Shown here one piece after another: positions 1 to 64,000 of a DNA stretch of 64,000 nt. Source of the stretch: Candidatus Uabimicrobium amorphum (GTDB lineage: Bacteria; Planctomycetota; Uabimicrobiia; Uabimicrobiales; Uabimicrobiaceae). The stretch lies in assembly GCF_009002475.1 (NCBI RefSeq), contig NZ_AP019860.1:7516501-7580500 (forward strand), given 5' to 3'. Below the pieces are notes generated by a model. That model made no database searches and had not been told where the DNA came from. It worked only from the letters and a program-made list of their open reading frames with translations. The number at the start of each line of letters is the position of its first letter. The stretch's first letter is position 1. A program made the position numbers and the translations under genes.

Positions 1-449
1 ACTTCAGGTTCCTTATCACGTGCTAAACGCAGTAAAATACGCAGAGGTACCTTTGGGTTTAAAGCGACCTGTTTACGATACTCAGGATCGGAGTCTTGTG
101 ACATTTTTTCCATCTCTTCTACAGGTGTTTCTGGATTGCGCGCTCTCTGTTTTTTACGTGCAGATGATATGTTAGCAACTCCCCAGACACTCCCACCGAT
201 AAAACCCAACGGAGCCATTACCGGAAAAGTACCAAATTCGATAATAAAACCTATAGGAGTCGTTATAAAACGTGGTGGAAATGATAGTATTTGTGGTGCG
301 GTGGTAAATGGTTGGTCTGGCTGTACGGGATTGTCTTCTCCTGTAACCAAATTATATGCAGCTACACCCCCTACGTTAATTCCCATGCACCCGCATATAA
401 AACTACAAGAAAGTATTAGTAGTAAAAAATATATTGTGTTTCTCATCAT
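1..449 (-). CDS. Partial lipoprotein with leucine-rich-repeat-variant (LRV)-like segment
   Basis: The gene runs off the left edge; the first 149 codons are visible. I read the start at 449 (ATG ATG, with a GGGG-rich stretch just upstream). The protein begins with a short charged stretch and a hydrophobic core (residues 5-18) followed by cysteines, which fits a type II signal peptide; the exact lipidated Cys (LSC or CGC) is unclear. A glycine/proline/phenylalanine-rich hydrophobic region follows at about residues 60-95. The visible C-terminal part contains SDPEYRKQVALNP and VPLRILLRLARDKEPEV, matching the LRV helical repeat pattern. Function is unknown; such proteins are usually binding scaffolds. 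The plus-strand frame over the same bases has no comparable features and I take it as a shadow. Confidence 0.7.
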   Translation of the reverse strand, partial: MMRNTIYFLLLILSCSFICGCMGINVGGVAAYNLVTGEDNPVQPDQPFTTAPQILSFPPRFITTPIGFIIEFGTFPVMAPLGFIGGSVWGVANISSARKKQRARNPETPVEEMEKMSQDSDPEYRKQVALNPKVPLRILLRLARDKEPE

Positions 450-581
450 AATTCCCCATCTCTAAGCAAAGTACATCGCAATATACCTGTACGCTGTTAA
501 GTTGATATGATCATCCTCTTAACTAATTGTGTTGTAACACGCATGTTATAACATTTGTGTCTCATAAAAACCACAAAATTA

Positions 582-1304
582 TCACGAATAGTCGACTTGA
601 AAAACCTCTTGTTCCAATCCAGCCACCGTAGTCAGCTTACCACAATACGTAAATTCATGTTCTTCATCTAAAGTTGGTTTCGTGATACCGATCCCCGAGC
701 CACAGTTTTTCGCAATCCACGGCAGAACCAAAAAACAAGTATTTACGTTTTTTCCTAAAATATCTTTACACGAATAATCGGGGTGGCCAATCGTTCCCAA
801 GTAGATGGCTCCGAAATGCAAAGACACAATCAAATCGTTGTTACCAGTTAGTTTTCTCGATCTTATCGCCGCATCAATGGCATTTGTTCGCGAGTTCTCT
901 CCGGTAAAAAAGGCTAAAAAACCATCTCCCACATATTTGACGGGTACTCCATTGTGTTTGAGCACTATTTCGGTGATGGTGAAAAACAAGCTATTCATCT
1001 CAGTAGCTAAATCACGAGGATGTGTTGTCTTGGATTTTTCAGCAAAGCCATTTAGACTCGTACAAAAAATAGTGGCATCAAACGTGTCGGCTTCAGGAAA
1101 TTCCCCTACAAGTAACCATTCGACACTGATGTCTAAAAGACGTGCGAGTTCCACTAGTAAGGAAATATCAGGTGCATTTTCGCCGCGTTCCCACTTTGAA
1201 ACGGCTTGAGAACTGACATGCAATGCATTTGCGATGTCAATTTGACGTAACTTTTGCTTTTCACGTTGCCTCTTGATGCGTAGACCAAGATGTTTTAAAT
1301 TCAA
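582..1304 (-). CDS. XRE-family HTH fused to class III nucleotidyl cyclase-like domain
   Basis: 240 residues starting with TTG at 1304 behind a GGGGAGAG Shine-Dalgarno. Residues 6-66 form an XRE/Cro helix-turn-helix (QIDIANALHVSSQAVSKWER). Residues 75-235 resemble the catalytic domain of class III adenylate/guanylate cyclases: the pattern IFCTSLNGFAE corresponds to the first metal-binding motif and VKYVGDGFLAFF to the second. The second-metal Asp (YVGD) is kept, but the position of the first metal Asp appears to be Ser, so catalysis is doubtful and the domain may instead bind a nucleotide. It follows the sigma-factor gene by 52 bases on the same strand. I infer a transcription factor gated by a nucleotide-binding domain; the target is unknown. 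Confidence 0.8.
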   Translation of the reverse strand: MNLKHLGLRIKRQREKQKLRQIDIANALHVSSQAVSKWERGENAPDISLLVELARLLDISVEWLLVGEFPEADTFDATIFCTSLNGFAEKSKTTHPRDLATEMNSLFFTITEIVLKHNGVPVKYVGDGFLAFFTGENSRTNAIDAAIRSRKLTGNNDLIVSLHFGAIYLGTIGHPDYSCKDILGKNVNTCFLVLPWIAKNCGSGIGITKPTLDEEHEFTYCGKLTTVAGLEQEVFQVDYS

Positions 1305-1356
1305 ATGTCTCTCCCCAAACAGAATAAGTAGATATCGAAACTTTTCCTCTCTGCCA

Positions 1357-2466
1357 TTATAACATTAAATCTTGTAAATAGCGAATTTCACTAACGATGT
1401 CTTGTGGACAAACATAACGTGACACTTCATCGCGTAGTAACTTCTTGTATACTTGAGTGGAAGATTTCATTGCTTTCTCAACATAGTGCTTAGATATACC
1501 AAAGTATTCTGCCATTTGTAGATAGGACGGTTTGTGTAAGAAGAGGGGTACAACGAAGTTATGATAATATTTGTCGAAGTACTTACGGTTTACTTTGATA
1601 GAATGCTTTTCTATGTATTGTGGATATTGATTTTCTAGAAGACAACGGTTTTGTCTTATATGGCCGGTATTTTTTTGCTGATCATCCAGTTGTTGGGCTA
1701 GATTTTCATCTTGAATCAACTCATTCAAAACAGAGGTTAGATTGTGCTCTGTGAATTTGTACTGATGAAAAACTTTATGCAACTCACCGATGAAAAACTT
1801 CTTATTTTTTAAGTCAATTTCATCAAACAAGTAGTCACTTTCATCTGCCGCAGTGAAACAACGACCACTGATGAGTTTGTTGAATGCTTGCGACAAAGAA
1901 TAACTACTATTGCTATTCACTTCCCGATAAACTAAACGATCTACAGTTGTACTATTTTGACGAATTCGCTCCAACAACACATCAGTAAAAATATCTTCGT
2001 TGCGAAAAAAAGCGCTTTGAGGAGGATAGTAATAGATGCGAAATATAACGTATTCACATCGGTCTTTGTGCAGATAATATTCGTACATTCTCTGATTTGT
2101 AAGCTCTAGCAAGTTTTCTACCCAGTAGCTATTAAAGCTATTCATTTCCTCTTCGGTGATGAAACTACACATGTTATTTTCGAACTTGCTTTGTTTTTGC
2201 ACGCGCTCATCGCGAACAAAGCGCACAAATGTGGTGATCAAAAATGTACGAAATTTTCCCTTGTTTTTACAAACGCGTTCAATCCATTTATTTTCGAGAA
2301 ATTTAGCGAAAAAATCTTGGACAAGATCTTCTATTTCAAGACCTCGGTAGCGTTGGTCAGCAAATTTATAAATACACGGCCAGTAGTCTTGACATAGCTT
2401 CTCTAGCGCTTTACTATTTTGTTGTTGTGCTTCTAAAATTTGCGACCAACGCGTTGTTTTCCACAT
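1357..2466 (-). CDS. ECF-like RNA polymerase sigma factor (planctomycete type, extended)
   Basis: 369 residues. The N-terminus (TTRWSQILEAQ, LEKLCQDYWPCIYKFA) and LEIEDLVQDFFAKFLE correspond to sigma region 2 of the planctomycete ECF proteins that typically begin TRWSLVL and contain DLTQ.FF. FRTFLITTFVRFVRDE follows, as in that family. The middle (about 110-300) is divergent and longer than usual. Near the C-terminus LQMAEYFGISKHYVEKAM looks like the region 4 helix-turn-helix. The gene starts 10 bases after the stop of the upstream kinase gene, with no clear Shine-Dalgarno of its own, which suggests translational coupling. The pairing implies that the kinase controls the sigma factor or that both answer one signal; this is inference. 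Confidence 0.75.
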   Translation of the reverse strand: MWKTTRWSQILEAQQQNSKALEKLCQDYWPCIYKFADQRYRGLEIEDLVQDFFAKFLENKWIERVCKNKGKFRTFLITTFVRFVRDERVQKQSKFENNMCSFITEEEMNSFNSYWVENLLELTNQRMYEYYLHKDRCEYVIFRIYYYPPQSAFFRNEDIFTDVLLERIRQNSTTVDRLVYREVNSNSSYSLSQAFNKLISGRCFTAADESDYLFDEIDLKNKKFFIGELHKVFHQYKFTEHNLTSVLNELIQDENLAQQLDDQQKNTGHIRQNRCLLENQYPQYIEKHSIKVNRKYFDKYYHNFVVPLFLHKPSYLQMAEYFGISKHYVEKAMKSSTQVYKKLLRDEVSRYVCPQDIVSEIRYLQDLML

Positions 2467-2476
2467 AGTAACCCAA

Positions 2477-5400
2477 CTAATTAAAATCCCAAATTAAAAC
2501 CTGCGATCCCACAGTAATCAGCTTATTGTATTTTTTGCTGTAGACGCAGTCGTTTATGATTTGCGCAGATTCTCCGCGAAGTTCACAAAGAAAACGATCA
2601 AGGTTTGATTGTTCGATGTTTGCTAAGTTCCACACGATAACGCGTCCTCTGCTGTCCATGGAAATTAAACGCTCTCCAGACACAACGGTGAAAGATGTAA
2701 TAGAGTCTTTGTATTTTTGCATACAAACGTTTTGCGTTTGTTTTTGTAGTAACTTATCAAAATCGTACACAAAAATTTTACTACCTATTGCCAGAATAAG
2801 ATACGTTTTTTGTTGTAAAACAGCAAATGTAATTTTTGATTCTCTATGAACATCAAAGCCTATTGTCGCACTGTATTTTTTTTTCGTTTGTAAATCGGAA
2901 ACGACAATAGAACTACCACGTTGAAAGGTAAAGGCCATATAACGTTCATCAGGACTTAAGGCAGCAGAAACCACAGATGATTTTCTCTCAATCGCAGAAG
3001 TTTCATTAAGTAAATCACGCGTTCGTAAATTCCATACAGTCGTTGCGGCGGCCTTGTTGTACACATATAATTTTTGCGATGAACGATAAATAAAACCGTT
3101 TATAAACCTACGAAAAAACTGTTGAGAACTTTTTTGGCGGTATGTTTCACGAAAATCAATTTTTTGGTAACGAACGGGTTGGTAAGTATCCAGCGCACCG
3201 GCAAGTATGCATAACTCACCACTCTCTGGTACATAGGTGGCATAAGACGATTGGTATGCGGTGGTTTGCATTGTCGATGTTCGCAAATCACGCGTTACTA
3301 TTTTTAGAAAGCCATCGCCATAAACAAAATGATCTTTGGCAAGAGAAACATATTTGTAGTTTTTCTTTTCTTCTACGACAAAGGGATTTTCTTGTGGTGT
3401 CATCGCATAGACATAAACTAATCGCATATTGTTGGTAAATATCCGTGACTTATTTACAGAAAAATCATGTAATGGCTCAACGTCCGTGGCAATGGTTCGA
3501 TATATTTTCCCCGTGGAGTTCCAAATATGTATTAGACCTTGCTTGCTCGAAGCAAAAATATAATCTTTGCGACATATAATTTTGTTGATTTCAAAATGAT
3601 CCTTTTTTTCAAACTCAATGATTTCCCCACGTTTATTTAAACGATACATCTTGCCGTCATGCGTAGCAAACAAAACATTTTGCCGTTGGTCATATCGACA
3701 AAACACTTTGTATTTATCCGGCATACAAGGAATTTTTTTCAGTCGATCATCAGTAAAAGAATATTCATACAACAATCCGCTGTACACAAAGATCAGTTTT
3801 TTATTTACACGATGTATGTCCAAAGAAGTGACTTTGTTGTACATATCGTGGTTTGTTTCTTTACTCAGAGAGGTGTGACTATATTTTTCATAAACATTTT
3901 TCCCGCGCCACTGCCAAAGATCTATCGTTTTACCTGCAACTACGATAGATTTCTCATCGTAAAAACGACAAAGGCTATATTCGCGTTTATGGGTGTTTAT
4001 CAGTTTTTGAGAAACAATTTTCTTTAGAGTTGTGGTGTCATAAATGTATAGACAGTAGTTAGAACCGACAGTTAAACGTTTCTTACACAACAGAACAATA
4101 TATTTTTTATCCTTGCTAAGAGCGCTATCATATGCGGCTTGTACATCGTGAACTTCTTTCTTTTTTTTCAACATGCCTCGTTGTTTGTCGTGTAGCGCAA
4201 TTACACCGTGTCCATCTACAGTAAGAAGAGTGGAACCAACGTGGTAAATCTTTGTCTCTTTTCCAAAATCTGCGATTAACTTCTCGGTGTATGGAGCAAC
4301 TTTATTTTTGAAAAAGCGATACTCTAGATATTGTTGTGCATCTCCTAGTTTGGCTTGAGAGTAAGCATTTGTTAATTCTAGCAAATCTCTCTGGGCAGCA
4401 GAAAACTCTTTTTGTTGTACACTGCGATTCACCATTTCATAATAACGACCGATTAAGTAATAATTTCTTTCACGTTGTGCTTCCTCTTTTGCGTGTAAAG
4501 CGGTAGATATTTTTTGTAGCGCCTGTTTCAGATTGTGAATATAGTACGTGCTGAGTAGTACTATAATGGAAACGCAACCCAACGCAATCATCGTAGTGAG
4601 TTTGTTACGCAACATCCATTTGTAGACAATTTCGATTTTACGTGGTGGTTTTGCCGCGATAGGTTTTAACTGAAGGAAGTTCTGTAAATCTTTGGCAAGT
4701 AATCGCATGGAATGGTAACGCCGCTGGGGTGCCTTCTGCAAGCATTTCAAGCAGATGCTCTGCAAGTCCATGGGGATCTCGGGATTTATTGTGCGCGGTA
4801 CGAGGGGATCACTATGTACTATCTGGAACATAATGTTTAAAGCACTGTCTCCCTGAAAAGGTTCTCTAGAAGTGATGGCCTCATATAAAGTCGCTCCTAA
4901 AGAGTAAATATCGGTTGTTTTATCGAGCTTTACTCCTTTGACTTGCTGTGGAGACATGTACATTGGTGTGCCAGCAAAATTGTCCTCTGCAGTTTCTCTT
5001 TTGTCATTCATCACCTGGGCAATACCAAAATCCATGACTTTCGGCTGCAAGTTGCTATCCAGCATAATGTTTTCGGGCTTTAAATCGCGGTGGATTATCC
5101 CGCGTTTATGGGCAAAACCTAGAGCGATTGCAACCAACGAGAATATTTTTGCGATTTCGCGATAGTAATTTTGTTTTTGGAATTTTTTACCGTATTGTTG
5201 GATGAATTGATCCAGGGAAACGCCATCGATAAATTCCATGGCAAAGAAATAAGGGTATGTATCGCAAACCTCGTATACTTGGACAATATTCGGATGATTG
5301 AGTTGTGCAATGGATTTTGCTTCTTTTAACAACTTGTTAAAGTCTTTGTTACCACATAAAATTTTAATCGCCACTTCGCGCTGCAAATGGTTGTCAAAAG

Positions 5401-5590
5401 CTTTGTAGACAACTCCCATACCACCCTCACCCAGTTTGTCAATAATTGAGTACTGTTTGATTTGTTGACCGGGCTTTATAGTGAATTGTTGTTGAAATTG
5501 CGATGCTTCCACATTACTGTCTGAAATTTCAAAACTATCCGACAAGCCTAAACCCAGTAAGTCCCCCATATTTTTACGTTTTTCCATCAT
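2477..5590 (-). CDS. Membrane Ser/Thr protein kinase with C-terminal WD40-like beta-propeller
   Basis: I place the start at 5590 (ATG ATG) because AAGGAG lies just upstream; the frame is open to 5677 but that extension has no ribosome site. About 1,037 residues. A Hanks-type kinase domain spans about 48-310: Gly loop GEGGMGVV at 54-61, ATP-binding Lys76, catalytic HRDLKPEN (Asp169) and DFG (Asp187), so it should be active. The APE-type motif is MSPQQ. One transmembrane helix lies at about 331-351, followed by a coiled coil. The large remainder carries degenerate WD-type strands (HIWNSTG, VIVWNLAN, VLIWDFN), consistent with one or two beta-propellers outside the cytoplasm. It is the first gene of an operon with the sigma factor downstream. 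Its substrate is unknown. Confidence 0.9.
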   Translation of the reverse strand: MMEKRKNMGDLLGLGLSDSFEISDSNVEASQFQQQFTIKPGQQIKQYSIIDKLGEGGMGVVYKAFDNHLQREVAIKILCGNKDFNKLLKEAKSIAQLNHPNIVQVYEVCDTYPYFFAMEFIDGVSLDQFIQQYGKKFQKQNYYREIAKIFSLVAIALGFAHKRGIIHRDLKPENIMLDSNLQPKVMDFGIAQVMNDKRETAEDNFAGTPMYMSPQQVKGVKLDKTTDIYSLGATLYEAITSREPFQGDSALNIMFQIVHSDPLVPRTINPEIPMDLQSICLKCLQKAPQRRYHSMRLLAKDLQNFLQLKPIAAKPPRKIEIVYKWMLRNKLTTMIALGCVSIIVLLSTYYIHNLKQALQKISTALHAKEEAQRERNYYLIGRYYEMVNRSVQQKEFSAAQRDLLELTNAYSQAKLGDAQQYLEYRFFKNKVAPYTEKLIADFGKETKIYHVGSTLLTVDGHGVIALHDKQRGMLKKKKEVHDVQAAYDSALSKDKKYIVLLCKKRLTVGSNYCLYIYDTTTLKKIVSQKLINTHKREYSLCRFYDEKSIVVAGKTIDLWQWRGKNVYEKYSHTSLSKETNHDMYNKVTSLDIHRVNKKLIFVYSGLLYEYSFTDDRLKKIPCMPDKYKVFCRYDQRQNVLFATHDGKMYRLNKRGEIIEFEKKDHFEINKIICRKDYIFASSKQGLIHIWNSTGKIYRTIATDVEPLHDFSVNKSRIFTNNMRLVYVYAMTPQENPFVVEEKKNYKYVSLAKDHFVYGDGFLKIVTRDLRTSTMQTTAYQSSYATYVPESGELCILAGALDTYQPVRYQKIDFRETYRQKSSQQFFRRFINGFIYRSSQKLYVYNKAAATTVWNLRTRDLLNETSAIERKSSVVSAALSPDERYMAFTFQRGSSIVVSDLQTKKKYSATIGFDVHRESKITFAVLQQKTYLILAIGSKIFVYDFDKLLQKQTQNVCMQKYKDSITSFTVVSGERLISMDSRGRVIVWNLANIEQSNLDRFLCELRGESAQIINDCVYSKKYNKLITVGSQVLIWDFN

Positions 5591-5710
5591 ATGCTCCTTA
5601 TAAGTTGTGTAAATATATTGGGAAAACTGCGATGGCTGTCGGAATAATTTTATAAATTTTTTTACAACGTGTTCCACACATCATGAGCATTGTACATACT
5701 CGGTTTGAAT

Positions 5711-6655
5711 TTACTCATCCCAAAGGTTGGCAACAGTATATGGTGCTCCTTCCATTTCCCAAAACTTTCCATGAAAAAATCGCAGATGCTTATCTAAAGC
5801 GTCGATCGCCTTCATGTCCTCGGCAGAGAGAAAAACATTGATGGAGGCAAAGTTCTGAGCCAACCTATCGCGATTGGTTGATTTAGGAATCGTAGAGGTT
5901 CCGCGCTCAATTGCCCAGCGAATGAGAACTTGTGCAGCAGTACAATTGTGTTGTTTGGCAATATCGCTAATAACGGGATTTGTCAACAAATCAGGTTCCT
6001 CTTCTTTGATTTCACGACCTTTTGATCCCAACGGCGCGTAAGCGGTGAGAACGATATTATTTTCATTGCAATACTCTAGCATATTTGGTTGCGCCAAAAG
6101 TGGATGCATTTCGATTTGATTTACTTGGGGTATAATTTGTGCAGACGATACCAAACTCTTTAACTTCGTAATGCTAAAATTAGAAACGCCAATGTGCTTG
6201 CACAGGCCTTGACGTGCACATTCTTCCATTGCTTGCCATGTCTCACTCAGAGGTACTTCTTCTAAACTCAAAAATCCGCTGGCATCTTTTGGAAAAGTCG
6301 TTTGTGGTTGAAAAGCGATTGGCCAATGAATTAGATACAAGTCGAGATAATCCAACTGCAAGTCATGCAGTGTTTTTTTCAAAGCGGGTAAAACATCTTC
6401 GGCTTTATGCGCGTCGTTCCAAAGTTTTGAGGTAATCCACAACTCTTCGCGGCTCACGTCTCCTGCAGAAAACGCATCACTAAACGCTTTGCCTATTTCC
6501 GCTTCATTTTGATAAATGGCTGCGCAGTCAATATGACGATAACCTATACGGATGGCTTCACGAATCGCCTCATATACTTCACCAGGAGCCGACTTCCAAG
6601 TTCCAAGACCCAAAGCGGGCATTTTTTCACCACTAGATAGCTGTAGATATTTCAT
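5711..6655 (-). CDS. Aldo/keto reductase (AKR1-like)
   Basis: 314 residues, the usual size for the family. It is an NADPH-dependent reductase of aldehydes and ketones with a TIM-barrel fold. The catalytic tetrad is complete: Asp43 (HIDCA), Tyr48 (IYQNE), Lys77 (ITSKLWN) and His110 (LIHWP). Family signatures LGLGTW, IGVSNFS and the NADPH-binding IPKSTNRDRLAQNF near the C-terminus are present. The C-terminal loop, which decides substrate choice, ends with a conserved-looking FFHGKFW segment. It is cytoplasmic with no signal peptide. It lies upstream of the kinase/sigma operon on the same strand with about 120 bases between, and no functional link is apparent. The physiological substrate cannot be told from sequence. 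Confidence 0.93.
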   Translation of the reverse strand: MKYLQLSSGEKMPALGLGTWKSAPGEVYEAIREAIRIGYRHIDCAAIYQNEAEIGKAFSDAFSAGDVSREELWITSKLWNDAHKAEDVLPALKKTLHDLQLDYLDLYLIHWPIAFQPQTTFPKDASGFLSLEEVPLSETWQAMEECARQGLCKHIGVSNFSITKLKSLVSSAQIIPQVNQIEMHPLLAQPNMLEYCNENNIVLTAYAPLGSKGREIKEEEPDLLTNPVISDIAKQHNCTAAQVLIRWAIERGTSTIPKSTNRDRLAQNFASINVFLSAEDMKAIDALDKHLRFFHGKFWEMEGAPYTVANLWDE

Positions 6656-6735
6656 AAATTCTTCTTTCTAACAATATACGGAAATGATCTTTGACCGCAA
6701 TAAAGTAAAATAATAACACAAATTAAAACGTATTA

Positions 6736-6813
6736 CGCCTCTCCCAGTGGGAGAGGCCTGAGAATTGTTGCTTTCAGCGTAACTGAAATCTACAAGGCGA
6801 TCGTGAGGGCACC
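6736..6813 (+). repeat. Copy of dispersed palindromic repeat family (CTCTCCC...GGGCACC)
   Basis: The element begins with the palindrome CCTCTCCCAGTGGGAGAGG, continues TGAGAATT, holds a central imperfect hairpin (GCTTTCAGCG TAACTGAAA), and ends GATCGTGAGGGCACC. The same order occurs three more times at 62.7-63.2 kb. It fills most of the gap between the aldo/keto reductase and rhomboid genes. Confidence 0.75.
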
Positions 6814-6844
6814 AATCTGAAAACGATACTCTTATCTTAATTCA

Positions 6845-7987
6845 CTACACGTTTCGTTGGCTGCGTATCTCATCCAATCTTCGTAGCGACTTTTGTTGTC
6901 GATCTTCTTTGAAAAACCACCAAAATATAAAACCGACAATCGCTCCCCCCAAGTGTCCCATCGCCGAAACATTCGTAAATCCGGCAACTTGCTCGAAAAC
7001 ACCAATGACTTGTATCACAATCCATACACCTAAAGCAAATCTTACCGAAACGTTTAGCCAACGAATGTAGGTAAAAATCCACACAAATACTCCCAATCGC
7101 GCATGGGGAAATTGTAAGGCATAAAATACTATGATGGCAGATATTCCACCGCTAGCTCCGATTAACGGCCGTGTAGACGAAGGGTCTAACGCAATGTGCA
7201 TTAAACATCCCAAAAACGTTGCCACAAAAGTCATCAACAAAAACTTAGGCGCTCCCAGATAATCTTCGACATTATCTCCAAAGACGAGTAGAAAGTACAA
7301 GTTTCCCAGTAAATGAATAATTCCGCCGTGTAAGAAGAAACATGTCAAGAAAGTAATCCCGCCGCCGCGCATTGCTTGTGCTGGTATAAGTCCGTAAGCC
7401 ATCACCACATCCATGAGATGAGAAAAAGAAAGCACACTGACTAAAAAAATAGCTGCGGATAACAACCACGTAGTGATCGCTGGCCGCGAAGGCTTTTCCA
7501 TATCTTCTTCCACTGGTAGACCAAATATTCCCAAAACACCTTTCCACCAAGCATCGGGCAATTGATCATCGACAATCGCAGGTTTATGGGGTTTCAGTTT
7601 AACTTTAGCGATGGCGAGCATTTGTGTGGCTTCATTTGATAAAGCTTTGTGATCCTTCTTCTCCGGAGCTTTTTCTACTTTAGGTGCCACTTCATATTCA
7701 TTTGGATCAAACCATACAAATTGGCAACGTTTACAAATATCGAGATAAACATCTTGATCTGGCTTGTAGATTTCGTACATGGCTTTACGACAAATAGGAC
7801 AATCTTGCCCTAAATTTTTGGCTTTGAAAGCCGACTGCCACATTTGATTTACATATTTTTTATCCAAAACGCGGCGCAAAATGCTCAAGCTAACAGCGCG
7901 TCCTTTGCATGATGGGCACTTCCAATATAACCCATTTGCGCCTTTTGTTTTTACTAAATTTTCATGGCAATTTGAACAACGAAACAT
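6845..7987 (-). CDS. Rhomboid-family intramembrane serine protease with N-terminal zinc ribbons
   Basis: 380 residues starting at ATG behind AAGGAGAAAAA. The N-terminus holds two zinc-ribbon-like modules: CSNCHENL with CPSCKG (about 4-30), and CPICRKA with CKRCQFVWFD (about 64-94), the second resembling a TFIIB-like zinc finger. A charged linker follows. From about 170 to 365 there are six or seven membrane helices with rhomboid hallmarks: the loop motif HLLGNLYFLLVFGDNVED, the catalytic Ser in GASGG (Ser279) and the catalytic His in MGHLGG (His345). It should cleave membrane proteins within the bilayer. The zinc ribbons in front suggest a cytosolic protein- or nucleic-acid-binding part, which is an inference. 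The C-terminus is short and basic. Confidence 0.92.
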   Translation of the reverse strand: MFRCSNCHENLVKTKGANGLYWKCPSCKGRAVSLSILRRVLDKKYVNQMWQSAFKAKNLGQDCPICRKAMYEIYKPDQDVYLDICKRCQFVWFDPNEYEVAPKVEKAPEKKDHKALSNEATQMLAIAKVKLKPHKPAIVDDQLPDAWWKGVLGIFGLPVEEDMEKPSRPAITTWLLSAAIFLVSVLSFSHLMDVVMAYGLIPAQAMRGGGITFLTCFFLHGGIIHLLGNLYFLLVFGDNVEDYLGAPKFLLMTFVATFLGCLMHIALDPSSTRPLIGASGGISAIIVFYALQFPHARLGVFVWIFTYIRWLNVSVRFALGVWIVIQVIGVFEQVAGFTNVSAMGHLGGAIVGFIFWWFFKEDRQQKSLRRLDEIRSQRNV

Positions 7988-8044
7988 TTTTTCTCCTTAC
8001 ATGTCAGCCCCTAGTGATGACCAATGAAAAGATCATCTAAAAAA

Positions 8045-8100
8045 TCGTGACCGTGACCGTAGCCGTAATCGTAGCCGTAATCGTAACCGTAATCGTAACC
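8045..8100 (+). repeat. Hexamer tract, CCGTAA/CCGTGA/TCGTAG type
   Basis: About 56 bases made of degenerate hexamers (CCGTGA, CCGTAG, CCGTAA, TCGTAG, TCGTAA). It is the left half of a pair: a longer tract of opposite base bias lies at 8307-8459. Open frames here are a product of the period-six repeat and are not genes. Confidence 0.85.
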
Positions 8101-8153
8101 GAAAAAAGTAACTTAAAAGGTAAGTACGAAATCCAAAAAAGGTTTACAACACT

Positions 8154-8254
8154 TGTCATCCCGTACCCAAAAACCTTGGTTTTTGGAAAGATACGGGATC
8201 CAACAATATCGTCTACTTCTGTTCGTGGATCCCTGATCGAGTCAGGGATGACAC
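8154..8254 (+). repeat. GTCATCCC palindromic repeat element
   Basis: The ends are TGTCATCCC and GGGATGACA. Inside are two hairpins: ATCCCGTA...TACGGGAT enclosing CCAAAAACC/GGTTTTTGG, and ATCCCTGA TCGAG TCAGGGAT. It shares ends and core words with the element at 33650-33733, so it is one of a dispersed family. It lies between the two hexamer tracts. Confidence 0.75.
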
Positions 8255-8306
8255 GGTGAAGTAAGTTTATCATTAAAATATATTTACGCTTACGTCAATG
8301 GTTTTG

Positions 8307-8459
8307 ACGGTGACGATCACGATCACGGTCAAGGTGGCGATCACGGTCAAGGTGGCGATCACGGTCAAGGTGGCGATCACGGTCAAGGTGACGGTCAAGG
8401 TGACGATCACGGTCAAGGTGACGGTCAAGGTGACGATCACGGTCAAGGTGACGATCACA
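8307..8459 (+). repeat. Hexamer/18-mer tandem tract, GGTCAA GGTGGC GATCAC type
   Basis: About 153 bases built from hexamers GGTCAA, GGTGAC, GGTGGC and GATCAC, arranged in part as an 18-base unit repeated four or five times. It is opposite in orientation to the tract at 8045-8100, so the two could pair across the intervening palindromic element. The apparent protein TVKVAITVKV and its antisense are repeat artefacts. Confidence 0.88.
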
Positions 8460-8486
8460 ATTAGGATAACAGTCTTATAGTTAAGA

Positions 8487-9380
8487 TTAAACCATACTTT
8501 CCAACAAGCAAGCAACAAGTGCTGTGGTTACACTGCGCATAAATTCAAAATCAAGAGTTTCTATCGTGTCACTAGGTTGATGATAGTGGGGATTGCGATA
8601 CTCAGCAGTATCGGTCCACATCAACGCGGGTATTTTTGTTTGCCAAAAAGGAAAATGATCACTGCGTTTTAAGATGTGTAATAGTCTTGTCGATATCATT
8701 GTTGCTTGTAAACCTACGGCCAATAACTCATTTGTGTATGTTGCGATGTTTTGTAATGTTTTTTGTAATTGACCTTTGGCCTGTTTATCTCCGACGATGG
8801 CGATGAAGTTACCCGTATCAATACCACGAACGGATATTCCTGTGGGAATTTTTTGCGACTTAGGTTCGTGGCTACAGTATCCCAACATCTCCAAGACATG
8901 GACACAGTCGATTTTTTGAGGGAAATCATATAAATTTTCAACAAAATCATAGCTACCAAGAAAACCATCTTCTTCACAATTAAAGGCGATAAAACAAATG
9001 GGAAGTGACTGAGAAGCAACAATCCGAGCGCACTCTAGCATTGCCGCCACAGCACTTCCATTGTCGTCCGCCCCCGGTGTCTCAGGGACACTATCGTAAT
9101 GTGCCGCGACAATAGTAACTGTTGACTCCAACTGCCTGGGTAACGCCACAACATTTTTATACTGTCCTTGTTCGTATACATTGTAGCCATAGTCAATCAA
9201 TTGTGTAGCAATCCACTCGCGAACATGATGGTTGTGATGTGGATTGAAGGAGTAATGACGTGGTCCTTCTATTTCTTGAATTGTGTTGCGCATGTTGCAA
9301 ATACTGACTTGATTTTTGATATCATCAATATTTTGTCGTTTATTTTGCGCACTAAAATCTGTTGAAAAATATATATGCAA
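8487..9380 (-). CDS. M28-family zinc aminopeptidase/carboxypeptidase
   Basis: 297 residues. All five metal ligands of M28 peptidases are present: His94 (AAHYDS), Asp105 (GADDNGS, bridging), Glu137 after the general base Glu136 (NCEED), an acidic residue at 164 (LEMLGY), and His267 (NPHYHQPSDT). I expect a co-catalytic di-zinc peptidase releasing amino acids from peptides. The likely start is the ATG at 9380, with AAGGGA about 10 bases upstream; a second ATG at residue 30 would remove a poorly conserved leader. No clear signal peptide is seen, so it may be cytoplasmic. The start lies 10 bases after the stop of the upstream coiled-coil gene, so the two are probably co-transcribed. Confidence 0.92.
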   Translation of the reverse strand: MHIYFSTDFSAQNKRQNIDDIKNQVSICNMRNTIQEIEGPRHYSFNPHHNHHVREWIATQLIDYGYNVYEQGQYKNVVALPRQLESTVTIVAAHYDSVPETPGADDNGSAVAAMLECARIVASQSLPICFIAFNCEEDGFLGSYDFVENLYDFPQKIDCVHVLEMLGYCSHEPKSQKIPTGISVRGIDTGNFIAIVGDKQAKGQLQKTLQNIATYTNELLAVGLQATMISTRLLHILKRSDHFPFWQTKIPALMWTDTAEYRNPHYHQPSDTIETLDFEFMRSVTTALVACLLESMV

Positions 9381-9390
9381 AAATTTTCCC

Positions 9391-9810
9391 TTACAAAGAT
9401 ATTTTATGCTTTTTTATGTAGTTTTCGATTTTCTCTTGCGCTCGTTTTTTCGAAAATAGTTTGGCATTTTTACATATATATACGCGGTGATGTTTGTTTT
9501 TGATTTTTTTTGTTGCATGGATAGCACTCGCGGTGCTTTTAATCGACCACCCTTTTACTGTTTTGGGTAGACGTTCCTCTTTTTGTAACGAGGGTTCAGA
9601 CAAGCCATCATCTTTTTGTAGCAGGGATTTTAACTCCCGCATTTCTTCTTCTAGGGTTTGTATTCTCACACGTAAATTTTGTATCTCTTCCCCCATGGTT
9701 TGCTGTGTGTTTTTTCCCGTGGCATTGGTAATAATATTGCTAATGACATTCACACGACTTTTTTCTTGTTTTTGATCATTTTTTGCAGAAAAAAATTGAT
9801 TCTTTCTCAT
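9391..9810 (-). CDS. Hypothetical coiled-coil protein
   Basis: 139 residues, not recognised. It starts at ATG behind AAAGGAAG. Residues 1-35 are polar and basic. A short heptad coiled coil runs from about 40 to 65 (EIQNLRVRIQTLEEEMRELKSLL), cut here by charge rather than Pro/Gly. The C-terminal third is strongly basic (KKIKNKHHRV, KKRAQEKIENYIKKHK), which could contact nucleic acid or a membrane. There are no membrane segments and no signal peptide. It lies directly upstream of the M28 peptidase gene, 10 bases apart. No function is assigned. Confidence 0.65.
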   Translation of the reverse strand: MRKNQFFSAKNDQKQEKSRVNVISNIITNATGKNTQQTMGEEIQNLRVRIQTLEEEMRELKSLLQKDDGLSEPSLQKEERLPKTVKGWSIKSTASAIHATKKIKNKHHRVYICKNAKLFSKKRAQEKIENYIKKHKISL

Positions 9811-9917
9811 TGCTAACTTCCTTTAAATTTCTTGCAATAAAAATTTTCTTGTGCATAGTTCGATTATTGTATCATATATATTACATAGATGACTATGTTT
9901 ATTTATAGGAGAACACA

Positions 9918-10598
9918 ATGGGTATAAAAATATCACGACGCAAGGCTTTGGGACTTTCCATTGGCTTTTTTGCGGGTTTATTCTCTACGTTAAAGGCCGA
10001 TTGTGAAACCACTGTTTCGCAAACAGAAGGCCCCTTTTATCCACAAGATTTATCCCAAGAGAAAGATAATGATTTAACGAGGATTAAAGGTAGTACGCAA
10101 CAAGCAACAGGTAACATCGTCTATATATTTGGTAGTGTTCGCGACGAAAATTGTCAACCTATTCCCAAAGCCATTGTCGAAATCTGGCAAGCATGCGCAA
10201 GTGGGCGCTATAAACACAGCGAAGATACACACAACGCACCACTTGATGAAAATTTTCAGTATTGGGGAAGATACATTTGTGATGACAGTGGTCGTTACGC
10301 CTTTAAAACCATCGTTCCTGGACCGTATCCGGTGAATCGAAATTGGTGGCGTCCACCACATATTCATTTTAAGGTGACAAAACGTGGATATTTCGAGTTA
10401 ACTTCGCAAATGTATTTTGCCCATCATCCACTAAACAAAAAAGATAGGATTTTACGCAAACTCTCTCGTGAAGAGCAACAACAAGTTGTTGTGGAATTTA
10501 ACAACGCCCAAGAAAACAACAACTACCGCGATTTTGAACGTCTACAACAAAATTGTCGTGTTGGTTATTTTGACATCGTTCTCGAAAAAGTATATTGA
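9918..10598 (+). CDS. Exported intradiol ring-cleavage dioxygenase-like protein
   Basis: 226 residues. The fold matches the beta subunit of protocatechuate 3,4-dioxygenase, which cleaves catechol rings between the hydroxyls with a non-haem Fe(III). All four iron ligands are identifiable: Tyr98 (SGRYKH), Tyr137 (PGPYPV), His148 and His150 (RPPHIHF). The family start QTEGPFYP is present at 35-42. The N-terminus SRRKALGLSIGFFAGLF has two Arg before a hydrophobic core and resembles a Tat signal, which suits export of a folded metalloprotein. Most characterised homologues are cytoplasmic; exported ones occur singly, as here, without a partner alpha subunit or catechol pathway genes nearby. The substrate is unknown. 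Confidence 0.9.
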   Translation: MGIKISRRKALGLSIGFFAGLFSTLKADCETTVSQTEGPFYPQDLSQEKDNDLTRIKGSTQQATGNIVYIFGSVRDENCQPIPKAIVEIWQACASGRYKHSEDTHNAPLDENFQYWGRYICDDSGRYAFKTIVPGPYPVNRNWWRPPHIHFKVTKRGYFELTSQMYFAHHPLNKKDRILRKLSREEQQQVVVEFNNAQENNNYRDFERLQQNCRVGYFDIVLEKVY

Positions 10599-10639
10599 TC
10601 TCTATGCGCACTCTTTCCTTGTATCCACCAAATTTGCTC

Positions 10640-10668
10640 TTGCTCATAATTATTAAAAAATATATAAT
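10640..10668 (+). promoter_or_regulatory. Sigma-70-type promoter for the STAS gene
   Basis: TTGCTC at 10640-10645 and a perfect TATAAT at 10663-10668 are separated by 17 bases. Transcription would begin near 10675, giving a leader of about 65 bases that carries the hairpin described next. Confidence 0.65.
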
Positions 10669-10707
10669 CATATAAGGAATATTCTTAATTGTTATATGGT
10701 TCTTGAG

Positions 10708-10743
10708 AAAGGAGATAGGTAGGTGACTACCTAATCTGCGATG
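10708..10743 (+). promoter_or_regulatory. Shine-Dalgarno, GNRA-capped hairpin and start codon
   Basis: AAAGGAG at 10708-10714 lies 26 bases from the ATG at 10741, too far for normal initiation. Between them TAGGTAG (10716-10722), loop GTGA (10723-10726) and CTACCTA (10727-10733) form a perfect 7-bp stem with a GNRA-type tetraloop. Folding it out leaves 8 bases between the ribosome site and ATG. An in-frame TAA at 10732 excludes an earlier start. Confidence 0.7.
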
Positions 10744-11526
10744 AAAATCAATACAAAAGATTTAAAAAACAATGTAAAGCTAATGACTTTAGAGGGGCAA
10801 ATTAGCGAAGCGACAATTGGTTTAGTACAAGACACGTTTAGCAGTATTTTCAACTTGAAACAACACAAAATCATTTGCGATATGAAAAAGGTTGAACATA
10901 TCAGCGCGCCAGTATTGATGAATTTTTTAGAAAATATATCTAAAGCACGCGACCGTGGCGGAGATGTGAAGCTACTAGATGTTCCAGCGGAACTCAAAGG
11001 GATTTTTCGTTATGCAGGTTTTAACGACGACAAAGTATTTTGCGATAATTTGAAAGCAGCCACCCAAGAACTCAATAATATTGTAAATACTCAATTTCAA
11101 GACAATGTCGACGACCCGTTTGGCTCTACAATTCAAACAAACAACTTGAGCGGTTTTAAACCAATCTCTCCTCTGAGTGCTCCATCAACACCCAGTCCGG
11201 CAGCACCCCAAAATGTAGAGGATCCTTTTGGTGCTACGATCCAAACGAATGATTTAAGTGGTTTTAAATCGGTTTCTCCTGTGTCTCCATTGTCTCCTGC
11301 GTCTCCATTGTCTCCTCCGAAGCCAGCAGCACCGGCAGCGGGTGGTGTAGATGATCCTTTTGCAGCGACAATTCAAACAACAAACACCAGTGGTTTTACA
11401 CCTGTTTCTCCACTGTCTCCACCAAAAACGCCAAGCAATAACGCTCCTGTAGATGATCCTTTCGGTGCAACGATTCAAACCCCTAACTTTGTGCCCAAAA
11501 AAGATCCAGAACAAGATAAGTCGTAA
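10741..11526 (+). CDS. STAS-domain protein with four DPFGATIQT-type repeats
   Basis: 261 residues. Residues 1-115 form a STAS domain as in anti-sigma-factor antagonists; HISAPVLMNFLE carries Ser55 at the position that is phosphorylated in SpoIIAA-type proteins. Residues 120-261 are a low-complexity Pro/Ser/Thr tail with four copies of [DE]DPFxxTIQT at 124-133, 160-169, 204-213 and 238-247, three of them followed by a SGF and SPLSP segment. The regular Thr in an acidic/aromatic setting suggests phosphorylation sites or docking motifs, for instance for the Ser/Thr kinases common here, but this is not shown. It has its own promoter and terminator, so it is a single-gene unit. The partner sigma or anti-sigma factor is unknown. 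Confidence 0.88.
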   Translation: MKINTKDLKNNVKLMTLEGQISEATIGLVQDTFSSIFNLKQHKIICDMKKVEHISAPVLMNFLENISKARDRGGDVKLLDVPAELKGIFRYAGFNDDKVFCDNLKAATQELNNIVNTQFQDNVDDPFGSTIQTNNLSGFKPISPLSAPSTPSPAAPQNVEDPFGATIQTNDLSGFKSVSPVSPLSPASPLSPPKPAAPAAGGVDDPFAATIQTTNTSGFTPVSPLSPPKTPSNNAPVDDPFGATIQTPNFVPKKDPEQDKS

Positions 11527-11548
11527 CAATACGTCATAACCAAAAAAA

Positions 11549-11592
11549 AAGAGAGTCAAACATTCATTGATATGTTTGACTCTCTTTTTTTT
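11549..11592 (+). terminator. Strong rho-independent terminator, bidirectional
   Basis: Stem GAGAGTCAAACAT (11551-11563) pairs with ATGTTTGACTCTC (11572-11584) with an 8-base loop and flanking A and T runs on both sides. It ends the STAS transcript and could also stop the opposing TPR transcript. Confidence 0.93.
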
Positions 11593-11608
11593 AAGTATTG
11601 GGTTTTAC

Positions 11609-11672
11609 TAGTATGCGATGCCCTCCCGCCGGCTAATCGCCGATTGTGGGGGCACCAAATACTAGCATACTT
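11609..11672 (+). repeat. Inverted-repeat element between STAS and TPR genes
   Basis: AGTATGC (11610-11616) and GCATACT (11665-11671) bound a GC-rich centre GATGCCCTCCCGCCGGC...GTGGGGGCACC. The GGGGCACC end recalls the repeat at 6736-6813, so it may be a diverged relative. It lies just downstream of the TPR gene stop. Confidence 0.5.
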
Positions 11673-11682
11673 CTGTACTTAA

Positions 11683-14600
11683 TTATGCCATGCCTGAAAG
11701 CTTACGCAACTCACCATATTTATTCGATATGTTATAGAGAAGCACATCTATAATCGCATTGCTTTGTAGTATGTTATTCTTGGCAATGGCCGCGTTTTTG
11801 TCCCAAGTTCCGCTATTTTTCAATAACTCCAACTTATACACCATGTTAATGGTTAATTCCAATGAGTCGGTAAGGACCATTGCACAACGATTCGAGGCAA
11901 ACTCAAGTGATGTGTGGTAAGCATTGAAATTCGCCTTCGGCAAGTTTCGCCACAAATCTACGCGATCTTCCAGGGTTTTTCGTATCTTACGTGGAATTCC
12001 ACCACGGATTCTCTTTAAAGCCGTATCCGCTTCTGATAGCGATGTCAAAGAAGAGAAAGAAGAAATCGCCGCTTGGTTCGTGAATGCTTTGTGTAGATCA
12101 TCAAAGTGTTTATTCAATTGCTTTTTAGGTAGCTTCACAGCAAGACTCTGTTTCTGCGCAATGTAGAATAGGTATTTGGCTAACACAAATTTTAATTCTA
12201 AATCAGAAAGTGCTTCCAAAAATTGCTGTGTAATGATGAGGCTTGCTGGCTGCGTGTTCTCGATATAAATTTTATATCCTTTTTTCGGTGTGATATAGGT
12301 TTCAAATTCGATATCAAAACAACGCTTCATTTTGTCCCCGTAGTAACATATTGGTAATTGTGAATTTTCGGGGCCTAAACGATCTTTTTTCTTTAAACCA
12401 TAATCTTTTTCTAAATCTGTGGGGTAGGCCTTAGCCATGTAATCGTTGGTTTGTGCCATCACCTCATGTAGAATTCCCACCTCTTTGGGCACTAAGTACT
12501 GCAATACGTGGTTATAGGACAAACGTCCCGCTTTTTTTACTTGTGAAGACGTTAGATAATTTTGTTCTTGTTCTTGAACTTCGCCAAGGAAATTTAGGGC
12601 ACGGCAAGCACGTAAGGCATGATCTCTTTGCTCACGTGTTTCGAATATATTAAAAAGCGCCCGGTAAGAAGATACACGTGTTGGATCTTTGCTCAACAAC
12701 AACATATGCTCTGAAATTGCCTCAGAATGCAGAACGGGATCTTGTGACTTAATATTGGCAAGAGCAGCTCGTGCCGCAAGGTGATGTGGGTCAATGGCAA
12801 TTACTTTAGAAAGCTCACTTATTGCCGCTTTAGAATTGTTGAGATGATCGGCGTATGTCATACCTAAAGCAAGATGAATGGGGAGCCCCATAAATTTTTT
12901 GTCATGTGGTAAATTATTGAGGAACTCTTCGTAACTTGTTGCTAGAGTTTCCCAATCTTGCTTTTTCTTATAAATAGTTGCCATTCCTTGAATCGCAGGT
13001 ACGCATGTTGAATCGTGCTGTAGGGCTTCTTTGTAAGCAGAGATCGCTAAATCTTCCTTTTTAAGGCCGTCTTCATAGATACGTGCGACTAAACAGCGGT
13101 TTTCTGCCTTTTCTTCTTCTTCTTCAAGACATTGATAGTGTTTATCCAACCACTCTTGTGCATTTTCCCAATCTTTCACTTTAATGTAAAGTTCGCCAAG
13201 TTTCTTGAGAATTTCGTGGTCTTCAAGTCCCATAGAAAAAGCTTTGAGATTGGCATCAATTGCTTTGTGATAGTCCTGAAGGAGATCAAAAGTATCTGCT
13301 TGGATAAGAAGTGCTTCACGTCTTTCCACAAAGGATGCGTTGCTTTTTACCACCATGTCAAGATAGTGAAGAGCTTGTTCATAATTTTTTATTTCAATAT
13401 AAAGTTTGGCAAGAGAACTAACCGCCTCCATATCCTCAGGAGAGGCTCCCAAGACTTTTTGGTACTTTTCGATCGCTTCGTCTACTTGACCAAGATTTTT
13501 TTGAATAATAGCAAGTTGACGAATGACCGTAATTTTATCTTCCAACTCGGAATGCTCAAGAACTTTCGAATAAATGTCTAAGGCTTCTTGCCATTGACTC
13601 TTATCAAATCCCCACTGTGCACGTTCAAAATATAGTTTACCCACTGCTTGCAACGCTTCGAGATTCTCTTCATATTCTTTTAACGCGTTGTTATAACGGA
13701 TAATTGCTTCGTCATTCTTGTTGAGTTTTTCCGAAATATAGCCCCACTTGTAATAAATGCTCGATAGCTTTCTCTTCTCTTCTTTATGTACAAGTAGAAT
13801 AAGACGTCCGAACAGTGCATCAGCATTTTGCCATTCGCTTTGGGTGTAGTGAATGTCCGCCATCGCCTGCACCGCAAATGCCGACTTAGGATCAATGTCT
13901 AAGGCCGACTGATATGCTTCTTTGGCTTTTTGTATCAATTTCAATTTATTTTGATATAAAGAGCCAAGGTCTGTTAGTGCTGCTATTTTTTCGTCGGGAT
14001 CTTGGATGTAATTGATTTCCATCGCAATATATTTTACGGCTTGTGTCCAGTCTTCTTCGCGTAGAGCTAAACCGCGCAGAGACTTCAACGCCTCGCGAAA
14101 ATCGGGTTTACATTCTATGGCTTTGAGGAAACTGTTTTTCGCCTGATCGAGATTCGCAAAATGATCACGCATCGTTTTACCTAAGCGATAGTACAAATCG
14201 GCTTTGTCGTAAACATTTTTCGTCAGTTGAATTTCTTGTTGACAAATTTCAGCAAATTTTTGCCAATTTTGCTTGCGATAATAGAGCCAATCGAGAGCGT
14301 TTAAAATATCAAGTCGGTCACCTTGTATACTACGTGCATATTCATAAGACTGAATGGCATGATCTGGATCTCCCAGCTCTTTTTCGTATAGTGAACCTAG
14401 ATGAATATATAACTCTATGCGCTCTTGATCTGTGGTGCACAGTGATATTTTCTTCGAAATGAGAATAGCCATATCGCGTGAGCGTCCAAGACTTTTGTAC
14501 ATTTGTTCCAAAGCTTGCAGTGCACTGATATTTGCTACTTCCAGTTCGAGAATATTGGAAAATATCTGGATAGCGGCCTCAAGATCTTTCACCTCATCGC

Positions 14601-17600
14601 GATATACTTCCCCAAGTGAAAATAGGATCGTAATTTCCTCTTTGACATTTTGTGTTTCTTTGGCATGCGCAATCAACATTTTATATATCGGAATGAGTTT
14701 ATCCCATAAACGATAGCGCTTATACAACCGCGCAAGTGCTCTTGTGGCGTCCAAATGTTCAGGAGAGAGTGTCATCAAGTGTTCATACGACTTAATGGCC
14801 TCTGTATCGTCAAAAAGGCGCTTTTCCCAAGTTTTAGCAATGTTATGGTAGAGAATGATGATGCGCTCTTCATTTTCCGTCAGCTGTGTTTCACGCTGAT
14901 ACAAAGAAATGAGCTTTTTCGAATATCCCCACTCATCATAAAGTTTTTGTAGAGTATGAATGATTTTGATATTTTTAGGCGTAATTTCTAAAGCATGCTC
15001 GTAGTTCTTGATGGCCATATTACCGGCATGCATATGGTGGTTGTATATATCGGCTATTTTACAATACACTTTGCATAATGTACCAGGTTCATTGGTATTT
15101 TCTCTTTTGCGATTGAGAATAATAATGAGTTCTTTCCACTTATTTTTATTCTCGAATAGCTCGACAAGAGCGTCAATAGCTTCCATTTGTGTGGGTTGTA
15201 ATTTTAGAACCTTACTATATGCAACAATTGCTTCATCGAGATTGTTAAGGTTCTTCCACAAAATTTTTCCTTGGTGCAACAGCTTGTCCACTAACTGCTC
15301 AGGGTTTTCCGTGACGCGCAAATCTTTTTCGATAATCTCAAGAAGTCCTTGGTAATCACCCACCTGCTCTTGGATCGACATAATTCTTTCCGCGGTTGGA
15401 CGGTGGAAACCACGCGCCATCACTTGTTGGTAGCAAGTAAGCGCTTGATGTGGCATACCGAGTTTCTCTTCCCAGTACTCTCCCATTTTCAAGTGCAAAG
15501 AGGGTTGTTTCTTCTCCTCGGTAACCTCAACTTCAAGGCTTAAGAATTCGATTGCCGATGCCCAGCGTTCTTGCAGTTCAAATAGACGTCTCATTCCCAC
15601 AATCGCAGGAACGTTTTCTTTGTTCATGCTATGCACAATTTGGTAATGCAAGAGCGCTTGCTCTGGTTGTTGAAATTGTTTTTCAAACAACTCGGCGATC
15701 TTGAGATGCAAAATTTCTACCTCGCCCTTGTTTTTGGTAATTTTGACGGTTCTTTGATACAAGCTAAGCAAATCTTCCCACTTTTTGTGTTGGATAAATA
15801 TTTTTACTAGAGTAGACAAAGCCTCTTTATGTGCCGGAACCAGTGACAAAGTCTTGTGATAACACCTGACACCTTGTTCTAAATTACCCAATTCATGCTG
15901 AAAAAGTTTTCCTGTTTCCATGAACAAAAACGTCAAACGCTCTTTTTCACTCGTTTCAGGAATAATTGCCGCTTCGCGTAAATACATATCCGACAAGCGC
16001 TGCATATTTCGTATTTCTTTATACAAAGTTTGCAAACTTTGTATATTAGGTAAATAACTGTCGTCCAGCTCGAAAATAGCTTCACCGTGCTGGATCGCCG
16101 CTTCGAAATTGGTAAGTTTTTGCTGGTATATGTTGAGTAAGTCTTCATGGAGTGGAATGAGTTCACTGCTATGTGAGCACAGGTTCACTTCCTTTTCCAC
16201 AATTTCGGCATATTTTTTCCATTGCTGTTGTGTATGTAGTAAGTTTTTCAGACGGCGCAAAATCACTAAGTTCTTAGGTCGCGAAAGATGCGCTTCAGCA
16301 AAGTGCTCCGCGGCAACATCAATGTTGTTTAGCTTATCTTCCATCAAATATGCGAGTTGTAAGTGAACTTCTATCAAACGGTGTGGATTTTTTTGTAATT
16401 CGAGTTCCTTAAACAACATGTTTTGTAATTGCGGATATTTCTGTTGTTCTTCGTAAATTTCTTCGAGACCACGTACCGCAACAAGATTATTTGGGTCTAA
16501 TTCGAAATTCAATGTTGATCTGTAATGTTCTGCCGCAGCTTCAATGTCGCTGAGTTTGTAGCGCTCTAGTTCTGCACAGGTCAAATGTAGATAAATACGA
16601 CGTTGTTTTTCGATATCGGGAATATCCAACTCCATGCGATACGCATTGCGTAACTCTGAAAAATTATTTTGCTCTTGAAAAATGCGTTGTCGACTTTGGA
16701 TGGCGTGTAAATCGTGATTGTTGATATTAATGGCCTCTTGGTAAGAGTTCAACGCCTGCGCTAAATCTTTGAGTTCTTTCTCATACACTTTTCCGATAGT
16801 GTTGTGTAGCTCTACCATGCGTACATTGTTTTTCACTAAACCAATTTCTTCCCCTAAGAATTGGATCAAAATTTCCCATGCACCTTCTTTGCGATATAAG
16901 TTCTCTAAATCACGCCGTGCAGAGAATAGTGAGGGGTTTAGCTTCAATACTTCCAACAAACACTTTTTGGCTTCTTCGTCGTTTTGTAATTTGTGCTCCC
17001 ACAAGTTTGCACATTCTAGTAACAAACTTATTTTCTTTTCAGGAACAGAAACCACCTGAATTTGCCGACTGCGAACTTGAACAATATTTGCAAAGTCTTG
17101 TGTTTGGCGATAAATTTTAGTAATGGATTCGTATGCCTTGATACTATTTGGCATCATTGCAATTATATTTTCGTAAGTGGCAATCGCATCCTCTAATTTT
17201 TTGAGGTAGCCTTGGCATAAACTTGCTTTTTCAAAAAGTACTTTGACTTTGCTTTCCTTTGCATCAAGTAGCTTGACTTCTTCGTCAATACTCCATACCA
17301 CTTGTTCCAAATTTTGGATCTTGTAGTATAAACGACGTAAAGAAATATAAACCTCACGTGTTGGTTCTATTTTAGCTATTTGGTGAAAACACTCAATTGC
17401 GGTCGGAAAGTTTGACAAGTTGTCCTCAGCAATTTCCGCCATCTGGTATAGCAAACTTTTTTGTTTCTCTGTTTCAGTGACAAGCCCACATTCCATTTTA
17501 ATGGTATTGAATAATGAAACGAGACGCTTCAATTTCGAATGTAATTCTTTTAATGGATAAATGGCTTCTAAGCGCTTGGGGTCTATCTGTAGTATTTCAT

Positions 17601-20427
17601 TGTAAATCTCTATCGCTTTTTCAGGGCTCTGCAATTGTTCGCGATACAGCGACGCCAGTTCAAACAATTGGATGATTTTTTCTTCCTGCCCAGGAGTAAT
17701 CGATATTTTTTTGCGATATGTCGCCGCTAAGTCGTCCCAACGTTCATCTTTGCGATATATGCGTAGCAAACTACCAATGGTGGCTTTGTGATCGGGAACA
17801 AGGGTGATCACTTTTTCATAAAAAAACCGCGCTTTTGCCGAATCATTGAGTTTAGTTTCCCATAATTTTCCGGCCTTCACATACAAATCAATCGTATTTT
17901 CGTCGTCGGCTATTTTTGCTTTGCGGTTATATATATCAGCAAGTTCAGCATATTCTTCGCGTTCTTCATATAGTTTTTCTAAACTATTGAGTGCTTGCAG
18001 GTTAAAAATGTCAAGGGTGACCACTTTTTGAAAGGCACTAATCGCTTCTTCAATATTGTTTAGTTGTCGTTGCCACGTAACAGCAATGCGAAAACAATGT
18101 GCAACGCACTCGCTTTCCTCTTCGCAGAGAGGAGCTTTGTTTTCCAATATGCCAATTAACTCGCGATATTGTTTTGTTTCGGTATACAACTTCTCTAAGT
18201 GGCACAATACATCCCAATTGTTTGGCTCTAAATGCCGTGCTTTTTCAAAATAAAAAATCGCTTTTTCAACATCTTTCAATTTAGATAAATACAAACTCGC
18301 GACTTCGTAGTAACGTTGGAACAATACCGAAGTCGACCATTCCATTGCTTCGGTTTGCAAATTGCGAATTTCAATATAACTCTTAAAATCTCCCTGACCA
18401 TGATATAACTTTTCGAGTTGTTGAATGGCGATTTTGTTATTGATGTCTATTTTTAAAACTTCACGTAGTTCTTTTTCCAAATTCGCAGCATCTTGTTTCG
18501 CGCGATACAGTTCGCATAGCGAAAAGCGAAATTCGATAATTTCTTTGGTGCTAGAGCTAACATTAATACGTCTCTTTTGTATTTCTTCGTATTTGGGCCA
18601 GTTTTTTTGTTGGCGATACAGGAAGGCGATTTGTTTTAAACACTGTACATTTTTGCTATCGATGGACAGTACTTTTTCGTAAGTAGTGATGGCCTCATTG
18701 ATGTCACTCAAGCGATCGCGGTAAATTTCAGCGATCTCCATGTAACCAGCAATCACTTTGTCTTTTTCCAAACGAATGATGTTCTTTATGATCTCAATTA
18801 AATTTGGGTAATCCCCTTTGCCAGCATAGTGATCTTTAAGGGTGTGATACAATTTGATTTGTGTATCATCAATTTCCAAGGCGCGGTGATAGTATTTGAC
18901 GGCCTTGTCGGAGTCTTTTAGCTGTTCTTTGTGGATTTTGGCGATTTGTAAATATAGTGCTACTGTTTCCTTCGCTTTTGGTGCTAACGATGCTTGCCTT
19001 TTTAAGGTATTTACCATTCCTTCGTGATTTTGCAATTGCGTGTACAGCGTCTTAAGATTTTCAAGAACAGGCAAATATTTGGGGAATACCGGATACATTT
19101 CTTCATAAACGGCAACAGCGGTCGTCAAGTCCCCTTTTTTCTTGTACACATCTGCAATTTTTTCATAAATGGCCAATTTCTGCTCGCGATCAGAAACCAA
19201 ACCTAGCTCATGGCGATAACTTTTTATCAAAGTATCCGTCTGATTGAGCTGTTCAAGTAAGCCTTGCGACTTCTTGAGTATGGTTATATTTTTGGGGTCT
19301 TCCTTGAGGGCTACCTGATACCATTGTACTGCAATCGAAGGATTGTTGAGTTTTTCATTGGCAATCTCCCCTATTTTGCAATATATCTGCAAACGCTTTT
19401 GCGGGTCTTTTATCCGTGCGGATTGCCGTTTGTAGATTTCCGCAAGATCTTTCCACGCTTCTTTTTGCAGATACATCTCTTCTAGCATCGAAAGCACCGC
19501 TTCTGACTCATCTACGGCAATTGCTCGCTCGCAACAACGAATCGCCGCATCGCGCTGTTCTAGTTTGTCGCGATAAATGACGGCGATGCGCAACAGTGCT
19601 GCGCCTTTTTCTTCATTTTCCGCACAGGCATTTACCTGCTTCTCCATAATATCAATAACACCTTGCCAGTTGTTTTGTTTTATGTAGAGACCTTCGAGAA
19701 TTTTTAGCGTATTGAAGTCGTTAGGAGATATGGCGATGATTTTTTCGTAAAGTTGCAAAGCCGATTGCCAATCTTTCAGTTTATTGTCAGCAATACTCGC
19801 CGCCTGGGTAAGAAGTTCGCTAAGTGTTTGACGATCTTCCGTAACCGATAGCTTCTGTTTGTAGAGGTCTAAAAGAGCGCGCCACTGTTGATCTTCCGAA
19901 AATAAACGCGTTAAAGCGTGGAACGCGGCACCGTGTTCAGGAGCCATTTTTAGAATATCGGCATAGTATTTTTTTGCTTGGTCGCGATCTTTGAGTTTTT
20001 CTATATACGTTGATGCTATTTGTAATAGAATATTGACTTTCTCATTTTTTTCTTGACATAAATCGTTTTGCCGTCTTAGAATTTCAAGAGCTTTGTGCCA
20101 ATTCTGTTGTAAAAAATAGATATTTACTATCTTACTTGCATACTGAGAATTGGGTTGCAAATCAAAAGCGCTTTTATACGGAGCTAAGGCATCATCTCGC
20201 CCATTGAGCTGTTGCTCACATATCTCTCCGCATTTCCAGTAAAGTTTTGCAGCCTCAGAAGGATTTTCATTTCTTATAGTGTCTGCACGCAACTGATAAA
20301 GTTCACTCAACTGTTTCCAATTGTGTGACAACAAATAGTTTTCCTCTAGCTTTTTAAAAGCTTCTATGTCGCGAGGGTTGTTCTTAAGAACATTCATCAT
20401 TTGTTGAATGTGATCATCATTCGCCAT
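11683..20427 (-). CDS. Giant TPR-repeat protein with degenerate M48-like C-terminal domain
   Basis: About 2,914 residues. I choose ATG at 20427 because GGGAG lies six bases upstream; the frame is open to 20484. From about 5 to 2600 it consists of some 33-35 units of about 74 residues, each two TPR-like helix pairs with the pattern 'I..IY...L.D...A...Y...L..DP....A...L..LY...W..L'. The last 300 residues differ: YITPKKGYKIYIENTQPASLIITQQFLE and LSDLELKFVLAKYLFYIA resemble M48 peptidases, but the HExxH zinc motif is replaced (KYLFYI), so no catalysis is expected. Large TPR proteins with such C-terminal domains occur in myxobacteria. No signal peptide or membrane helix is seen. I infer a cytoplasmic scaffold; its partners are unknown. 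Confidence 0.9.
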   Translation of the reverse strand: MANDDHIQQMMNVLKNNPRDIEAFKKLEENYLLSHNWKQLSELYQLRADTIRNENPSEAAKLYWKCGEICEQQLNGRDDALAPYKSAFDLQPNSQYASKIVNIYFLQQNWHKALEILRRQNDLCQEKNEKVNILLQIASTYIEKLKDRDQAKKYYADILKMAPEHGAAFHALTRLFSEDQQWRALLDLYKQKLSVTEDRQTLSELLTQAASIADNKLKDWQSALQLYEKIIAISPNDFNTLKILEGLYIKQNNWQGVIDIMEKQVNACAENEEKGAALLRIAVIYRDKLEQRDAAIRCCERAIAVDESEAVLSMLEEMYLQKEAWKDLAEIYKRQSARIKDPQKRLQIYCKIGEIANEKLNNPSIAVQWYQVALKEDPKNITILKKSQGLLEQLNQTDTLIKSYRHELGLVSDREQKLAIYEKIADVYKKKGDLTTAVAVYEEMYPVFPKYLPVLENLKTLYTQLQNHEGMVNTLKRQASLAPKAKETVALYLQIAKIHKEQLKDSDKAVKYYHRALEIDDTQIKLYHTLKDHYAGKGDYPNLIEIIKNIIRLEKDKVIAGYMEIAEIYRDRLSDINEAITTYEKVLSIDSKNVQCLKQIAFLYRQQKNWPKYEEIQKRRINVSSSTKEIIEFRFSLCELYRAKQDAANLEKELREVLKIDINNKIAIQQLEKLYHGQGDFKSYIEIRNLQTEAMEWSTSVLFQRYYEVASLYLSKLKDVEKAIFYFEKARHLEPNNWDVLCHLEKLYTETKQYRELIGILENKAPLCEEESECVAHCFRIAVTWQRQLNNIEEAISAFQKVVTLDIFNLQALNSLEKLYEEREEYAELADIYNRKAKIADDENTIDLYVKAGKLWETKLNDSAKARFFYEKVITLVPDHKATIGSLLRIYRKDERWDDLAATYRKKISITPGQEEKIIQLFELASLYREQLQSPEKAIEIYNEILQIDPKRLEAIYPLKELHSKLKRLVSLFNTIKMECGLVTETEKQKSLLYQMAEIAEDNLSNFPTAIECFHQIAKIEPTREVYISLRRLYYKIQNLEQVVWSIDEEVKLLDAKESKVKVLFEKASLCQGYLKKLEDAIATYENIIAMMPNSIKAYESITKIYRQTQDFANIVQVRSRQIQVVSVPEKKISLLLECANLWEHKLQNDEEAKKCLLEVLKLNPSLFSARRDLENLYRKEGAWEILIQFLGEEIGLVKNNVRMVELHNTIGKVYEKELKDLAQALNSYQEAININNHDLHAIQSRQRIFQEQNNFSELRNAYRMELDIPDIEKQRRIYLHLTCAELERYKLSDIEAAAEHYRSTLNFELDPNNLVAVRGLEEIYEEQQKYPQLQNMLFKELELQKNPHRLIEVHLQLAYLMEDKLNNIDVAAEHFAEAHLSRPKNLVILRRLKNLLHTQQQWKKYAEIVEKEVNLCSHSSELIPLHEDLLNIYQQKLTNFEAAIQHGEAIFELDDSYLPNIQSLQTLYKEIRNMQRLSDMYLREAAIIPETSEKERLTFLFMETGKLFQHELGNLEQGVRCYHKTLSLVPAHKEALSTLVKIFIQHKKWEDLLSLYQRTVKITKNKGEVEILHLKIAELFEKQFQQPEQALLHYQIVHSMNKENVPAIVGMRRLFELQERWASAIEFLSLEVEVTEEKKQPSLHLKMGEYWEEKLGMPHQALTCYQQVMARGFHRPTAERIMSIQEQVGDYQGLLEIIEKDLRVTENPEQLVDKLLHQGKILWKNLNNLDEAIVAYSKVLKLQPTQMEAIDALVELFENKNKWKELIIILNRKRENTNEPGTLCKVYCKIADIYNHHMHAGNMAIKNYEHALEITPKNIKIIHTLQKLYDEWGYSKKLISLYQRETQLTENEERIIILYHNIAKTWEKRLFDDTEAIKSYEHLMTLSPEHLDATRALARLYKRYRLWDKLIPIYKMLIAHAKETQNVKEEITILFSLGEVYRDEVKDLEAAIQIFSNILELEVANISALQALEQMYKSLGRSRDMAILISKKISLCTTDQERIELYIHLGSLYEKELGDPDHAIQSYEYARSIQGDRLDILNALDWLYYRKQNWQKFAEICQQEIQLTKNVYDKADLYYRLGKTMRDHFANLDQAKNSFLKAIECKPDFREALKSLRGLALREEDWTQAVKYIAMEINYIQDPDEKIAALTDLGSLYQNKLKLIQKAKEAYQSALDIDPKSAFAVQAMADIHYTQSEWQNADALFGRLILLVHKEEKRKLSSIYYKWGYISEKLNKNDEAIIRYNNALKEYEENLEALQAVGKLYFERAQWGFDKSQWQEALDIYSKVLEHSELEDKITVIRQLAIIQKNLGQVDEAIEKYQKVLGASPEDMEAVSSLAKLYIEIKNYEQALHYLDMVVKSNASFVERREALLIQADTFDLLQDYHKAIDANLKAFSMGLEDHEILKKLGELYIKVKDWENAQEWLDKHYQCLEEEEEKAENRCLVARIYEDGLKKEDLAISAYKEALQHDSTCVPAIQGMATIYKKKQDWETLATSYEEFLNNLPHDKKFMGLPIHLALGMTYADHLNNSKAAISELSKVIAIDPHHLAARAALANIKSQDPVLHSEAISEHMLLLSKDPTRVSSYRALFNIFETREQRDHALRACRALNFLGEVQEQEQNYLTSSQVKKAGRLSYNHVLQYLVPKEVGILHEVMAQTNDYMAKAYPTDLEKDYGLKKKDRLGPENSQLPICYYGDKMKRCFDIEFETYITPKKGYKIYIENTQPASLIITQQFLEALSDLELKFVLAKYLFYIAQKQSLAVKLPKKQLNKHFDDLHKAFTNQAAISSFSSLTSLSEADTALKRIRGGIPRKIRKTLEDRVDLWRNLPKANFNAYHTSLEFASNRCAMVLTDSLELTINMVYKLELLKNSGTWDKNAAIAKNNILQSNAIIDVLLYNISNKYGELRKLSGMA

Positions 20428-20588
20428 CGGGAACTCCCAAACTACGGTGAAAGCTGGTTGTAATAGATTGCTATGAACATACATGTAACCAAAATTGTAG
20501 GAAAGTAGTAAAATTTGGCTGGCAGGCTAAATTTTGTAGCTAATATAGCGATAAAAGAGAAACGTGTCAAGTTATAAAGAGATTTTGT

Positions 20589-22046
20589 ATGATAGACTTA
20601 ACCACAAACGAAAAACAATTGGCAAATGTTGTACAACGTGCCAAAGAAAAAAATATCATTATTCCCACTTTTGCTCAGCAAAAAAATCCAGATCTTATCC
20701 CGGGAAAAATAAAAGATGAATTGAAAAATATTGGTTTAGAAGATCTTCATCCGCGCAATTTATTTCGTATATCGTGGAAAAACGAACCACAAAAACACGG
20801 TGGATTGTACGGAAGTGTCAACTATGTAGAAATTCCTCCCGAAATCTCAGGAGTAAAAGCACGCATTTTTGTCATCCTTGGTCACTGGTTTCCCATCCGT
20901 GCTCACAAGGTAGGGGCGACGTTCGGTTGCCTGGTTCCACAACTAGTCACCGGTCAGTTCGATCCGACCACCCATGAAGCGGCATGGCCGTCAACAGGAA
21001 ACTTTTGTCGTGGAGGTGCTTACAACAGCGCTTTGTTAGGGTGTAAATCCATCGCCATTCTTCCTGAAGAAATGAGCGCAGAGCGTTTTGAGTGGCTCCA
21101 AAAAGTCGCTGGGGAAATTATTGCCACACCTGGCTGCGAGAGCAATGTAAAGGAAATCTTTGACAAGTGCTGGGAACTAAAGAGAGAACGCAAAAACGTA
21201 GTTATTTTTAACCAGTTTGAAGAACCCGGTAACCACTTGTGGCATTACGCTGTCACAGGAAATGCAATGGTAGAAGTACTAAAGAACAATATGCGTGAAG
21301 GGGACCGTTGTCGCGCGGTAATTAGTTCCTCCGGATCAGCCGGAACCACCGCATGTGGTGATCTTATCAAAGAGGTATTCCCACAAGCCAAAATCGCTGT
21401 TGCGGAAGCCTTACAATGCCCAACGTTACTATACAACGGCTTTGGTGGCCACAAAATAGAGGGTATTGGAGATAAACACATTCCATGGATTCACAATACA
21501 CGCAATACTGACCTCGTCGTTGCGGTTGACGACAATCATTGTATGAATTTATCGCGACTCTTCAACGAAGAAAAAGGGCATGAATATCTAAAAACGCAAG
21601 GTGTTAGTGACGAAGTCATTGCCCAACTACCGCTTTTTGGTATCTCCGCTATTTGCAATTTACTATCGACAATAAAAGTAGCGAAATACTACGAAATGGA
21701 CGAAAAAGATGTTCTCATTACCGTAGCCACCGATGGCATGGACCTATACCAAACACGTATAGAACAGTTACGCGAAGAATTTGGCGACTATCGCGAAATC
21801 GACGCAGCAAAAGACTACCATGCTTCTTTGATGGCGACAACATTGGACAATATGTTAGAACTGACTTATTACGAGAAAAAGCGCATTCATTCACTAAAGT
21901 ACTACACTTGGGTAGAACAACAACAGCGCGACGTCAAAGAACTCGACGCGCAATGGCAAGACCCACAGTACTGGAAAAAAATTCACGCCATGGAAGAGAA
22001 AATCGACGAAAAAATTATGGAATTCAACGAACGTGTACAGGGATAG
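20589..22046 (+). CDS. PLP-dependent enzyme, tryptophan-synthase-beta/cysteine-synthase fold
   Basis: 485 residues. The fold-type II PLP family is indicated by Lys107 in the setting RAHKVGAT, expected to hold the cofactor as a Schiff base, and the glycine-rich phosphate loop SSGSAGTTACGD at about 250. The enzyme is longer than cysteine synthase (about 310) and carries N- and C-terminal extensions, as in a subgroup annotated only as 'PLP-dependent beta-subunit' proteins. No signal peptide. It is transcribed away from the TPR gene, the roughly 160-base gap between the two starts being the shared promoter region, and a hairpin follows its stop. Reaction and substrate cannot be named; a beta-replacement or beta-elimination on an amino acid is likely. 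Confidence 0.85.
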   Translation: MIDLTTNEKQLANVVQRAKEKNIIIPTFAQQKNPDLIPGKIKDELKNIGLEDLHPRNLFRISWKNEPQKHGGLYGSVNYVEIPPEISGVKARIFVILGHWFPIRAHKVGATFGCLVPQLVTGQFDPTTHEAAWPSTGNFCRGGAYNSALLGCKSIAILPEEMSAERFEWLQKVAGEIIATPGCESNVKEIFDKCWELKRERKNVVIFNQFEEPGNHLWHYAVTGNAMVEVLKNNMREGDRCRAVISSSGSAGTTACGDLIKEVFPQAKIAVAEALQCPTLLYNGFGGHKIEGIGDKHIPWIHNTRNTDLVVAVDDNHCMNLSRLFNEEKGHEYLKTQGVSDEVIAQLPLFGISAICNLLSTIKVAKYYEMDEKDVLITVATDGMDLYQTRIEQLREEFGDYREIDAAKDYHASLMATTLDNMLELTYYEKKRIHSLKYYTWVEQQQRDVKELDAQWQDPQYWKKIHAMEEKIDEKIMEFNERVQG

Positions 22047-22053
22047 ACTCGAT

Positions 22054-22073
22054 AGGCGGATCGTGATCCGCCT
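22054..22073 (+). terminator. Hairpin after PLP-enzyme gene, terminator-like
   Basis: AGGCGGAT, loop CGTG, ATCCGCCT: a perfect 8-bp GC-rich stem seven bases after the stop codon. The following GTCTTAAACG is only weakly T-rich, so efficiency is uncertain. Confidence 0.55.
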
Positions 22074-22175
22074 GTCTTAAACGTTTACAAAAACTCGCGA
22101 TAGCCTACCAATCGAAAATCATTCTTTGAACTAAAACATAATGACTTGTGCTAGTAGAAAGATACTACTTTTATA

Positions 22176-22208
22176 CGTTCCCGATCCCGAACCCGATCCC
22201 GTTCCCGA
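22176..22208 (+). repeat. Hexamer tract CCCGAT/CCCGAA/CCCGTT
   Basis: Five and a half C-rich hexamers (TTCCCG, ATCCCG, AACCCG, ATCCCG, TTCCCG). It is the left member of a pair with the G-rich tract at 22363-22395. Apart from these two tracts I see nothing recognisable in 22074-22451. Confidence 0.85.
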
Positions 22209-22362
22209 AAATTGAGCAATCATAGATGTATGAATGAATACAAGGATTGTTGAATGTTACCAAAAGTTAGATTTTTTTTGAATATTAGTAGCGTGTTACG
22301 GTATTAATATTACATTTTTTGTATTATTGTGAAATTAGAAAATAACTTTGTTCTCTTGCGAA

Positions 22363-22395
22363 ACGGGAACGGGTTCGGGATCGGGTTCGGGATCG
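22363..22395 (+). repeat. Hexamer tract CGGGAA/CGGGTT/CGGGAT
   Basis: Inverse-oriented partner of 22176-22208, ending about 55 bases before the start of the RND adaptor gene. The two tracts could form a long stem of about 30 bp with mismatches only at the A/T positions. An open reading frame that runs through it (NGNGFGIGFGI) is not counted as coding. Confidence 0.85.
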
Positions 22396-22451
22396 TATTA
22401 CATGTGATACCAACATATAGCCAAGCCCAAACGTACAACTTAGGAGTCATC

Positions 22452-23813
22452 ATGGAAAACACCCACTCAAAAATTCGCATCGCCATTAAATACACAATAC
22501 ACATAACACTTACCGTGGTCATTATCACCATGGGGTATTTCACCAGCACATACTTAATGAAGTCGAAACCCAAGGTGCGCAAGCGAAAAGTAGAACGCGA
22601 AGCTTTTGTGAAAACAGTCACCATGATTGCCAAGGATCACGCTACTCATATTACAGCGATGGGAAATGCGACTCCTTCGCAAAGAATCGATATATTCCCA
22701 CAGATAGGCGGTAGAATACTCAAAATTTCTTCTTCTCTTGTCCCTGGAGGATTTTTGAAACAAGGAACAACGATTGCTCGCATTGATCCGATTACAGAAC
22801 AACGTAATGTTGCAGAGGCAAAAGCACAATTGGCGATTGCCAAAGCGCGTTTGCGACGTGCACAGCGAGATTATACTGTTGAAGAACAACGTTTAGCGGT
22901 AGAACAAAAAAAAGCCAATGCCACTCTTAAATCGGCACAAAAGCAATATGAAAACGCTTTGCAACAATCACAGCGTCAGGAACAACTTTTGCAACGCAAA
23001 CTGACCAGCGAAGAGGTATACGAGTTAGCCAAAACCACTACCATTCAAAAATCTGCGGAATTAGAAACCGCTCGTTTGCGTCTAAATGAACTAAAAACCG
23101 AGCGCAAAGCGCTTACGTTAAAAACGCAAGATATTGAACTGGCAAAACAACAAGTGAATTTACAAGCCATACTTTTGGAGAAAGCACAACAAAATCTCGA
23201 ATACACAAACATCAACATTCCTTTTGATGCTTTTGTCATTTCTAAAAGCGTAGGTCCAGGCTCTACAGTTACGACCAATACCAACATTGCCACAATTGTT
23301 GCCGTAGATTATTACTGGATTGAGGCAACGATTCCCGTAAGCCAGCTATCATCCATTCACATACCCATAAACAGCAAAGAACAAGGAAGCAGTGTCAAAA
23401 TTTCCCATCGATCGTGGGCGAACGTTTTTCGCACGGGTAAAGTGGCGCGATTGTTACCTCAAATAGAGCCAGAGGGCAAAATGGCACGCATTCTTATCAA
23501 AGTAGAAGATCCGCTACTACGTTTGCAAAAAAAAGCAGATAAACCAGTACTCCTGTTGGGATCATTTGTGCGTTTGCAAATTGAGGGTAGAATTTTAAAA
23601 AATGTCATACAAATTCCTCGCGAACATATTCACGATGGTAAGTTTGTATGGATCTTTGCAAATAATTCTCTACAAAAGCGTGCCGTAAACATTGTTTGGC
23701 GTGAGAAAGACGATGTTTTTATTGATAGTGGAATTTCTACGGGAGAAAAAATGATCGTATCGCAAATTCCGGGAGCAGTAACAGGTATGACAGTGAAAGA
23801 GATTCAACAATGA
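22452..23813 (+). CDS. RND efflux periplasmic adaptor (membrane fusion protein)
   Basis: 453 residues from ATG at 22452, chosen for AGGAG five bases upstream; the frame is open further up through a repeat tract. A membrane anchor lies at about 13-35. A barrel-sandwich hybrid (lipoyl) half-motif GRILKISSSLVPGGFLKQGTTIARID is followed by a long alpha-helical hairpin (about 115-240, rich in A, Q, E and K), the second lipoyl half (NINIPFDAFVISKSVGPGSTVTT, cut across the text), and beta-barrel and membrane-proximal domains. It would join the inner-membrane RND pump to an outer-membrane channel. Its stop overlaps the pump start (ATGA), so the two are translationally coupled. Substrates are unknown; no TolC-like gene is in the window. 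Confidence 0.93.
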   Translation: MENTHSKIRIAIKYTIHITLTVVIITMGYFTSTYLMKSKPKVRKRKVEREAFVKTVTMIAKDHATHITAMGNATPSQRIDIFPQIGGRILKISSSLVPGGFLKQGTTIARIDPITEQRNVAEAKAQLAIAKARLRRAQRDYTVEEQRLAVEQKKANATLKSAQKQYENALQQSQRQEQLLQRKLTSEEVYELAKTTTIQKSAELETARLRLNELKTERKALTLKTQDIELAKQQVNLQAILLEKAQQNLEYTNINIPFDAFVISKSVGPGSTVTTNTNIATIVAVDYYWIEATIPVSQLSSIHIPINSKEQGSSVKISHRSWANVFRTGKVARLLPQIEPEGKMARILIKVEDPLLRLQKKADKPVLLLGSFVRLQIEGRILKNVIQIPREHIHDGKFVWIFANNSLQKRAVNIVWREKDDVFIDSGISTGEKMIVSQIPGAVTGMTVKEIQQ

Positions 23814-26800
23814 AAGAAAAAGGCTCTATTGCGTGGATGACCAAAAACTCCGTTGCCGCCAATCTGGTTATGTTTGTGTGTATGATAGGTGGTTTTTTTG
23901 CTCTGGGTTATATAAAACAAGAGGTTTTTCCTGAAATAGAACTCGATGTGGTTCATGCTTCCGTCACCTACCCAGGTGCTAGTCCTGAAGAGGTAGAAAA
24001 AGGTATCGTAAAGCCCATTGAAGAAGCCATACGCAATCTTGAAGGTGTTAAGGAAATACAGGGACAAGCTGGAGAGGGGGTAGGAACAGTTACTGCCGAG
24101 CTTGTCGAAGGGGAAGATTTGCAAAAGCTCGCCACCCAAATCCGCGATGAAGTTGAGCGCATACGTACATTTCCCGAAGATGCCGAAGAGCCAAAGGTGC
24201 AAATTCTTTCGCGAAAAAGACAAGTTCTTGACTTAGTACTTTATGGTGATGTCGATCGCCGCGCACTACAATACTATGCGGAAATTGTGCGTGACACTTT
24301 GCTACGTGACCCCAACATTACTCAAATAGAGCTTTCTGGCTTGCCTGCAATGGAAATTGGTATTCACGTCTCACAGGAAACTTTACGTCACTATAACCTC
24401 ACCATTGACGAAATTGCACGGCGTATACGCAGCGCGTCTTTAGAGCTTCCTTTTGGAGCGATCAAAACTTCTCATGGAGAGATACTTTTGCGTATGACCG
24501 AACGTCGCGACTACGGAAAAGAGTTTGCACAAATTCCCATTATTAGTAACCGTGGTGGTAGTGAAATCACCTTGGAAGAAATCGCCACAATTAAGGATGG
24601 CTTTGAAGAAAGTGATTATATCGCAACCTTTGACGGCCAACCAGCGGTCATGTTAGAAGTATTTCGCATCGGTCGTCAAACCCCTATTGAAGTTTCCTCT
24701 GCCGTGAAAAAAAACCTCGAAAAACTACACAAAATTTTACCAAAAAGCTTAAATGTCGCTATATTACGCGATCGCTCGACAATTTACGAACAACGCATTG
24801 ATTTACTACTACGTAATGCGGCTTTGGGATTACTGCTGGTACTCATATCATTGGGATTATTTTTGGAAATTCGCTTGGCGTTCTGGGTAATGATGGGAAT
24901 CCCCATTTCTTTCCTTGGTTCCATGTTGATCTTACCGTTTACCGGGTTGTCACTAAATATGGTATCGCTGTTTGCCTACATAGTGTCTCTTGGTATTGTC
25001 GTTGATGATGCGATTGTCATTGGAGAGAATATCTACCAGTACCGCGAGCAAGGCTCTTCATTTCTCCAAGCATCCATTAAAGGGGCGCAAGATATGGCGA
25101 CCCCTATCACCTTTAGTATTTTGACAAATATTGTGACTTTTATGCCACTTTATTTTATGCCCGGACGTATGGGGAAATTTTTCTGGCAAATTCCCATGGT
25201 AGTCATTACCGTATTTACCATTTCCCTTTTTGAATCCCTGTTTATTTTACCTGCTCACCTAGGTCACCAAAAAAAATCGTCACAGAAACCACAGGGCGTC
25301 ATCTATAATGTTCAAAAAGCGTTCAGTGGTACTTTAATGTGGTTTGTACACAAAGTATATAGTCCACTCCTGCGCTTATTATTGCCTTTTCGCTACATCG
25401 CACTCGGAGTTTCCATAACTATTTTAATGATCGCTATCGCATGGACGACGAGTGGACGTTTAGGATTCCAATCGTTTCCGCGCATTGAATCCGATTACTC
25501 CAATGTGAACATAGTGATGCCTTTTGGAACGCCTATAGACAAAACGTTTGCCATTAGTCAGCGTATTGTAGATGCAGCAATAGGGGTACGCGATGAAATT
25601 GAACAACAATTTGTCAAAGGTATTTTCTCCGAAGTGGGCAAGGACGGTAGTCACAATCTACAAGTGCGTACGTACTTAGTGGACGCAAACATCCGTAAAA
25701 AAGTGGGAATTTCCACTACCGACTTCACGAACAGGTGGCGAGACAAAACAGGAGAAATCGTTGGTGCCGAATACGCACGTTTTGCAGCAGATTCAGGAGG
25801 GCCCAGTAGTGGTGCCTCACTAACCATTGAATTAGCTTACGACGATGCAAAAATATTAGAAGAGGCCAGCAAGAAACTCGCAGCGGTGATCCGAGAACTA
25901 CAATACACTGCCGATGTTGATGATGGCCATCAAAAAGGCAAGGAACAACTGGACTTCACCATTTTACCCGAAGGCAAAGCTTTGGGATTGACGTCAGCAC
26001 AAATTGCCCGTCAACTTCGCAATTCCTATCTTGGCGCAGAGGTCACACGCCAGCTTCGTGGACGTAATGAAATCAAGATAAAAGTACTTTTAGAAGAAGA
26101 AGAACGCATTAGTGAATACAACTTAGAACAAATGGTGGTACGTACTCCCAAAGGACCCGAGGTTCTTTTAAGCGAAGTGGCAACTTGGCGACGAGGGTAT
26201 GCATACACAGCCATAAGCCGCCGTGATGGGCGTCGCGTGGTACAAGTAACGGCAAATGTGGTACCGCGTAGCAAAACACTTGAAGTCATCAACAAAGTCT
26301 CCGCAGAGGTTCTACCCGAATTGCGAAAGCTATACCCAGGACTTACGTTGAGTTTTGAAGGTCGACAGGCAGACAATCGCGAATCGCTTTCTAGTTTGCG
26401 CAATACCTTTATGCTGGCTCTATTTGTGGTGTACGCCTTACTCGCAATTCCCTTTCGCAGCTACATACAACCGCTCATCATTATGTTTGCCATTCCTTTT
26501 GGCTTTGTTGGGGCAATCCTCGGACATATCATCATGGGGTATACACTTTGTATTCCTAGTATCTTAGGTATTATTGCTCTATCAGGTGTTGTTGTGAATG
26601 ACTCTTTGGTTTTAGTGGATTGTGTGAATCGCTTGCGTATGGAAGGCGAAGAGCATACCCCGACGGCGATGATAAAAGGTGCATGTCAGCGTTTCCGACC
26701 CATCTTATTCACAACGATCACCACCTTTTGTGGTCTAATGCCTATGATTTTTGAGACATCGCGCCAAGCGAAATTTTTAATCCCCATGGCAATTTCTCTT

Positions 26801-26914
26801 GGTTTTGGTATTGTATTTGCCACATTTATTACGTTGGTTTTGGTTCCGTGTTTGTACATGATTATCGAAGATATTCGCCATATGTACCAAGTCTGCTCTA
26901 AGTACCTAGAATAA
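23810..26914 (+). CDS. RND-family efflux transporter, AcrB type
   Basis: 1,034 residues, normal for AcrB/AcrD/AcrF proteins. It has the twofold layout: TM1 at about 17-35, a large periplasmic domain (to about 335), TM2-7, TM8 near 525, a second periplasmic loop, and TM9-12 ending near 1025. Family motifs include YPGASPEEVEKGIVKPIEEA in the porter domain, LGIVVDDAIVIGENIY in TM4 with the proton-relay aspartates, and GVVVNDSLVLVDCVN in TM10. It uses the proton gradient to pump drugs, lipids or metabolites. The GVVVNDS form with Asn and few charged TM10 residues resembles the HAE1-related pumps of delta-proteobacteria and planctomycetes. It overlaps the adaptor gene by four bases. Confidence 0.95.
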   Translation: MKEKGSIAWMTKNSVAANLVMFVCMIGGFFALGYIKQEVFPEIELDVVHASVTYPGASPEEVEKGIVKPIEEAIRNLEGVKEIQGQAGEGVGTVTAELVEGEDLQKLATQIRDEVERIRTFPEDAEEPKVQILSRKRQVLDLVLYGDVDRRALQYYAEIVRDTLLRDPNITQIELSGLPAMEIGIHVSQETLRHYNLTIDEIARRIRSASLELPFGAIKTSHGEILLRMTERRDYGKEFAQIPIISNRGGSEITLEEIATIKDGFEESDYIATFDGQPAVMLEVFRIGRQTPIEVSSAVKKNLEKLHKILPKSLNVAILRDRSTIYEQRIDLLLRNAALGLLLVLISLGLFLEIRLAFWVMMGIPISFLGSMLILPFTGLSLNMVSLFAYIVSLGIVVDDAIVIGENIYQYREQGSSFLQASIKGAQDMATPITFSILTNIVTFMPLYFMPGRMGKFFWQIPMVVITVFTISLFESLFILPAHLGHQKKSSQKPQGVIYNVQKAFSGTLMWFVHKVYSPLLRLLLPFRYIALGVSITILMIAIAWTTSGRLGFQSFPRIESDYSNVNIVMPFGTPIDKTFAISQRIVDAAIGVRDEIEQQFVKGIFSEVGKDGSHNLQVRTYLVDANIRKKVGISTTDFTNRWRDKTGEIVGAEYARFAADSGGPSSGASLTIELAYDDAKILEEASKKLAAVIRELQYTADVDDGHQKGKEQLDFTILPEGKALGLTSAQIARQLRNSYLGAEVTRQLRGRNEIKIKVLLEEEERISEYNLEQMVVRTPKGPEVLLSEVATWRRGYAYTAISRRDGRRVVQVTANVVPRSKTLEVINKVSAEVLPELRKLYPGLTLSFEGRQADNRESLSSLRNTFMLALFVVYALLAIPFRSYIQPLIIMFAIPFGFVGAILGHIIMGYTLCIPSILGIIALSGVVVNDSLVLVDCVNRLRMEGEEHTPTAMIKGACQRFRPILFTTITTFCGLMPMIFETSRQAKFLIPMAISLGFGIVFATFITLVLVPCLYMIIEDIRHMYQVCSKYLE

Positions 26915-26927
26915 GAAATTACCTTTC

Positions 26928-27875
26928 ATGCAAATACTTATTTTTATTGTCGGCCTGTCTTTTATTTATTGGTTTATTTCACAGTTAGACTGGCACCAAG
27001 TTTCCATTTTACTCTTAAAAATAGATCCTGGTGAAATGGTCATTTGGATATCCATCAATCTTGTGATATTTTTGTTGTTTTGTACGAGAACATGGCTCAT
27101 TTTTCGCGAAATAGACCGCTCCATTGGTTTTGTTAGCTTGGCAAAAAACCGTTTGGTGGGTTTTGCCGTAAGCTACATCACACCAGGACCTCTTGTGGGG
27201 GGAGAACCATTACAGGTTTATTTACTCAAAAAGGTAAACAATATACCTACCGCATCGGCAACTTCGGCGTTGTTTATCGATCGCTATATAGATGTTTTGG
27301 CAAACTTCACTTTCATTGTAATTGCCACAGCTATGTTATTCTGGGACGACATTTCCCTCATTTTATCGCTAACGATTGCATTATTTTTTTTCGTCTACAT
27401 TAGCGTTATGATTTTTTACATAAAAAAAATCACCGTAATTTCATTCTTGGCGAAGAAAATATATTTCTTGCAGAGATTCTATAGTTTCTTTCACTTAGTC
27501 GAAACGCAAATCATTGCTTTTTTGCATCAAGCGAAAATGGCATGTCTACAGCTTTTTTTTCTTTGTATACTAATTTGGGGAATGACGATTTATGAAGTGT
27601 GGTTTATATTACATGCGCTGGACCTAAACCCATCTGTCGTTGATACCATCACCGTACTTCTCAGTCTGCGTTTGGTGCTGTTAACGCCTTTTCCTGGAGG
27701 AATGGGGGTCTTAGAATCCAGCCAAATGTGGGTTATTCAATATCTCGGTTTTGATAAGAACGCCAGTGCCATCACAACGCTTCTTGTTCGTAGCCGCGAC
27801 GCTTGCTTTACGATTTGCGGTCTATGTTACTGGAAAAAATTCTCACGTCATTTAAAAGAGCGTTCGCGTCTTTGA
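26928..27875 (+). CDS. Flippase-like membrane protein (LPG synthase TM region / UPF0104 family)
   Basis: 315 residues with about eight membrane helices. The conserved loop motif YITPGPLVGGEPLQVYLL (about 84-101) and LLTPFPGGMGVLESS (about 256-270) are signatures of the lysylphosphatidylglycerol synthase membrane domain family (AglD/YbhN-like), thought to move or present lipid-linked molecules. The soluble transferase domain of MprF is absent. It starts 13 bases after the RND pump stop and is probably in the same operon, which hints at a lipid substrate for the pump, as an inference. Its last 24 bases overlap the 3' end of the convergent FadL-like gene. Confidence 0.83.
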   Translation: MQILIFIVGLSFIYWFISQLDWHQVSILLLKIDPGEMVIWISINLVIFLLFCTRTWLIFREIDRSIGFVSLAKNRLVGFAVSYITPGPLVGGEPLQVYLLKKVNNIPTASATSALFIDRYIDVLANFTFIVIATAMLFWDDISLILSLTIALFFFVYISVMIFYIKKITVISFLAKKIYFLQRFYSFFHLVETQIIAFLHQAKMACLQLFFLCILIWGMTIYEVWFILHALDLNPSVVDTITVLLSLRLVLLTPFPGGMGVLESSQMWVIQYLGFDKNASAITTLLVRSRDACFTICGLCYWKKFSRHLKERSRL

Positions 27876-29072
27876 ATCGTCGTTCTGTGGGCCACCAAAA
27901 CGATAGCGTATCATCACATAAGCAATATGCGCCGATGTTGTTTGGTCGGCGTCCAGAAACGCGGGGTTTTTGCTAGTTTTGGTGTTAGGTATTTCAAAGT
28001 CGTAAGAAAAGTCAAAAGTCCAATTGCCTACATTTATTCCATACCCTATGGTAACATGATGCTCAATAATCGGAGAGAGTGTGGGAGTGATGCTGATGCG
28101 TGCCGCAGGATTTTCTCCGTAATTGTACCCCAAGCGAAATGTATGGTCTCCCCATACGTATTCTCCACCTATCGCCATGGATAGTTGATTGCGCCAATCC
28201 AACGGGGCGACCAGTGGATTGGGATTGACAGAATTATCGGCATTGTCGCGCAAAAACTCCAACTCGCGAAACGAATCATTCCACAAATAGTAGGAAAAAT
28301 CCATACCGATAGTTAAGTTGTCCGTAATAGCATGTGCAATTCCCAATTCAAAAACATGAGGAATTTCAAAACCAAGTATTTCCAGATCTTGTTTGTCATC
28401 ACCCTCTTCAAAATCCCCTTCAAAACGCACGGGCATTTTTGTGGTATAAACAACACCCAACGTCGTGCGAAATAGTTGGTAGAAAATTCCGAATTTTCCA
28501 CCAAAAGCGATGGCATCTGCTTCAAGTTTATGCCCGCCAATCACCGCCAACTCGGAAAAATTGTCGGACTCAATCGTAGAGTAGCCCACTTCAAAACTAG
28601 CACCAATAGACAGATTTTCTGTAATGTGTAGCGCCATAGTAGGAACGGCTTTTATTAAGGCAAATTGCGATTTTAGTGTCGCCTCTAGACCACCACCTAA
28701 TTCAAAATTGCTATAACTTGCACCAGCGCCAACGATCGGATAGATTCCAAAACCAAAAGAAATGGGCATGTCGCTCAAGCGGTACGCATAGGCAAACGCG
28801 CCAAGAGGATATACTTCGAAATCGGGACTCTGTGTCCCCTCTCCAGATTCTACATAGGTAAAAGAAGTACTAGCCCCCAAAGTCCCCGAGAAAGTATGTG
28901 GATGAATCGTTGTGATATTCGCCGGATTAGAAAAAATTCCTGTCGCATCTCCGGGAATCGCCAACTCAACGCCTCCCATACCACCACCACGTCCATTGAC
29001 ACTTATGTTGTAAATCGAATTCCCTGCAAATAACATCTGAGTGAGTAGTAAAAATAGACCTATTTTTTTCAT
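27852..29072 (-). CDS. FadL/OmpP1/TodX-family outer-membrane transporter
   Basis: 406 residues. A signal peptide (MKKIGLFLLLTQMLFA) precedes the family N-terminus GRGGGMGGVELAIPGDATGIFSNPANI, cut here, in which the N-terminal hatch region and the 'NPA' motif are typical of FadL. The rest is alternating aromatic/polar strands ending in YVMIRYRFGG, a beta-barrel close, followed by a short polar tail. Members take up long-chain fatty acids or hydrocarbons through a lateral opening. It overlaps the flippase-like gene tail to tail by 24 bases. The link to lipid handling by the neighbouring membrane proteins is circumstantial. Confidence 0.88.
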   Translation of the reverse strand: MKKIGLFLLLTQMLFAGNSIYNISVNGRGGGMGGVELAIPGDATGIFSNPANITTIHPHTFSGTLGASTSFTYVESGEGTQSPDFEVYPLGAFAYAYRLSDMPISFGFGIYPIVGAGASYSNFELGGGLEATLKSQFALIKAVPTMALHITENLSIGASFEVGYSTIESDNFSELAVIGGHKLEADAIAFGGKFGIFYQLFRTTLGVVYTTKMPVRFEGDFEEGDDKQDLEILGFEIPHVFELGIAHAITDNLTIGMDFSYYLWNDSFRELEFLRDNADNSVNPNPLVAPLDWRNQLSMAIGGEYVWGDHTFRLGYNYGENPAARISITPTLSPIIEHHVTIGYGINVGNWTFDFSYDFEIPNTKTSKNPAFLDADQTTSAHIAYVMIRYRFGGPQNDDSKTRTLF

Positions 29073-29444
29073 GGCAGCATACCTATTTTGAGCAGATTTA
29101 TGACAACTTCACATTACCGTCTTGTTCACAAAGACAATTATACACTTAAATATATTAAAATACCATAAGATATTTAAGGCATTTACATCTCATTCTCAAT
29201 TTTTCGGTGGTTTACGAAAAAACTATACTAAAACGCAGAAAAAAGCACCATGGTGTACGTTTCCGAAAATCTTCCCCATAAAGCAATGATCGTCAATTTT
29301 ACCAGAAAATGTATTTACCCATAGTAGTGGTATATGCTAAAATTGAAATATAGTACTTTATTACATCAATTTACAATCTTAGTAGGGAGTACGAGAAGAG
29401 TTTATTCTATTTCATATCTCACCGTTTTCTCGTAACACACAATT
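29073..29444. other. Intergenic region between divergent fadL-like and GH57-like genes
   Basis: 372 bases, AT-rich, no open frame of note. It must hold two outward promoters. I see no consensus -35/-10 pair or operator palindrome I would defend, and no clear Shine-Dalgarno in front of 29445. Confidence 0.5.
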
Positions 29445-32264
29445 ATGAAAAAATTTTTGATCATTGTTTTGCTACTGTCTTTTTGTATTTTTGCACAAGA
29501 TGATAATAGCGAAAACACTAGAAAAAAAGTTGCGGCAACACATCTATACCATATGCATATGCCCAACTTTTGGCCGTACTTCGATGTAAACTCTTATGAT
29601 AGTATACCTAACGGCGAAAGAATACAATACAAGTTAGACGGCGATATTATCTTGTGGAAAGAAGCGGGCAAAAAACTCCCCTTTACCCCACACGATGATC
29701 TACGTACATACTATGCTCATGATGCAAAACAAAATGGATACACCAATCGTCCGCCAAACAAAATTCGCGAGAACAACAGCCGTTGGCCAATGTCAGGCGC
29801 ACAGTTAACTTTTTCTGGCTCGCTGATGACCAATGTGGAAAACCTTGCGGCTTTGAATATCCATTTTTGGCCTAATTGGGCAGGTAACTTCCGCGATGTA
29901 TACTACAACACCAAGACACAAAACGGCTTTCGTGCATTAGACTTTGTTTATTTCACTTACCATCACAGCATGGGACCTCTGATTGGCCCAGAGTATTTTG
30001 AAAAAGAATTGCGCATGCACGAACATATCAGCGGCGCTTCTTTCTTTATGGGACAAGGCTACAAAGCCTCAAAAGGATTTTTCCCAACAGAGCTAGGCTT
30101 TTCGGAAAGACTCATTCCTACGTTGCGTAAACTCGGAATTGAGTGGTCTTTCGTATCGAATGTGCACTTATCCCGCGCTCTTGCGGATTATCCCAATGTC
30201 GATTTAACACACACCAACAACTTGATTAGTCCGCCAAACAAAGCATACATGACGAACACCTCTGGACAAGGCAAGTGGCATATTGAACCCATTTTCAACC
30301 AAAATCGCGAAGTCACCAACAAATATCCATTTTCGGCTTTGCCACACTGGGCGAAATACGTAGACCCTGCTTCAGGCAAAGAAGACAAGATAATCGTTGT
30401 TCCTGCCAACCAGGCCGCCAGCTGGCAAGAAGGTTTTATGCAAGTAGGACCTGAACTCGCCGACAATGTTGTCGCCAACGCCGGATCAACAAATCGCCAA
30501 TGCATTTTCGTGACCGCAAAAGACGGAGACAACTCTAGCGGTTATGGTAGTGGGCAAGATGGATATAACAACTCAACACGCATATATTCCGGTGGAAGTA
30601 TTGAACCGATGACCGTCCAAGAATATTTGCGTAAAAATCCTGTTCCTCAAGATGATGTCGTTCGCGTCGAAGACGGATCATGGATCGATACCGGTGACTC
30701 CCCTGGAGACCAAAACTGGTACCATTGGCAATTGCCTCCTGGAAGATGGCAACACCCGCAAAAAAAAGGCAGTGAGCCTTTCACTGCTGACTTAGAGACC
30801 GGTTATCATTTCCAAATGCGTTTTTATGCTCTTCTACAGGCATACTTAAACTACGCAATCACGGCGGAACAAATTCAAGTAGATTTCAATAACGGTGCTC
30901 CACTGCGTATCGACCAAATCACCAACCCTATAAAAGGAAACGCAAATTTTGCGGAACTAGGTTGGTATTTTCTCTCTTCATCTCTTGACTCTGGTTTTGC
31001 ATACTACGGTGAAAATGTCGATGACACGATGAAGCCAATCGTGGGCATGGAAAACTCACTACACTTCACCAAAAAATTTGTCGAAGAACACAAAGACAAA
31101 GACAAAACAGGACCAACAATGTGGTGGGTACAACGCTGGCCAACAAATCCTGGTGGATTAAATCGCGACAAATCAACCGGCTGGGTGAAAAGAACTTTCA
31201 ACAACCACTTTGCCATCTACACTTATGCGTACGATGTTGCTGGTATTGATAAAGTCACTCTAAAAATACGCGTTGACAATGACGGAGTAAACCCCATCGG
31301 AGACAATGCCAACGAAGTTTATGACCCAAATAGTGTTCCTTCTGTAAATGCAAATGCCGTTGGTTCTTGGGTTGAGTACGACATGACGCGTCGCAAACTT
31401 CCCCCAAATGGAATGCCAAGAGATAAAAATTACAACGACAAATACTACAATCCTCTTCCTGCATCGATTTGTGGAGAACTCTACTACACATACTTAGAAG
31501 ATTATGAAAATTGCCTGATTGATTATTACATCGAAGCTGTGGACAGTCGTGGTAATGTAAAACGTTCGGAAATTCAACACGTTTGGATAGGAAATCGCCA
31601 GGGAATCAATCCATTTGTCACCCCTGTAGATCGCATCAAAATTACCCAAGCCACCACCAACCCCAAATCGGGACAAACAGGTGAAAAGGTAACATTCAAC
31701 GTTACGGCACAGCTAGAACAAGATAACGAAGGCCACCCACATGAAAAGGTCCTACGACTATACTTCGAACGTGCCACAGCGAAAAGCCATGTTGCCCACT
31801 GGTGGTTTAGAGAAACAAGCAATGGTCCAGCGATTGCTCCGGATGCTGCATATCTCCATCCAGAATTCAAGCACAAAGTAGGTAGCGACGGCAAGAGTAT
31901 TGACAGTGAAATGAAATACGATGCCGACAAAGACAAGTACTATGTCGAAATCGGACCTTTCACCAAAGAGCAACGTCCCAAATACATTGGACACATGCTC
32001 GGCGCACCATTATGGACAGAGCAAGCAGAAACAAAAATTCACTACAGCGTTAACGCCAAGGACATTGTTGTTGAAATAGACTTCTCTGCCATAGGCGAAG
32101 GAAAACAAAAAATGGAACTTACTTCCATGAAAGACAACGAATACTTTTTCGTATTGCAAAAAACCATCAAAGGTAACTCAGGTAACTACTCGTTTCCCAT
32201 TACCGCAAGAGTAGGTTCTGACGTAACCAAAAAAAGCTATTCTTTCAAATATGAAATTGAATAG
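29445..32264 (+). CDS. Secreted GH57-like glycoside hydrolase (tentative)
   Basis: 939 residues. A signal peptide (MKKFLIIVLLLSFCIFA) leads to HLYHMHMPNFWPYFD, which resembles GH57 motif 1 (HxHQP) with His33, His36 and His38. Near 205-230, KGFFPTELGFSERLIPTLRKLG resembles GH57 motif 3 where the Glu of 'PE' is the nucleophile; Glu216 is the candidate. The (beta/alpha)7-like region continues to about 560. From about 590 the sequence turns to beta-sandwich-like repeats (HFAIYTYAYDVAGIDKVTLKIRVDND, given in part) and a C-terminal module ending FPITARVGSD. GH57 enzymes act on alpha-glucans. Similarity is motif-level only, so an esterase or deacetylase of related fold is possible. It is followed by a good terminator and is probably monocistronic. 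Confidence 0.6.
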   Translation: MKKFLIIVLLLSFCIFAQDDNSENTRKKVAATHLYHMHMPNFWPYFDVNSYDSIPNGERIQYKLDGDIILWKEAGKKLPFTPHDDLRTYYAHDAKQNGYTNRPPNKIRENNSRWPMSGAQLTFSGSLMTNVENLAALNIHFWPNWAGNFRDVYYNTKTQNGFRALDFVYFTYHHSMGPLIGPEYFEKELRMHEHISGASFFMGQGYKASKGFFPTELGFSERLIPTLRKLGIEWSFVSNVHLSRALADYPNVDLTHTNNLISPPNKAYMTNTSGQGKWHIEPIFNQNREVTNKYPFSALPHWAKYVDPASGKEDKIIVVPANQAASWQEGFMQVGPELADNVVANAGSTNRQCIFVTAKDGDNSSGYGSGQDGYNNSTRIYSGGSIEPMTVQEYLRKNPVPQDDVVRVEDGSWIDTGDSPGDQNWYHWQLPPGRWQHPQKKGSEPFTADLETGYHFQMRFYALLQAYLNYAITAEQIQVDFNNGAPLRIDQITNPIKGNANFAELGWYFLSSSLDSGFAYYGENVDDTMKPIVGMENSLHFTKKFVEEHKDKDKTGPTMWWVQRWPTNPGGLNRDKSTGWVKRTFNNHFAIYTYAYDVAGIDKVTLKIRVDNDGVNPIGDNANEVYDPNSVPSVNANAVGSWVEYDMTRRKLPPNGMPRDKNYNDKYYNPLPASICGELYYTYLEDYENCLIDYYIEAVDSRGNVKRSEIQHVWIGNRQGINPFVTPVDRIKITQATTNPKSGQTGEKVTFNVTAQLEQDNEGHPHEKVLRLYFERATAKSHVAHWWFRETSNGPAIAPDAAYLHPEFKHKVGSDGKSIDSEMKYDADKDKYYVEIGPFTKEQRPKYIGHMLGAPLWTEQAETKIHYSVNAKDIVVEIDFSAIGEGKQKMELTSMKDNEYFFVLQKTIKGNSGNYSFPITARVGSDVTKKSYSFKYEIE

Positions 32265-32305
32265 TTTTTTGTAAACGACAGAAGTGTACAAGGAAATGAA
32301 CAAGC

Positions 32306-32334
32306 AAAAGCCCAGAATGTTTCTGGGCTTTTTT
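32306..32334 (+). terminator. Rho-independent terminator after GH57-like gene
   Basis: AAAAGCCCAGAA, loop TGT, TTCTGGGCTTTT followed by further Ts. A 12-bp stem with the expected T run; the next gene starts about 25 bases later. Confidence 0.93.
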
Positions 32335-32357
32335 ATTTTTAGCTGAGGAGAAAATAA

Positions 32358-33590
32358 ATGAGATACGTTTTGTGTCTATCAATATGTGTTTTTATGTTAC
32401 TGGGCTGTTCCGCAAATTTGCCTAAACCTAAATTTCCCCAAAAAGAAACCGCCACCGATGTGTCCCAACAACAAATAGATGCTTTGGTAACAGGAAACAA
32501 TACTTTTGCGTGGGAACTATACAAAAAGTTAACCACCGAACAAAAAAATGTATTTTTTTCTCCATATAGTATTTCGACCGCTTTGGCAATGACATATGCA
32601 GGAGCAGCGGGTAATACCGCCCAACAAATGCAAAAGACTTTGCACTTTCCCTCCACAAATCCACACCCCTCTTTTTCGGCACTCATAGATGCCACGCAGC
32701 CGACAAATGCACTGTACAAACTATATGTTGCCAACGCGTTATGGGGACAAAAGGACTATGATTTCTTGCCAGAGTTTTTGCAAACAACGGGAAAAAACTA
32801 CGGTGCCGGGTTATTTGAAGTCGATTTCAAAAAAGAAACGGAGCAGGCGCGAAACACGATTAATCACTGGGTCGAACACAATACACAACAAAAAATAAAG
32901 GAATTACTTAAACAAGGAACCATCAAAGACAAAACACGCTTGGTGTTGACAAATGCTATCTATTTCAAAGGCGACTGGTTACATCCATTTGATGCCAATG
33001 ACACCTATGATCAAACATTTCACTTAAATAAAAGCGAAAACGTACAGGTGGCGACGATGTCACAAAATGAACGAGCCTTTCTACATTACCAACAACCAGA
33101 TTTTCAAGCGGTGTCTTTGCCTTACAAGGGAGAAGAAGTCGAAATGATTATTTTTCTGCCAACAGAAATTGATGGTATCCAAACCATCGAAGCGCAACTC
33201 ACCGCTGAAAAAGTAGCGAGTGTTAGAGGAAAGATGGAAAGAAAGAGTATGATGCTAGCACTGCCCAAGTTTAAAGCAGAATCAGAGTTTGAATTGGGTG
33301 AAGTACTTGAACAATTAGGGATGCAAGATGCATTTACCGAAGGTGTAGCTGATTTTTCCGAAATGACAACAGAGGAGCGCTTGTTTATCTCCAAAGTTGT
33401 ACACCAAGCCGTCGTCAATGTCGACGAAAAAGGTACAGAAGCAGCTGCGGCAACAGGTGTTGTCATGAACGCAGAAAGTGCTGTTATGGTAGATGTGCGT
33501 TTTATCGTCAACCGTCCCTTTGCGTTTGTGATATCCAATGCAAAAACCGGCAGTGTACTATTTGCAGGTCGTATTGTCGATCCACGCTAG
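32358..33590 (+). CDS. Lipoprotein serpin (serine/cysteine protease inhibitor)
   Basis: 410 residues. A lipoprotein signal peptide ends in LLGC (Cys17), so the inhibitor is tethered to a membrane facing outward. The serpin fold is complete: NVFFSPYSISTALAMTYAGA near the N-terminus, LTNAIYFKGDWLHPF, and the breach/shutter signature NRPFAFVISN. The reactive-loop hinge EKGTEAAAAT (357-366) has the small residues needed for loop insertion, so it should be inhibitory. Counting 17 residues as in antitrypsin puts P1-P1' at Glu373-Ser374 (NAE-S), or the adjacent Ala, which would suit a Glu-specific or elastase-like protease. The target may be its own or a foreign protease. Confidence 0.95.
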   Translation: MRYVLCLSICVFMLLGCSANLPKPKFPQKETATDVSQQQIDALVTGNNTFAWELYKKLTTEQKNVFFSPYSISTALAMTYAGAAGNTAQQMQKTLHFPSTNPHPSFSALIDATQPTNALYKLYVANALWGQKDYDFLPEFLQTTGKNYGAGLFEVDFKKETEQARNTINHWVEHNTQQKIKELLKQGTIKDKTRLVLTNAIYFKGDWLHPFDANDTYDQTFHLNKSENVQVATMSQNERAFLHYQQPDFQAVSLPYKGEEVEMIIFLPTEIDGIQTIEAQLTAEKVASVRGKMERKSMMLALPKFKAESEFELGEVLEQLGMQDAFTEGVADFSEMTTEERLFISKVVHQAVVNVDEKGTEAAAATGVVMNAESAVMVDVRFIVNRPFAFVISNAKTGSVLFAGRIVDPR

Positions 33591-33649
33591 TGATTTTTTC
33601 TAGTGTTCTTTGGAACTACAAAACAACCATCGGGGTGTTCTCCATAGGA

Positions 33650-33733
33650 GTGTCATCCCTGACTTGATCAGGGATCCAGGCGCTTTGAAGTTTACTTCAT
33701 ATTGTGGATTCCTGATCAAGTCAGGGATGACAC
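33650..33733 (+). repeat. Long inverted repeat of the GTCATCCC family
   Basis: Two 28-bp arms (33650-33677 and 33706-33733) match as inverted repeats with one mismatch, around a 28-base centre. Each arm also contains a smaller palindrome, CCTGA..TCAGG. The ends match the element at 8154-8254. A short fragment of the same kind (ATCCCGC...GTGGGATGACAC) follows near 33787-33810. Open frames here are not genes. Confidence 0.85.
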
Positions 33734-33828
33734 CTTGTGGTAGTTTCGTTTTAATAAAACTGAAGTTCACTTCAGGAAACGGTTATCCCGCATTAAGTGG
33801 GATGACACTAGAGCCATAAATAATAGCC

Positions 33829-34620
33829 TTAGCGTTTTACCATTTTGCTCAATGCTTTTTGTAATTTCTGCGAAAGCCCATACTGATCTAATTCTTCCTG
33901 TAAAAGCTTCTGTGTACCATCGCCACCAACATACCCATTGAGTCGCGCCGCAACAGTAGAATTGACAAAATCAGAAAAATGGGGGTAGTAATCGTGGAGC
34001 TCTTTTGCCATCGACTTGCGATTTTGCAACCAGTATTTTTGGTGGTAATCTTCCGCAACATAAAATTCCCCCACCGGCAAAATCGCGGTTTTAATCTCTC
34101 CTGTTTTTGCAAACGCTTTACTAGTTTCTACCGCTTGCTGTTGTTGCTGTTTGTCATGATAAAAAACCGCAGGTCTATACTGAATGGACCATGACGGTCG
34201 ACATGGATTATGACTTTTCCAAAAAATATTCAATAAATCCTCATAGGAAATAACGTTTGGATCGTAATCGACCTGAAACGCTTCGGTGTGATCTCCCATC
34301 CTTTGATATGTAGGTGACTTTGTTGTGCCACCGCAATATCCAACACGTGTGCGAAAAACGCCTTTGATGCTACCAAACTGGGCATCTGGTCCCCAGAATC
34401 AGCCCAATGCGAAAGTAGCGGTGTGCAATGTTTCCGGGATACTAGCATCTAAAGGTGGTATGTTTTGCGAAACTTTTTTACTGGTTAAAAACATTCTCTT
34501 TCCTTTCGTAGACGACACTTGCTGTTTTCTTTCCTGAATTGTAGAAGTGTTTGTTCGCGTATTATCACAGCTCAACAGAAACACTATACAGAAAACCCAT
34601 AAAATTTTTTTTGTGGACAT
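33829..34620 (-). CDS. msrA: Peptide methionine sulfoxide reductase A, probable selenoprotein, lipoprotein
   Basis: 263 codons from ATG at 34620 (GAGGTG six bases upstream) to the stop at 33829, in one frame with a single interruption: TGA at 34401-34399 (codon 74). The surrounding residues read ATFALG-TGA-FWGPDAQFG; in MsrA the position is the catalytic Cys of GCFWG, so TGA probably encodes selenocysteine. Downstream the frame is intact: GYCGGTTKSPTY, MGDHTEAFQVDYDP, FWKSHNPC, QYRPAVFY, and ARLNGYVGG, the features of the GDHTE subgroup. The N-terminus has a lipoprotein signal ending FLLSC (Cys18). The enzyme would repair oxidised methionine in the envelope. A simple nonsense mutation is the main alternative, but no other decay is visible. 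Confidence 0.82.
34366..34386 (-). promoter_or_regulatory. Candidate bacterial SECIS hairpin in msrA
   Basis: On the transcript, starting 12 bases after the UGA: GAUGC, CCA, loop GUU, UGG, bulged UA, GCAUC. This gives an 8-bp stem with G first in the apical loop, 20 bases from UGA; both agree with the published general model for bacterial SECIS elements. A competing fold pairs UUGGGC just before UGA with GCCCAG. The structure is predicted by eye only. Confidence 0.5.
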
Positions 34621-34772
34621 TTTTTCACCTCTTTTTCATTACACTGTGAGTCACAGAATTTACAAATTTCTCTTTTAGTCTCGAAAAAGTAGATTTCCTT
34701 ACTCCTATTTTGTAAATTTTGAACCATGTGTGCTAAATGCCACAAACATCTATATTTATACAGTGACCACAA

Positions 34773-35042
34773 CTAGTAGCGATTTTTTTGCGTTTTACAG
34801 CGAAAACGGCTCACTTCGGGATTGCGTAGTTTGAGATGTTTTGTCTTGCGGCTGTTTACTCTTTTACGCCACATTTTCCAGCTAGAGGGTTTGAGTTCCT
34901 GGCGCATCAAACGCACTACTTCGTCTTCCTTCAAACCAAACTGCGTTTTAATCGCTTCAAAGGGAGTACGATCTTCCCATGCCATTCCGATAATACGGTC
35001 AACTTCTCTTTCCGAAAATTCATATTTTTTGCTAATTTTCAC
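34773..35042 (-). CDS. TIGR03643/DUF2805-family small protein
   Basis: 89 residues. I choose GTG at 35042 because AGGAGG stands five bases before it; an ATG 16 codons earlier has no ribosome site. The core VDRIIGMAWEDRTPFEAIKTQFGLKEDEV (given in parts: RIIGMAWEDRTPFEAI, FGLKEDEVVRLMR) and ELKPSSWKMWRKRV with RKTKH are diagnostic of this family, which has a predicted helix-turn-helix-like fold and no established function. The tail is strongly basic. It lies upstream of msrA on the same strand, 152 bases away. A DNA- or RNA-binding role is plausible only from the fold and charge. Confidence 0.88.
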   Translation of the reverse strand: MKISKKYEFSEREVDRIIGMAWEDRTPFEAIKTQFGLKEDEVVRLMRQELKPSSWKMWRKRVNSRKTKHLKLRNPEVSRFRCKTQKNRY

Positions 35043-35139
35043 ACCTGCCTCCTGTTCTATATATTCAACAAAAATATCCGCAAAATACATATATATAATA
35101 CAGTAAGTGTTTTACTCTTTTCAAGAGTAAATTGGTATG

Positions 35140-35676
35140 CTATGGTCGTTGTTGAATTTTTTGCAAATGTTTTTCTAATTCAAACACATGATCATCTACC
35201 ACTCCCAGGGAACGCAAACTCGCTGCGAGTTCTAGTAAATATTCACTGTTTGTACCACTCGGTCCTTTGCAGTAATGGATTTGCTCTGCCATCTCCTGCA
35301 TCGAAGCAGGTCCAAGATAACAAGGGTTTTCCTCCGATGCGACATATGTGTATACTTTGCACGCGACATTTTTGCGGCAATGAAATTTCATTTCATAACG
35401 ATGAAAACCACATTTTTCGCGATGATCCAGGTAAGAAAATGTTGTGTGAAACGCCGTAGAAGAAATTTGGTAGGCCACTCCCCAACATTTAGATTCCGGC
35501 TTTGGCAGTAAAGTGGCTACACGTCCAGGACTTTCCTCGGTTCCGCGATGATCTGGAGAACCTTGATAAAAAAAACGCTTCCAGCCTTCGATATAACCTA
35601 TACGGCTGTCTAAAAAATCAAACCCTGGTCTCCATACCAACGAACCGTAACCAAAAATCCAAATATTTTCGTCCAT
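35140..35676 (-). CDS. chaC: ChaC-like gamma-glutamylcyclotransferase
   Basis: 178 residues from ATG at 35676 (AGGA eight bases upstream); the frame extends to 35733 without ribosome site. The family start WIFGYGSLVWRPGFDF, the phosphate-loop-like YGSL, GVAYQI and the region SYLDHREKCGFHRYE with the presumed catalytic Glu mark the ChaC group, which splits glutathione to 5-oxoproline and Cys-Gly. SGTNSEYLLELAASLRSLG near the C-terminus is also typical. Cytoplasmic. It stands next to msrA and the TIGR03643-like gene, which would fit thiol/redox housekeeping, but spacing does not prove an operon. Another gamma-glutamyl substrate is possible. Confidence 0.9.
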   Translation of the reverse strand: MDENIWIFGYGSLVWRPGFDFLDSRIGYIEGWKRFFYQGSPDHRGTEESPGRVATLLPKPESKCWGVAYQISSTAFHTTFSYLDHREKCGFHRYEMKFHCRKNVACKVYTYVASEENPCYLGPASMQEMAEQIHYCKGPSGTNSEYLLELAASLRSLGVVDDHVFELEKHLQKIQQRP

Positions 35677-35800
35677 TTTGTTTTTCCTATCGTGTTTTCG
35701 AACTACATTTTCATCGCAACGTATATATTGCAAGACAAACCGAGTTTTGGTACATTTGTAAATTCATCCAAATCCCAACGTAATTGATGGAGATGTTTTT

Positions 35801-37264
35801 ATGATACCATTTTCAACAACAACCACTGTGGCGAAAAATATCCGCGAAGGCAGATACACGGCAAGCGATGCTCTAGAAGCGTATTGGGAACATTTTACGA
35901 AATACAATTCTAAAGTCAATGCGGTAGTCGCCACAGATATCGAAAATGCAAGAGCGCAAGCAAAAAAAGCCGACGAAGACCTTGCTTGCGGAAAAATACA
36001 TGGCCCGCTTCACGGTGTGCCAATGACCATAAAGGATTCCTATAATGTAAAAGGTTTTAAAACCACGCTAGGTATTCCTTTTTTGAAAAATTACTACCCC
36101 GACCGCGACGCAACAGTGGTAAAGCTACTCAAAGATGCCGGTGCGATTATTTGGGGAAAAACAAATGTCCCCCTTTTTTGTTACGATTGGCAATGCAAAC
36201 ACCCCCACTATGGCAAGACAAACAATCCCTGGAACTTAAATCATACTCCGGGAGGAAGCTCGGGAGGATCAGCAGCATCTGTTGCTGTAGGGTTCTCTCC
36301 TCTAGAAATGGGCAGTGATGTGGCCGGTTCAATACGCGTTCCAGCACATTTTTGCGGAATTAGTGCACTGCGCCCTACCGAAGGGGTGGTCAGTTGCGGC
36401 GGTCATGCCCAAGTCAAAAAACTCACCAACACGCTTTACAACTACATGGCTTGCGGTCCTATGGCGCGTAGCGTAGAAGATTTACAATTGGCGATGAGTT
36501 TGGTAGGAAAAGTCGATGAATGCCATTGGCGAACCGCTCCATTACCAAGTAGTGATAAAAAGATAAACGATTTACATGGAATAAAAATAGCGTGGTGTGA
36601 TGAAATAGGAGGAATTCCACCGTCAACAGAAGTGCGACAACACATGCAAGAACTCATCGACAAATTACAAAAAGCCGGAGCGATTATAGAGAAACAAACT
36701 CCGCGAGATATAGATTTTAACGATGTGCTAAAAATATGGGGCTGGATTCAAGGCTTTGAGTCAGGTGTTCATGCTCCACAAATCATCAAAATACCTCCGT
36801 TTAGTTGGTTACTACGCATGGGATTTGTACAACTTAGATTTGGCAGTGGAAATTTCTCGCGTGGTTTGGCAAAAGGGTTGACAATGTCTACACGTAATTA
36901 CTTTCGTGCACAGGATCTACGTTCACAAATTATTGAGAAAATGGAAAACTTTTTAAGCCAATGGGATGTTTGGTTATCACCTGCTGCCGCCACTTTGTCT
37001 TTCCCCCACTGTCGCACAGGGACAAAATTAAAAGTAGATGACCGTAAAATTTCGTATTCTCTTGCTACAGGGATGTACAACTGCCCCACGGCAATGATGG
37101 CAAATCCTATTGTTTCCCTTCCTATTGCTAAATCGCAGTCAGGTTTACCAATAGGTATACAAATTCATGCGAAACGCTGGCGTGATTTAAGACTTCTAGA
37201 AATCGCCCAGCATATAGAAAAACTGTGCGAACCATTGGGGAAACCGCCCATAGTGAGTAATTAG
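35801..37264 (+). CDS. Amidase-signature family amidase
   Basis: 487 residues. The Ser-cisSer-Lys triad is present: Lys78 (TIKDS), Ser153 (PGGSSGGS) and nucleophile Ser177 (SDVAGSIRVP). Amidase-signature enzymes hydrolyse amides of many kinds, from indole acetamide to fatty-acid amides and Glu-tRNA(Gln) in GatA. This is not GatA: no GatB/GatC neighbours, and the C-terminal half (FEYSGV-like GFESGVHAPQ, LPIGIQIHAKRW) fits the stand-alone amidases. The start follows GGAGATG at proper spacing. No signal peptide. It is read away from chaC, the short gap between them serving both. Substrate unknown. Confidence 0.92.
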   Translation: MIPFSTTTTVAKNIREGRYTASDALEAYWEHFTKYNSKVNAVVATDIENARAQAKKADEDLACGKIHGPLHGVPMTIKDSYNVKGFKTTLGIPFLKNYYPDRDATVVKLLKDAGAIIWGKTNVPLFCYDWQCKHPHYGKTNNPWNLNHTPGGSSGGSAASVAVGFSPLEMGSDVAGSIRVPAHFCGISALRPTEGVVSCGGHAQVKKLTNTLYNYMACGPMARSVEDLQLAMSLVGKVDECHWRTAPLPSSDKKINDLHGIKIAWCDEIGGIPPSTEVRQHMQELIDKLQKAGAIIEKQTPRDIDFNDVLKIWGWIQGFESGVHAPQIIKIPPFSWLLRMGFVQLRFGSGNFSRGLAKGLTMSTRNYFRAQDLRSQIIEKMENFLSQWDVWLSPAAATLSFPHCRTGTKLKVDDRKISYSLATGMYNCPTAMMANPIVSLPIAKSQSGLPIGIQIHAKRWRDLRLLEIAQHIEKLCEPLGKPPIVSN

Positions 37265-37332
37265 TCATTCGATCTATTCTGTCGTAGTTGCGTTTACAAT
37301 ATGTAAAACAAAATTTTACGAGAGGAAAAGTC

Positions 37333-38328
37333 ATGAAAAATTTTTACAAAGTTCTGTGTATTGCCGCCTTGTTTTTCTCCGGTCTTTTCATTTGTTTACA
37401 AGTAAACGCTCCCCAAAAATCCGGAAAACTTAGACCGTACTTGTACCATGTGCAACATGGCACAATGCGCCAAAAGTATCGAGCGGTACAAAAGATTTAC
37501 CAACTGCGAATGTGCGCGCAACCATTTGTAGAAGAGATCGCATCTATTCTACTCGAAGCGAAAGATCCGTTAATAAAATCTTTCCTCCTTGATACCTTGG
37601 CGCACTGTGACTATAATAATCGTCATTTGTATTCCTTTCTCAACGATGAACATGGAGATGTTCGTGCGTCTGCCATAAAAGCTCTTGTGAACATTAGTGA
37701 TGTTAGTTTATCCATTTTTGATTTAGCCATGGAAGATCACGACCCTTTTGTACGACGCGTAGCCACGAGTTGTCTGACGAAAATCGCGATCGATGAGAAT
37801 CTCTGTGTCCGAGCACTACTCACAAAGTGCGACGATGAAGACGACGAAGTTCGCTGTGCAGCAATAGAGGCTTTGAGTAAATATAAAAATTGTACAAGAA
37901 TAGTGCGAAAGTTACGCGTCGTTGCTCTCAACGATAGTGGACGCGCACGTTATATTGCGATAAAAGCCTTGGGAAATTTCCCTGGTCAAGTTTCATTTAT
38001 CGCCACGTTTTTGAGATATAGCGATACACGCAATTACGCTCTTGAGGGACTTGCGGTCATTAGTGATTCCTCCAAAGAGTCAGCACTTCACGTTTACCGC
38101 CAACTCAAAAACAGTGAATACATTGCGCAAATTATCATGCTAAATACAACGCCCAATCATTATTTACTGCAAATAATGATCAAAAGTATAAACTGTGAGC
38201 AGCTAACCTCTGATGTAATGAAAATACTTCAGTACAAAAAACGTTATAGCTTACTGTACATTGAGCATTTATTGGAAAAAGATGGTGTTTCTCCATGCTT
38301 GGAATACATACAACAAAAACTACAGTAG
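37333..38328 (+). CDS. Membrane-anchored or exported HEAT-repeat protein
   Basis: 331 residues from ATG at 37333, preceded by GAGAGGAAAAG; an upstream in-frame ATG at 37288 has no ribosome site. The N-terminus (MKNFYKVLCIAALFFSGLFICL) is a signal peptide or anchor. The rest is built of HEAT/PBS-lyase-type helical pairs of about 31 residues (LNDEHGDVRASAIKALVNIS, MEDHDPFVRRVATSCLTKIA, CDDEDDEVRCAAIEALSKY), about eight in all, the last few degenerate. Such solenoids bind proteins. It precedes menB by 16 bases and may be co-transcribed with it, though no functional link is evident. Confidence 0.82.
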   Translation: MKNFYKVLCIAALFFSGLFICLQVNAPQKSGKLRPYLYHVQHGTMRQKYRAVQKIYQLRMCAQPFVEEIASILLEAKDPLIKSFLLDTLAHCDYNNRHLYSFLNDEHGDVRASAIKALVNISDVSLSIFDLAMEDHDPFVRRVATSCLTKIAIDENLCVRALLTKCDDEDDEVRCAAIEALSKYKNCTRIVRKLRVVALNDSGRARYIAIKALGNFPGQVSFIATFLRYSDTRNYALEGLAVISDSSKESALHVYRQLKNSEYIAQIIMLNTTPNHYLLQIMIKSINCEQLTSDVMKILQYKKRYSLLYIEHLLEKDGVSPCLEYIQQKLQ

Positions 38329-38344
38329 TGTAAAAGGATAGTAA

Positions 38345-39238
38345 ATGGTTTCGCAAATATTTGACGCTGAAAAATGGGAAGAAATCTCCGAATTTCAATT
38401 TACAGATTTGACATATCATCGCGCGAAAGATCAGGGAACGGTGCGCATAGCGTTTAATCGTCCTGAGGTACGCAATGCCTTTCGACCACAAACAGTCGAT
38501 GAGCTTTTCACCGCTCTTGACCATGCGCGCATGACCAGTGATGTAGGTACAATTATTTTAACCGGTAATGGTCCCTCGCCTAAAGATGCTGGCTGGGCGT
38601 TTTGTTCTGGTGGCGACCAACGCATTCGCGGTAAAGATGGATATAAATATGAAGGTAACGAGGGTAAGGTAGATCCGGCGCGTTTGGGGCGTTTACATAT
38701 CCTCGAAGTGCAACGACTCATCCGCTTTATGCCAAAAATTGTCATCGCCGTTGTTCCTGGGTGGGCTGTGGGCGGTGGACACAGTTTGCATGTGGTCTGC
38801 GATCTGACCATCGCCAGCAAGGAACACGCGATTTTTAAACAAACAGATCCCGATGTCGCCAGTTTTGACAGTGGCTATGGCTCGGCGTATCTCGCGAGAC
38901 AAGTAGGGCAAAAACGCGCACGAGAAGTATTTTTTCTCGGTTTAAATTATTCGGCCCAAGAAGCGTTTGAGATGGGGATGGTCAACAAAGTTGTTCCCCA
39001 CAAAGAACTAGAGGAAGTCGCTCTACTATGGGCAAAAATTATGAACAACAAGAGTCCGACAGCCATGCGCATGCTTAAGTTTGGATTCAATCTAATTGAT
39101 GACGGCCTTGTGGGACAACAAATTTTTGCAGGAGAAGCAACACGATTGGCCTACGGTACAGATGAAGCTAAAGAAGGGCGCGATTCGTTTTTAGAAAAAC
39201 GCGAGCAAGACTTTACTAAGTTTCCATGGCATTTTTAA
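38345..39238 (+). CDS. menB: 1,4-dihydroxy-2-naphthoyl-CoA synthase
   Basis: 297 residues. A crotonase-fold enzyme closing the second ring of the naphthoquinone nucleus in menaquinone synthesis, acting on O-succinylbenzoyl-CoA. Diagnostic for MenB are SGGDQRIRG (oxyanion hole), PGWAVGGGHSLHVVCDLTIA, and QTDPDVASFDSGYGSAYLARQVG, the last distinguishing it from general enoyl-CoA hydratases. The N-terminal arm FTDLTYHRA and C-terminal FLEKREQDF also fit. It implies menaquinone-based respiration by the classical pathway. No other men gene is in the window. The C-terminus ends twelve bases before the fmt start. Confidence 0.96.
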   Translation: MVSQIFDAEKWEEISEFQFTDLTYHRAKDQGTVRIAFNRPEVRNAFRPQTVDELFTALDHARMTSDVGTIILTGNGPSPKDAGWAFCSGGDQRIRGKDGYKYEGNEGKVDPARLGRLHILEVQRLIRFMPKIVIAVVPGWAVGGGHSLHVVCDLTIASKEHAIFKQTDPDVASFDSGYGSAYLARQVGQKRAREVFFLGLNYSAQEAFEMGMVNKVVPHKELEEVALLWAKIMNNKSPTAMRMLKFGFNLIDDGLVGQQIFAGEATRLAYGTDEAKEGRDSFLEKREQDFTKFPWHF

Positions 39239-39249
39239 TAGAGATTTTT

Positions 39250-40188
39250 ATGAAAATTATTTTCTGGGGAACACCAGAATTTGCCGTTCCCATTTTAGAT
39301 ACACTCAACAAATCCTCTCATGAAATAGTGGCCATTGTCAGTCAACCAGACAAAGTCAAAGGGCGCAAAAAAAAACTTATTCCCCCTGAAATAGCGCAAT
39401 ATGGTCACGACCACAATATAGAGGTAATGCAACCGCAAAAGCTCAACAAAGAGTTTCGCCAAAAACTAGAAGAGTACGCACCGGATCTCATGATTGTCGT
39501 TGCGTACGGGCGTATTCTACGTCAAAAAATATTAGATATTCCCAAATACGGTTGTGTAAATGTGCACTTTTCCTTGCTGCCAAAGTATCGTGGGGCATCC
39601 CCGGTCAATGCCGCTATACTAAATGGTGACAAAGAAACAGGTATCACCATCATGAATATGGTTCGCGAAATGGACGCAGGTCCCATTCTCCACCAATACA
39701 TAACCCCCATTGGTGCAGAAGATACGACGGGTGACTTGTTAGAACGTTTGGGAAATTGTGCTGGTCAACCACTACTTGAAGTTATCGAAAAGCTCGAACA
39801 AAAAAATATCGAGCCGCAACCTCAAGATGAGGAGGCAGTGACGTATTGTGGTATGATTAGCAAAAAAGACGGTCTCATCAACTGGGAGCAACCAGCAGAA
39901 CAGATCAAACGCTTTGTATACGCCATGTCACCGTGGCCCAGTGCCCACACAAACCTTACACGAAATGACAAGAGCGATCGCGTTATTTTGCATAGCGTTG
40001 AGGTAGATTTTACGCACGATGGAGGGAAGCCGGGAGAAGTCGTTAAGGTTGACAAAGAACATGTCTGGGTGCAAACCACTTCGAAAACGCTAAAAATTAA
40101 GAAAATTCAGAAGTCGGGGAAGTCGGTTCTCAAGGTGAAAGATTTTTTGTTGGGAACCAAAGTATCTCCAGGAGATTTTTTCGGATAA
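39250..40188 (+). CDS. fmt: Methionyl-tRNA formyltransferase
   Basis: 312 residues from ATG at 39250 (MKIIFWGTPEFAVP); an in-frame ATG at 39226 lies inside menB and gives an atypical leader. The enzyme formylates initiator Met-tRNA with 10-formyl-tetrahydrofolate. NVHFSLLPKYRGASPVNAAIL holds the catalytic Asn and His, and GITIMNMVREMDAGPIL the catalytic Asp. The C-terminal domain (from about 205) is the usual beta-barrel. The ribosome site is weak (GAG), so translation may be coupled to menB. A strong hairpin follows. The unusual partner, menB, rather than def, is notable but not unique. Confidence 0.97.
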   Translation: MKIIFWGTPEFAVPILDTLNKSSHEIVAIVSQPDKVKGRKKKLIPPEIAQYGHDHNIEVMQPQKLNKEFRQKLEEYAPDLMIVVAYGRILRQKILDIPKYGCVNVHFSLLPKYRGASPVNAAILNGDKETGITIMNMVREMDAGPILHQYITPIGAEDTTGDLLERLGNCAGQPLLEVIEKLEQKNIEPQPQDEEAVTYCGMISKKDGLINWEQPAEQIKRFVYAMSPWPSAHTNLTRNDKSDRVILHSVEVDFTHDGGKPGEVVKVDKEHVWVQTTSKTLKIKKIQKSGKSVLKVKDFLLGTKVSPGDFFG

Positions 40189-40195
40189 ATTTCAA

Positions 40196-40222
40196 GTTGA
40201 GAGCGTTCGTAACGCTCTCAAC
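40196..40222 (+). terminator. Bidirectional terminator between fmt and the Spy-like gene
   Basis: GTTGAGAGCGTT, loop CGT, AACGCTCTCAAC: perfect 12-bp stem between two convergent genes, followed by CTTTACTTT on the plus strand. Confidence 0.85.
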
Positions 40223-40229
40223 CTTTACT

Positions 40230-40931
40230 TTATAGACCTTCTACAAACTCAAGAACTTCTTTGACAACTTTTTCGCGATTTGTTTCGAAAAAATTGATTT
40301 GTGCAAGAGAAAGTTTACTCTTTACTTTATCGCGAATTTCATGAGCTTTTGTCAGTAGTGAGACAACGAGAGGACGGATATTTTGCTTTTCTTTGGCAAG
40401 AATATCTTTGATTTGCTGTTGTTGTGCCACAGTTAATTCAAGATTTCTTACATGGTATGGCATAATGCTTTCCATCATGAATACATGTAATGTCTCTAAA
40501 TTTTGTCCGATATTTTGTGTTTCACCACGCCACACCTTTTGCATCAACTTTAAAAGTTGTAAACGATCTTCTTTATCCAATTTCTGCAACACCATGGCTA
40601 TTTTCTCTCCTCCAGGGCGCAGCACCAATTCATCTTTCATTTCCATCGCTTTGATAAGTTGTGCGTGAGTCAGAACATTGCGACATTCTCTACGTACCTT
40701 AATAACATGAGGACGAAGTTCGTCAACCATGGCACGTATTTCGTTGCGGTGTTCTTTGAGTAAGGCACCTATTTTTAGTTTTTGGCGAAAACTCAAGCGT
40801 GGTGCATCTTCAAAATAGGTTTTTACTTTATCTTTCAGAGTAACCAGTTTATCGAAAATCGAAGTTTTTTGTTCTTCCGCAAGAGTAAAGGAAAGGCTGA
40901 CAACTACGATTGCTATACATAATTTTTTCAT
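40230..40931 (-). CDS. Periplasmic Spy/CpxP-like helical protein
   Basis: 233 residues from ATG at 40931 behind AAGGAG; the signal peptide MKKLCIAIVVVSLSFTLA is clear. The mature protein is entirely helical and charged, with three LTxxQ-like motifs (LTHAQLIKAM, LTVAQQQQIKDIL, LSLAQINFF), as in Spy/CpxP/ZraP periplasmic proteins that act as chaperones or stress sensors. It is about 1.5 times longer than Spy. The start overlaps the stop of the anti-sigma gene (ATGA), so it is the third gene of the sigma/anti-sigma operon. I infer that it modulates the anti-sigma factor or defends the envelope as its target. Confidence 0.72.
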   Translation of the reverse strand: MKKLCIAIVVVSLSFTLAEEQKTSIFDKLVTLKDKVKTYFEDAPRLSFRQKLKIGALLKEHRNEIRAMVDELRPHVIKVRRECRNVLTHAQLIKAMEMKDELVLRPGGEKIAMVLQKLDKEDRLQLLKLMQKVWRGETQNIGQNLETLHVFMMESIMPYHVRNLELTVAQQQQIKDILAKEKQNIRPLVVSLLTKAHEIRDKVKSKLSLAQINFFETNREKVVKEVLEFVEGL

Positions 40932-41722
40932 TTTATGACTCCTTTTGTGATAAACACATTTTCTACTTTCCAAATAACGGCTTCACCGTTACCTAGATTG
41001 ATTTTTTGAATTTTATCATGTAATTCTTGGCGCATAGCCTTGATATTTCTTAGATGTACGGCACTTTTTTGAAAGAATTGTGCCAGTACCAAACGCGACT
41101 GTTCGTCGGTACTTATATTTTTCAAAGCGCGAGAGAATAAATGCTCCACTTTACCCAAATCATTATCCTCACACAACCTGTTGAATGTCGATAAAGAAGA
41201 TGAATGAAGATAGAGGCGACAATTTACGATAACTCGTACCCGCAACAGAGGAATAAACTTTTGTTGTAGTAATTTTTCTGTTTGGTCTAAATTTTTTGCA
41301 ATTTGTCGCATTTCAACTGTAAAGCCTTCGCCGTATTTACTCAGCGCTTTGTGAACTACTTTGTGCTGTTCTTGCGATAAATCATTGAAATCAGCAGCAA
41401 TGACACTATCAATTTGTTGCGAAATGCTCATTGTTATATAACGACTGGCAATGTACAGTCCCGCGAAACAGAAAATCACACACGCCGCCACAAGATAATA
41501 CCGCGGTGCTCTTTTAGACTGCATAGGTGGTGAAGGTACATAATCAATAAGATTATTTGTTAAATTTTGTCCTAGTTGTTGTTGTTCTTGGTTCTCAGCG
41601 ACGAACGCCTGACAATCCGCACATTCATTTAAATGAGGTTGCCATTTTTCCAAGGTTTGCGCATCGGGCTCTATTAAAAACGAAGCTATTTGCGCACGAA
41701 AGTCTTCACATATTTTTGCCAT
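40928..41722 (-). CDS. Transmembrane anti-sigma factor with zinc-finger-like N-terminus
   Basis: 264 residues. The N-terminus carries an anti-sigma zinc motif, HLNECADC (His-x3-Cys-x2-Cys) at about 30-37, as in ZAS-domain anti-sigma factors. One membrane helix lies at about 74-92 (YYLVAACVIFCFAGLYIA). The periplasmic part is helical and itself has Spy-like motifs (LSQEQHKVV, ISTDEQSRLVL), resembling the sensor module of CnrX/heavy-metal-resistance proteins. It starts two bases after the sigma-factor stop and ends overlapping the Spy-like gene. I infer that it holds the sigma factor at the membrane and releases it on an envelope signal; the signal is unknown. Confidence 0.83.
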   Translation of the reverse strand: MAKICEDFRAQIASFLIEPDAQTLEKWQPHLNECADCQAFVAENQEQQQLGQNLTNNLIDYVPSPPMQSKRAPRYYLVAACVIFCFAGLYIASRYITMSISQQIDSVIAADFNDLSQEQHKVVHKALSKYGEGFTVEMRQIAKNLDQTEKLLQQKFIPLLRVRVIVNCRLYLHSSSLSTFNRLCEDNDLGKVEHLFSRALKNISTDEQSRLVLAQFFQKSAVHLRNIKAMRQELHDKIQKINLGNGEAVIWKVENVFITKGVIK

Positions 41723-41724
41723 TA

Positions 41725-42201
41725 TTATCCCAGTACTAAACTACTCACTTTGCGGCGCGCTTCAAAAATACGCCACTTGACAGTGCCAATCGACGCATCT
41801 TGCAAAGCCGCAATTTCTTTAATGGTCAAGTTTTCTAACGAGAACAATAGTAAGGCTTCTTTCTGATCTTCACTCAATGTTTTGATCGCATCGAATGTTT
41901 TTTGCAGTTGTTCTTGAACAATAACCTGCGTATCAGGTGTCTCGCTATGACTGTTTTCGACTAGAGAAACTGTGGCGCGTTGTTTTTGTTTGCGAAAAAA
42001 CTTTTTACGCTGACGATGAAATACGCCACATGCCCAGGCCCATTTATTGTCGGCACTATCCCACTTGGAACGACCTTCTTCAAGAGCATAAAAAACCTCT
42101 TGAGTCAAATCCCAAGCATCGTGATAGTTGCCAAGCATTAAAAAAGCCATACGGTAAATTTTGTCGTGCATTTCATTTTCTTGCAAGATCTTGCCCTTCA
42201 A
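41725..42201 (-). CDS. ECF RNA polymerase sigma factor
   Basis: 158 residues, short as ECF factors are. Region 2: IYRMAFLMLGNYHDAWDLTQEVFYALEE, including the DLTQEVF motif. Region 4: LSEDQKEALLLFSLENLTIKEIAALQDASIGTVKWRIFEAR (given as a description; the recognition helix is around SIGTVKWRIFEARRKV). The start is uncertain: TTG at 42201 gives ten extra residues, while ATG at 42171 fits the usual family beginning but has only a poor ribosome site. It heads a three-gene operon with its anti-sigma factor and a Spy-like protein, so I expect it to direct an envelope-stress response. No promoter of clear ECF type is seen upstream. Confidence 0.9.
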   Translation of the reverse strand: MKGKILQENEMHDKIYRMAFLMLGNYHDAWDLTQEVFYALEEGRSKWDSADNKWAWACGVFHRQRKKFFRKQKQRATVSLVENSHSETPDTQVIVQEQLQKTFDAIKTLSEDQKEALLLFSLENLTIKEIAALQDASIGTVKWRIFEARRKVSSLVLG

Positions 42202-42564
42202 TCTTTTCTCTTAAGAGCTTGAAAAAATATGTCACAAATTTGTGGTAACGAATGCCGAATTACACCCAAAACTTTACTTCGGACGCTTATATGTGTCGCA
42301 AGTGCAAAAAAGGTTGGAATTTTTTTTATTAAATAAAGAAAATTTTTTGTGGTATATTAAAAATAAAACAACTTCGTAACTTGGGAAAGCAAAAAAATAA
42401 ACCGTTTCCGAAAAATAGGGGGTAACACCCTGAGTATCCACAATTGTTTCTTAAAAATAAAGAAGTAAACCATAAAAATTACAAAAGTGGTTCATTTTAA
42501 GGGATAGCAATTCAGGTAAATTTTCGTTCAATCTCAAGGCGCAACTTAGAAAAGGAATTTTGAT
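42202..42564. other. Intergenic region between sigma-factor operon and acyl-CoA dehydrogenase
   Basis: 363 bases of AT-rich sequence between divergent genes. It should hold both promoters. I found no persuasive -35/-10 pair, ECF-type GGAAC/CGTC motif or strong inverted repeat. AAAAGGAA just before 42565 is the ribosome site of the plus-strand gene. Confidence 0.5.
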
Positions 42565-44412
42565 ATGAATAAAGTTATTGAAAACGAAAAACAAAATTTA
42601 GCTTCTGAAGAGGAAGCGCGGAATGTAGCTGAAGCTGCAAGAGAAAAAAAATGGACAAAGGGAACATTTCTTCGCGAAATCTTTTTAGGTAAATTGCGTT
42701 TAAATTTAGTAGAAGAAGCGATCGCTGCGATGAAAGAGCCCAGCAAAGAATTCAGCGAGTTCTATGACAAGATGCGTGACTTACTAGAAAAAGATATTGA
42801 TTCCGATGCGATAGACCGCAATGAAAAGGTACCGCAGGAAGTGCTCGATAAACTTGCGGAACTCGGTGCCTTTGGTATGAAAATTAAAAAAGAGTTTGGC
42901 GGTCTAGGATTTTCCCAAACGGAATACAATGCGGTTTTGGAATTAGTCGGTAGCCAAGACAGCAACCTGGGGGCTCTTCTTTCTGCGCACCAATCCATAG
43001 GTGTACCTCAGCCATTGCAGCTTTTTGGAACAAAAGAGCAAAAGGAAAAGTACTTACCACAAATTGCCAAAGGCAAAGTAACCGCTTTCGCCCTGACAGA
43101 ATCGTATGTTGGCTCCGACCCTGCGAACTTAACAACTTCCGTAAAAGAGGTAGATGATAACTATATACTCAACGGTGAAAAACTATGGTGCACAAACGGT
43201 ACCATTGCCGACTATATTGTTGTTATGGCGCGACATGAAGGTGAAAAAGCATTGAGCGCCTTCGTTGTGGATATGGATTGGGAAGGTGTCAAGGTAGAAC
43301 ACCGTTGTCAATTTATGGGGCTACGAGGTATCGAAAATGGGGTTATCTCATTTAAAGACGTGAAAATCCCCAAGGGAAATTTACTATGGAAAAAAGGTGC
43401 GGGTCTCAAATTGGCTCTTATCACACTGAACACCGGACGTTTGTCTGTTCCTGCGATTTGTACAGGTGTTGCCAAAACATGTTTGAAAATTTCGCGTCGC
43501 TGGGGAAATGAAAGATTCCAATGGGGACAACCCATCGGTAAACACGAAATTATCGGCCACAAAATTGCCTCCATGGCCGCAAATACATTTGCAATGGAGG
43601 CGGTCAGTAAAGTATCCACGGCCATGATGGAGCAAGGCTACGACGTACGTTTGGAAAGTTCTGTCGCCAAGATGTACAACACGGAAATGGGGTGGGGAAT
43701 CGTCGACGACACCATGCAAATTCGCGGAGGGAGAGGCTACGAAACTACGGAGTCACTTGAGGCGCGTAAAGAGTCGCCATGGCCTGTGGAAAGAATGATG
43801 CGTGACTATAGAATCAACCTTGTATTTGAAGGTTCCAGTGAAGTTATGCGTTTGTTTATTGCTCGCGAAGCAGTTGACAAACACCTTTCAGTTGCAGGAT
43901 CTTTCATCGACAAAAAAGTAAGTATCGGTAACAAAATACTTGCGCTGCCTAAGATAGGTTTATTCTACGCATGGTGGTATCCCACACGATGGCTAGGGTG
44001 GTCAATGTGGCCAAAATACAGTCGTTATGGCAAATTAGCAAAACATATGCGCTACATCGAACGTACGACACGCAAACTTTCACGCGCTATTTTCCATGGT
44101 ATGATGATTCACCAAGCCAAGTTGGAAAAAAAGCAGGCATTCTTATTTCGCATAGTAGAAATGGGTGCCGAACTTTTTGCGATGAGTGCAACAGTCGCTT
44201 ACGCGCAAAAACAAGAGGATAAAAATGCACAGAATCTCGCCGATGCTTTTTGTAACCAAGCAAAACAGCGCATTAAGTCGAATTTTAAAGCACTGTGGAG
44301 CAACGACGATGACCAAAGATACAAACTTGCACGTGAAATTCTAGACGAAAATTACACTTGGCTAGAAAAAACCACAACAAAACTTAACGATAAAAACGAA
44401 AGCGAAAGTTAA
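42565..44412 (+). CDS. Acyl-CoA dehydrogenase with C-terminal extension
   Basis: 615 residues, about 230 longer than the short/medium-chain enzymes and similar to VLCAD-like proteins. A charged leader (1-60) precedes the ACAD fold: VLELVGSQDSNLGALLSAHQS, FALTESYVGSDPANLTT (flavin and substrate binding), GLRGIENGVISFKDV, and VFEGSSEVMRLFIARE with the catalytic Glu. A second helical domain (about 440-610) follows, as in proteins that bind membranes. It oxidises acyl-CoA to trans-2-enoyl-CoA with FAD, passing electrons to an electron-transfer flavoprotein. No other beta-oxidation gene is adjacent. Chain-length preference is not readable from the sequence. Confidence 0.92.
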   Translation: MNKVIENEKQNLASEEEARNVAEAAREKKWTKGTFLREIFLGKLRLNLVEEAIAAMKEPSKEFSEFYDKMRDLLEKDIDSDAIDRNEKVPQEVLDKLAELGAFGMKIKKEFGGLGFSQTEYNAVLELVGSQDSNLGALLSAHQSIGVPQPLQLFGTKEQKEKYLPQIAKGKVTAFALTESYVGSDPANLTTSVKEVDDNYILNGEKLWCTNGTIADYIVVMARHEGEKALSAFVVDMDWEGVKVEHRCQFMGLRGIENGVISFKDVKIPKGNLLWKKGAGLKLALITLNTGRLSVPAICTGVAKTCLKISRRWGNERFQWGQPIGKHEIIGHKIASMAANTFAMEAVSKVSTAMMEQGYDVRLESSVAKMYNTEMGWGIVDDTMQIRGGRGYETTESLEARKESPWPVERMMRDYRINLVFEGSSEVMRLFIAREAVDKHLSVAGSFIDKKVSIGNKILALPKIGLFYAWWYPTRWLGWSMWPKYSRYGKLAKHMRYIERTTRKLSRAIFHGMMIHQAKLEKKQAFLFRIVEMGAELFAMSATVAYAQKQEDKNAQNLADAFCNQAKQRIKSNFKALWSNDDDQRYKLAREILDENYTWLEKTTTKLNDKNESES

Positions 44413-44424
44413 CTTCCGAAACCA

Positions 44425-44451
44425 ATCATTCCTGGCTTAGCCAGGAATGAT
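44425..44451 (+). repeat. Perfect palindrome ATCATTCCTGGC-TTA-GCCAGGAATGAT
   Basis: A 12-bp perfect stem with a 3-base loop, 13 bases after the acyl-CoA dehydrogenase stop. It lacks a T run, so it is a weak terminator at best. It resembles the short GTCATCCC-type palindromes elsewhere in the window. Confidence 0.75.
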
Positions 44452-44492
44452 ATACAATAAACAGTGTAACTCAACAAATTTAGGTTTTACCA

Positions 44493-45596
44493 ATGCCGCA
44501 CTTCATAGACAAAACACTCCACAGTGGAGAATACTACACGTTAGGTCCTTACCATATTGAGCAAAAACTTGGGAACGGCAACATGGGAGTTGTGTACAAA
44601 GCCACACATGTTCCCAGCAAAACTGTCTGTGCAATAAAAATTCTCAGTACCAAAGTAAGCGAAGCAAATATTCGACGATTTCAACGCGAAGCCTGCTCGG
44701 TAAAGCGCTTAAAGCATCGCAATATTGTGCAAGTTTATGATTTTGCCAAAATAAATAACTTATACCTCATCGCAATGGAATTTATTGCCGGGGAAACACT
44801 TGATGTATGGTTGAAAAAAAATACTTTTTTTTCGGCGCGCTTGAAAATGTTTAAACAAATTGCTCATGCACTACAATACGCTCATTCTCATCAACTTATT
44901 CACCGCGATATCAAACCAGCCAACATCATGGTCCGCTTAGATGGTGAAGCATGTATTATGGATTTCGGCTTAGTAAAAGATCTGCAACAAGATAAAATAA
45001 CGGCAACGGGTATGGTCATGGGTACTCCTATGTACATGTCTCCAGAACAACTGAAAGCGCGCAACGTAGACTACCGCACAGATATATACTCGCTAGGAGT
45101 GATCCTATACGAGATGATCACAGATAGTAGACCCTTTGGCAACAGTTTAGCAGAAACCCTGTATGCCAAATCAACCAATATCAGCCCTAATCAGCAAAAC
45201 ATCGAGGACAACTTATACGCCATATGTTGTAAAGCCATCGCCTTTCGGCGTAATCGTCGCTATGAAAGTGCCAAAGCTCTGATAGAAGATATCGAACGTT
45301 ACGAAAATAACACCCCGGTCCATGCTCTTGAAGTAGAGAAAAACCCCCATTGGCAAAAAGCCGCAATAGTCGTGGTACTCCTTTTTTCCACCGTGGCAGT
45401 GTACCTTGCGATAGGAAAATCGACAAACTCCTCGTCAAAATCTCCAGAGAAAAAATACTCAACACCCGTAAAAAGTACAAAAAACAATATTCCCAAGAGA
45501 TTAACACGTCGTGAAATAGACACGTTTATTCAAAAATCTTCTCTGCGAATAGTACATTCCAAAAAAAGGAAGACTTACAAAAAGCGCTATCCTTAA
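44493..45596 (+). CDS. Membrane Ser/Thr protein kinase (5' part of a probable frameshifted gene)
   Basis: 367 residues in this frame. The Hanks kinase domain spans about 20-275: Gly loop GNGNMGVV (27-34), Lys49, HRDIKPAN near 138, and DFG near 157 followed by GTPMYMSPEQ, so it should be active. A membrane helix is at about 290-308 (AAIVVVLLFSTVAVYLAIG). The last residues (HSKKRKTYKKRYP) are basic and unlike a natural end. At an A7 run (45561-45567) the -1 frame continues as QKKEDLQKALSLTNEIQK and into the next coding frame, so the true product may be about 741 residues. Its substrates are unknown. It opens the accessory block that runs to the right edge. Confidence 0.9.
   Translation: MPHFIDKTLHSGEYYTLGPYHIEQKLGNGNMGVVYKATHVPSKTVCAIKILSTKVSEANIRRFQREACSVKRLKHRNIVQVYDFAKINNLYLIAMEFIAGETLDVWLKKNTFFSARLKMFKQIAHALQYAHSHQLIHRDIKPANIMVRLDGEACIMDFGLVKDLQQDKITATGMVMGTPMYMSPEQLKARNVDYRTDIYSLGVILYEMITDSRPFGNSLAETLYAKSTNISPNQQNIEDNLYAICCKAIAFRRNRRYESAKALIEDIERYENNTPVHALEVEKNPHWQKAAIVVVLLFSTVAVYLAIGKSTNSSSKSPEKKYSTPVKSTKNNIPKRLTRREIDTFIQKSSLRIVHSKKRKTYKKRYP
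45561..45567 (+). promoter_or_regulatory. A7 slippery run: candidate -1 frameshift or transcriptional slippage site
   Basis: Kinase codons here are TCC AAA AAA AGG. One added A, or a -1 slip on AAA, continues in the frame of the next coding region, which is open from 45515 and lacks its own ribosome site. No downstream stimulatory structure was identified by eye. A missing base in the assembly would look identical. Confidence 0.5.
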
Positions 45597-45619
45597 CGAA
45601 CGAAATACAAAAGATTTCG

Positions 45620-46717
45620 ATGTTTTTCACCACGCATTTTTCGCAAATGAGTCAGCGCCAACAACGTAAATTTATTGAACAAATAAGATCGGTGTCCCTA
45701 GAAATAATTCCTCTCTTACACCGTATAAACTATGAAAATAACGAACGCGATACTTGGCAAAAAATATTCACCGACTTAGATAGTTTCTTTTCCATAATGG
45801 ATGCTCTACAAACGCATGTAAATTTTCCACCGCAAAACATTAAGCTCTTGGTGCAAATTTACTTTGAGCGCAAATACATTTTTTTTAACATGTCGCAAAA
45901 CATCGTTTCACAAAGCAACAAACATCGTAGCCTTTATAAAAAAGCGTATGATTTTGCTCATAAAAAAGTTGTCGCATTGCAAAAAAGTACGCCCACAAAC
46001 CACTTAGAACTCTTCATCCATAGCTATTTCTGTTGGCGCGTAAACGAATGGATTTTCCACGATAGTCGCTCGCAATCTTTGTGGGAGCAAAGTATGCGCA
46101 TATTTATGCGCGCAGTAGACACCACACAGCCTTTCGCCAACACACAGTCCCTTCACATTATTTCCGAAATAACACATAATCGATTTTCTCGCGCGCGTTT
46201 TCAACAAAGAAACTACCTTCATGCATTATTATTTTTCCAAAAAGTACGCCAGCATATTTCTTCTTTACCCAAAAACCTTTCCACCATATATACCATTGTC
46301 TTATCTGGTTTACTAGAGCAAGCCGCCGACTATGGTTACAATCTACAAAATACGGTGATTCCACAACACGTATTTTTGTCACAAGTTATTTTGCCAAAAG
46401 GTAAATACACATTTGTGAAGGTCTGTTGGCAACTGAAGGAACACTCCTCGCGATTGTTTGCCGAGGTAGAACATCTCGAAAATTATGTTGTGAACAAAAA
46501 CATCGCCCAACGCCTCTTACGCAATAGTACCTCCAGCCTGACGTGGCAAAAAAAGTGGGTGAATCTATACTATGGAATTTTACTGCAAACGGCACATGCA
46601 AATGATACAAAAAAATTACATCGACAAATCAACATAGTAACGAACAGAATCAATAACGTAGTAGAAAAGCTCTTGTGGCAGTACAACTATATGACTTCAT
46701 ATTTACAGAACAATTAA
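45620..46717 (+). CDS. Probable C-terminal region of the upstream kinase (frame -1)
   Basis: 365 residues if read from the ATG at 45620, but no Shine-Dalgarno precedes that codon and the protein-like sequence starts earlier, at about 45560. The frame is open from 45515. The sequence is helical throughout (FIEQIRSVSLEIIPLLHRI, LLHRINYENNERDTWQKIF, YFERKYIFFNMSQNIV) with no recognised domain, no membrane segment and no catalytic motif. If joined to the kinase it lies after the membrane helix, so it would be outside the cytoplasm as a sensor domain. Its stop overlaps the ribosome site of the next gene by two bases. It could alternatively be a separate small gene. Confidence 0.65.
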   Translation: MFFTTHFSQMSQRQQRKFIEQIRSVSLEIIPLLHRINYENNERDTWQKIFTDLDSFFSIMDALQTHVNFPPQNIKLLVQIYFERKYIFFNMSQNIVSQSNKHRSLYKKAYDFAHKKVVALQKSTPTNHLELFIHSYFCWRVNEWIFHDSRSQSLWEQSMRIFMRAVDTTQPFANTQSLHIISEITHNRFSRARFQQRNYLHALLFFQKVRQHISSLPKNLSTIYTIVLSGLLEQAADYGYNLQNTVIPQHVFLSQVILPKGKYTFVKVCWQLKEHSSRLFAEVEHLENYVVNKNIAQRLLRNSTSSLTWQKKWVNLYYGILLQTAHANDTKKLHRQINIVTNRINNVVEKLLWQYNYMTSYLQNN

Positions 46718-46727
46718 GGATGTAAAC

Positions 46728-47561
46728 GTGGACAGCAACCTTACACCGAATCGTATTTCCGAAAATGACGCTCTTCTGAAAATTACCCAAAATTTTTATA
46801 AAGCGATAGAAATCGCCATCGTGGACAATTTTCCAGGAGAAAAAAGCGATTATTTAACTTTTAAAATAAATCGTGACGATGAAGAACTTCCTTTGTGGCA
46901 AGTCATAGAAAAACATTTGGCCTCTTTCATTGCCAGTTGGGACGAATGGCGACAAGTCCTGTCTCCCGAAGAATCACAAGATCAAGCCGAAACCGAAGCA
47001 GAAGACGAATCACAACAGGAACTAACAAGTGTTCCCAAAAAATTTAAATACTTTGATGACAAAATACTGCAAACCGTGGAAAAAATACGCTCTTATCTAA
47101 AAGATATGATTCACGAGGCCATTATTGCAAGTTTAGAGCGCTTTGAACAACACCCTCCGTATGCCGCGGCATGCAAAGAATTTCGCAGTTATCTTTACAT
47201 AGATAAACTCGAACAAAATCCCGAAGCACTACCTTTTTTCGATATATGGTACCCTACGCGTTTACAAGAAAATATCACCACGGAAGTTCTTTTCAAAATT
47301 GAAAAAGAACTACAATCTATTTCTGATGTCCGCTTTCCCTACAATCCGCAAAAGGATTGTTTTTGGAACCTTGCTCTAGTAATACGTTTACAAATTCAAA
47401 TACTACGGACACTTCGCGAAAAAATATTTGGAATTATTGCCATTGCCGAAGAGAGTTTCCAAGAATTTTTTACTCAAGTTCTTTTAGAAGGTGAACTACT
47501 TCCCTTAATACGCAATAGCCTAAATAACTACAGTTTTATTTCTAGCATTTCTCGTAAATAG
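46728..47561 (+). CDS. Hypothetical acidic helical protein
   Basis: 277 residues, not recognised. It starts with GTG at 46728, seven bases after AAGGA, and only 10 bases after the preceding stop, so it belongs to the kinase operon. The sequence is soluble and predicted mostly helical. An acidic Glu/Gln-rich linker lies at about 84-104 (SPEESQDQAETEAEDESQQE), a feature shared with the Hsp70-like and GrpE-like proteins downstream. The conserved-looking parts are LPLWQVIEKHLASFIASWDEW and LVIRLQIQILRTLREKIFG. No signal peptide or membrane helix. It resembles a GrpE-like or scaffold component only in general character; I assign no function. Confidence 0.7.
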   Translation: MDSNLTPNRISENDALLKITQNFYKAIEIAIVDNFPGEKSDYLTFKINRDDEELPLWQVIEKHLASFIASWDEWRQVLSPEESQDQAETEAEDESQQELTSVPKKFKYFDDKILQTVEKIRSYLKDMIHEAIIASLERFEQHPPYAAACKEFRSYLYIDKLEQNPEALPFFDIWYPTRLQENITTEVLFKIEKELQSISDVRFPYNPQKDCFWNLALVIRLQIQILRTLREKIFGIIAIAEESFQEFFTQVLLEGELLPLIRNSLNNYSFISSISRK

Positions 47562-47993
47562 ACATAAATTATTCTTGCGCAAAAGACCAAAGCTATATAA
47601 AATAAGGAATTAAATAAAGACATAGAACAAATTGTTTATAAATACTTTTCGTCAAAAACTTCACCACAACCACAACATTTATCTCATGAAAGATAAGGTT
47701 TGTGATTGTGATAAAGTTTATCCAAAATGAAATGGCCAAAATCTGAAATAAATACACAAAACCTATTTCCATTTTTTAATAGCCATTGTAAACAGTTTGG
47801 ACTAACACAACCTTTTGTAAGATTTGTATTGGGAACAAAATTACAAAGAGATTATTTCAATGTAATCTATGTGTACAAGTAGATTTAAAGTCTAGATACC
47901 TTGTAATACTTACAGATAGATGTATTGGAATCTTAAAAAGAATTCGGTTCCTAAACTCAATTTTATACAGATATAACTAGAGGGCCACAAATC
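47562..47993 (+). other. AT-rich intergenic region with imperfect 20-bp inverted repeat
   Basis: 432 bases without a gene. An imperfect inverted repeat (arms 47665-47684 and 47691-47710, 16 of 20 positions pairing, spacer CATGAA) lies about 100 bases after the upstream stop; it has no T run, so it is a regulatory or processing hairpin rather than a clear terminator. The promoter for the Hsp70-like gene must lie here but no consensus pair stands out. Confidence 0.5.
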
Positions 47994-50900
47994 ATGCCTG
48001 ATTTAAGATTCTACCCTGATCAAAAAAATGTAATGCTCAACCCTACAGATCCTCAAGGAGATCTCACTTATTACTTAGAGGGATTTGAAGGGGAGGTCGA
48101 GCAAAACGAAATGACCTTGAAATATGCTTTTCCCGCGAGACTCGATAGTGCATCACCTGATGTAAAAAACAAAGTACGTAAGATACTCATTGATGTTCTT
48201 GATATTTCAAATTTTAGTGTTGAGTCTGAAAGTGGTAGAGCTGCCATTAAAGTTCCAACAAGACAACTTACAGATGAATCACTTTTACCCGATGAAGAAT
48301 CTGTAAAAGTACCTATCCTAGTTAAATTGGTAAAATCTGCAACTGCAGATAGCGAACAAGCTGAGTTTAAGTGTCAACAAGAACTTGTTCTCGTTATCGA
48401 AAGAGACCACGCCGAAGATCCAGGAGATGTTACTTTCGATGATGAAGAAGGTGAAGAAGAAAACTACGAGGATACCGATCATTCTTATGAGCAAGAAGAA
48501 GGCGAAATAGACAGCGACATAGATGATGAAGAAGCAGACCAAGACAACGGCGAAGATGAAGAAGAAGAACGTTCTGAGGCTGGTTTGTATAGTGGTTTAG
48601 TTGCCATCGACTATGGAACGACCAACTCCGCGATTGTTGTTCGCGATCCAAGATTTGCGGCGGAAGAGGTTAGAGGTCAGCTAAGTACAGAGCAATGGGA
48701 ATCTCTCTGTGAATGGGTCGACAATTGGCTATCCACGCACTTGTCTAAAATTGAAACCACAGATACAGATTTGTTTGTCGAAAATCTTACGCGCATTGTT
48801 CCCAATGCAGACTTACCGACATGTGGTACACCCGAAGATGAAATTCGTCGCTCTTTGGTCAAAATTGACGACCGCATTCGCGAACAAATACTGCGTGAAA
48901 CTATTTGCCGCCTATCAAACTTCTCCCAAGAAGGTACAAATGCAAAAATACTAAAAGAAATCGCTCCCGAAGTGATGCTGGGTTTTGAATCTGTTATTGA
49001 TTCTAAAAGTTTAGAGTCACAACGGTACTTTGTACTGGAACTCGATGAAAATGCAGGCCCAGGACCTATTCCAAGTGCTCTCCAAGTCGTTTCAGCCCCA
49101 AATACAGAAGATTTAAATCTTCTTATGGAAGAAACCAAGATTGACATGGGAGCGAGAGTAGGACTTCTTTTACGTAGTGCTGCAAGCGGTGGTGCTGACA
49201 TACGCCAATTTGTTATATCGATCAAACGTTATTTTGGTCGCGATGAAGTTATCGAAGTTGTACCTGCAGATAACGAAACTCCTATACAATTTCCAGCGGA
49301 CACTCTTTGTCGTTTAGCATACAGAGAACTGTTGACGCGTGCTGTAGGTGACATCCATCGTCGTTCAGAAAATGGACAATTCCAAGATGCCGATTGGCCT
49401 TGTTCTCTCGTCGCAACTTTCCCAACATCTTACCCCGCATCTCTGCGTCGTAGTTTGAAGGAAATTCTGACAGATCTGAACATTAAAGAAATCGACACAC
49501 GTTTTGACGAAGCGACTGCTGCGGCAATTTACTACATATGGCGCGAAGTAGGATCAGACCCTGTTTGTGGTATGAATGGTTTGATGGCGCGCTGCCGTAA
49601 AGATCCTAATGGACGCTCTTACCAAAACATTCTCCTTTACGACCTTGGTGGTGGTACAACCGACATCGCCCTTATCCAACTTTTATACGAAGAACTACCT
49701 ATATTTGATGAAGGTGAAGACCGAGGAAATGGTGGACGTTACTTCCGTATTACACCACGTCTACTGGGAACCACAGGTCACCGTTACATCGGTGGAGACT
49801 TGATCACTCTATGGCTATTCCGTCTTATCAAGGCAAAATTAGCCGATTGTCTACTCAGCTTGATTACTGAAAAGAATATCGAGCCACCAATGGACAGCGA
49901 ACTAAGTCAACTACTACTCAATCTATCTGATCAACTTGTCGAAGAAGGTGTTGACGATGAAGCTCCTACCCAATACCGCCGTGGAGCGCTTTTGGAATGG
50001 ACCTTACAACCGATGCAACAAATGCGTACCTACAATCACTTAAATGAAACAATCATTGATCCACTTGTACCTACGCGTTTTGCAAATGATTCGAGTAGGA
50101 TACCAAACTTCTTCACTCTATGGGAAACCACCGAGGAACTCAAAAAGACATTGGGAACTCCTGTGGTCACCGATTCAGGAAGTGGTCTGGCAATGGATTG
50201 GCCAGAAGAAACAGAAATCGACAGTGGACAATTGTTCAACCTTGTGCAAACGGCACACCCATGGTTAACAGACTCGGGAATGGTGCAACAAGACGACCTG
50301 CGCTTGAGTGTGACACAAGAAGAAATGAGCCTTATCGCCAAAGAACCGATCAAGCAATCATTGAGTCTTGCGGTGAGTTTATCTAAAGCACGTCTTCTAA
50401 CACAAGACTACCGCGATCGCATTGACCGTCTAATCTTATCTGGTCAATCTTGTAACATGAAGGCAATTCAAGAAGTCGCAATGGAAGTTTTCCGTGAAAG
50501 CGATGGAGTGTTTGACTATGATCCGGCAAACGTTCGATTTGACCGCGATTCAGCCAAGACATCTGTGGCCTTAGGTGCATGTATCGGACGTTATTTGGAA
50601 TCGGTACGTATCGATCCATGGAACCCAAAAACACGTGAGATGCTACGCGATGGTTACGATCAAATCGAACTCGTGATCGAAAACCTTTTCACCTACCTAT
50701 CTTGTCGTCTTGCTTACGACTCGTTAGTCGCGATGGTAACAATTTTTGACCAAGGACATGAACTCAATCTTCGTTCATTCACCGATCGTCGTCCAGTGGC
50801 ACGTACATCCATCAACAACTTACGTCCGGTTCAGGAAAAATTCTGGATCTATCGCATTGACTTCGAAGGTGCAGAACCACAATACTTAGGCTTGATCAAT

Positions 50901-51815
50901 GCAGAGGCTGTTGCCGATGAATACGGTTTCGATGATTTCCGTAAATTCCGCGAAGAGTATCTAGTGGGTTTCGAAGCAGATGCTGAACTCTTTGTAAGAG
51001 CTTTCTTTTTACCAAAGGGACTCAAAACCATTAAATCTGACAACTTTGTTGATGCAGAAAATGGCGGTGAGTATCCAGAACTTGTCACAAGTGATGGATC
51101 TTTCTCTGTACAAAATAAAACATTCCAGGATGAGGAACCTCAAGAAGAATTAGAAGAACCTCAAGAAGAAAGTTTTGAAGAAGAACAGGAAGAACAAGAA
51201 GAACAATACTCCGAAGAATCTGAATACATGCCTGCAAGCGATGACATGGAAGAAGAAGACGAGGAAATTGGTTTAGAAGACGATTTTACCGAAGAAACCG
51301 AAGACACCGAAGAAGATGAAGGTCACGAAGAGACTTTTACCGACGAAGAGGAAGAACAACCACAAGCAAAGAAAAAGCCTCGCAGCTATCGTGAAGCCGA
51401 AGAAGAAGAGGGTCCAAAGTACTCATTGGCGCAAACCGTTACTTCTCAAGAAATCTTCGATCGTCGTGCGACAATCGTTGCAGGACAACGCTTGCAATTC
51501 CAAGTGGAATATCCAGAGGGAACATTTAAGTGCGCAATTAGCGAACCTCTCCCGATTCGCGAGAAATATGAATTCTATGCGGAACAGCCAACAGAGGATG
51601 GTCCATTTGATCAGAATGCAGCCGTTGATGAAAACGCGGCAGCGCGTTTTACCCTAGACGAAGAAGAGACAGACGAAGCAACACTTGTTTGCGATGAAAG
51701 AGGCAAACTACGCATGTTAACCGGAGCGCTATATGACATAGAAATCTGGGCTGACATCGAATATGTACCTCAAAAAATGGACATTCATTATGATCCATTC
51801 TGCGGTCATCACTAA
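47994..51815 (+). CDS. Giant Hsp70/actin-superfamily ATPase with acidic insertions
   Basis: 1,273 residues. An N-terminal domain (1-145, beta-rich) and a very acidic linker (150-195, mostly Glu and Asp) precede an Hsp70/actin-type ATPase: phosphate-1 AIDYGTTNSAIVV (Asp206), phosphate-2 LYDLGGGTTDIALI (near 550) and the adenosine motif LILSGQSCNM (near 814). Unlike DnaK, the ATPase has large insertions, and no peptide-binding domain is recognisable. A second acidic stretch lies at about 1045-1130, followed by a C-terminal beta-rich module. The layout recalls 'virulence factor SrfB'-type proteins, although I claim only the superfamily. A hairpin follows the stop and the GrpE-like gene comes 96 bases later. 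I infer a specialised chaperone or filament-like ATPase. Confidence 0.85.
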   Translation: MPDLRFYPDQKNVMLNPTDPQGDLTYYLEGFEGEVEQNEMTLKYAFPARLDSASPDVKNKVRKILIDVLDISNFSVESESGRAAIKVPTRQLTDESLLPDEESVKVPILVKLVKSATADSEQAEFKCQQELVLVIERDHAEDPGDVTFDDEEGEEENYEDTDHSYEQEEGEIDSDIDDEEADQDNGEDEEEERSEAGLYSGLVAIDYGTTNSAIVVRDPRFAAEEVRGQLSTEQWESLCEWVDNWLSTHLSKIETTDTDLFVENLTRIVPNADLPTCGTPEDEIRRSLVKIDDRIREQILRETICRLSNFSQEGTNAKILKEIAPEVMLGFESVIDSKSLESQRYFVLELDENAGPGPIPSALQVVSAPNTEDLNLLMEETKIDMGARVGLLLRSAASGGADIRQFVISIKRYFGRDEVIEVVPADNETPIQFPADTLCRLAYRELLTRAVGDIHRRSENGQFQDADWPCSLVATFPTSYPASLRRSLKEILTDLNIKEIDTRFDEATAAAIYYIWREVGSDPVCGMNGLMARCRKDPNGRSYQNILLYDLGGGTTDIALIQLLYEELPIFDEGEDRGNGGRYFRITPRLLGTTGHRYIGGDLITLWLFRLIKAKLADCLLSLITEKNIEPPMDSELSQLLLNLSDQLVEEGVDDEAPTQYRRGALLEWTLQPMQQMRTYNHLNETIIDPLVPTRFANDSSRIPNFFTLWETTEELKKTLGTPVVTDSGSGLAMDWPEETEIDSGQLFNLVQTAHPWLTDSGMVQQDDLRLSVTQEEMSLIAKEPIKQSLSLAVSLSKARLLTQDYRDRIDRLILSGQSCNMKAIQEVAMEVFRESDGVFDYDPANVRFDRDSAKTSVALGACIGRYLESVRIDPWNPKTREMLRDGYDQIELVIENLFTYLSCRLAYDSLVAMVTIFDQGHELNLRSFTDRRPVARTSINNLRPVQEKFWIYRIDFEGAEPQYLGLINAEAVADEYGFDDFRKFREEYLVGFEADAELFVRAFFLPKGLKTIKSDNFVDAENGGEYPELVTSDGSFSVQNKTFQDEEPQEELEEPQEESFEEEQEEQEEQYSEESEYMPASDDMEEEDEEIGLEDDFTEETEDTEEDEGHEETFTDEEEEQPQAKKKPRSYREAEEEEGPKYSLAQTVTSQEIFDRRATIVAGQRLQFQVEYPEGTFKCAISEPLPIREKYEFYAEQPTEDGPFDQNAAVDENAAARFTLDEEETDEATLVCDERGKLRMLTGALYDIEIWADIEYVPQKMDIHYDPFCGHH

Positions 51816-51831
51816 TTTGTAAAACAATAGT

Positions 51832-51867
51832 AAAGCAGGGCTACGAAAGTAAAAGTAGTCCTGCTTT
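51832..51867 (+). terminator. Hairpin terminator or attenuator after Hsp70-like gene
   Basis: AAAGCAGGGCTAC (51832-51844), a 10-base loop, GTAGTCCTGCTTT (51855-51867): a 13-bp stem with one G-T pair, then TCATTT. It stands between the ATPase gene and the next gene of the set and may reduce rather than stop read-through. Confidence 0.75.
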
Positions 51868-51911
51868 TCATTTCGCATATTTTGCCTGTTTAAATGTGAA
51901 AGGCAAACCAA

Positions 51912-53465
51912 TTGACACCTCCACACACGCCATTTGAAGATCTAATAAAAAATCTTCTGAAAGATCAAAAGACAAATAGGAAAAATATCCTAATTCATTC
52001 GCTCAATTTGTTGAGAGAAGTGTGTTCACTACATGAAGATTCTAAATTTGCCCAGGAGGCGCAACAAGCAGCGCGTAGAATAGACAATATTTTACAAATA
52101 ACCACGGAAGTGCAAATAGATGTATCTTCAAACAGAGAAGACATAAAGGTAATAGATGCAGCCAAAGATACAGAGATAAAAATAGACGTATCTCCTAACA
52201 AAGACGGCAAAGACACCGATGTAAAAATAGATGTGTCGTCCATAAAGGAAGCAAAAGATGCGGAAATACCGCAAAATGTTTCTGTGGATACCATCTCCTT
52301 ATCAGAAAGTATCATTACGTTCTACGAAGAGAGTGACGAAGATTTCCTACAAAGCGGTACCCAAGAGTCTCAAATAACAAAGGCCATTGAAGACACCGGA
52401 GAAATGGAAATTGATAATTGGCCCCAGGAATCGCAACTGCAAGAGTCGCTGTTCGAAACCCAAGACACCATTGAAATAGAATCTAAAAACTCCTACGAGT
52501 ACTTAGCCGAAAGATGGAATAAAAAAGTAGATAAGTGGTTCTACATTCACTTGGACGATGACAATGACATCGAAAAACATCTCAAGAGTTTTGTACTACG
52601 CGCAACAGATGTCCGCAGTAATTTGGCAAGCGCTTCGTTAAGTATTAAGTCCCTCAAAGAAAAGCTACGACGTTTCGATCGTTATTGGAAAATGTTACGC
52701 GATCAAGCCTCGCAAGATGACTATGAAGTGTTTCCAGTTAAGTACGGTCGTATTCCCGAAGCGCAAGGCAAAATCATCTATTCATTCCGTCCCAAAGCAA
52801 AATCGCGAGAAAATATTCTCATCCGTCCAGGATTACGCAAAGACGACGTTGAGATTGTGTCTCCCATCACTTTGGTGACCCTACCAAAAAACGGTGAACT
52901 ACCCAAAGATTATCCAGACAAAGACCTACCACTACATTGGAGTGGTATTTTAGGTGAGGTGGATATTCTCCTTAGTTATCTGGATATTCAAGAAAATGTT
53001 TATTGCTCTATAGAAACAATCAATAAAGGTAGCGTTCAACCCTTAAATGACTGTCGCGACAGTATCATTACAGAAATCGAACGCCGTCGCGAAGCGCTTA
53101 AAAACGCAATCCGCGGCGAAGAATCCATTTATCGAATTGCAACCAACTATTGGCGTATCGAAGAATGTTTTTGGAGCATTTTTCATGATGATGGACGACC
53201 AAAAGGATACTCCTTCTTTGATCGTTTGCGCCGTAGGGTACAGAGCTGGCGCCCTTATGTACGCAAAGAAAATAACATCTTCGTACGCGATTTTTCTCCA
53301 AATAACGATACATTGACAAGTATCAATAAATATGTCGGCAATGTCATTTTCCAAAATAAAAGAGATGTGGCCCCTGGCACCGTACTACGTGAAATACGTC
53401 CCGCAGTAATTGTAAAAGTAAACAAAGTGACGCGACTTCTCAAAGGAAGGGTAATTTCGACGTAA
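51912..53465 (+). CDS. Protein with GrpE-like C-terminus, partner of Hsp70-like ATPase
   Basis: 517 residues starting with TTG at 51912, eight bases after AAAGG. Residues 1-55 are helical. Then come three short repeats of the form T-[ED]-[VI]-[QK]-IDVSSN (EVQIDVSS, EIKIDVSP, DVKIDVSS; about 59-110) and an acidic, Ser/Gln-rich linker to about 195. The main domain (200-517) is helical then beta. Its end, VAPGTVLREIRPAVIVKVNKVTRLLKGRVI (shown here only as landmark PGTVLREIRPAVIV), resembles the GrpE C-terminal beta domain (PGTVLEVLQKGY...RPARV). As GrpE exchanges nucleotide on Hsp70, an exchange-factor role for the adjacent ATPase is a reasonable inference. Its stop overlaps the next start (TAATG). 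Confidence 0.6.
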   Translation: MTPPHTPFEDLIKNLLKDQKTNRKNILIHSLNLLREVCSLHEDSKFAQEAQQAARRIDNILQITTEVQIDVSSNREDIKVIDAAKDTEIKIDVSPNKDGKDTDVKIDVSSIKEAKDAEIPQNVSVDTISLSESIITFYEESDEDFLQSGTQESQITKAIEDTGEMEIDNWPQESQLQESLFETQDTIEIESKNSYEYLAERWNKKVDKWFYIHLDDDNDIEKHLKSFVLRATDVRSNLASASLSIKSLKEKLRRFDRYWKMLRDQASQDDYEVFPVKYGRIPEAQGKIIYSFRPKAKSRENILIRPGLRKDDVEIVSPITLVTLPKNGELPKDYPDKDLPLHWSGILGEVDILLSYLDIQENVYCSIETINKGSVQPLNDCRDSIITEIERRREALKNAIRGEESIYRIATNYWRIEECFWSIFHDDGRPKGYSFFDRLRRRVQSWRPYVRKENNIFVRDFSPNNDTLTSINKYVGNVIFQNKRDVAPGTVLREIRPAVIVKVNKVTRLLKGRVIST

Positions 53466-54715
53466 TGTTTTCAGACAAAACACGCGTTATCATTGCATTG
53501 ATATTCACATCAATGTTTGTATTTTCGGTCATCAAAGTGATGAAGAAAATCACCGATACCGAAAAACAAAATCGCACAGCATTTGTTCGTTGGTCACGTT
53601 TTTGTAAGAAACTTGACAACAAAGAGATGCTGTATTACCCTTTTGACGTACGCCAAAAAATGGAAAAAAAAGATGAGTATCCTAATTTGCCCATGATGCT
53701 ACTCATTCTAAAACCTTTTTATGCTTTGGGAAAAATACCAGGTTCACTTTCGTGGATGATATTTAAATTACTATGGGCTATTTTGATTGTTTATGTAGCC
53801 CTTAGTTATGCTCACCATTTTCCCAACTGGGCAAAAATCTTAGCTGTGGCTTTGACATTTCGTATATTCGCAAGCGACATGACACACGGCAACGTCAATC
53901 TATTTATCGGTGGTCTGGTGGTGCTGTCTTTGTGGTTCTTCCAAAATCATAAAGACGCGCTATGTGGATTGACCATAGGTTTAGCAAGTGTTTTAAAAGT
54001 AACACCGTTGCTATTTATTCCCTATTTTATCGTAAAAAAACAGTGGCGCATTGCGATATTCTCTATTGTGGGTATTTTATTGTTTTTATTTGTGCTCCCG
54101 GCAATGTTTATCGGTTGGGATTACAACAATGACCTAATCGTCGGTTGGGGAGAGCAAATGCTCTATCCTTTTATCTCTGGCGAAGTTTTGCAAATGCAAG
54201 TCAACCACAATAACCAGTCGCTAACAGGAATTTTTCACCGTTTATTTAGCGATTGTGTCGCCATTACACGAGGTGCACATAAAATCAACATAATCTCTTT
54301 GGCACCGTCGCAAGTAGCTCTCCTGATAAAAATAGCGTGTATCGCCTTATTTGTCGCCATATGGGTATGCGCACAAACCAATGAAGACCGCTCACATATT
54401 GGTTATCTGGGAGAATTCGCCATGGTATTTTTGGCGATGCTACTTATGTCGGAAAGAACCTGGAAGCACCACCAAATATTGCTAATCCTTCCACACATCT
54501 TTTTATTGTCCCATTTATTTTCGATCAAAAATGCCACAAAAACAACCGTTTTCTATCTGCTCATTGTCAGTTGTTTTTTTCATACCTTCAGTGGATCTTT
54601 TCTATGGGGAAAACACTACAGTGCCTTTCTGCAAGCATACGGTGCACATTTTTGGTCAAATATAATGTTATTTAGCGCATGTGCACATATTACCCGGTCT
54701 AATCGCAAACAATAG
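53465..54715 (+). CDS. GT87/DUF2029-type membrane glycosyltransferase
   Basis: 416 residues with about nine or ten membrane helices. Family features are YPNLPMMLLILKPFYALG near the N-terminus, HGNVNLFIGGLVVLSLWFF and GLASVLKVTPLLFIPYFI (all cut to core), and NHNNQSLTG, as in polyprenyl-phosphate-mannose-dependent alpha-mannosyltransferases such as PimE. The catalytic Asp expected in the first extracytoplasmic loop may be in YYPFD; this is uncertain. It would add a sugar to a lipid or protein on the outer face of the inner membrane. It overlaps the GrpE-like gene and precedes the HEAT gene by 15 bases, so it is in the same operon. Its tie to the chaperone pair is unexplained. Confidence 0.83.
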   Translation: MFSDKTRVIIALIFTSMFVFSVIKVMKKITDTEKQNRTAFVRWSRFCKKLDNKEMLYYPFDVRQKMEKKDEYPNLPMMLLILKPFYALGKIPGSLSWMIFKLLWAILIVYVALSYAHHFPNWAKILAVALTFRIFASDMTHGNVNLFIGGLVVLSLWFFQNHKDALCGLTIGLASVLKVTPLLFIPYFIVKKQWRIAIFSIVGILLFLFVLPAMFIGWDYNNDLIVGWGEQMLYPFISGEVLQMQVNHNNQSLTGIFHRLFSDCVAITRGAHKINIISLAPSQVALLIKIACIALFVAIWVCAQTNEDRSHIGYLGEFAMVFLAMLLMSERTWKHHQILLILPHIFLLSHLFSIKNATKTTVFYLLIVSCFFHTFSGSFLWGKHYSAFLQAYGAHFWSNIMLFSACAHITRSNRKQ

Positions 54716-54730
54716 GTAGGAGATGGGCAA

Positions 54731-55450
54731 ATGGACAAAGAATACCTACAAACATTAATCACAGCAGAAAACGTGGATGTCGCTGTGGTGCCTCAGTTAA
54801 TAAATCTATTTGCTAAAGATGAACTTAAATACAGCGCTGCTCAAGCTCTGGGAAATGTCATCACTCAGTGCCCCTCTGTCATTCAAATTGTTCGCGACAA
54901 ACTACACAATAGCTGCTCTAATACGCAATACTATATCATTCTATCCCTACGCTACGCGAATAATGCACAAGTTTTCATTCCCGACCTAATCACATTTTTA
55001 AAGAGTACAAACGACAACATCCGCGAGATCACCGCCAACACTCTAGGTGAAATTCATGATCGCCGCTCTGTACCACACCTATTAAAGCTCATGTGTGAGG
55101 ATCCAAATTACAACGTCCGTTACTATGCCATGCACGCCCTGGGAGATCTCAAAGACACCACAACAATTTCACAATTGATCGAACTCATTCAAGGTGGCAA
55201 CGAAGAAACGAAAATGTACTCTATTCATATTCTCGGAAAAATGGGAGAAAATGCCAAAGAAGCCATTCCCGTCATCTTTCCTAACTTAGAAGACAATAAT
55301 CCGAAGATGGTAGCCATTGCCGCAACAGCCCTAGGCAACATGGGAGACGAACGCGCACGGAGTGTTCTACAAGAAATATCACAAACAGGTTCCCCTTCAT
55401 TTGTGCTAAGTGCAAGAAAAGCATTGCGCCATCTAGACGAAAGCAACTAA
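54731..55450 (+). CDS. HEAT-repeat (PBS-lyase-like) protein
   Basis: 239 residues. About seven HEAT-like helix pairs cover nearly all of it: LFAKDELKYSAAQALGNVI, FLKSTNDNIREITANTLGEI, CEDPNYNVRYYAMHALGDL, IQGGNEETKMYSIHILGKMG, NLEDNNPKMVAIAATALGNMG. No signal peptide or membrane helix, so cytoplasmic. It is the last gene of the 47994-55450 run, 15 bases after the GT87-type gene, with GTAGGAG before its start. HEAT solenoids of this kind bind protein partners; a role as adaptor for the chaperone pair or the membrane enzyme is only suggested by position. Confidence 0.85.
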   Translation: MDKEYLQTLITAENVDVAVVPQLINLFAKDELKYSAAQALGNVITQCPSVIQIVRDKLHNSCSNTQYYIILSLRYANNAQVFIPDLITFLKSTNDNIREITANTLGEIHDRRSVPHLLKLMCEDPNYNVRYYAMHALGDLKDTTTISQLIELIQGGNEETKMYSIHILGKMGENAKEAIPVIFPNLEDNNPKMVAIAATALGNMGDERARSVLQEISQTGSPSFVLSARKALRHLDESN

Positions 55451-55531
55451 AAAGTCACAATTCACAAAATTTTCATGAACATTATCGATGTTTGATTGTA
55501 TACAGACACATACAACACAACCATTTCATGT

Positions 55532-56422
55532 TTAGGGATAACGTCTTGATAAACGAAAACCAATCGCACTTCCGGTCACATTCGGTTCTAAGTCGTGGCG
55601 GTATGCACAACGCGAAGCTTCCATATTATTGTACCAACTTCCGCCACGCGACACTTTACACGTTCCCTTTTCCGGACCAGTGGGGTTTATTTGTGCTTTG
55701 TCGCTATAATTGCCATACCAGTCATTGCACCATTCTAAAACATTGCCATGCATTTGATATAACCCCCACGCATTACATGGTAGCTCTTTTACATCAATCG
55801 TTTTTCCATTGTATTCTTCATTGCTATCGTAACGCATCCGACCATAATTTACTTGCTTTGTCGTCACCTCATCGCCAAAACTAAAACGTGTTGTTGTCCC
55901 TGCACGACACGCATATTCCCACTGAGCTTCACTGGGCAAACACAAATTCAACTGTGGTATTTTTGCATTCAACGTATCGATAAAATTGACACAGTTATTC
56001 CACGTGACACTATCCACCGGACAGTTTTCGCCTAAAAATTTACTGGGATTGCTTTTCATCACCGCTTCCCATAGCTGTTGTGTACATGCTGTTTCTGCTA
56101 GCCAAAAACCATGTTCAAGGGTAACTTGATGCCGGCGCTCGTTGCCTGATCTACCGGCTTGGTCACTAGGAGACCCCATCCAAAAAGTTCCTGATTCAAT
56201 CCAGCGAAAGACATGACGCACGTTTTCATAGGTGAATGCCATCCACAAACCATAGCTGTCTTTTCCCCAATCGCTTAGCCAACCGCGAAAAGAACAATTG
56301 TCAAATTCGACACCTATCAAATCGTCGCCACACAGATCCTCTAGATAAAAAGCACACCCCATATATTTTGTATGCGGTTGTATTCTTTGTAGCGATTTTC
56401 CTTTTACTATTTTTTTCTTCAT
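55532..56422 (-). CDS. Formylglycine-generating-enzyme-like (SUMF1/FGE-sulfatase) domain protein
   Basis: 296 residues, start placed at ATG 56422; the frame is open to 56584 but that stretch is AT-rich, unlike protein, and overlaps the divergent gene. An N-terminal beta-rich part (1-85) is followed by the FGE fold: FRWIESGTFWMGSPSDQAGRSGNE, HQVTLEHGFWLAETACTQQLWEAVM, LPSEAQWEYACRAG, MHGNVLEWCNDWYG, RGGSWYNN and GFRLSRR (each cut to core). Catalytic cysteines of true FGE are not clearly present, so it may be a ligand-binding relative, as many planctomycete paralogues are. It is read opposite to its neighbours and stands between the two sets of accessory genes. Confidence 0.88.
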   Translation of the reverse strand: MKKKIVKGKSLQRIQPHTKYMGCAFYLEDLCGDDLIGVEFDNCSFRGWLSDWGKDSYGLWMAFTYENVRHVFRWIESGTFWMGSPSDQAGRSGNERRHQVTLEHGFWLAETACTQQLWEAVMKSNPSKFLGENCPVDSVTWNNCVNFIDTLNAKIPQLNLCLPSEAQWEYACRAGTTTRFSFGDEVTTKQVNYGRMRYDSNEEYNGKTIDVKELPCNAWGLYQMHGNVLEWCNDWYGNYSDKAQINPTGPEKGTCKVSRGGSWYNNMEASRCAYRHDLEPNVTGSAIGFRLSRRYP

Positions 56423-56566
56423 AATTTTATCGTTTATACAATTTTTATATTTAAAATTTTCGCAAACTTGAACTTTTTTATTTCGTATGTAGTATATAAA
56501 GAAAAGTTTCTTTATTGTAAACAAATTTAATCTCAACCATCGCTTCTGTACCTGGAAGGATTTTTC

Positions 56567-58195
56567 ATGAAAAAACTCTATCACTTCTTTTTGAAAATAA
56601 CCGGACGCAAAGAGAAAAAATATCGAATTTTTCTCGCCTTGTCTTTATTTATCGGAGCATTTGTGTTATGGAATGTTCTCGTTATTGCAAAAACAGTGTA
56701 TAGCAATATTAAAATGCGCACACCTTTTAATGATAACGCGCATGTCAAACTCCATGTTCCCGAAACCTATGCCAAATTTTTTCCCACAGGAACGCACTTG
56801 TATAGTTATACACCAAATCTGGAGCTTGCCGGTTTTGTCGAAGGGATAGAGGATTCACAAAACGAAAAAGGGTATAAATATCTCAAGGTAAGTGTTCTCG
56901 ACAAACATCGTGGGCGCGTTTTGCGTAAAAATACAAAATTTAAATTACTACACGCGTCGCCATCTTTTTATACATTGCTTCTCAAATCTTTAAATGATGA
57001 GGGCGAAAGACAATTCCTGTTTTCTCTTGATCACGAATATGCCGCTACCTTCGACAAAAAGCATGTCGACGAGACAATACGCAAAGAATTTACCTCTCGT
57101 GGTTTGGACATTGAAGAAGCGAATATCAATATTGTCACACCACATAGCAAGTGGCAGATAGTCGACAAGGAAACAAAAGCCTCACTGTATCTAGTTGTAA
57201 AAGAAGATACAGACATAAAAGTTTATGGAAAGTGGCAAGATTTGGCGGTGGTTGTTAGTAGTCATCAAAAAGAAAACTACCAAAAAATTCTCGATATTTT
57301 TGTCAAAAAAATGGAAGAAAAAGGAATTGACAAAAACAAAGTGCGTCAGATTTTAAACGATAAATTTATTCAAGACCGAATTTTTGCTACACTAAACACC
57401 GAAATTTTGCAAAAAATAGATTTCGAAGGGGCCCTAAAAGGAATAAGTAAGTCAGAAGAAGTGGAGAAACTACTCGCCGATATGAAGTACCGTAACATCT
57501 TTTTTGGAGCGATGGAGGGCTTATGGATTGGTGGCGCAGAACGTTTAGGAGACGAAGCCAACAAATACAAAAGTCGCACTTTTTTTGGCAGTGCTTTAAA
57601 CGGTTTTCATTTAATGTACCGCGTATTACTAGACCGTGACAAACTCATGCGTCAAACCTTATCTAGTGCTCAGGACAAGGCTTTTGAAATTGGCTGGGGA
57701 GAGACATTTCGTTCCATCAAAGATACTGTACGCAAAAACGATACCGCTGCCAAAAAAATTCCCGTAGACTTTGCGAAAAAAATACAACTCAGCTCCAAGT
57801 TGGGTCTTGGACTACGGGCGTTATGGTACGATCAGAAGTTAAAAAAATACGTCCAAGATCGTTACGGCAAAGAATCTGCGGAAGCTTTTTTCGCCGCACT
57901 TCAAGAAATGGCCACAGATCCTGAAGTGTCGAATTTACTGCGTGGTACAAAAGAAATGGTAGAGAAACAAGTTGTGGGTATGACCTCCAAAGTGCTTCTC
58001 AACAAAAACAAAACCGGTGTGAATCCGGCGTTTTTGACATTTGCCCGCGAAAGACTTTTGGGCAAACGCGAGCCGCAAATTGCTTACTTTCCGCTAAGAG
58101 ACGACGAAGCAGTGAACAACGGTTATGAATACAACTGGCAAAATAGCCCCGAGAGCAGTGTGATTTGTTATATTGAAGGGACAGATGGTGAGTAA
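56567..58195 (+). CDS. Membrane-anchored protein with possible MCE-like domain
   Basis: 542 residues from ATG at 56567 behind GGAAGGA. A membrane helix at about 22-42 (IFLALSLFIGAFVLWNVLVI) anchors a large outer part. Residues 55-135 (HLYSYTPNLELAGFVEGIED, YLKVSVLDKHRGRVLRKNTKF) recall an MCE/MlaD domain, in which a short strand pair with a 'G..VG.V..I' turn is followed by 'V.V......I..N..'. The similarity is weak. The rest is helical. The gene overlaps the ABC/MlaE fusion by 11 bases, and MlaD-type proteins are the usual partners of MlaE permeases, which supports the reading. If right, it would carry lipid across the envelope. I am only moderately sure. Confidence 0.6.
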   Translation: MKKLYHFFLKITGRKEKKYRIFLALSLFIGAFVLWNVLVIAKTVYSNIKMRTPFNDNAHVKLHVPETYAKFFPTGTHLYSYTPNLELAGFVEGIEDSQNEKGYKYLKVSVLDKHRGRVLRKNTKFKLLHASPSFYTLLLKSLNDEGERQFLFSLDHEYAATFDKKHVDETIRKEFTSRGLDIEEANINIVTPHSKWQIVDKETKASLYLVVKEDTDIKVYGKWQDLAVVVSSHQKENYQKILDIFVKKMEEKGIDKNKVRQILNDKFIQDRIFATLNTEILQKIDFEGALKGISKSEEVEKLLADMKYRNIFFGAMEGLWIGGAERLGDEANKYKSRTFFGSALNGFHLMYRVLLDRDKLMRQTLSSAQDKAFEIGWGETFRSIKDTVRKNDTAAKKIPVDFAKKIQLSSKLGLGLRALWYDQKLKKYVQDRYGKESAEAFFAALQEMATDPEVSNLLRGTKEMVEKQVVGMTSKVLLNKNKTGVNPAFLTFARERLLGKREPQIAYFPLRDDEAVNNGYEYNWQNSPESSVICYIEGTDGE

Positions 58196-59891
58196 AACAA
58201 TAATAAACATAAAAGACTTGGACATAAATCTCCTGGATTTTTCCCAGGAGTCTCCGCGGATACAAACAATATTGCAAAACATATCGACACATGCCGACAC
58301 CGAAGATGTGGTACTTCTACTAGGTCCTAGTGGTAGCGGAAAGTCGCTTCTTACAAATATATTACTTGGCTTTATCAAATACGACCATCCACAAATTATG
58401 GTGGAGAAGGATCGCGAAAACGCACAATTTCGGGTGAAATTACAACAAGATGCCGAGTTCGTCGATATGAAGGAAAATCTATATCCACAAGTTCTCGAAG
58501 GCAAAATCGGAATTATGTTTCAAGCTCTGGGGCTTTTTGATGACCTCACCGTAAAAGAAAACATTCGCTTTGCCTATGATCATTCCAAAAATAGCAATCG
58601 CAGCGCCAGTAATTTCAAGAAATGGTTTAAAGAAACCACAGATAAATTGGGCCTGGAAAAGTTTGTGGATCGCTATCCAGGTAACCTTTCTGGAGGACAA
58701 CGCCAACGCGTCGCCTTAGCACGTTTACTCGCCTATGCCCCTAGTGTCATGATTTTAGATGAACCAACTTCGGCTTTGGATCCACTTTCGGTGAAAGAGT
58801 CGCTCAATTTAATACGCGAAGTACACAAAGAAACTTCATCTCTCACGATTATCATTACCCACGACTACAAAGAGCCCCCCAAAATAGCCGACCGCATTTG
58901 GTTCATCCATGATCACACGATTGAAAATTACGGTTTAAAGGGAAAAAGTGAAGAAGAAAAACAAGAAATTTTGAAAGAGATAGAGCACAAACTCCATGCC
59001 AGTATGAGTAAAATTGCCCCACGTATTATAGATGATAAAGAAGCCATCAAACGTCAAAACAAAGCATTTGATGTGAAATGGAGCAACATGTTTGGTGAAA
59101 TTGGCAAAACGCTTTCGCAGGCAAAGAACATGTTCCTTTCGCGGCGTATACAATGGTTCATGAAATTTTTCAAAAATATATTTCATCGCCTTGTCACTCT
59201 TTCGCTACCGTACAACATTATCGCCGGATTTTTCTTGGGGATTGTCATTACCTACTTTACTCTCAACACCAACTTCGGAGAAATTCATCTAGAGTCGGGG
59301 GAAAATGTTCAGGTCAAAGATTTTATGCTACCGGCTTTTTACCGTGAAATGCTCACCGGACTCGGTATTATTATGTTTAACGCGCTTATTCCACTCATTA
59401 GCTGTATACTCATTGCTTCGCGTTCGGGAACGGCGATCACCGCTTATCTTTCGGCAATACACGATAGTAACACCAAACAATGGGACGCACTGCGCAACTT
59501 TGGGGTAAATCCGACATTATTTTTTCTACCACAAGTACTGTTTTCCTTCGTTCTGGGATGTTTATTGCTGTCGTACCTCTCATTTCTAGCTGCGGCATGC
59601 GGTACACTCATTACTTCCTTGGTATTAAATCCACTTTGCAGTTACTATGTGTGGCAACAAACATTTTGGAGTAGCCTTGGCTCTTTTCCATTTTTTAAAG
59701 GCTTTGGAATGTTTACTCTAAAAACAGCGGTTACGGGATTCGCCATTGGTATTATCAGCTTTTATTATGGTACACGCAAAAAATCCAATCCAATGGATAC
59801 CATAAAATTTTTAACCCGCGCAAACATCTGCAACATGTTGGGCATATTGTTGATTTTCTTTCTCATCCTATGCTATGAATTTGGAGGTTAA
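58185..59891 (+). CDS. Fused ABC ATPase and MlaE-type permease
   Basis: 568 residues from ATG at 58185 (AAGGG just upstream; TTG at 58173 lies within the ribosome site and is rejected). Residues 1-280 are an ABC ATPase: Walker A GPSGSGKS (from 47), Q-loop MFQALGLFDD, signature LSGGQRQRVALARLL, Walker B VMILDEPTSALD and switch His in IIITHD. Residues 330-568 have five or six membrane helices with the MlaE pattern ASRSGTAITAYLSAIHDSN, WDALRNFGVNPTLFFLP, normally a separate protein. MlaFE-type transporters move phospholipids between membranes. Fusion of the ATPase to MlaE is unusual. Neighbours are the anchored possible MCE protein and the membrane GTPase, 7 bases downstream. Confidence 0.9.
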   Translation: MVSKTIINIKDLDINLLDFSQESPRIQTILQNISTHADTEDVVLLLGPSGSGKSLLTNILLGFIKYDHPQIMVEKDRENAQFRVKLQQDAEFVDMKENLYPQVLEGKIGIMFQALGLFDDLTVKENIRFAYDHSKNSNRSASNFKKWFKETTDKLGLEKFVDRYPGNLSGGQRQRVALARLLAYAPSVMILDEPTSALDPLSVKESLNLIREVHKETSSLTIIITHDYKEPPKIADRIWFIHDHTIENYGLKGKSEEEKQEILKEIEHKLHASMSKIAPRIIDDKEAIKRQNKAFDVKWSNMFGEIGKTLSQAKNMFLSRRIQWFMKFFKNIFHRLVTLSLPYNIIAGFFLGIVITYFTLNTNFGEIHLESGENVQVKDFMLPAFYREMLTGLGIIMFNALIPLISCILIASRSGTAITAYLSAIHDSNTKQWDALRNFGVNPTLFFLPQVLFSFVLGCLLLSYLSFLAAACGTLITSLVLNPLCSYYVWQQTFWSSLGSFPFFKGFGMFTLKTAVTGFAIGIISFYYGTRKKSNPMDTIKFLTRANICNMLGILLIFFLILCYEFGG

Positions 59892-59898
59892 GATTTAA

Positions 59899-62616
59899 AT
59901 GACTTTACTACTAGCGGGTAGCTCTGTAGTTTTTCTTATTTTGGGAATATATGGTTTCTACGCATATAAAAAGTTCCGCCGCGAAAAAATTGATGTGGAG
60001 ATCGCGGTACTAGGGCACAGTGGTGCTGGTAAAACAACCGGTATTGTGCAACTGATAGATAAGCTCAACAACAAAAAATGCAAACGCATCTGGGGAAGCT
60101 TTGTCGAAGACAAAACCGAATTGGAACTTCGCGAATTGGATACTTTTATTGCCGACGAACCCACACATCGCCACACATATCACATGGTAGATAAGTTCAT
60201 TCGCGAAGGAACAACACCGACATTGGGGCCTGAAGATTGCTTTCTCAACATTCATTACAAACATGTTGAAGAGGCAGATGTACAAGATGCAAAGCACCTA
60301 GTGCGCATGTACGATGTTCCTGGTGGAGATTTTGAAAAATTCCAACAAAACAATCAGCGTGGTTTAGACCTACAAAAGAAAATACAAAATTCTTGTGGGG
60401 TTTTGTTGTACATTGATGGGAAAAATCCTCCGCAAAACGATCATGTACAAATGTACAATGCCTATACCCAAGCAATCGAAAGGGCAGCAAAAGGCAAAAG
60501 CAATTTCCCGGTATGGCTTGCCATTACCAAGACAGACCTCATTGCAAAAAATCCATCTTCGGCCAAAGAGTTTTTACAAAAAAATGCCAAGCGTTTTGCC
60601 CCCATTTTGGAATTTTCTTCACATATAAAACCATATGCGCGACTCCAAAGCAAAACGCCGCAATCCAAGCACTATGACGGTGACATTACCGGATTCCGCG
60701 ATTTTTACCAAGACGTATATTTGTTAATGCAAAAACAAAAGAAGAAAAAAACGCGTAAGACGTATTTGAGTTTGTTTGCAGGCATTGTCAGTGTATTTGC
60801 CTGTCTTATTCTCATCGCAGAAACGTTTGATCATTATCGTTACCATAAGCTAAAACTACAATTTGTCGCCGATATTTCCCCTACAGCCATGGACGGCAGT
60901 ATACAAGAAATCGAAGGCAAAATAGATCGTATGAGAATGTTTCTAAAAAAATCCCCGCGTTCCGCGTTTGGTTACGGCTTTTTCTACAAAGAGAAAATCA
61001 CCTCTTCTTTTGCACAAATTGCCACAGCAATTCACGAGCGCCTACAGGGAAATCGCATTACCAAAAAAAACATTCTCAACAACATAACACCACAGGCAAA
61101 TACCAGTCGTGATATTATCACCAATATTGAGAAAGAAACAGACAAAGAAATTCGCAGACGCCGCAATTGGTTGCGCATACTCACCAAGATTCAAATACAT
61201 TCGCATATAACAGTAGACCAAGTACAACAAATGGGAAAATTTCTCGATGTCGCGGAAAATTGTTGGTCAGAGTACAAGAAACTGAAAGGCAATGATCCTG
61301 TTGCCTACATTAATGTCGTTTATATATTTTCAACCATCGCCGCAGAAGAGCACGTTGTGGCACACCACTTGCGTTTTCTCATCGAATATCGCTGTGCGTT
61401 GGCCTTGGAAAATGTCAACACCCAAGCATTCAATGAGACATTTCCACAACGACTAGATCCATTAAACAAATGGATTCGCGTGGCAAAAGATGCGCGTGGT
61501 GAACAACGCTTCAAACAACTTCTGTTTGATGTCATTGAAAAAAAGGCATGGTATGCCCAAGACGAGCATTGGAAAACAGCGATAGATACACTACAACAAG
61601 AAGCCGAAAACAAAATCAGTACCAAAGATAAACTCGACTTGATTCTCGGTTTTCTACGCGAACGCGATCCTTTAAAAGGTTATCGTTTACATACCGATCG
61701 CGACTGCATTCCTCTTTACGTAGAGAAATATATACTAACGCGCTTTGTCGACTATTTTGTCACTTTGCAGGAAGAAAATAGTGCCAAACCTTTGGTGATG
61801 AAGGACAACAAAAACGAATATTTACCATGGTTTCACAATCTATTTTTGCAATCGCCCTACGTACGGCAACGCAGTACCCAGTCTATTCAGAAATTGCTCT
61901 CACAACTTCCGCCGCAAAAATACATTGGTTGCGAAGTTGTTATGTATTTCTTTAGCGAATATTTCCGCAGCAAATTTCACGAAATAAAAAACAGTGAATA
62001 TCAAAAAGTACCGCAACAACTAGAGATCATCACCGCATGGATTTCACAAATACTCAAAGATCAACTTCCCGAAGACACATCTTTCGCGTATCGTTTCGTG
62101 GATAAATACACCTGGCGCGAAGAATTTGTAAAAATATGGAGTGAACGTTCCACACAGTTAAAAAACATAACGACTCCCAAAGAAGTGTCATTGAAAATTG
62201 TCGACTGCAAATTTGACAACGAAGGCAACCATCCTGTGTTCAGTGACGGGCAGTGCGAAAATGAATGGAACGATGAAACTTTTGAGCGCTACTATCTATA
62301 TACGCGCATCACCCTAGACAAACAACTTCTCATTGTGGAAAAAGACGGTGTAGGTACTCTAAAAGATTGGCATCCGTGGCTTACCGTCAACTACGCATGG
62401 GTCGACTCCGATGGCGACACGGACCAAGAAGAGATTGTTGATGATGATATTTTGCAGCAACAACAAGTCAACTTTTGGCAGTTTACAAAAGTTGCGGAAA
62501 AAACCGACGAATATGTGGTCACTAAAACGTTGAAGAATAAGGTGAAATATGTGCTGCAACTACAGTGCAGCGAGTGGATTGTTCCGTGGCTTTTACATTA
62601 TTGGTCTGAGGAGTAG
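59899..62616 (+). CDS. Membrane GTPase with IcmF/TssM-like topology
   Basis: 905 residues from ATG at 59899, with GGAGG 11 bases upstream. The first membrane helix is at about 4-22; the GTPase domain follows: G1 GHSGAGKT (39-46), G3 DVPGGDF near 142 and G4 TKTD near 210. A second membrane helix lies at about 288-308 (LFAGIVSVFACLILIAETF), and a long, mostly helical C-terminal part (310-905) ends in beta-rich segments. The order TM-GTPase-TM-large outer domain resembles TssM/IcmF of type VI secretion, although no other T6SS component is in the window. It is in the same run as the lipid-transport-like genes. A role in energising or gating envelope transport is an inference. Confidence 0.8.
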   Translation: MTLLLAGSSVVFLILGIYGFYAYKKFRREKIDVEIAVLGHSGAGKTTGIVQLIDKLNNKKCKRIWGSFVEDKTELELRELDTFIADEPTHRHTYHMVDKFIREGTTPTLGPEDCFLNIHYKHVEEADVQDAKHLVRMYDVPGGDFEKFQQNNQRGLDLQKKIQNSCGVLLYIDGKNPPQNDHVQMYNAYTQAIERAAKGKSNFPVWLAITKTDLIAKNPSSAKEFLQKNAKRFAPILEFSSHIKPYARLQSKTPQSKHYDGDITGFRDFYQDVYLLMQKQKKKKTRKTYLSLFAGIVSVFACLILIAETFDHYRYHKLKLQFVADISPTAMDGSIQEIEGKIDRMRMFLKKSPRSAFGYGFFYKEKITSSFAQIATAIHERLQGNRITKKNILNNITPQANTSRDIITNIEKETDKEIRRRRNWLRILTKIQIHSHITVDQVQQMGKFLDVAENCWSEYKKLKGNDPVAYINVVYIFSTIAAEEHVVAHHLRFLIEYRCALALENVNTQAFNETFPQRLDPLNKWIRVAKDARGEQRFKQLLFDVIEKKAWYAQDEHWKTAIDTLQQEAENKISTKDKLDLILGFLRERDPLKGYRLHTDRDCIPLYVEKYILTRFVDYFVTLQEENSAKPLVMKDNKNEYLPWFHNLFLQSPYVRQRSTQSIQKLLSQLPPQKYIGCEVVMYFFSEYFRSKFHEIKNSEYQKVPQQLEIITAWISQILKDQLPEDTSFAYRFVDKYTWREEFVKIWSERSTQLKNITTPKEVSLKIVDCKFDNEGNHPVFSDGQCENEWNDETFERYYLYTRITLDKQLLIVEKDGVGTLKDWHPWLTVNYAWVDSDGDTDQEEIVDDDILQQQQVNFWQFTKVAEKTDEYVVTKTLKNKVKYVLQLQCSEWIVPWLLHYWSEE

Positions 62617-62669
62617 TTGATTCGTTTTCAGATTGGTGCAATATAAGAAAAGAGTATTGTTTCCGTATT

Positions 62670-62749
62670 GGTGCCCTCACCATCGAATTAGCAGTTACAG
62701 CTACGCTGTAAGCTACTATTCTCATACCTCTCCCACAGGGAGAGGTGTA
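62670..62749 (-). repeat. Inverted copy of the CTCTCCC/GGGCACC repeat family
   Basis: Read on the minus strand, it has the order CCTCTCCCTGTGGGAGAGG, TGAGAATAG, a central hairpin (AGCTTACAGCG TAGCTGTAACTGC), and CGATGGTGAGGGCACC. It points toward the two tandem copies that follow. Confidence 0.75.
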
Positions 62750-62761
62750 ATGCTTCTCTTT

Positions 62762-63166
62762 TGTAAAAAACTAAATTCGCTTGAGTTGCGAGACAAAAGC
62801 AATCATGCAATACACTCTTTTGATGGATGTTGCATTGTGATACACATCAAAGAAAACGAATGGATACAAATTCAGACGTGTTACGCCTCTCCCGGTGGGA
62901 GAGGCATGAGAATTAAGGCTTTTAGCGAAGCTAAAACCTTAAATTCGATGGTGAGGGCACCCAATCTGTAAAAAACTAAATTCGCTTGAGTTGCGAGACA
63001 AAAGCAATCATGCAATACACTTTTTTGATGGATGTTGCATTGTGATACACATCAAAGAAAGCGAATGGATACAAATTCAGACGTGTTACGCCTCTCCCGG
63101 TGGGAGAGGCATGAGAATTAAGGCTTTTAGCGAAGCTAAAACCTTAAATTCGATGGTGAGGGCACC
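62762..63166 (+). repeat. 205-bp tandem duplication carrying the palindromic repeat
   Basis: Copy 1 (62762-62966) and copy 2 (62967-63166) are almost identical, with only two or three base differences. Each starts TGTAAAAAACTAAATTCGC and ends with CCTCTCCCGGTGGGAGAGG, the hairpin GGCTTTTAGC GAA GCTAAAACC and GATGGTGAGGGCACC. The whole gap 62617-63237 is repeat material; frames there (for instance those encoding NHAIHFFDGCC) are artefacts. I see no promoter. Confidence 0.9.
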
Positions 63167-63237
63167 AACACGGAGAAGAACACCCAAAACAAACACTTAA
63201 TCCAACAACAAGAAATACCCCAAAACGGAGAAAACGT

Positions 63238-64000
63238 ATGAAAGTGGAATTTAGCAGCGGATATACCACAGACATTAGTAACACAAAAGACTACGACATC
63301 AAAGAATTTCCCGCACAAGTTCTGCCACAAATTCGCGAATCTTTAAACGCTTTTCTAAAGGAGCAATCCTTTCTCCAAGCGCAAAACAGCAAAATAGAAA
63401 TAGATGCAGTGTTATTGTGGGGTTGCGACGCAAAAAAAAATATCAACTTTTGGTTACCGGCATGCCTGGACCACGACGTAACAGACCATGCGGGGCGCAA
63501 GACATTTCGATTAACAGGAAGTCTCGTCGTCAAGAGAAATAACCCCGTAGCAAGTTGGAATATCATCATATTGTCTTCGCAAAGAAAAGATCAAATACAA
63601 CAATGGATCGCCAGTAGCAACTTTTTACAAATAGATCCCCAAGTGCGCCATTGGACAGAATTTTCGTTGGCTTACAACAAACAAAATCTTGAAGTCAAAG
63701 CTCTGAACAATAAACACGTAAAATTTATGGCAATAACAACTTTACTTGTTATTGCTCTTGTATTCGGTGTTTTTCACTTATACCGCAAAAATCAACAACT
63801 ACAGTTACTGTCCCAACAAAATCAGGCGCAAGTGGCGCAATTGCAACAAAAAAACCGGCAACAGCAAGACAATATGGCTGCCCAACAACAACTTCTCAAA
63901 AATGCCGTACGTGAAGTCTTGAGTAAAAAACTACGTGCAAGCCAGGGCATACGTGCATGGGTACACGGTCGCTATCCTGTGATCGAACAAGTTTTTCACA
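63238..64000 (+). CDS. Partial anchored coiled-coil protein
   Basis: Runs off the right edge; 254 codons are visible from ATG at 63238, seven bases after GGAG. Residues 1-155 are a soluble domain of mixed strands and helices (LLWGCDAKKNINFWLPACLD, FRLTGSLVVKRNN), not recognised. A membrane helix lies at about 162-180 (FMAITTLLVIALVFGVFHL), followed by a Gln-rich coiled coil (about 184-222) and a region beginning SKKLRASQGIRAWVHG. The topology, with a cytoplasmic N-terminal domain, one membrane helix and a periplasmic coil, suits a scaffold or secretion accessory protein. It follows the GTPase gene after a 620-base repeat region, on the same strand. Function unknown. Confidence 0.8.
   Translation, partial: MKVEFSSGYTTDISNTKDYDIKEFPAQVLPQIRESLNAFLKEQSFLQAQNSKIEIDAVLLWGCDAKKNINFWLPACLDHDVTDHAGRKTFRLTGSLVVKRNNPVASWNIIILSSQRKDQIQQWIASSNFLQIDPQVRHWTEFSLAYNKQNLEVKALNNKHVKFMAITTLLVIALVFGVFHLYRKNQQLQLLSQQNQAQVAQLQQKNRQQQDNMAAQQQLLKNAVREVLSKKLRASQGIRAWVHGRYPVIEQVFH

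Follow-up and report, generated by a model that had tools for sequence, protein, structure and literature searches.

An msrA-like reading frame of Candidatus Uabimicrobium amorphum, a member of the Planctomycetota, is interrupted by a single TGA at the codon where methionine sulfoxide reductases of the MsrA type have their catalytic cysteine. Is this codon read as selenocysteine, or is the gene broken? We addressed the question in a stretch of 64,000 nucleotides around the gene (the window), in the complete genome and in relatives of the gene from other bacteria. Judged by its sequence, the gene very probably encodes a real selenoprotein, and the family to which it belongs is known. Taken as a whole, the explanation that almost certainly applies is a selenocysteine-inserting MsrA of the Clostridium oremlandii type, which would be exported and most likely lipid-anchored. 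The features concerned, in window coordinates, are:

33829..34620, (-) strand: msrA, predicted selenoprotein methionine-S-sulfoxide reductase, 263 codons including the UGA (frame, profile and structure matches)
34399..34401, (-) strand: in-frame UGA, putative selenocysteine codon 74, catalytic position (frame, alignment, relatives)
34012..34422, (-) strand: MsrA catalytic domain PF01625, residues 67-203 (profile match)
33865..33963, (-) strand: C-terminal helical domain PF20939, residues 220-252 (profile match)
34567..34620, (-) strand: predicted lipoprotein signal peptide, lipobox LLSC, Cys18 predicted as lipid site (sequence and pattern match)
34626..34631, (-) strand: GAGGTG, likely ribosome-binding site (sequence, by eye)
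34366..34386, (-) strand: SECIS-like hairpin GAUGC-CCA-GUU-UGG-UA-GCAUC, positions 16-36 counted from the U of the UGA

Reading frame and domains

The frame runs from 34620 to 33829 on the minus strand, and the TGA at 34401-34399 is the sole interruption of its 263 codons, in agreement with a preliminary description that had seen one frame, undecayed apart from this codon. The same description placed the UGA at the catalytic cysteine, and the alignment bears this out: the motif at codon 74 is LG-U-FWG, the catalytic position of MsrA. The good ribosome site that it had noted corresponds to GAGGTG, five bases upstream of the ATG at 34620, as identified by eye. The range it gave, 34366-34620, spans no more than the first third of the gene. 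Since the TGA splits the gene under the standard code, the list of open reading frames contains just a 156-amino-acid fragment from an inner ATG at 34299; a standard call would yield this truncated protein, and the full frame corrects the annotation.

With the TGA translated as a residue, the protein is recognised by PF01625 (E 5.8e-42) and by PF20939, the profile for the helical domain of selenoprotein MsrA (E 9e-7; 29 bits, cut-off 23.7), and its match to TIGR00401 exceeds the cut-off of that family. The MsrA-like part also has a weak match to NCBIfam NF041383 (Trx_VPGUxxT_two, thioredoxin-like (seleno)protein). Its 38.6 bits are far under the cut-off of 275, and another locus of the genome (L144), which has no in-frame stop, is a true member of NF041383.

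The selenoprotein MsrA family of bacteria has been studied by experiment (PMC4479559, PMC13188914). The best matches among solved structures, 4U66 and 4LWJ (E about 5e-60), are those of CoMsrA from C. oremlandii OhILAs, which aligns over residues 64-258, likewise consists of a catalytic and a helical C-terminal domain, and shares the motif GxFWGPDAQFG, natively with selenocysteine (PMC4479559). In the alignment the UGA coincides with the catalytic residue of CoMsrA. CoMsrA dimerises via this residue and is recycled by glutaredoxin rather than thioredoxin (PMC4479559). The two proteins differ in two respects. The catalytic residue 16 is the only Cys or Sec of CoMsrA, whereas the window protein has two extra cysteines, C96 and C140, and so may not be strictly of the 1-Cys type; and the window protein has a lipoprotein signal, for which CoMsrA, with its catalytic residue at position 16, leaves no space. 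Across the family G73, W76, E113 and Y192 are 99-100% conserved. Cysteine occurs at residue 140 in 28 of the 113 members with the helical domain, and 56 of the 113 have no further cysteine in the MsrA part. The cysteine at residue 140 (motif HNPC, window 34201-34203) may have a resolving role in this family, which has been described as 1-Cys.

N-terminal signal and location of the enzyme

The N-terminal sequence MSTKKILWVFCIVFLLSC-DN agrees with a lipoprotein signal by a PROSITE-like pattern, with a K-K n-region, an uninterrupted hydrophobic core and a lipobox cysteine. The lipoprotein signal proposed in the preliminary description is plausible, and it is not peculiar to this gene. Among 104 family sequences with a TGA, a crude filter applied to predicted starts found a lipobox in 28, another hydrophobic N-terminus in 47 and neither in 29. 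The degree of novelty formerly attached to the membrane-anchored form is not supported: a hydrophobic or lipobox N-terminus is common in the family.

A real selenoprotein might still be cytoplasmic if the start codon is wrong, or if an uncleaved anchor leaves the enzyme facing inwards. The second UGA-containing MsrA of the same genome, a paralogue of 219 amino acids, has no signal peptide, as is the case for the 29 family members that the filter left without one. Set against this location are the ribosome site ahead of the ATG at 34620, the complete set of signal elements in the window protein, the similar N-termini of distant family members, and the lipoprotein-like N-terminus of the Cys-type MsrA of this genome. 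We consider a cytoplasmic window enzyme unlikely.

In an exported enzyme, the reading that we prefer, the N-terminal signal would take the protein across the membrane, with a lipid anchor most likely at Cys18; the selenol would reduce methionine-S-sulfoxide in exported proteins and would then be recycled by a thiol reductant. The frequency of signal-like N-termini suggests that much of the selenoprotein MsrA family resides outside the cytoplasm. The chances seem evenly balanced that the type is mainly extracytoplasmic, with most members exported and many of them lipoproteins, and that in this genome a lipoprotein and a cytoplasmic form share the work. Should this be so, oxidised methionine would be repaired outside the cytoplasm by selenium chemistry. 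The glutaredoxin of CoMsrA is not expected there, which turns the recycling of the selenoenzyme in that compartment into a testable question.

The reviews and the survey consulted cover bacterial selenoprotein MsrA yet name no lipoproteins or signal peptides (for the 2022 review this concerns lipoproteins only), and a literature search combining selenoprotein MsrA, lipoprotein and periplasm returned nothing to the point. The predicted export is the one aspect of the gene that carries some novelty. The selenoprotein type itself is already known in bacteria, common and curated (Pfam PF20939); new here are the host lineage, by which the window gene would extend selenoprotein MsrA, and the note of frequent signal-like N-termini in the family.

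Selenocysteine machinery and conservation of the UGA

The preliminary description proposed a search for selA, selB, selC and selD, and all four are present in the genome, a single contig of 9,503,417 bases. We detected a tRNA-Sec with a TCA anticodon (67.5 bits), SelA (494 bits), SelB (364.5 bits, in a frame of 642 codons) and SelD (394 bits). SelD carries a UGA of its own within GAGUACK, the usual selenocysteine site of this protein.

MsrA is encoded three times in the genome: one gene has TGT, and each of the other two has a single TGA. The second UGA gene (L011 1453-2112; G000:C1 7344582-7345241) encodes the paralogue without a signal; it is 45% identical to the window protein, and the two have the stretch TATFALGUFWGPDAQFG in common. 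It is directly flanked by short-chain-dehydrogenase-like and glucosamine-6-phosphate-deaminase-like genes, named by eye. The canonical MsrA (L009, G000:C1 3646138-3646596) resembles the window protein in fold, catalytic position and lipoprotein-like N-terminus, and differs from it in the TGT at the catalytic codon, a shorter C-terminus and its place in the tree.

Relatives with the helical domain were collected from about a dozen phyla. The catalytic codon is TGA in 109 of 111 loci and TGC in the other two, so the UGA that the preliminary description suggested looking for in related genomes is shared to an extent that is not due to chance. The 111 loci are drawn from two collections, one from sampled genomes of the phylum and one of 80 loci from named genomes of Planctomycetota, Chloroflexota, Nitrospirota, Bacillota, deltaproteobacterial lineages, Actinomycetota, Synergistota, Acidobacteriota, Calditrichota, Rokuibacteriota and KSB3. 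They include the two genes of this genome, and a few genes occur in both collections, so that 104 distinct TGA sequences remain. One peptide pattern used in the scan contained Cys (TGY), which could bias the collection only towards Cys forms and not towards TGA. In a quick tree the split between 113 helical MsrAs and canonical MsrA has 99% support. Two Pirellulaceae genes are grouped with the window gene (moderate support), and L011 with L047, a UGA gene from another genus of the same family.

If the TGA were a nonsense mutation that had killed msrA, at most the 156 codons from the inner ATG would still be made. The standard code does split the gene in this way; the recurrence of this TGA in 109 of 111 relatives and in a second gene of the genome, the complete selenocysteine machinery and the lack of a second lesion make a pseudogene extremely improbable, and we reject it. 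An error of sequencing or assembly that hides a true TGT or TGC would need a single base, and three Cys forms do exist in the helical family (L068, L124, L133). Such mistakes would not hit the same codon repeatedly, and the TGA occurs in two separate genes of the genome and in almost the whole family; we reject this explanation too, as having hardly any probability. A genome-wide reassignment of UGA to another amino acid has nothing in its favour beyond the open frame and is rejected as just as improbable, because TGA terminates 5 of the 35 long open reading frames in the window, the machinery is complete and SelD has its UGA at the usual site.

The selenoprotein reading also agrees with the distribution of the gene in the phylum. 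UGA-MsrA (a long match of more than 190 bits with an in-frame TGA) was found in 36 of 392 sampled Planctomycetota genomes, and a TGC form in one. The type is thus frequent in the phylum, and with the published work on the family this leaves the degree of novelty suggested for a planctomycete unsupported. In this sample, by hand count, selA is present in 33 of the 36 genomes with UGA-MsrA vs 212 of the 356 others (Fisher p 9e-5), and the three that have no selA are incomplete MAGs. Shorter MsrA matches with one internal TGA and no helical part occur in G284, G374, G316, G275, G370, G074, G243, G132 and G013; these may represent a second UGA-MsrA group or chance stops at the frame edge.

The genes adjoining the window msrA encode a serpin, a DUF2805 protein, ChaC and an amidase, with no evident link to it. 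MsrB, recognised by eye from sequence, adjoins msrA in nine family loci, in keeping with methionine sulfoxide repair; it is absent beside the window gene and, neighbours of close relatives aside, is the only neighbour that recurs in the family. The serpin (PF00079; window 32358-33590, plus strand), convergent to msrA, has a lipoprotein-like N-terminus of its own.

The hairpin downstream of the UGA

A stem-loop whose loop begins with G, 20 bases past the UGA, had been noted in the preliminary description, and the family confirms it. Taken by itself, the window gene gives a weak signal: the stretch folds with -7.2 kcal/mol, and 5% of synonymous versions fold as well. RNAfold on 56-75 bases of this gene gives no significant result (z -0.07 and -0.5), so that the single sequence could not have revealed the hairpin. 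The window hairpin lies off the common register of the family: its glycine codon is GGU rather than GGG, and a bulge of two bases is required.

For the family, the codons after the UGA were swapped for synonyms drawn by the usage of the same gene, in 500 resamples. In the register with stem 16-23/27-34 and a GUU loop, 79% of cells are paired vs 52% expected from the resampling (z 19.3, the highest of 25 registers); none of the 500 resamples is as good, and local folding beats the mean of the synonymous versions in every one of the 104 genes, which are related and hence not independent. Some other registers deviate too, in both directions, as expected from codon choice fixed by the main hairpin and from ancestry. 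Our initial guess (pairs 16-36 to 20-32 plus the apical three) was weaker, at 68% vs 57%, and was rejected in favour of the common register, 16-34 to 23-27. Pair 23-27 is G-C or A-U and pair 19-31 is U-A or G-C. A SECIS-like hairpin after the UGA is conserved in the family, and its signal is strong.

SelB bound to this hairpin just past the UGA would deliver Sec-tRNA, so that residue 74 would become selenocysteine and translation would not stop. The earlier judgement of a probable selenoprotein is favoured by the machinery, the aligned UGA, the relatives and the hairpin alike. The three Cys forms of the family, too small a number for statistics, differ in what they keep of the hairpin: L068 retains most of it, L124 has lost the G at position 30, and L133 has lost both this G and the loop G, the latter as expected for a TGC gene that no longer needs SelB. 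L133 (genome G170) and L134 (G056) belong to one genus and have different codons at the catalytic position, TGC in the former and TGA in the latter.
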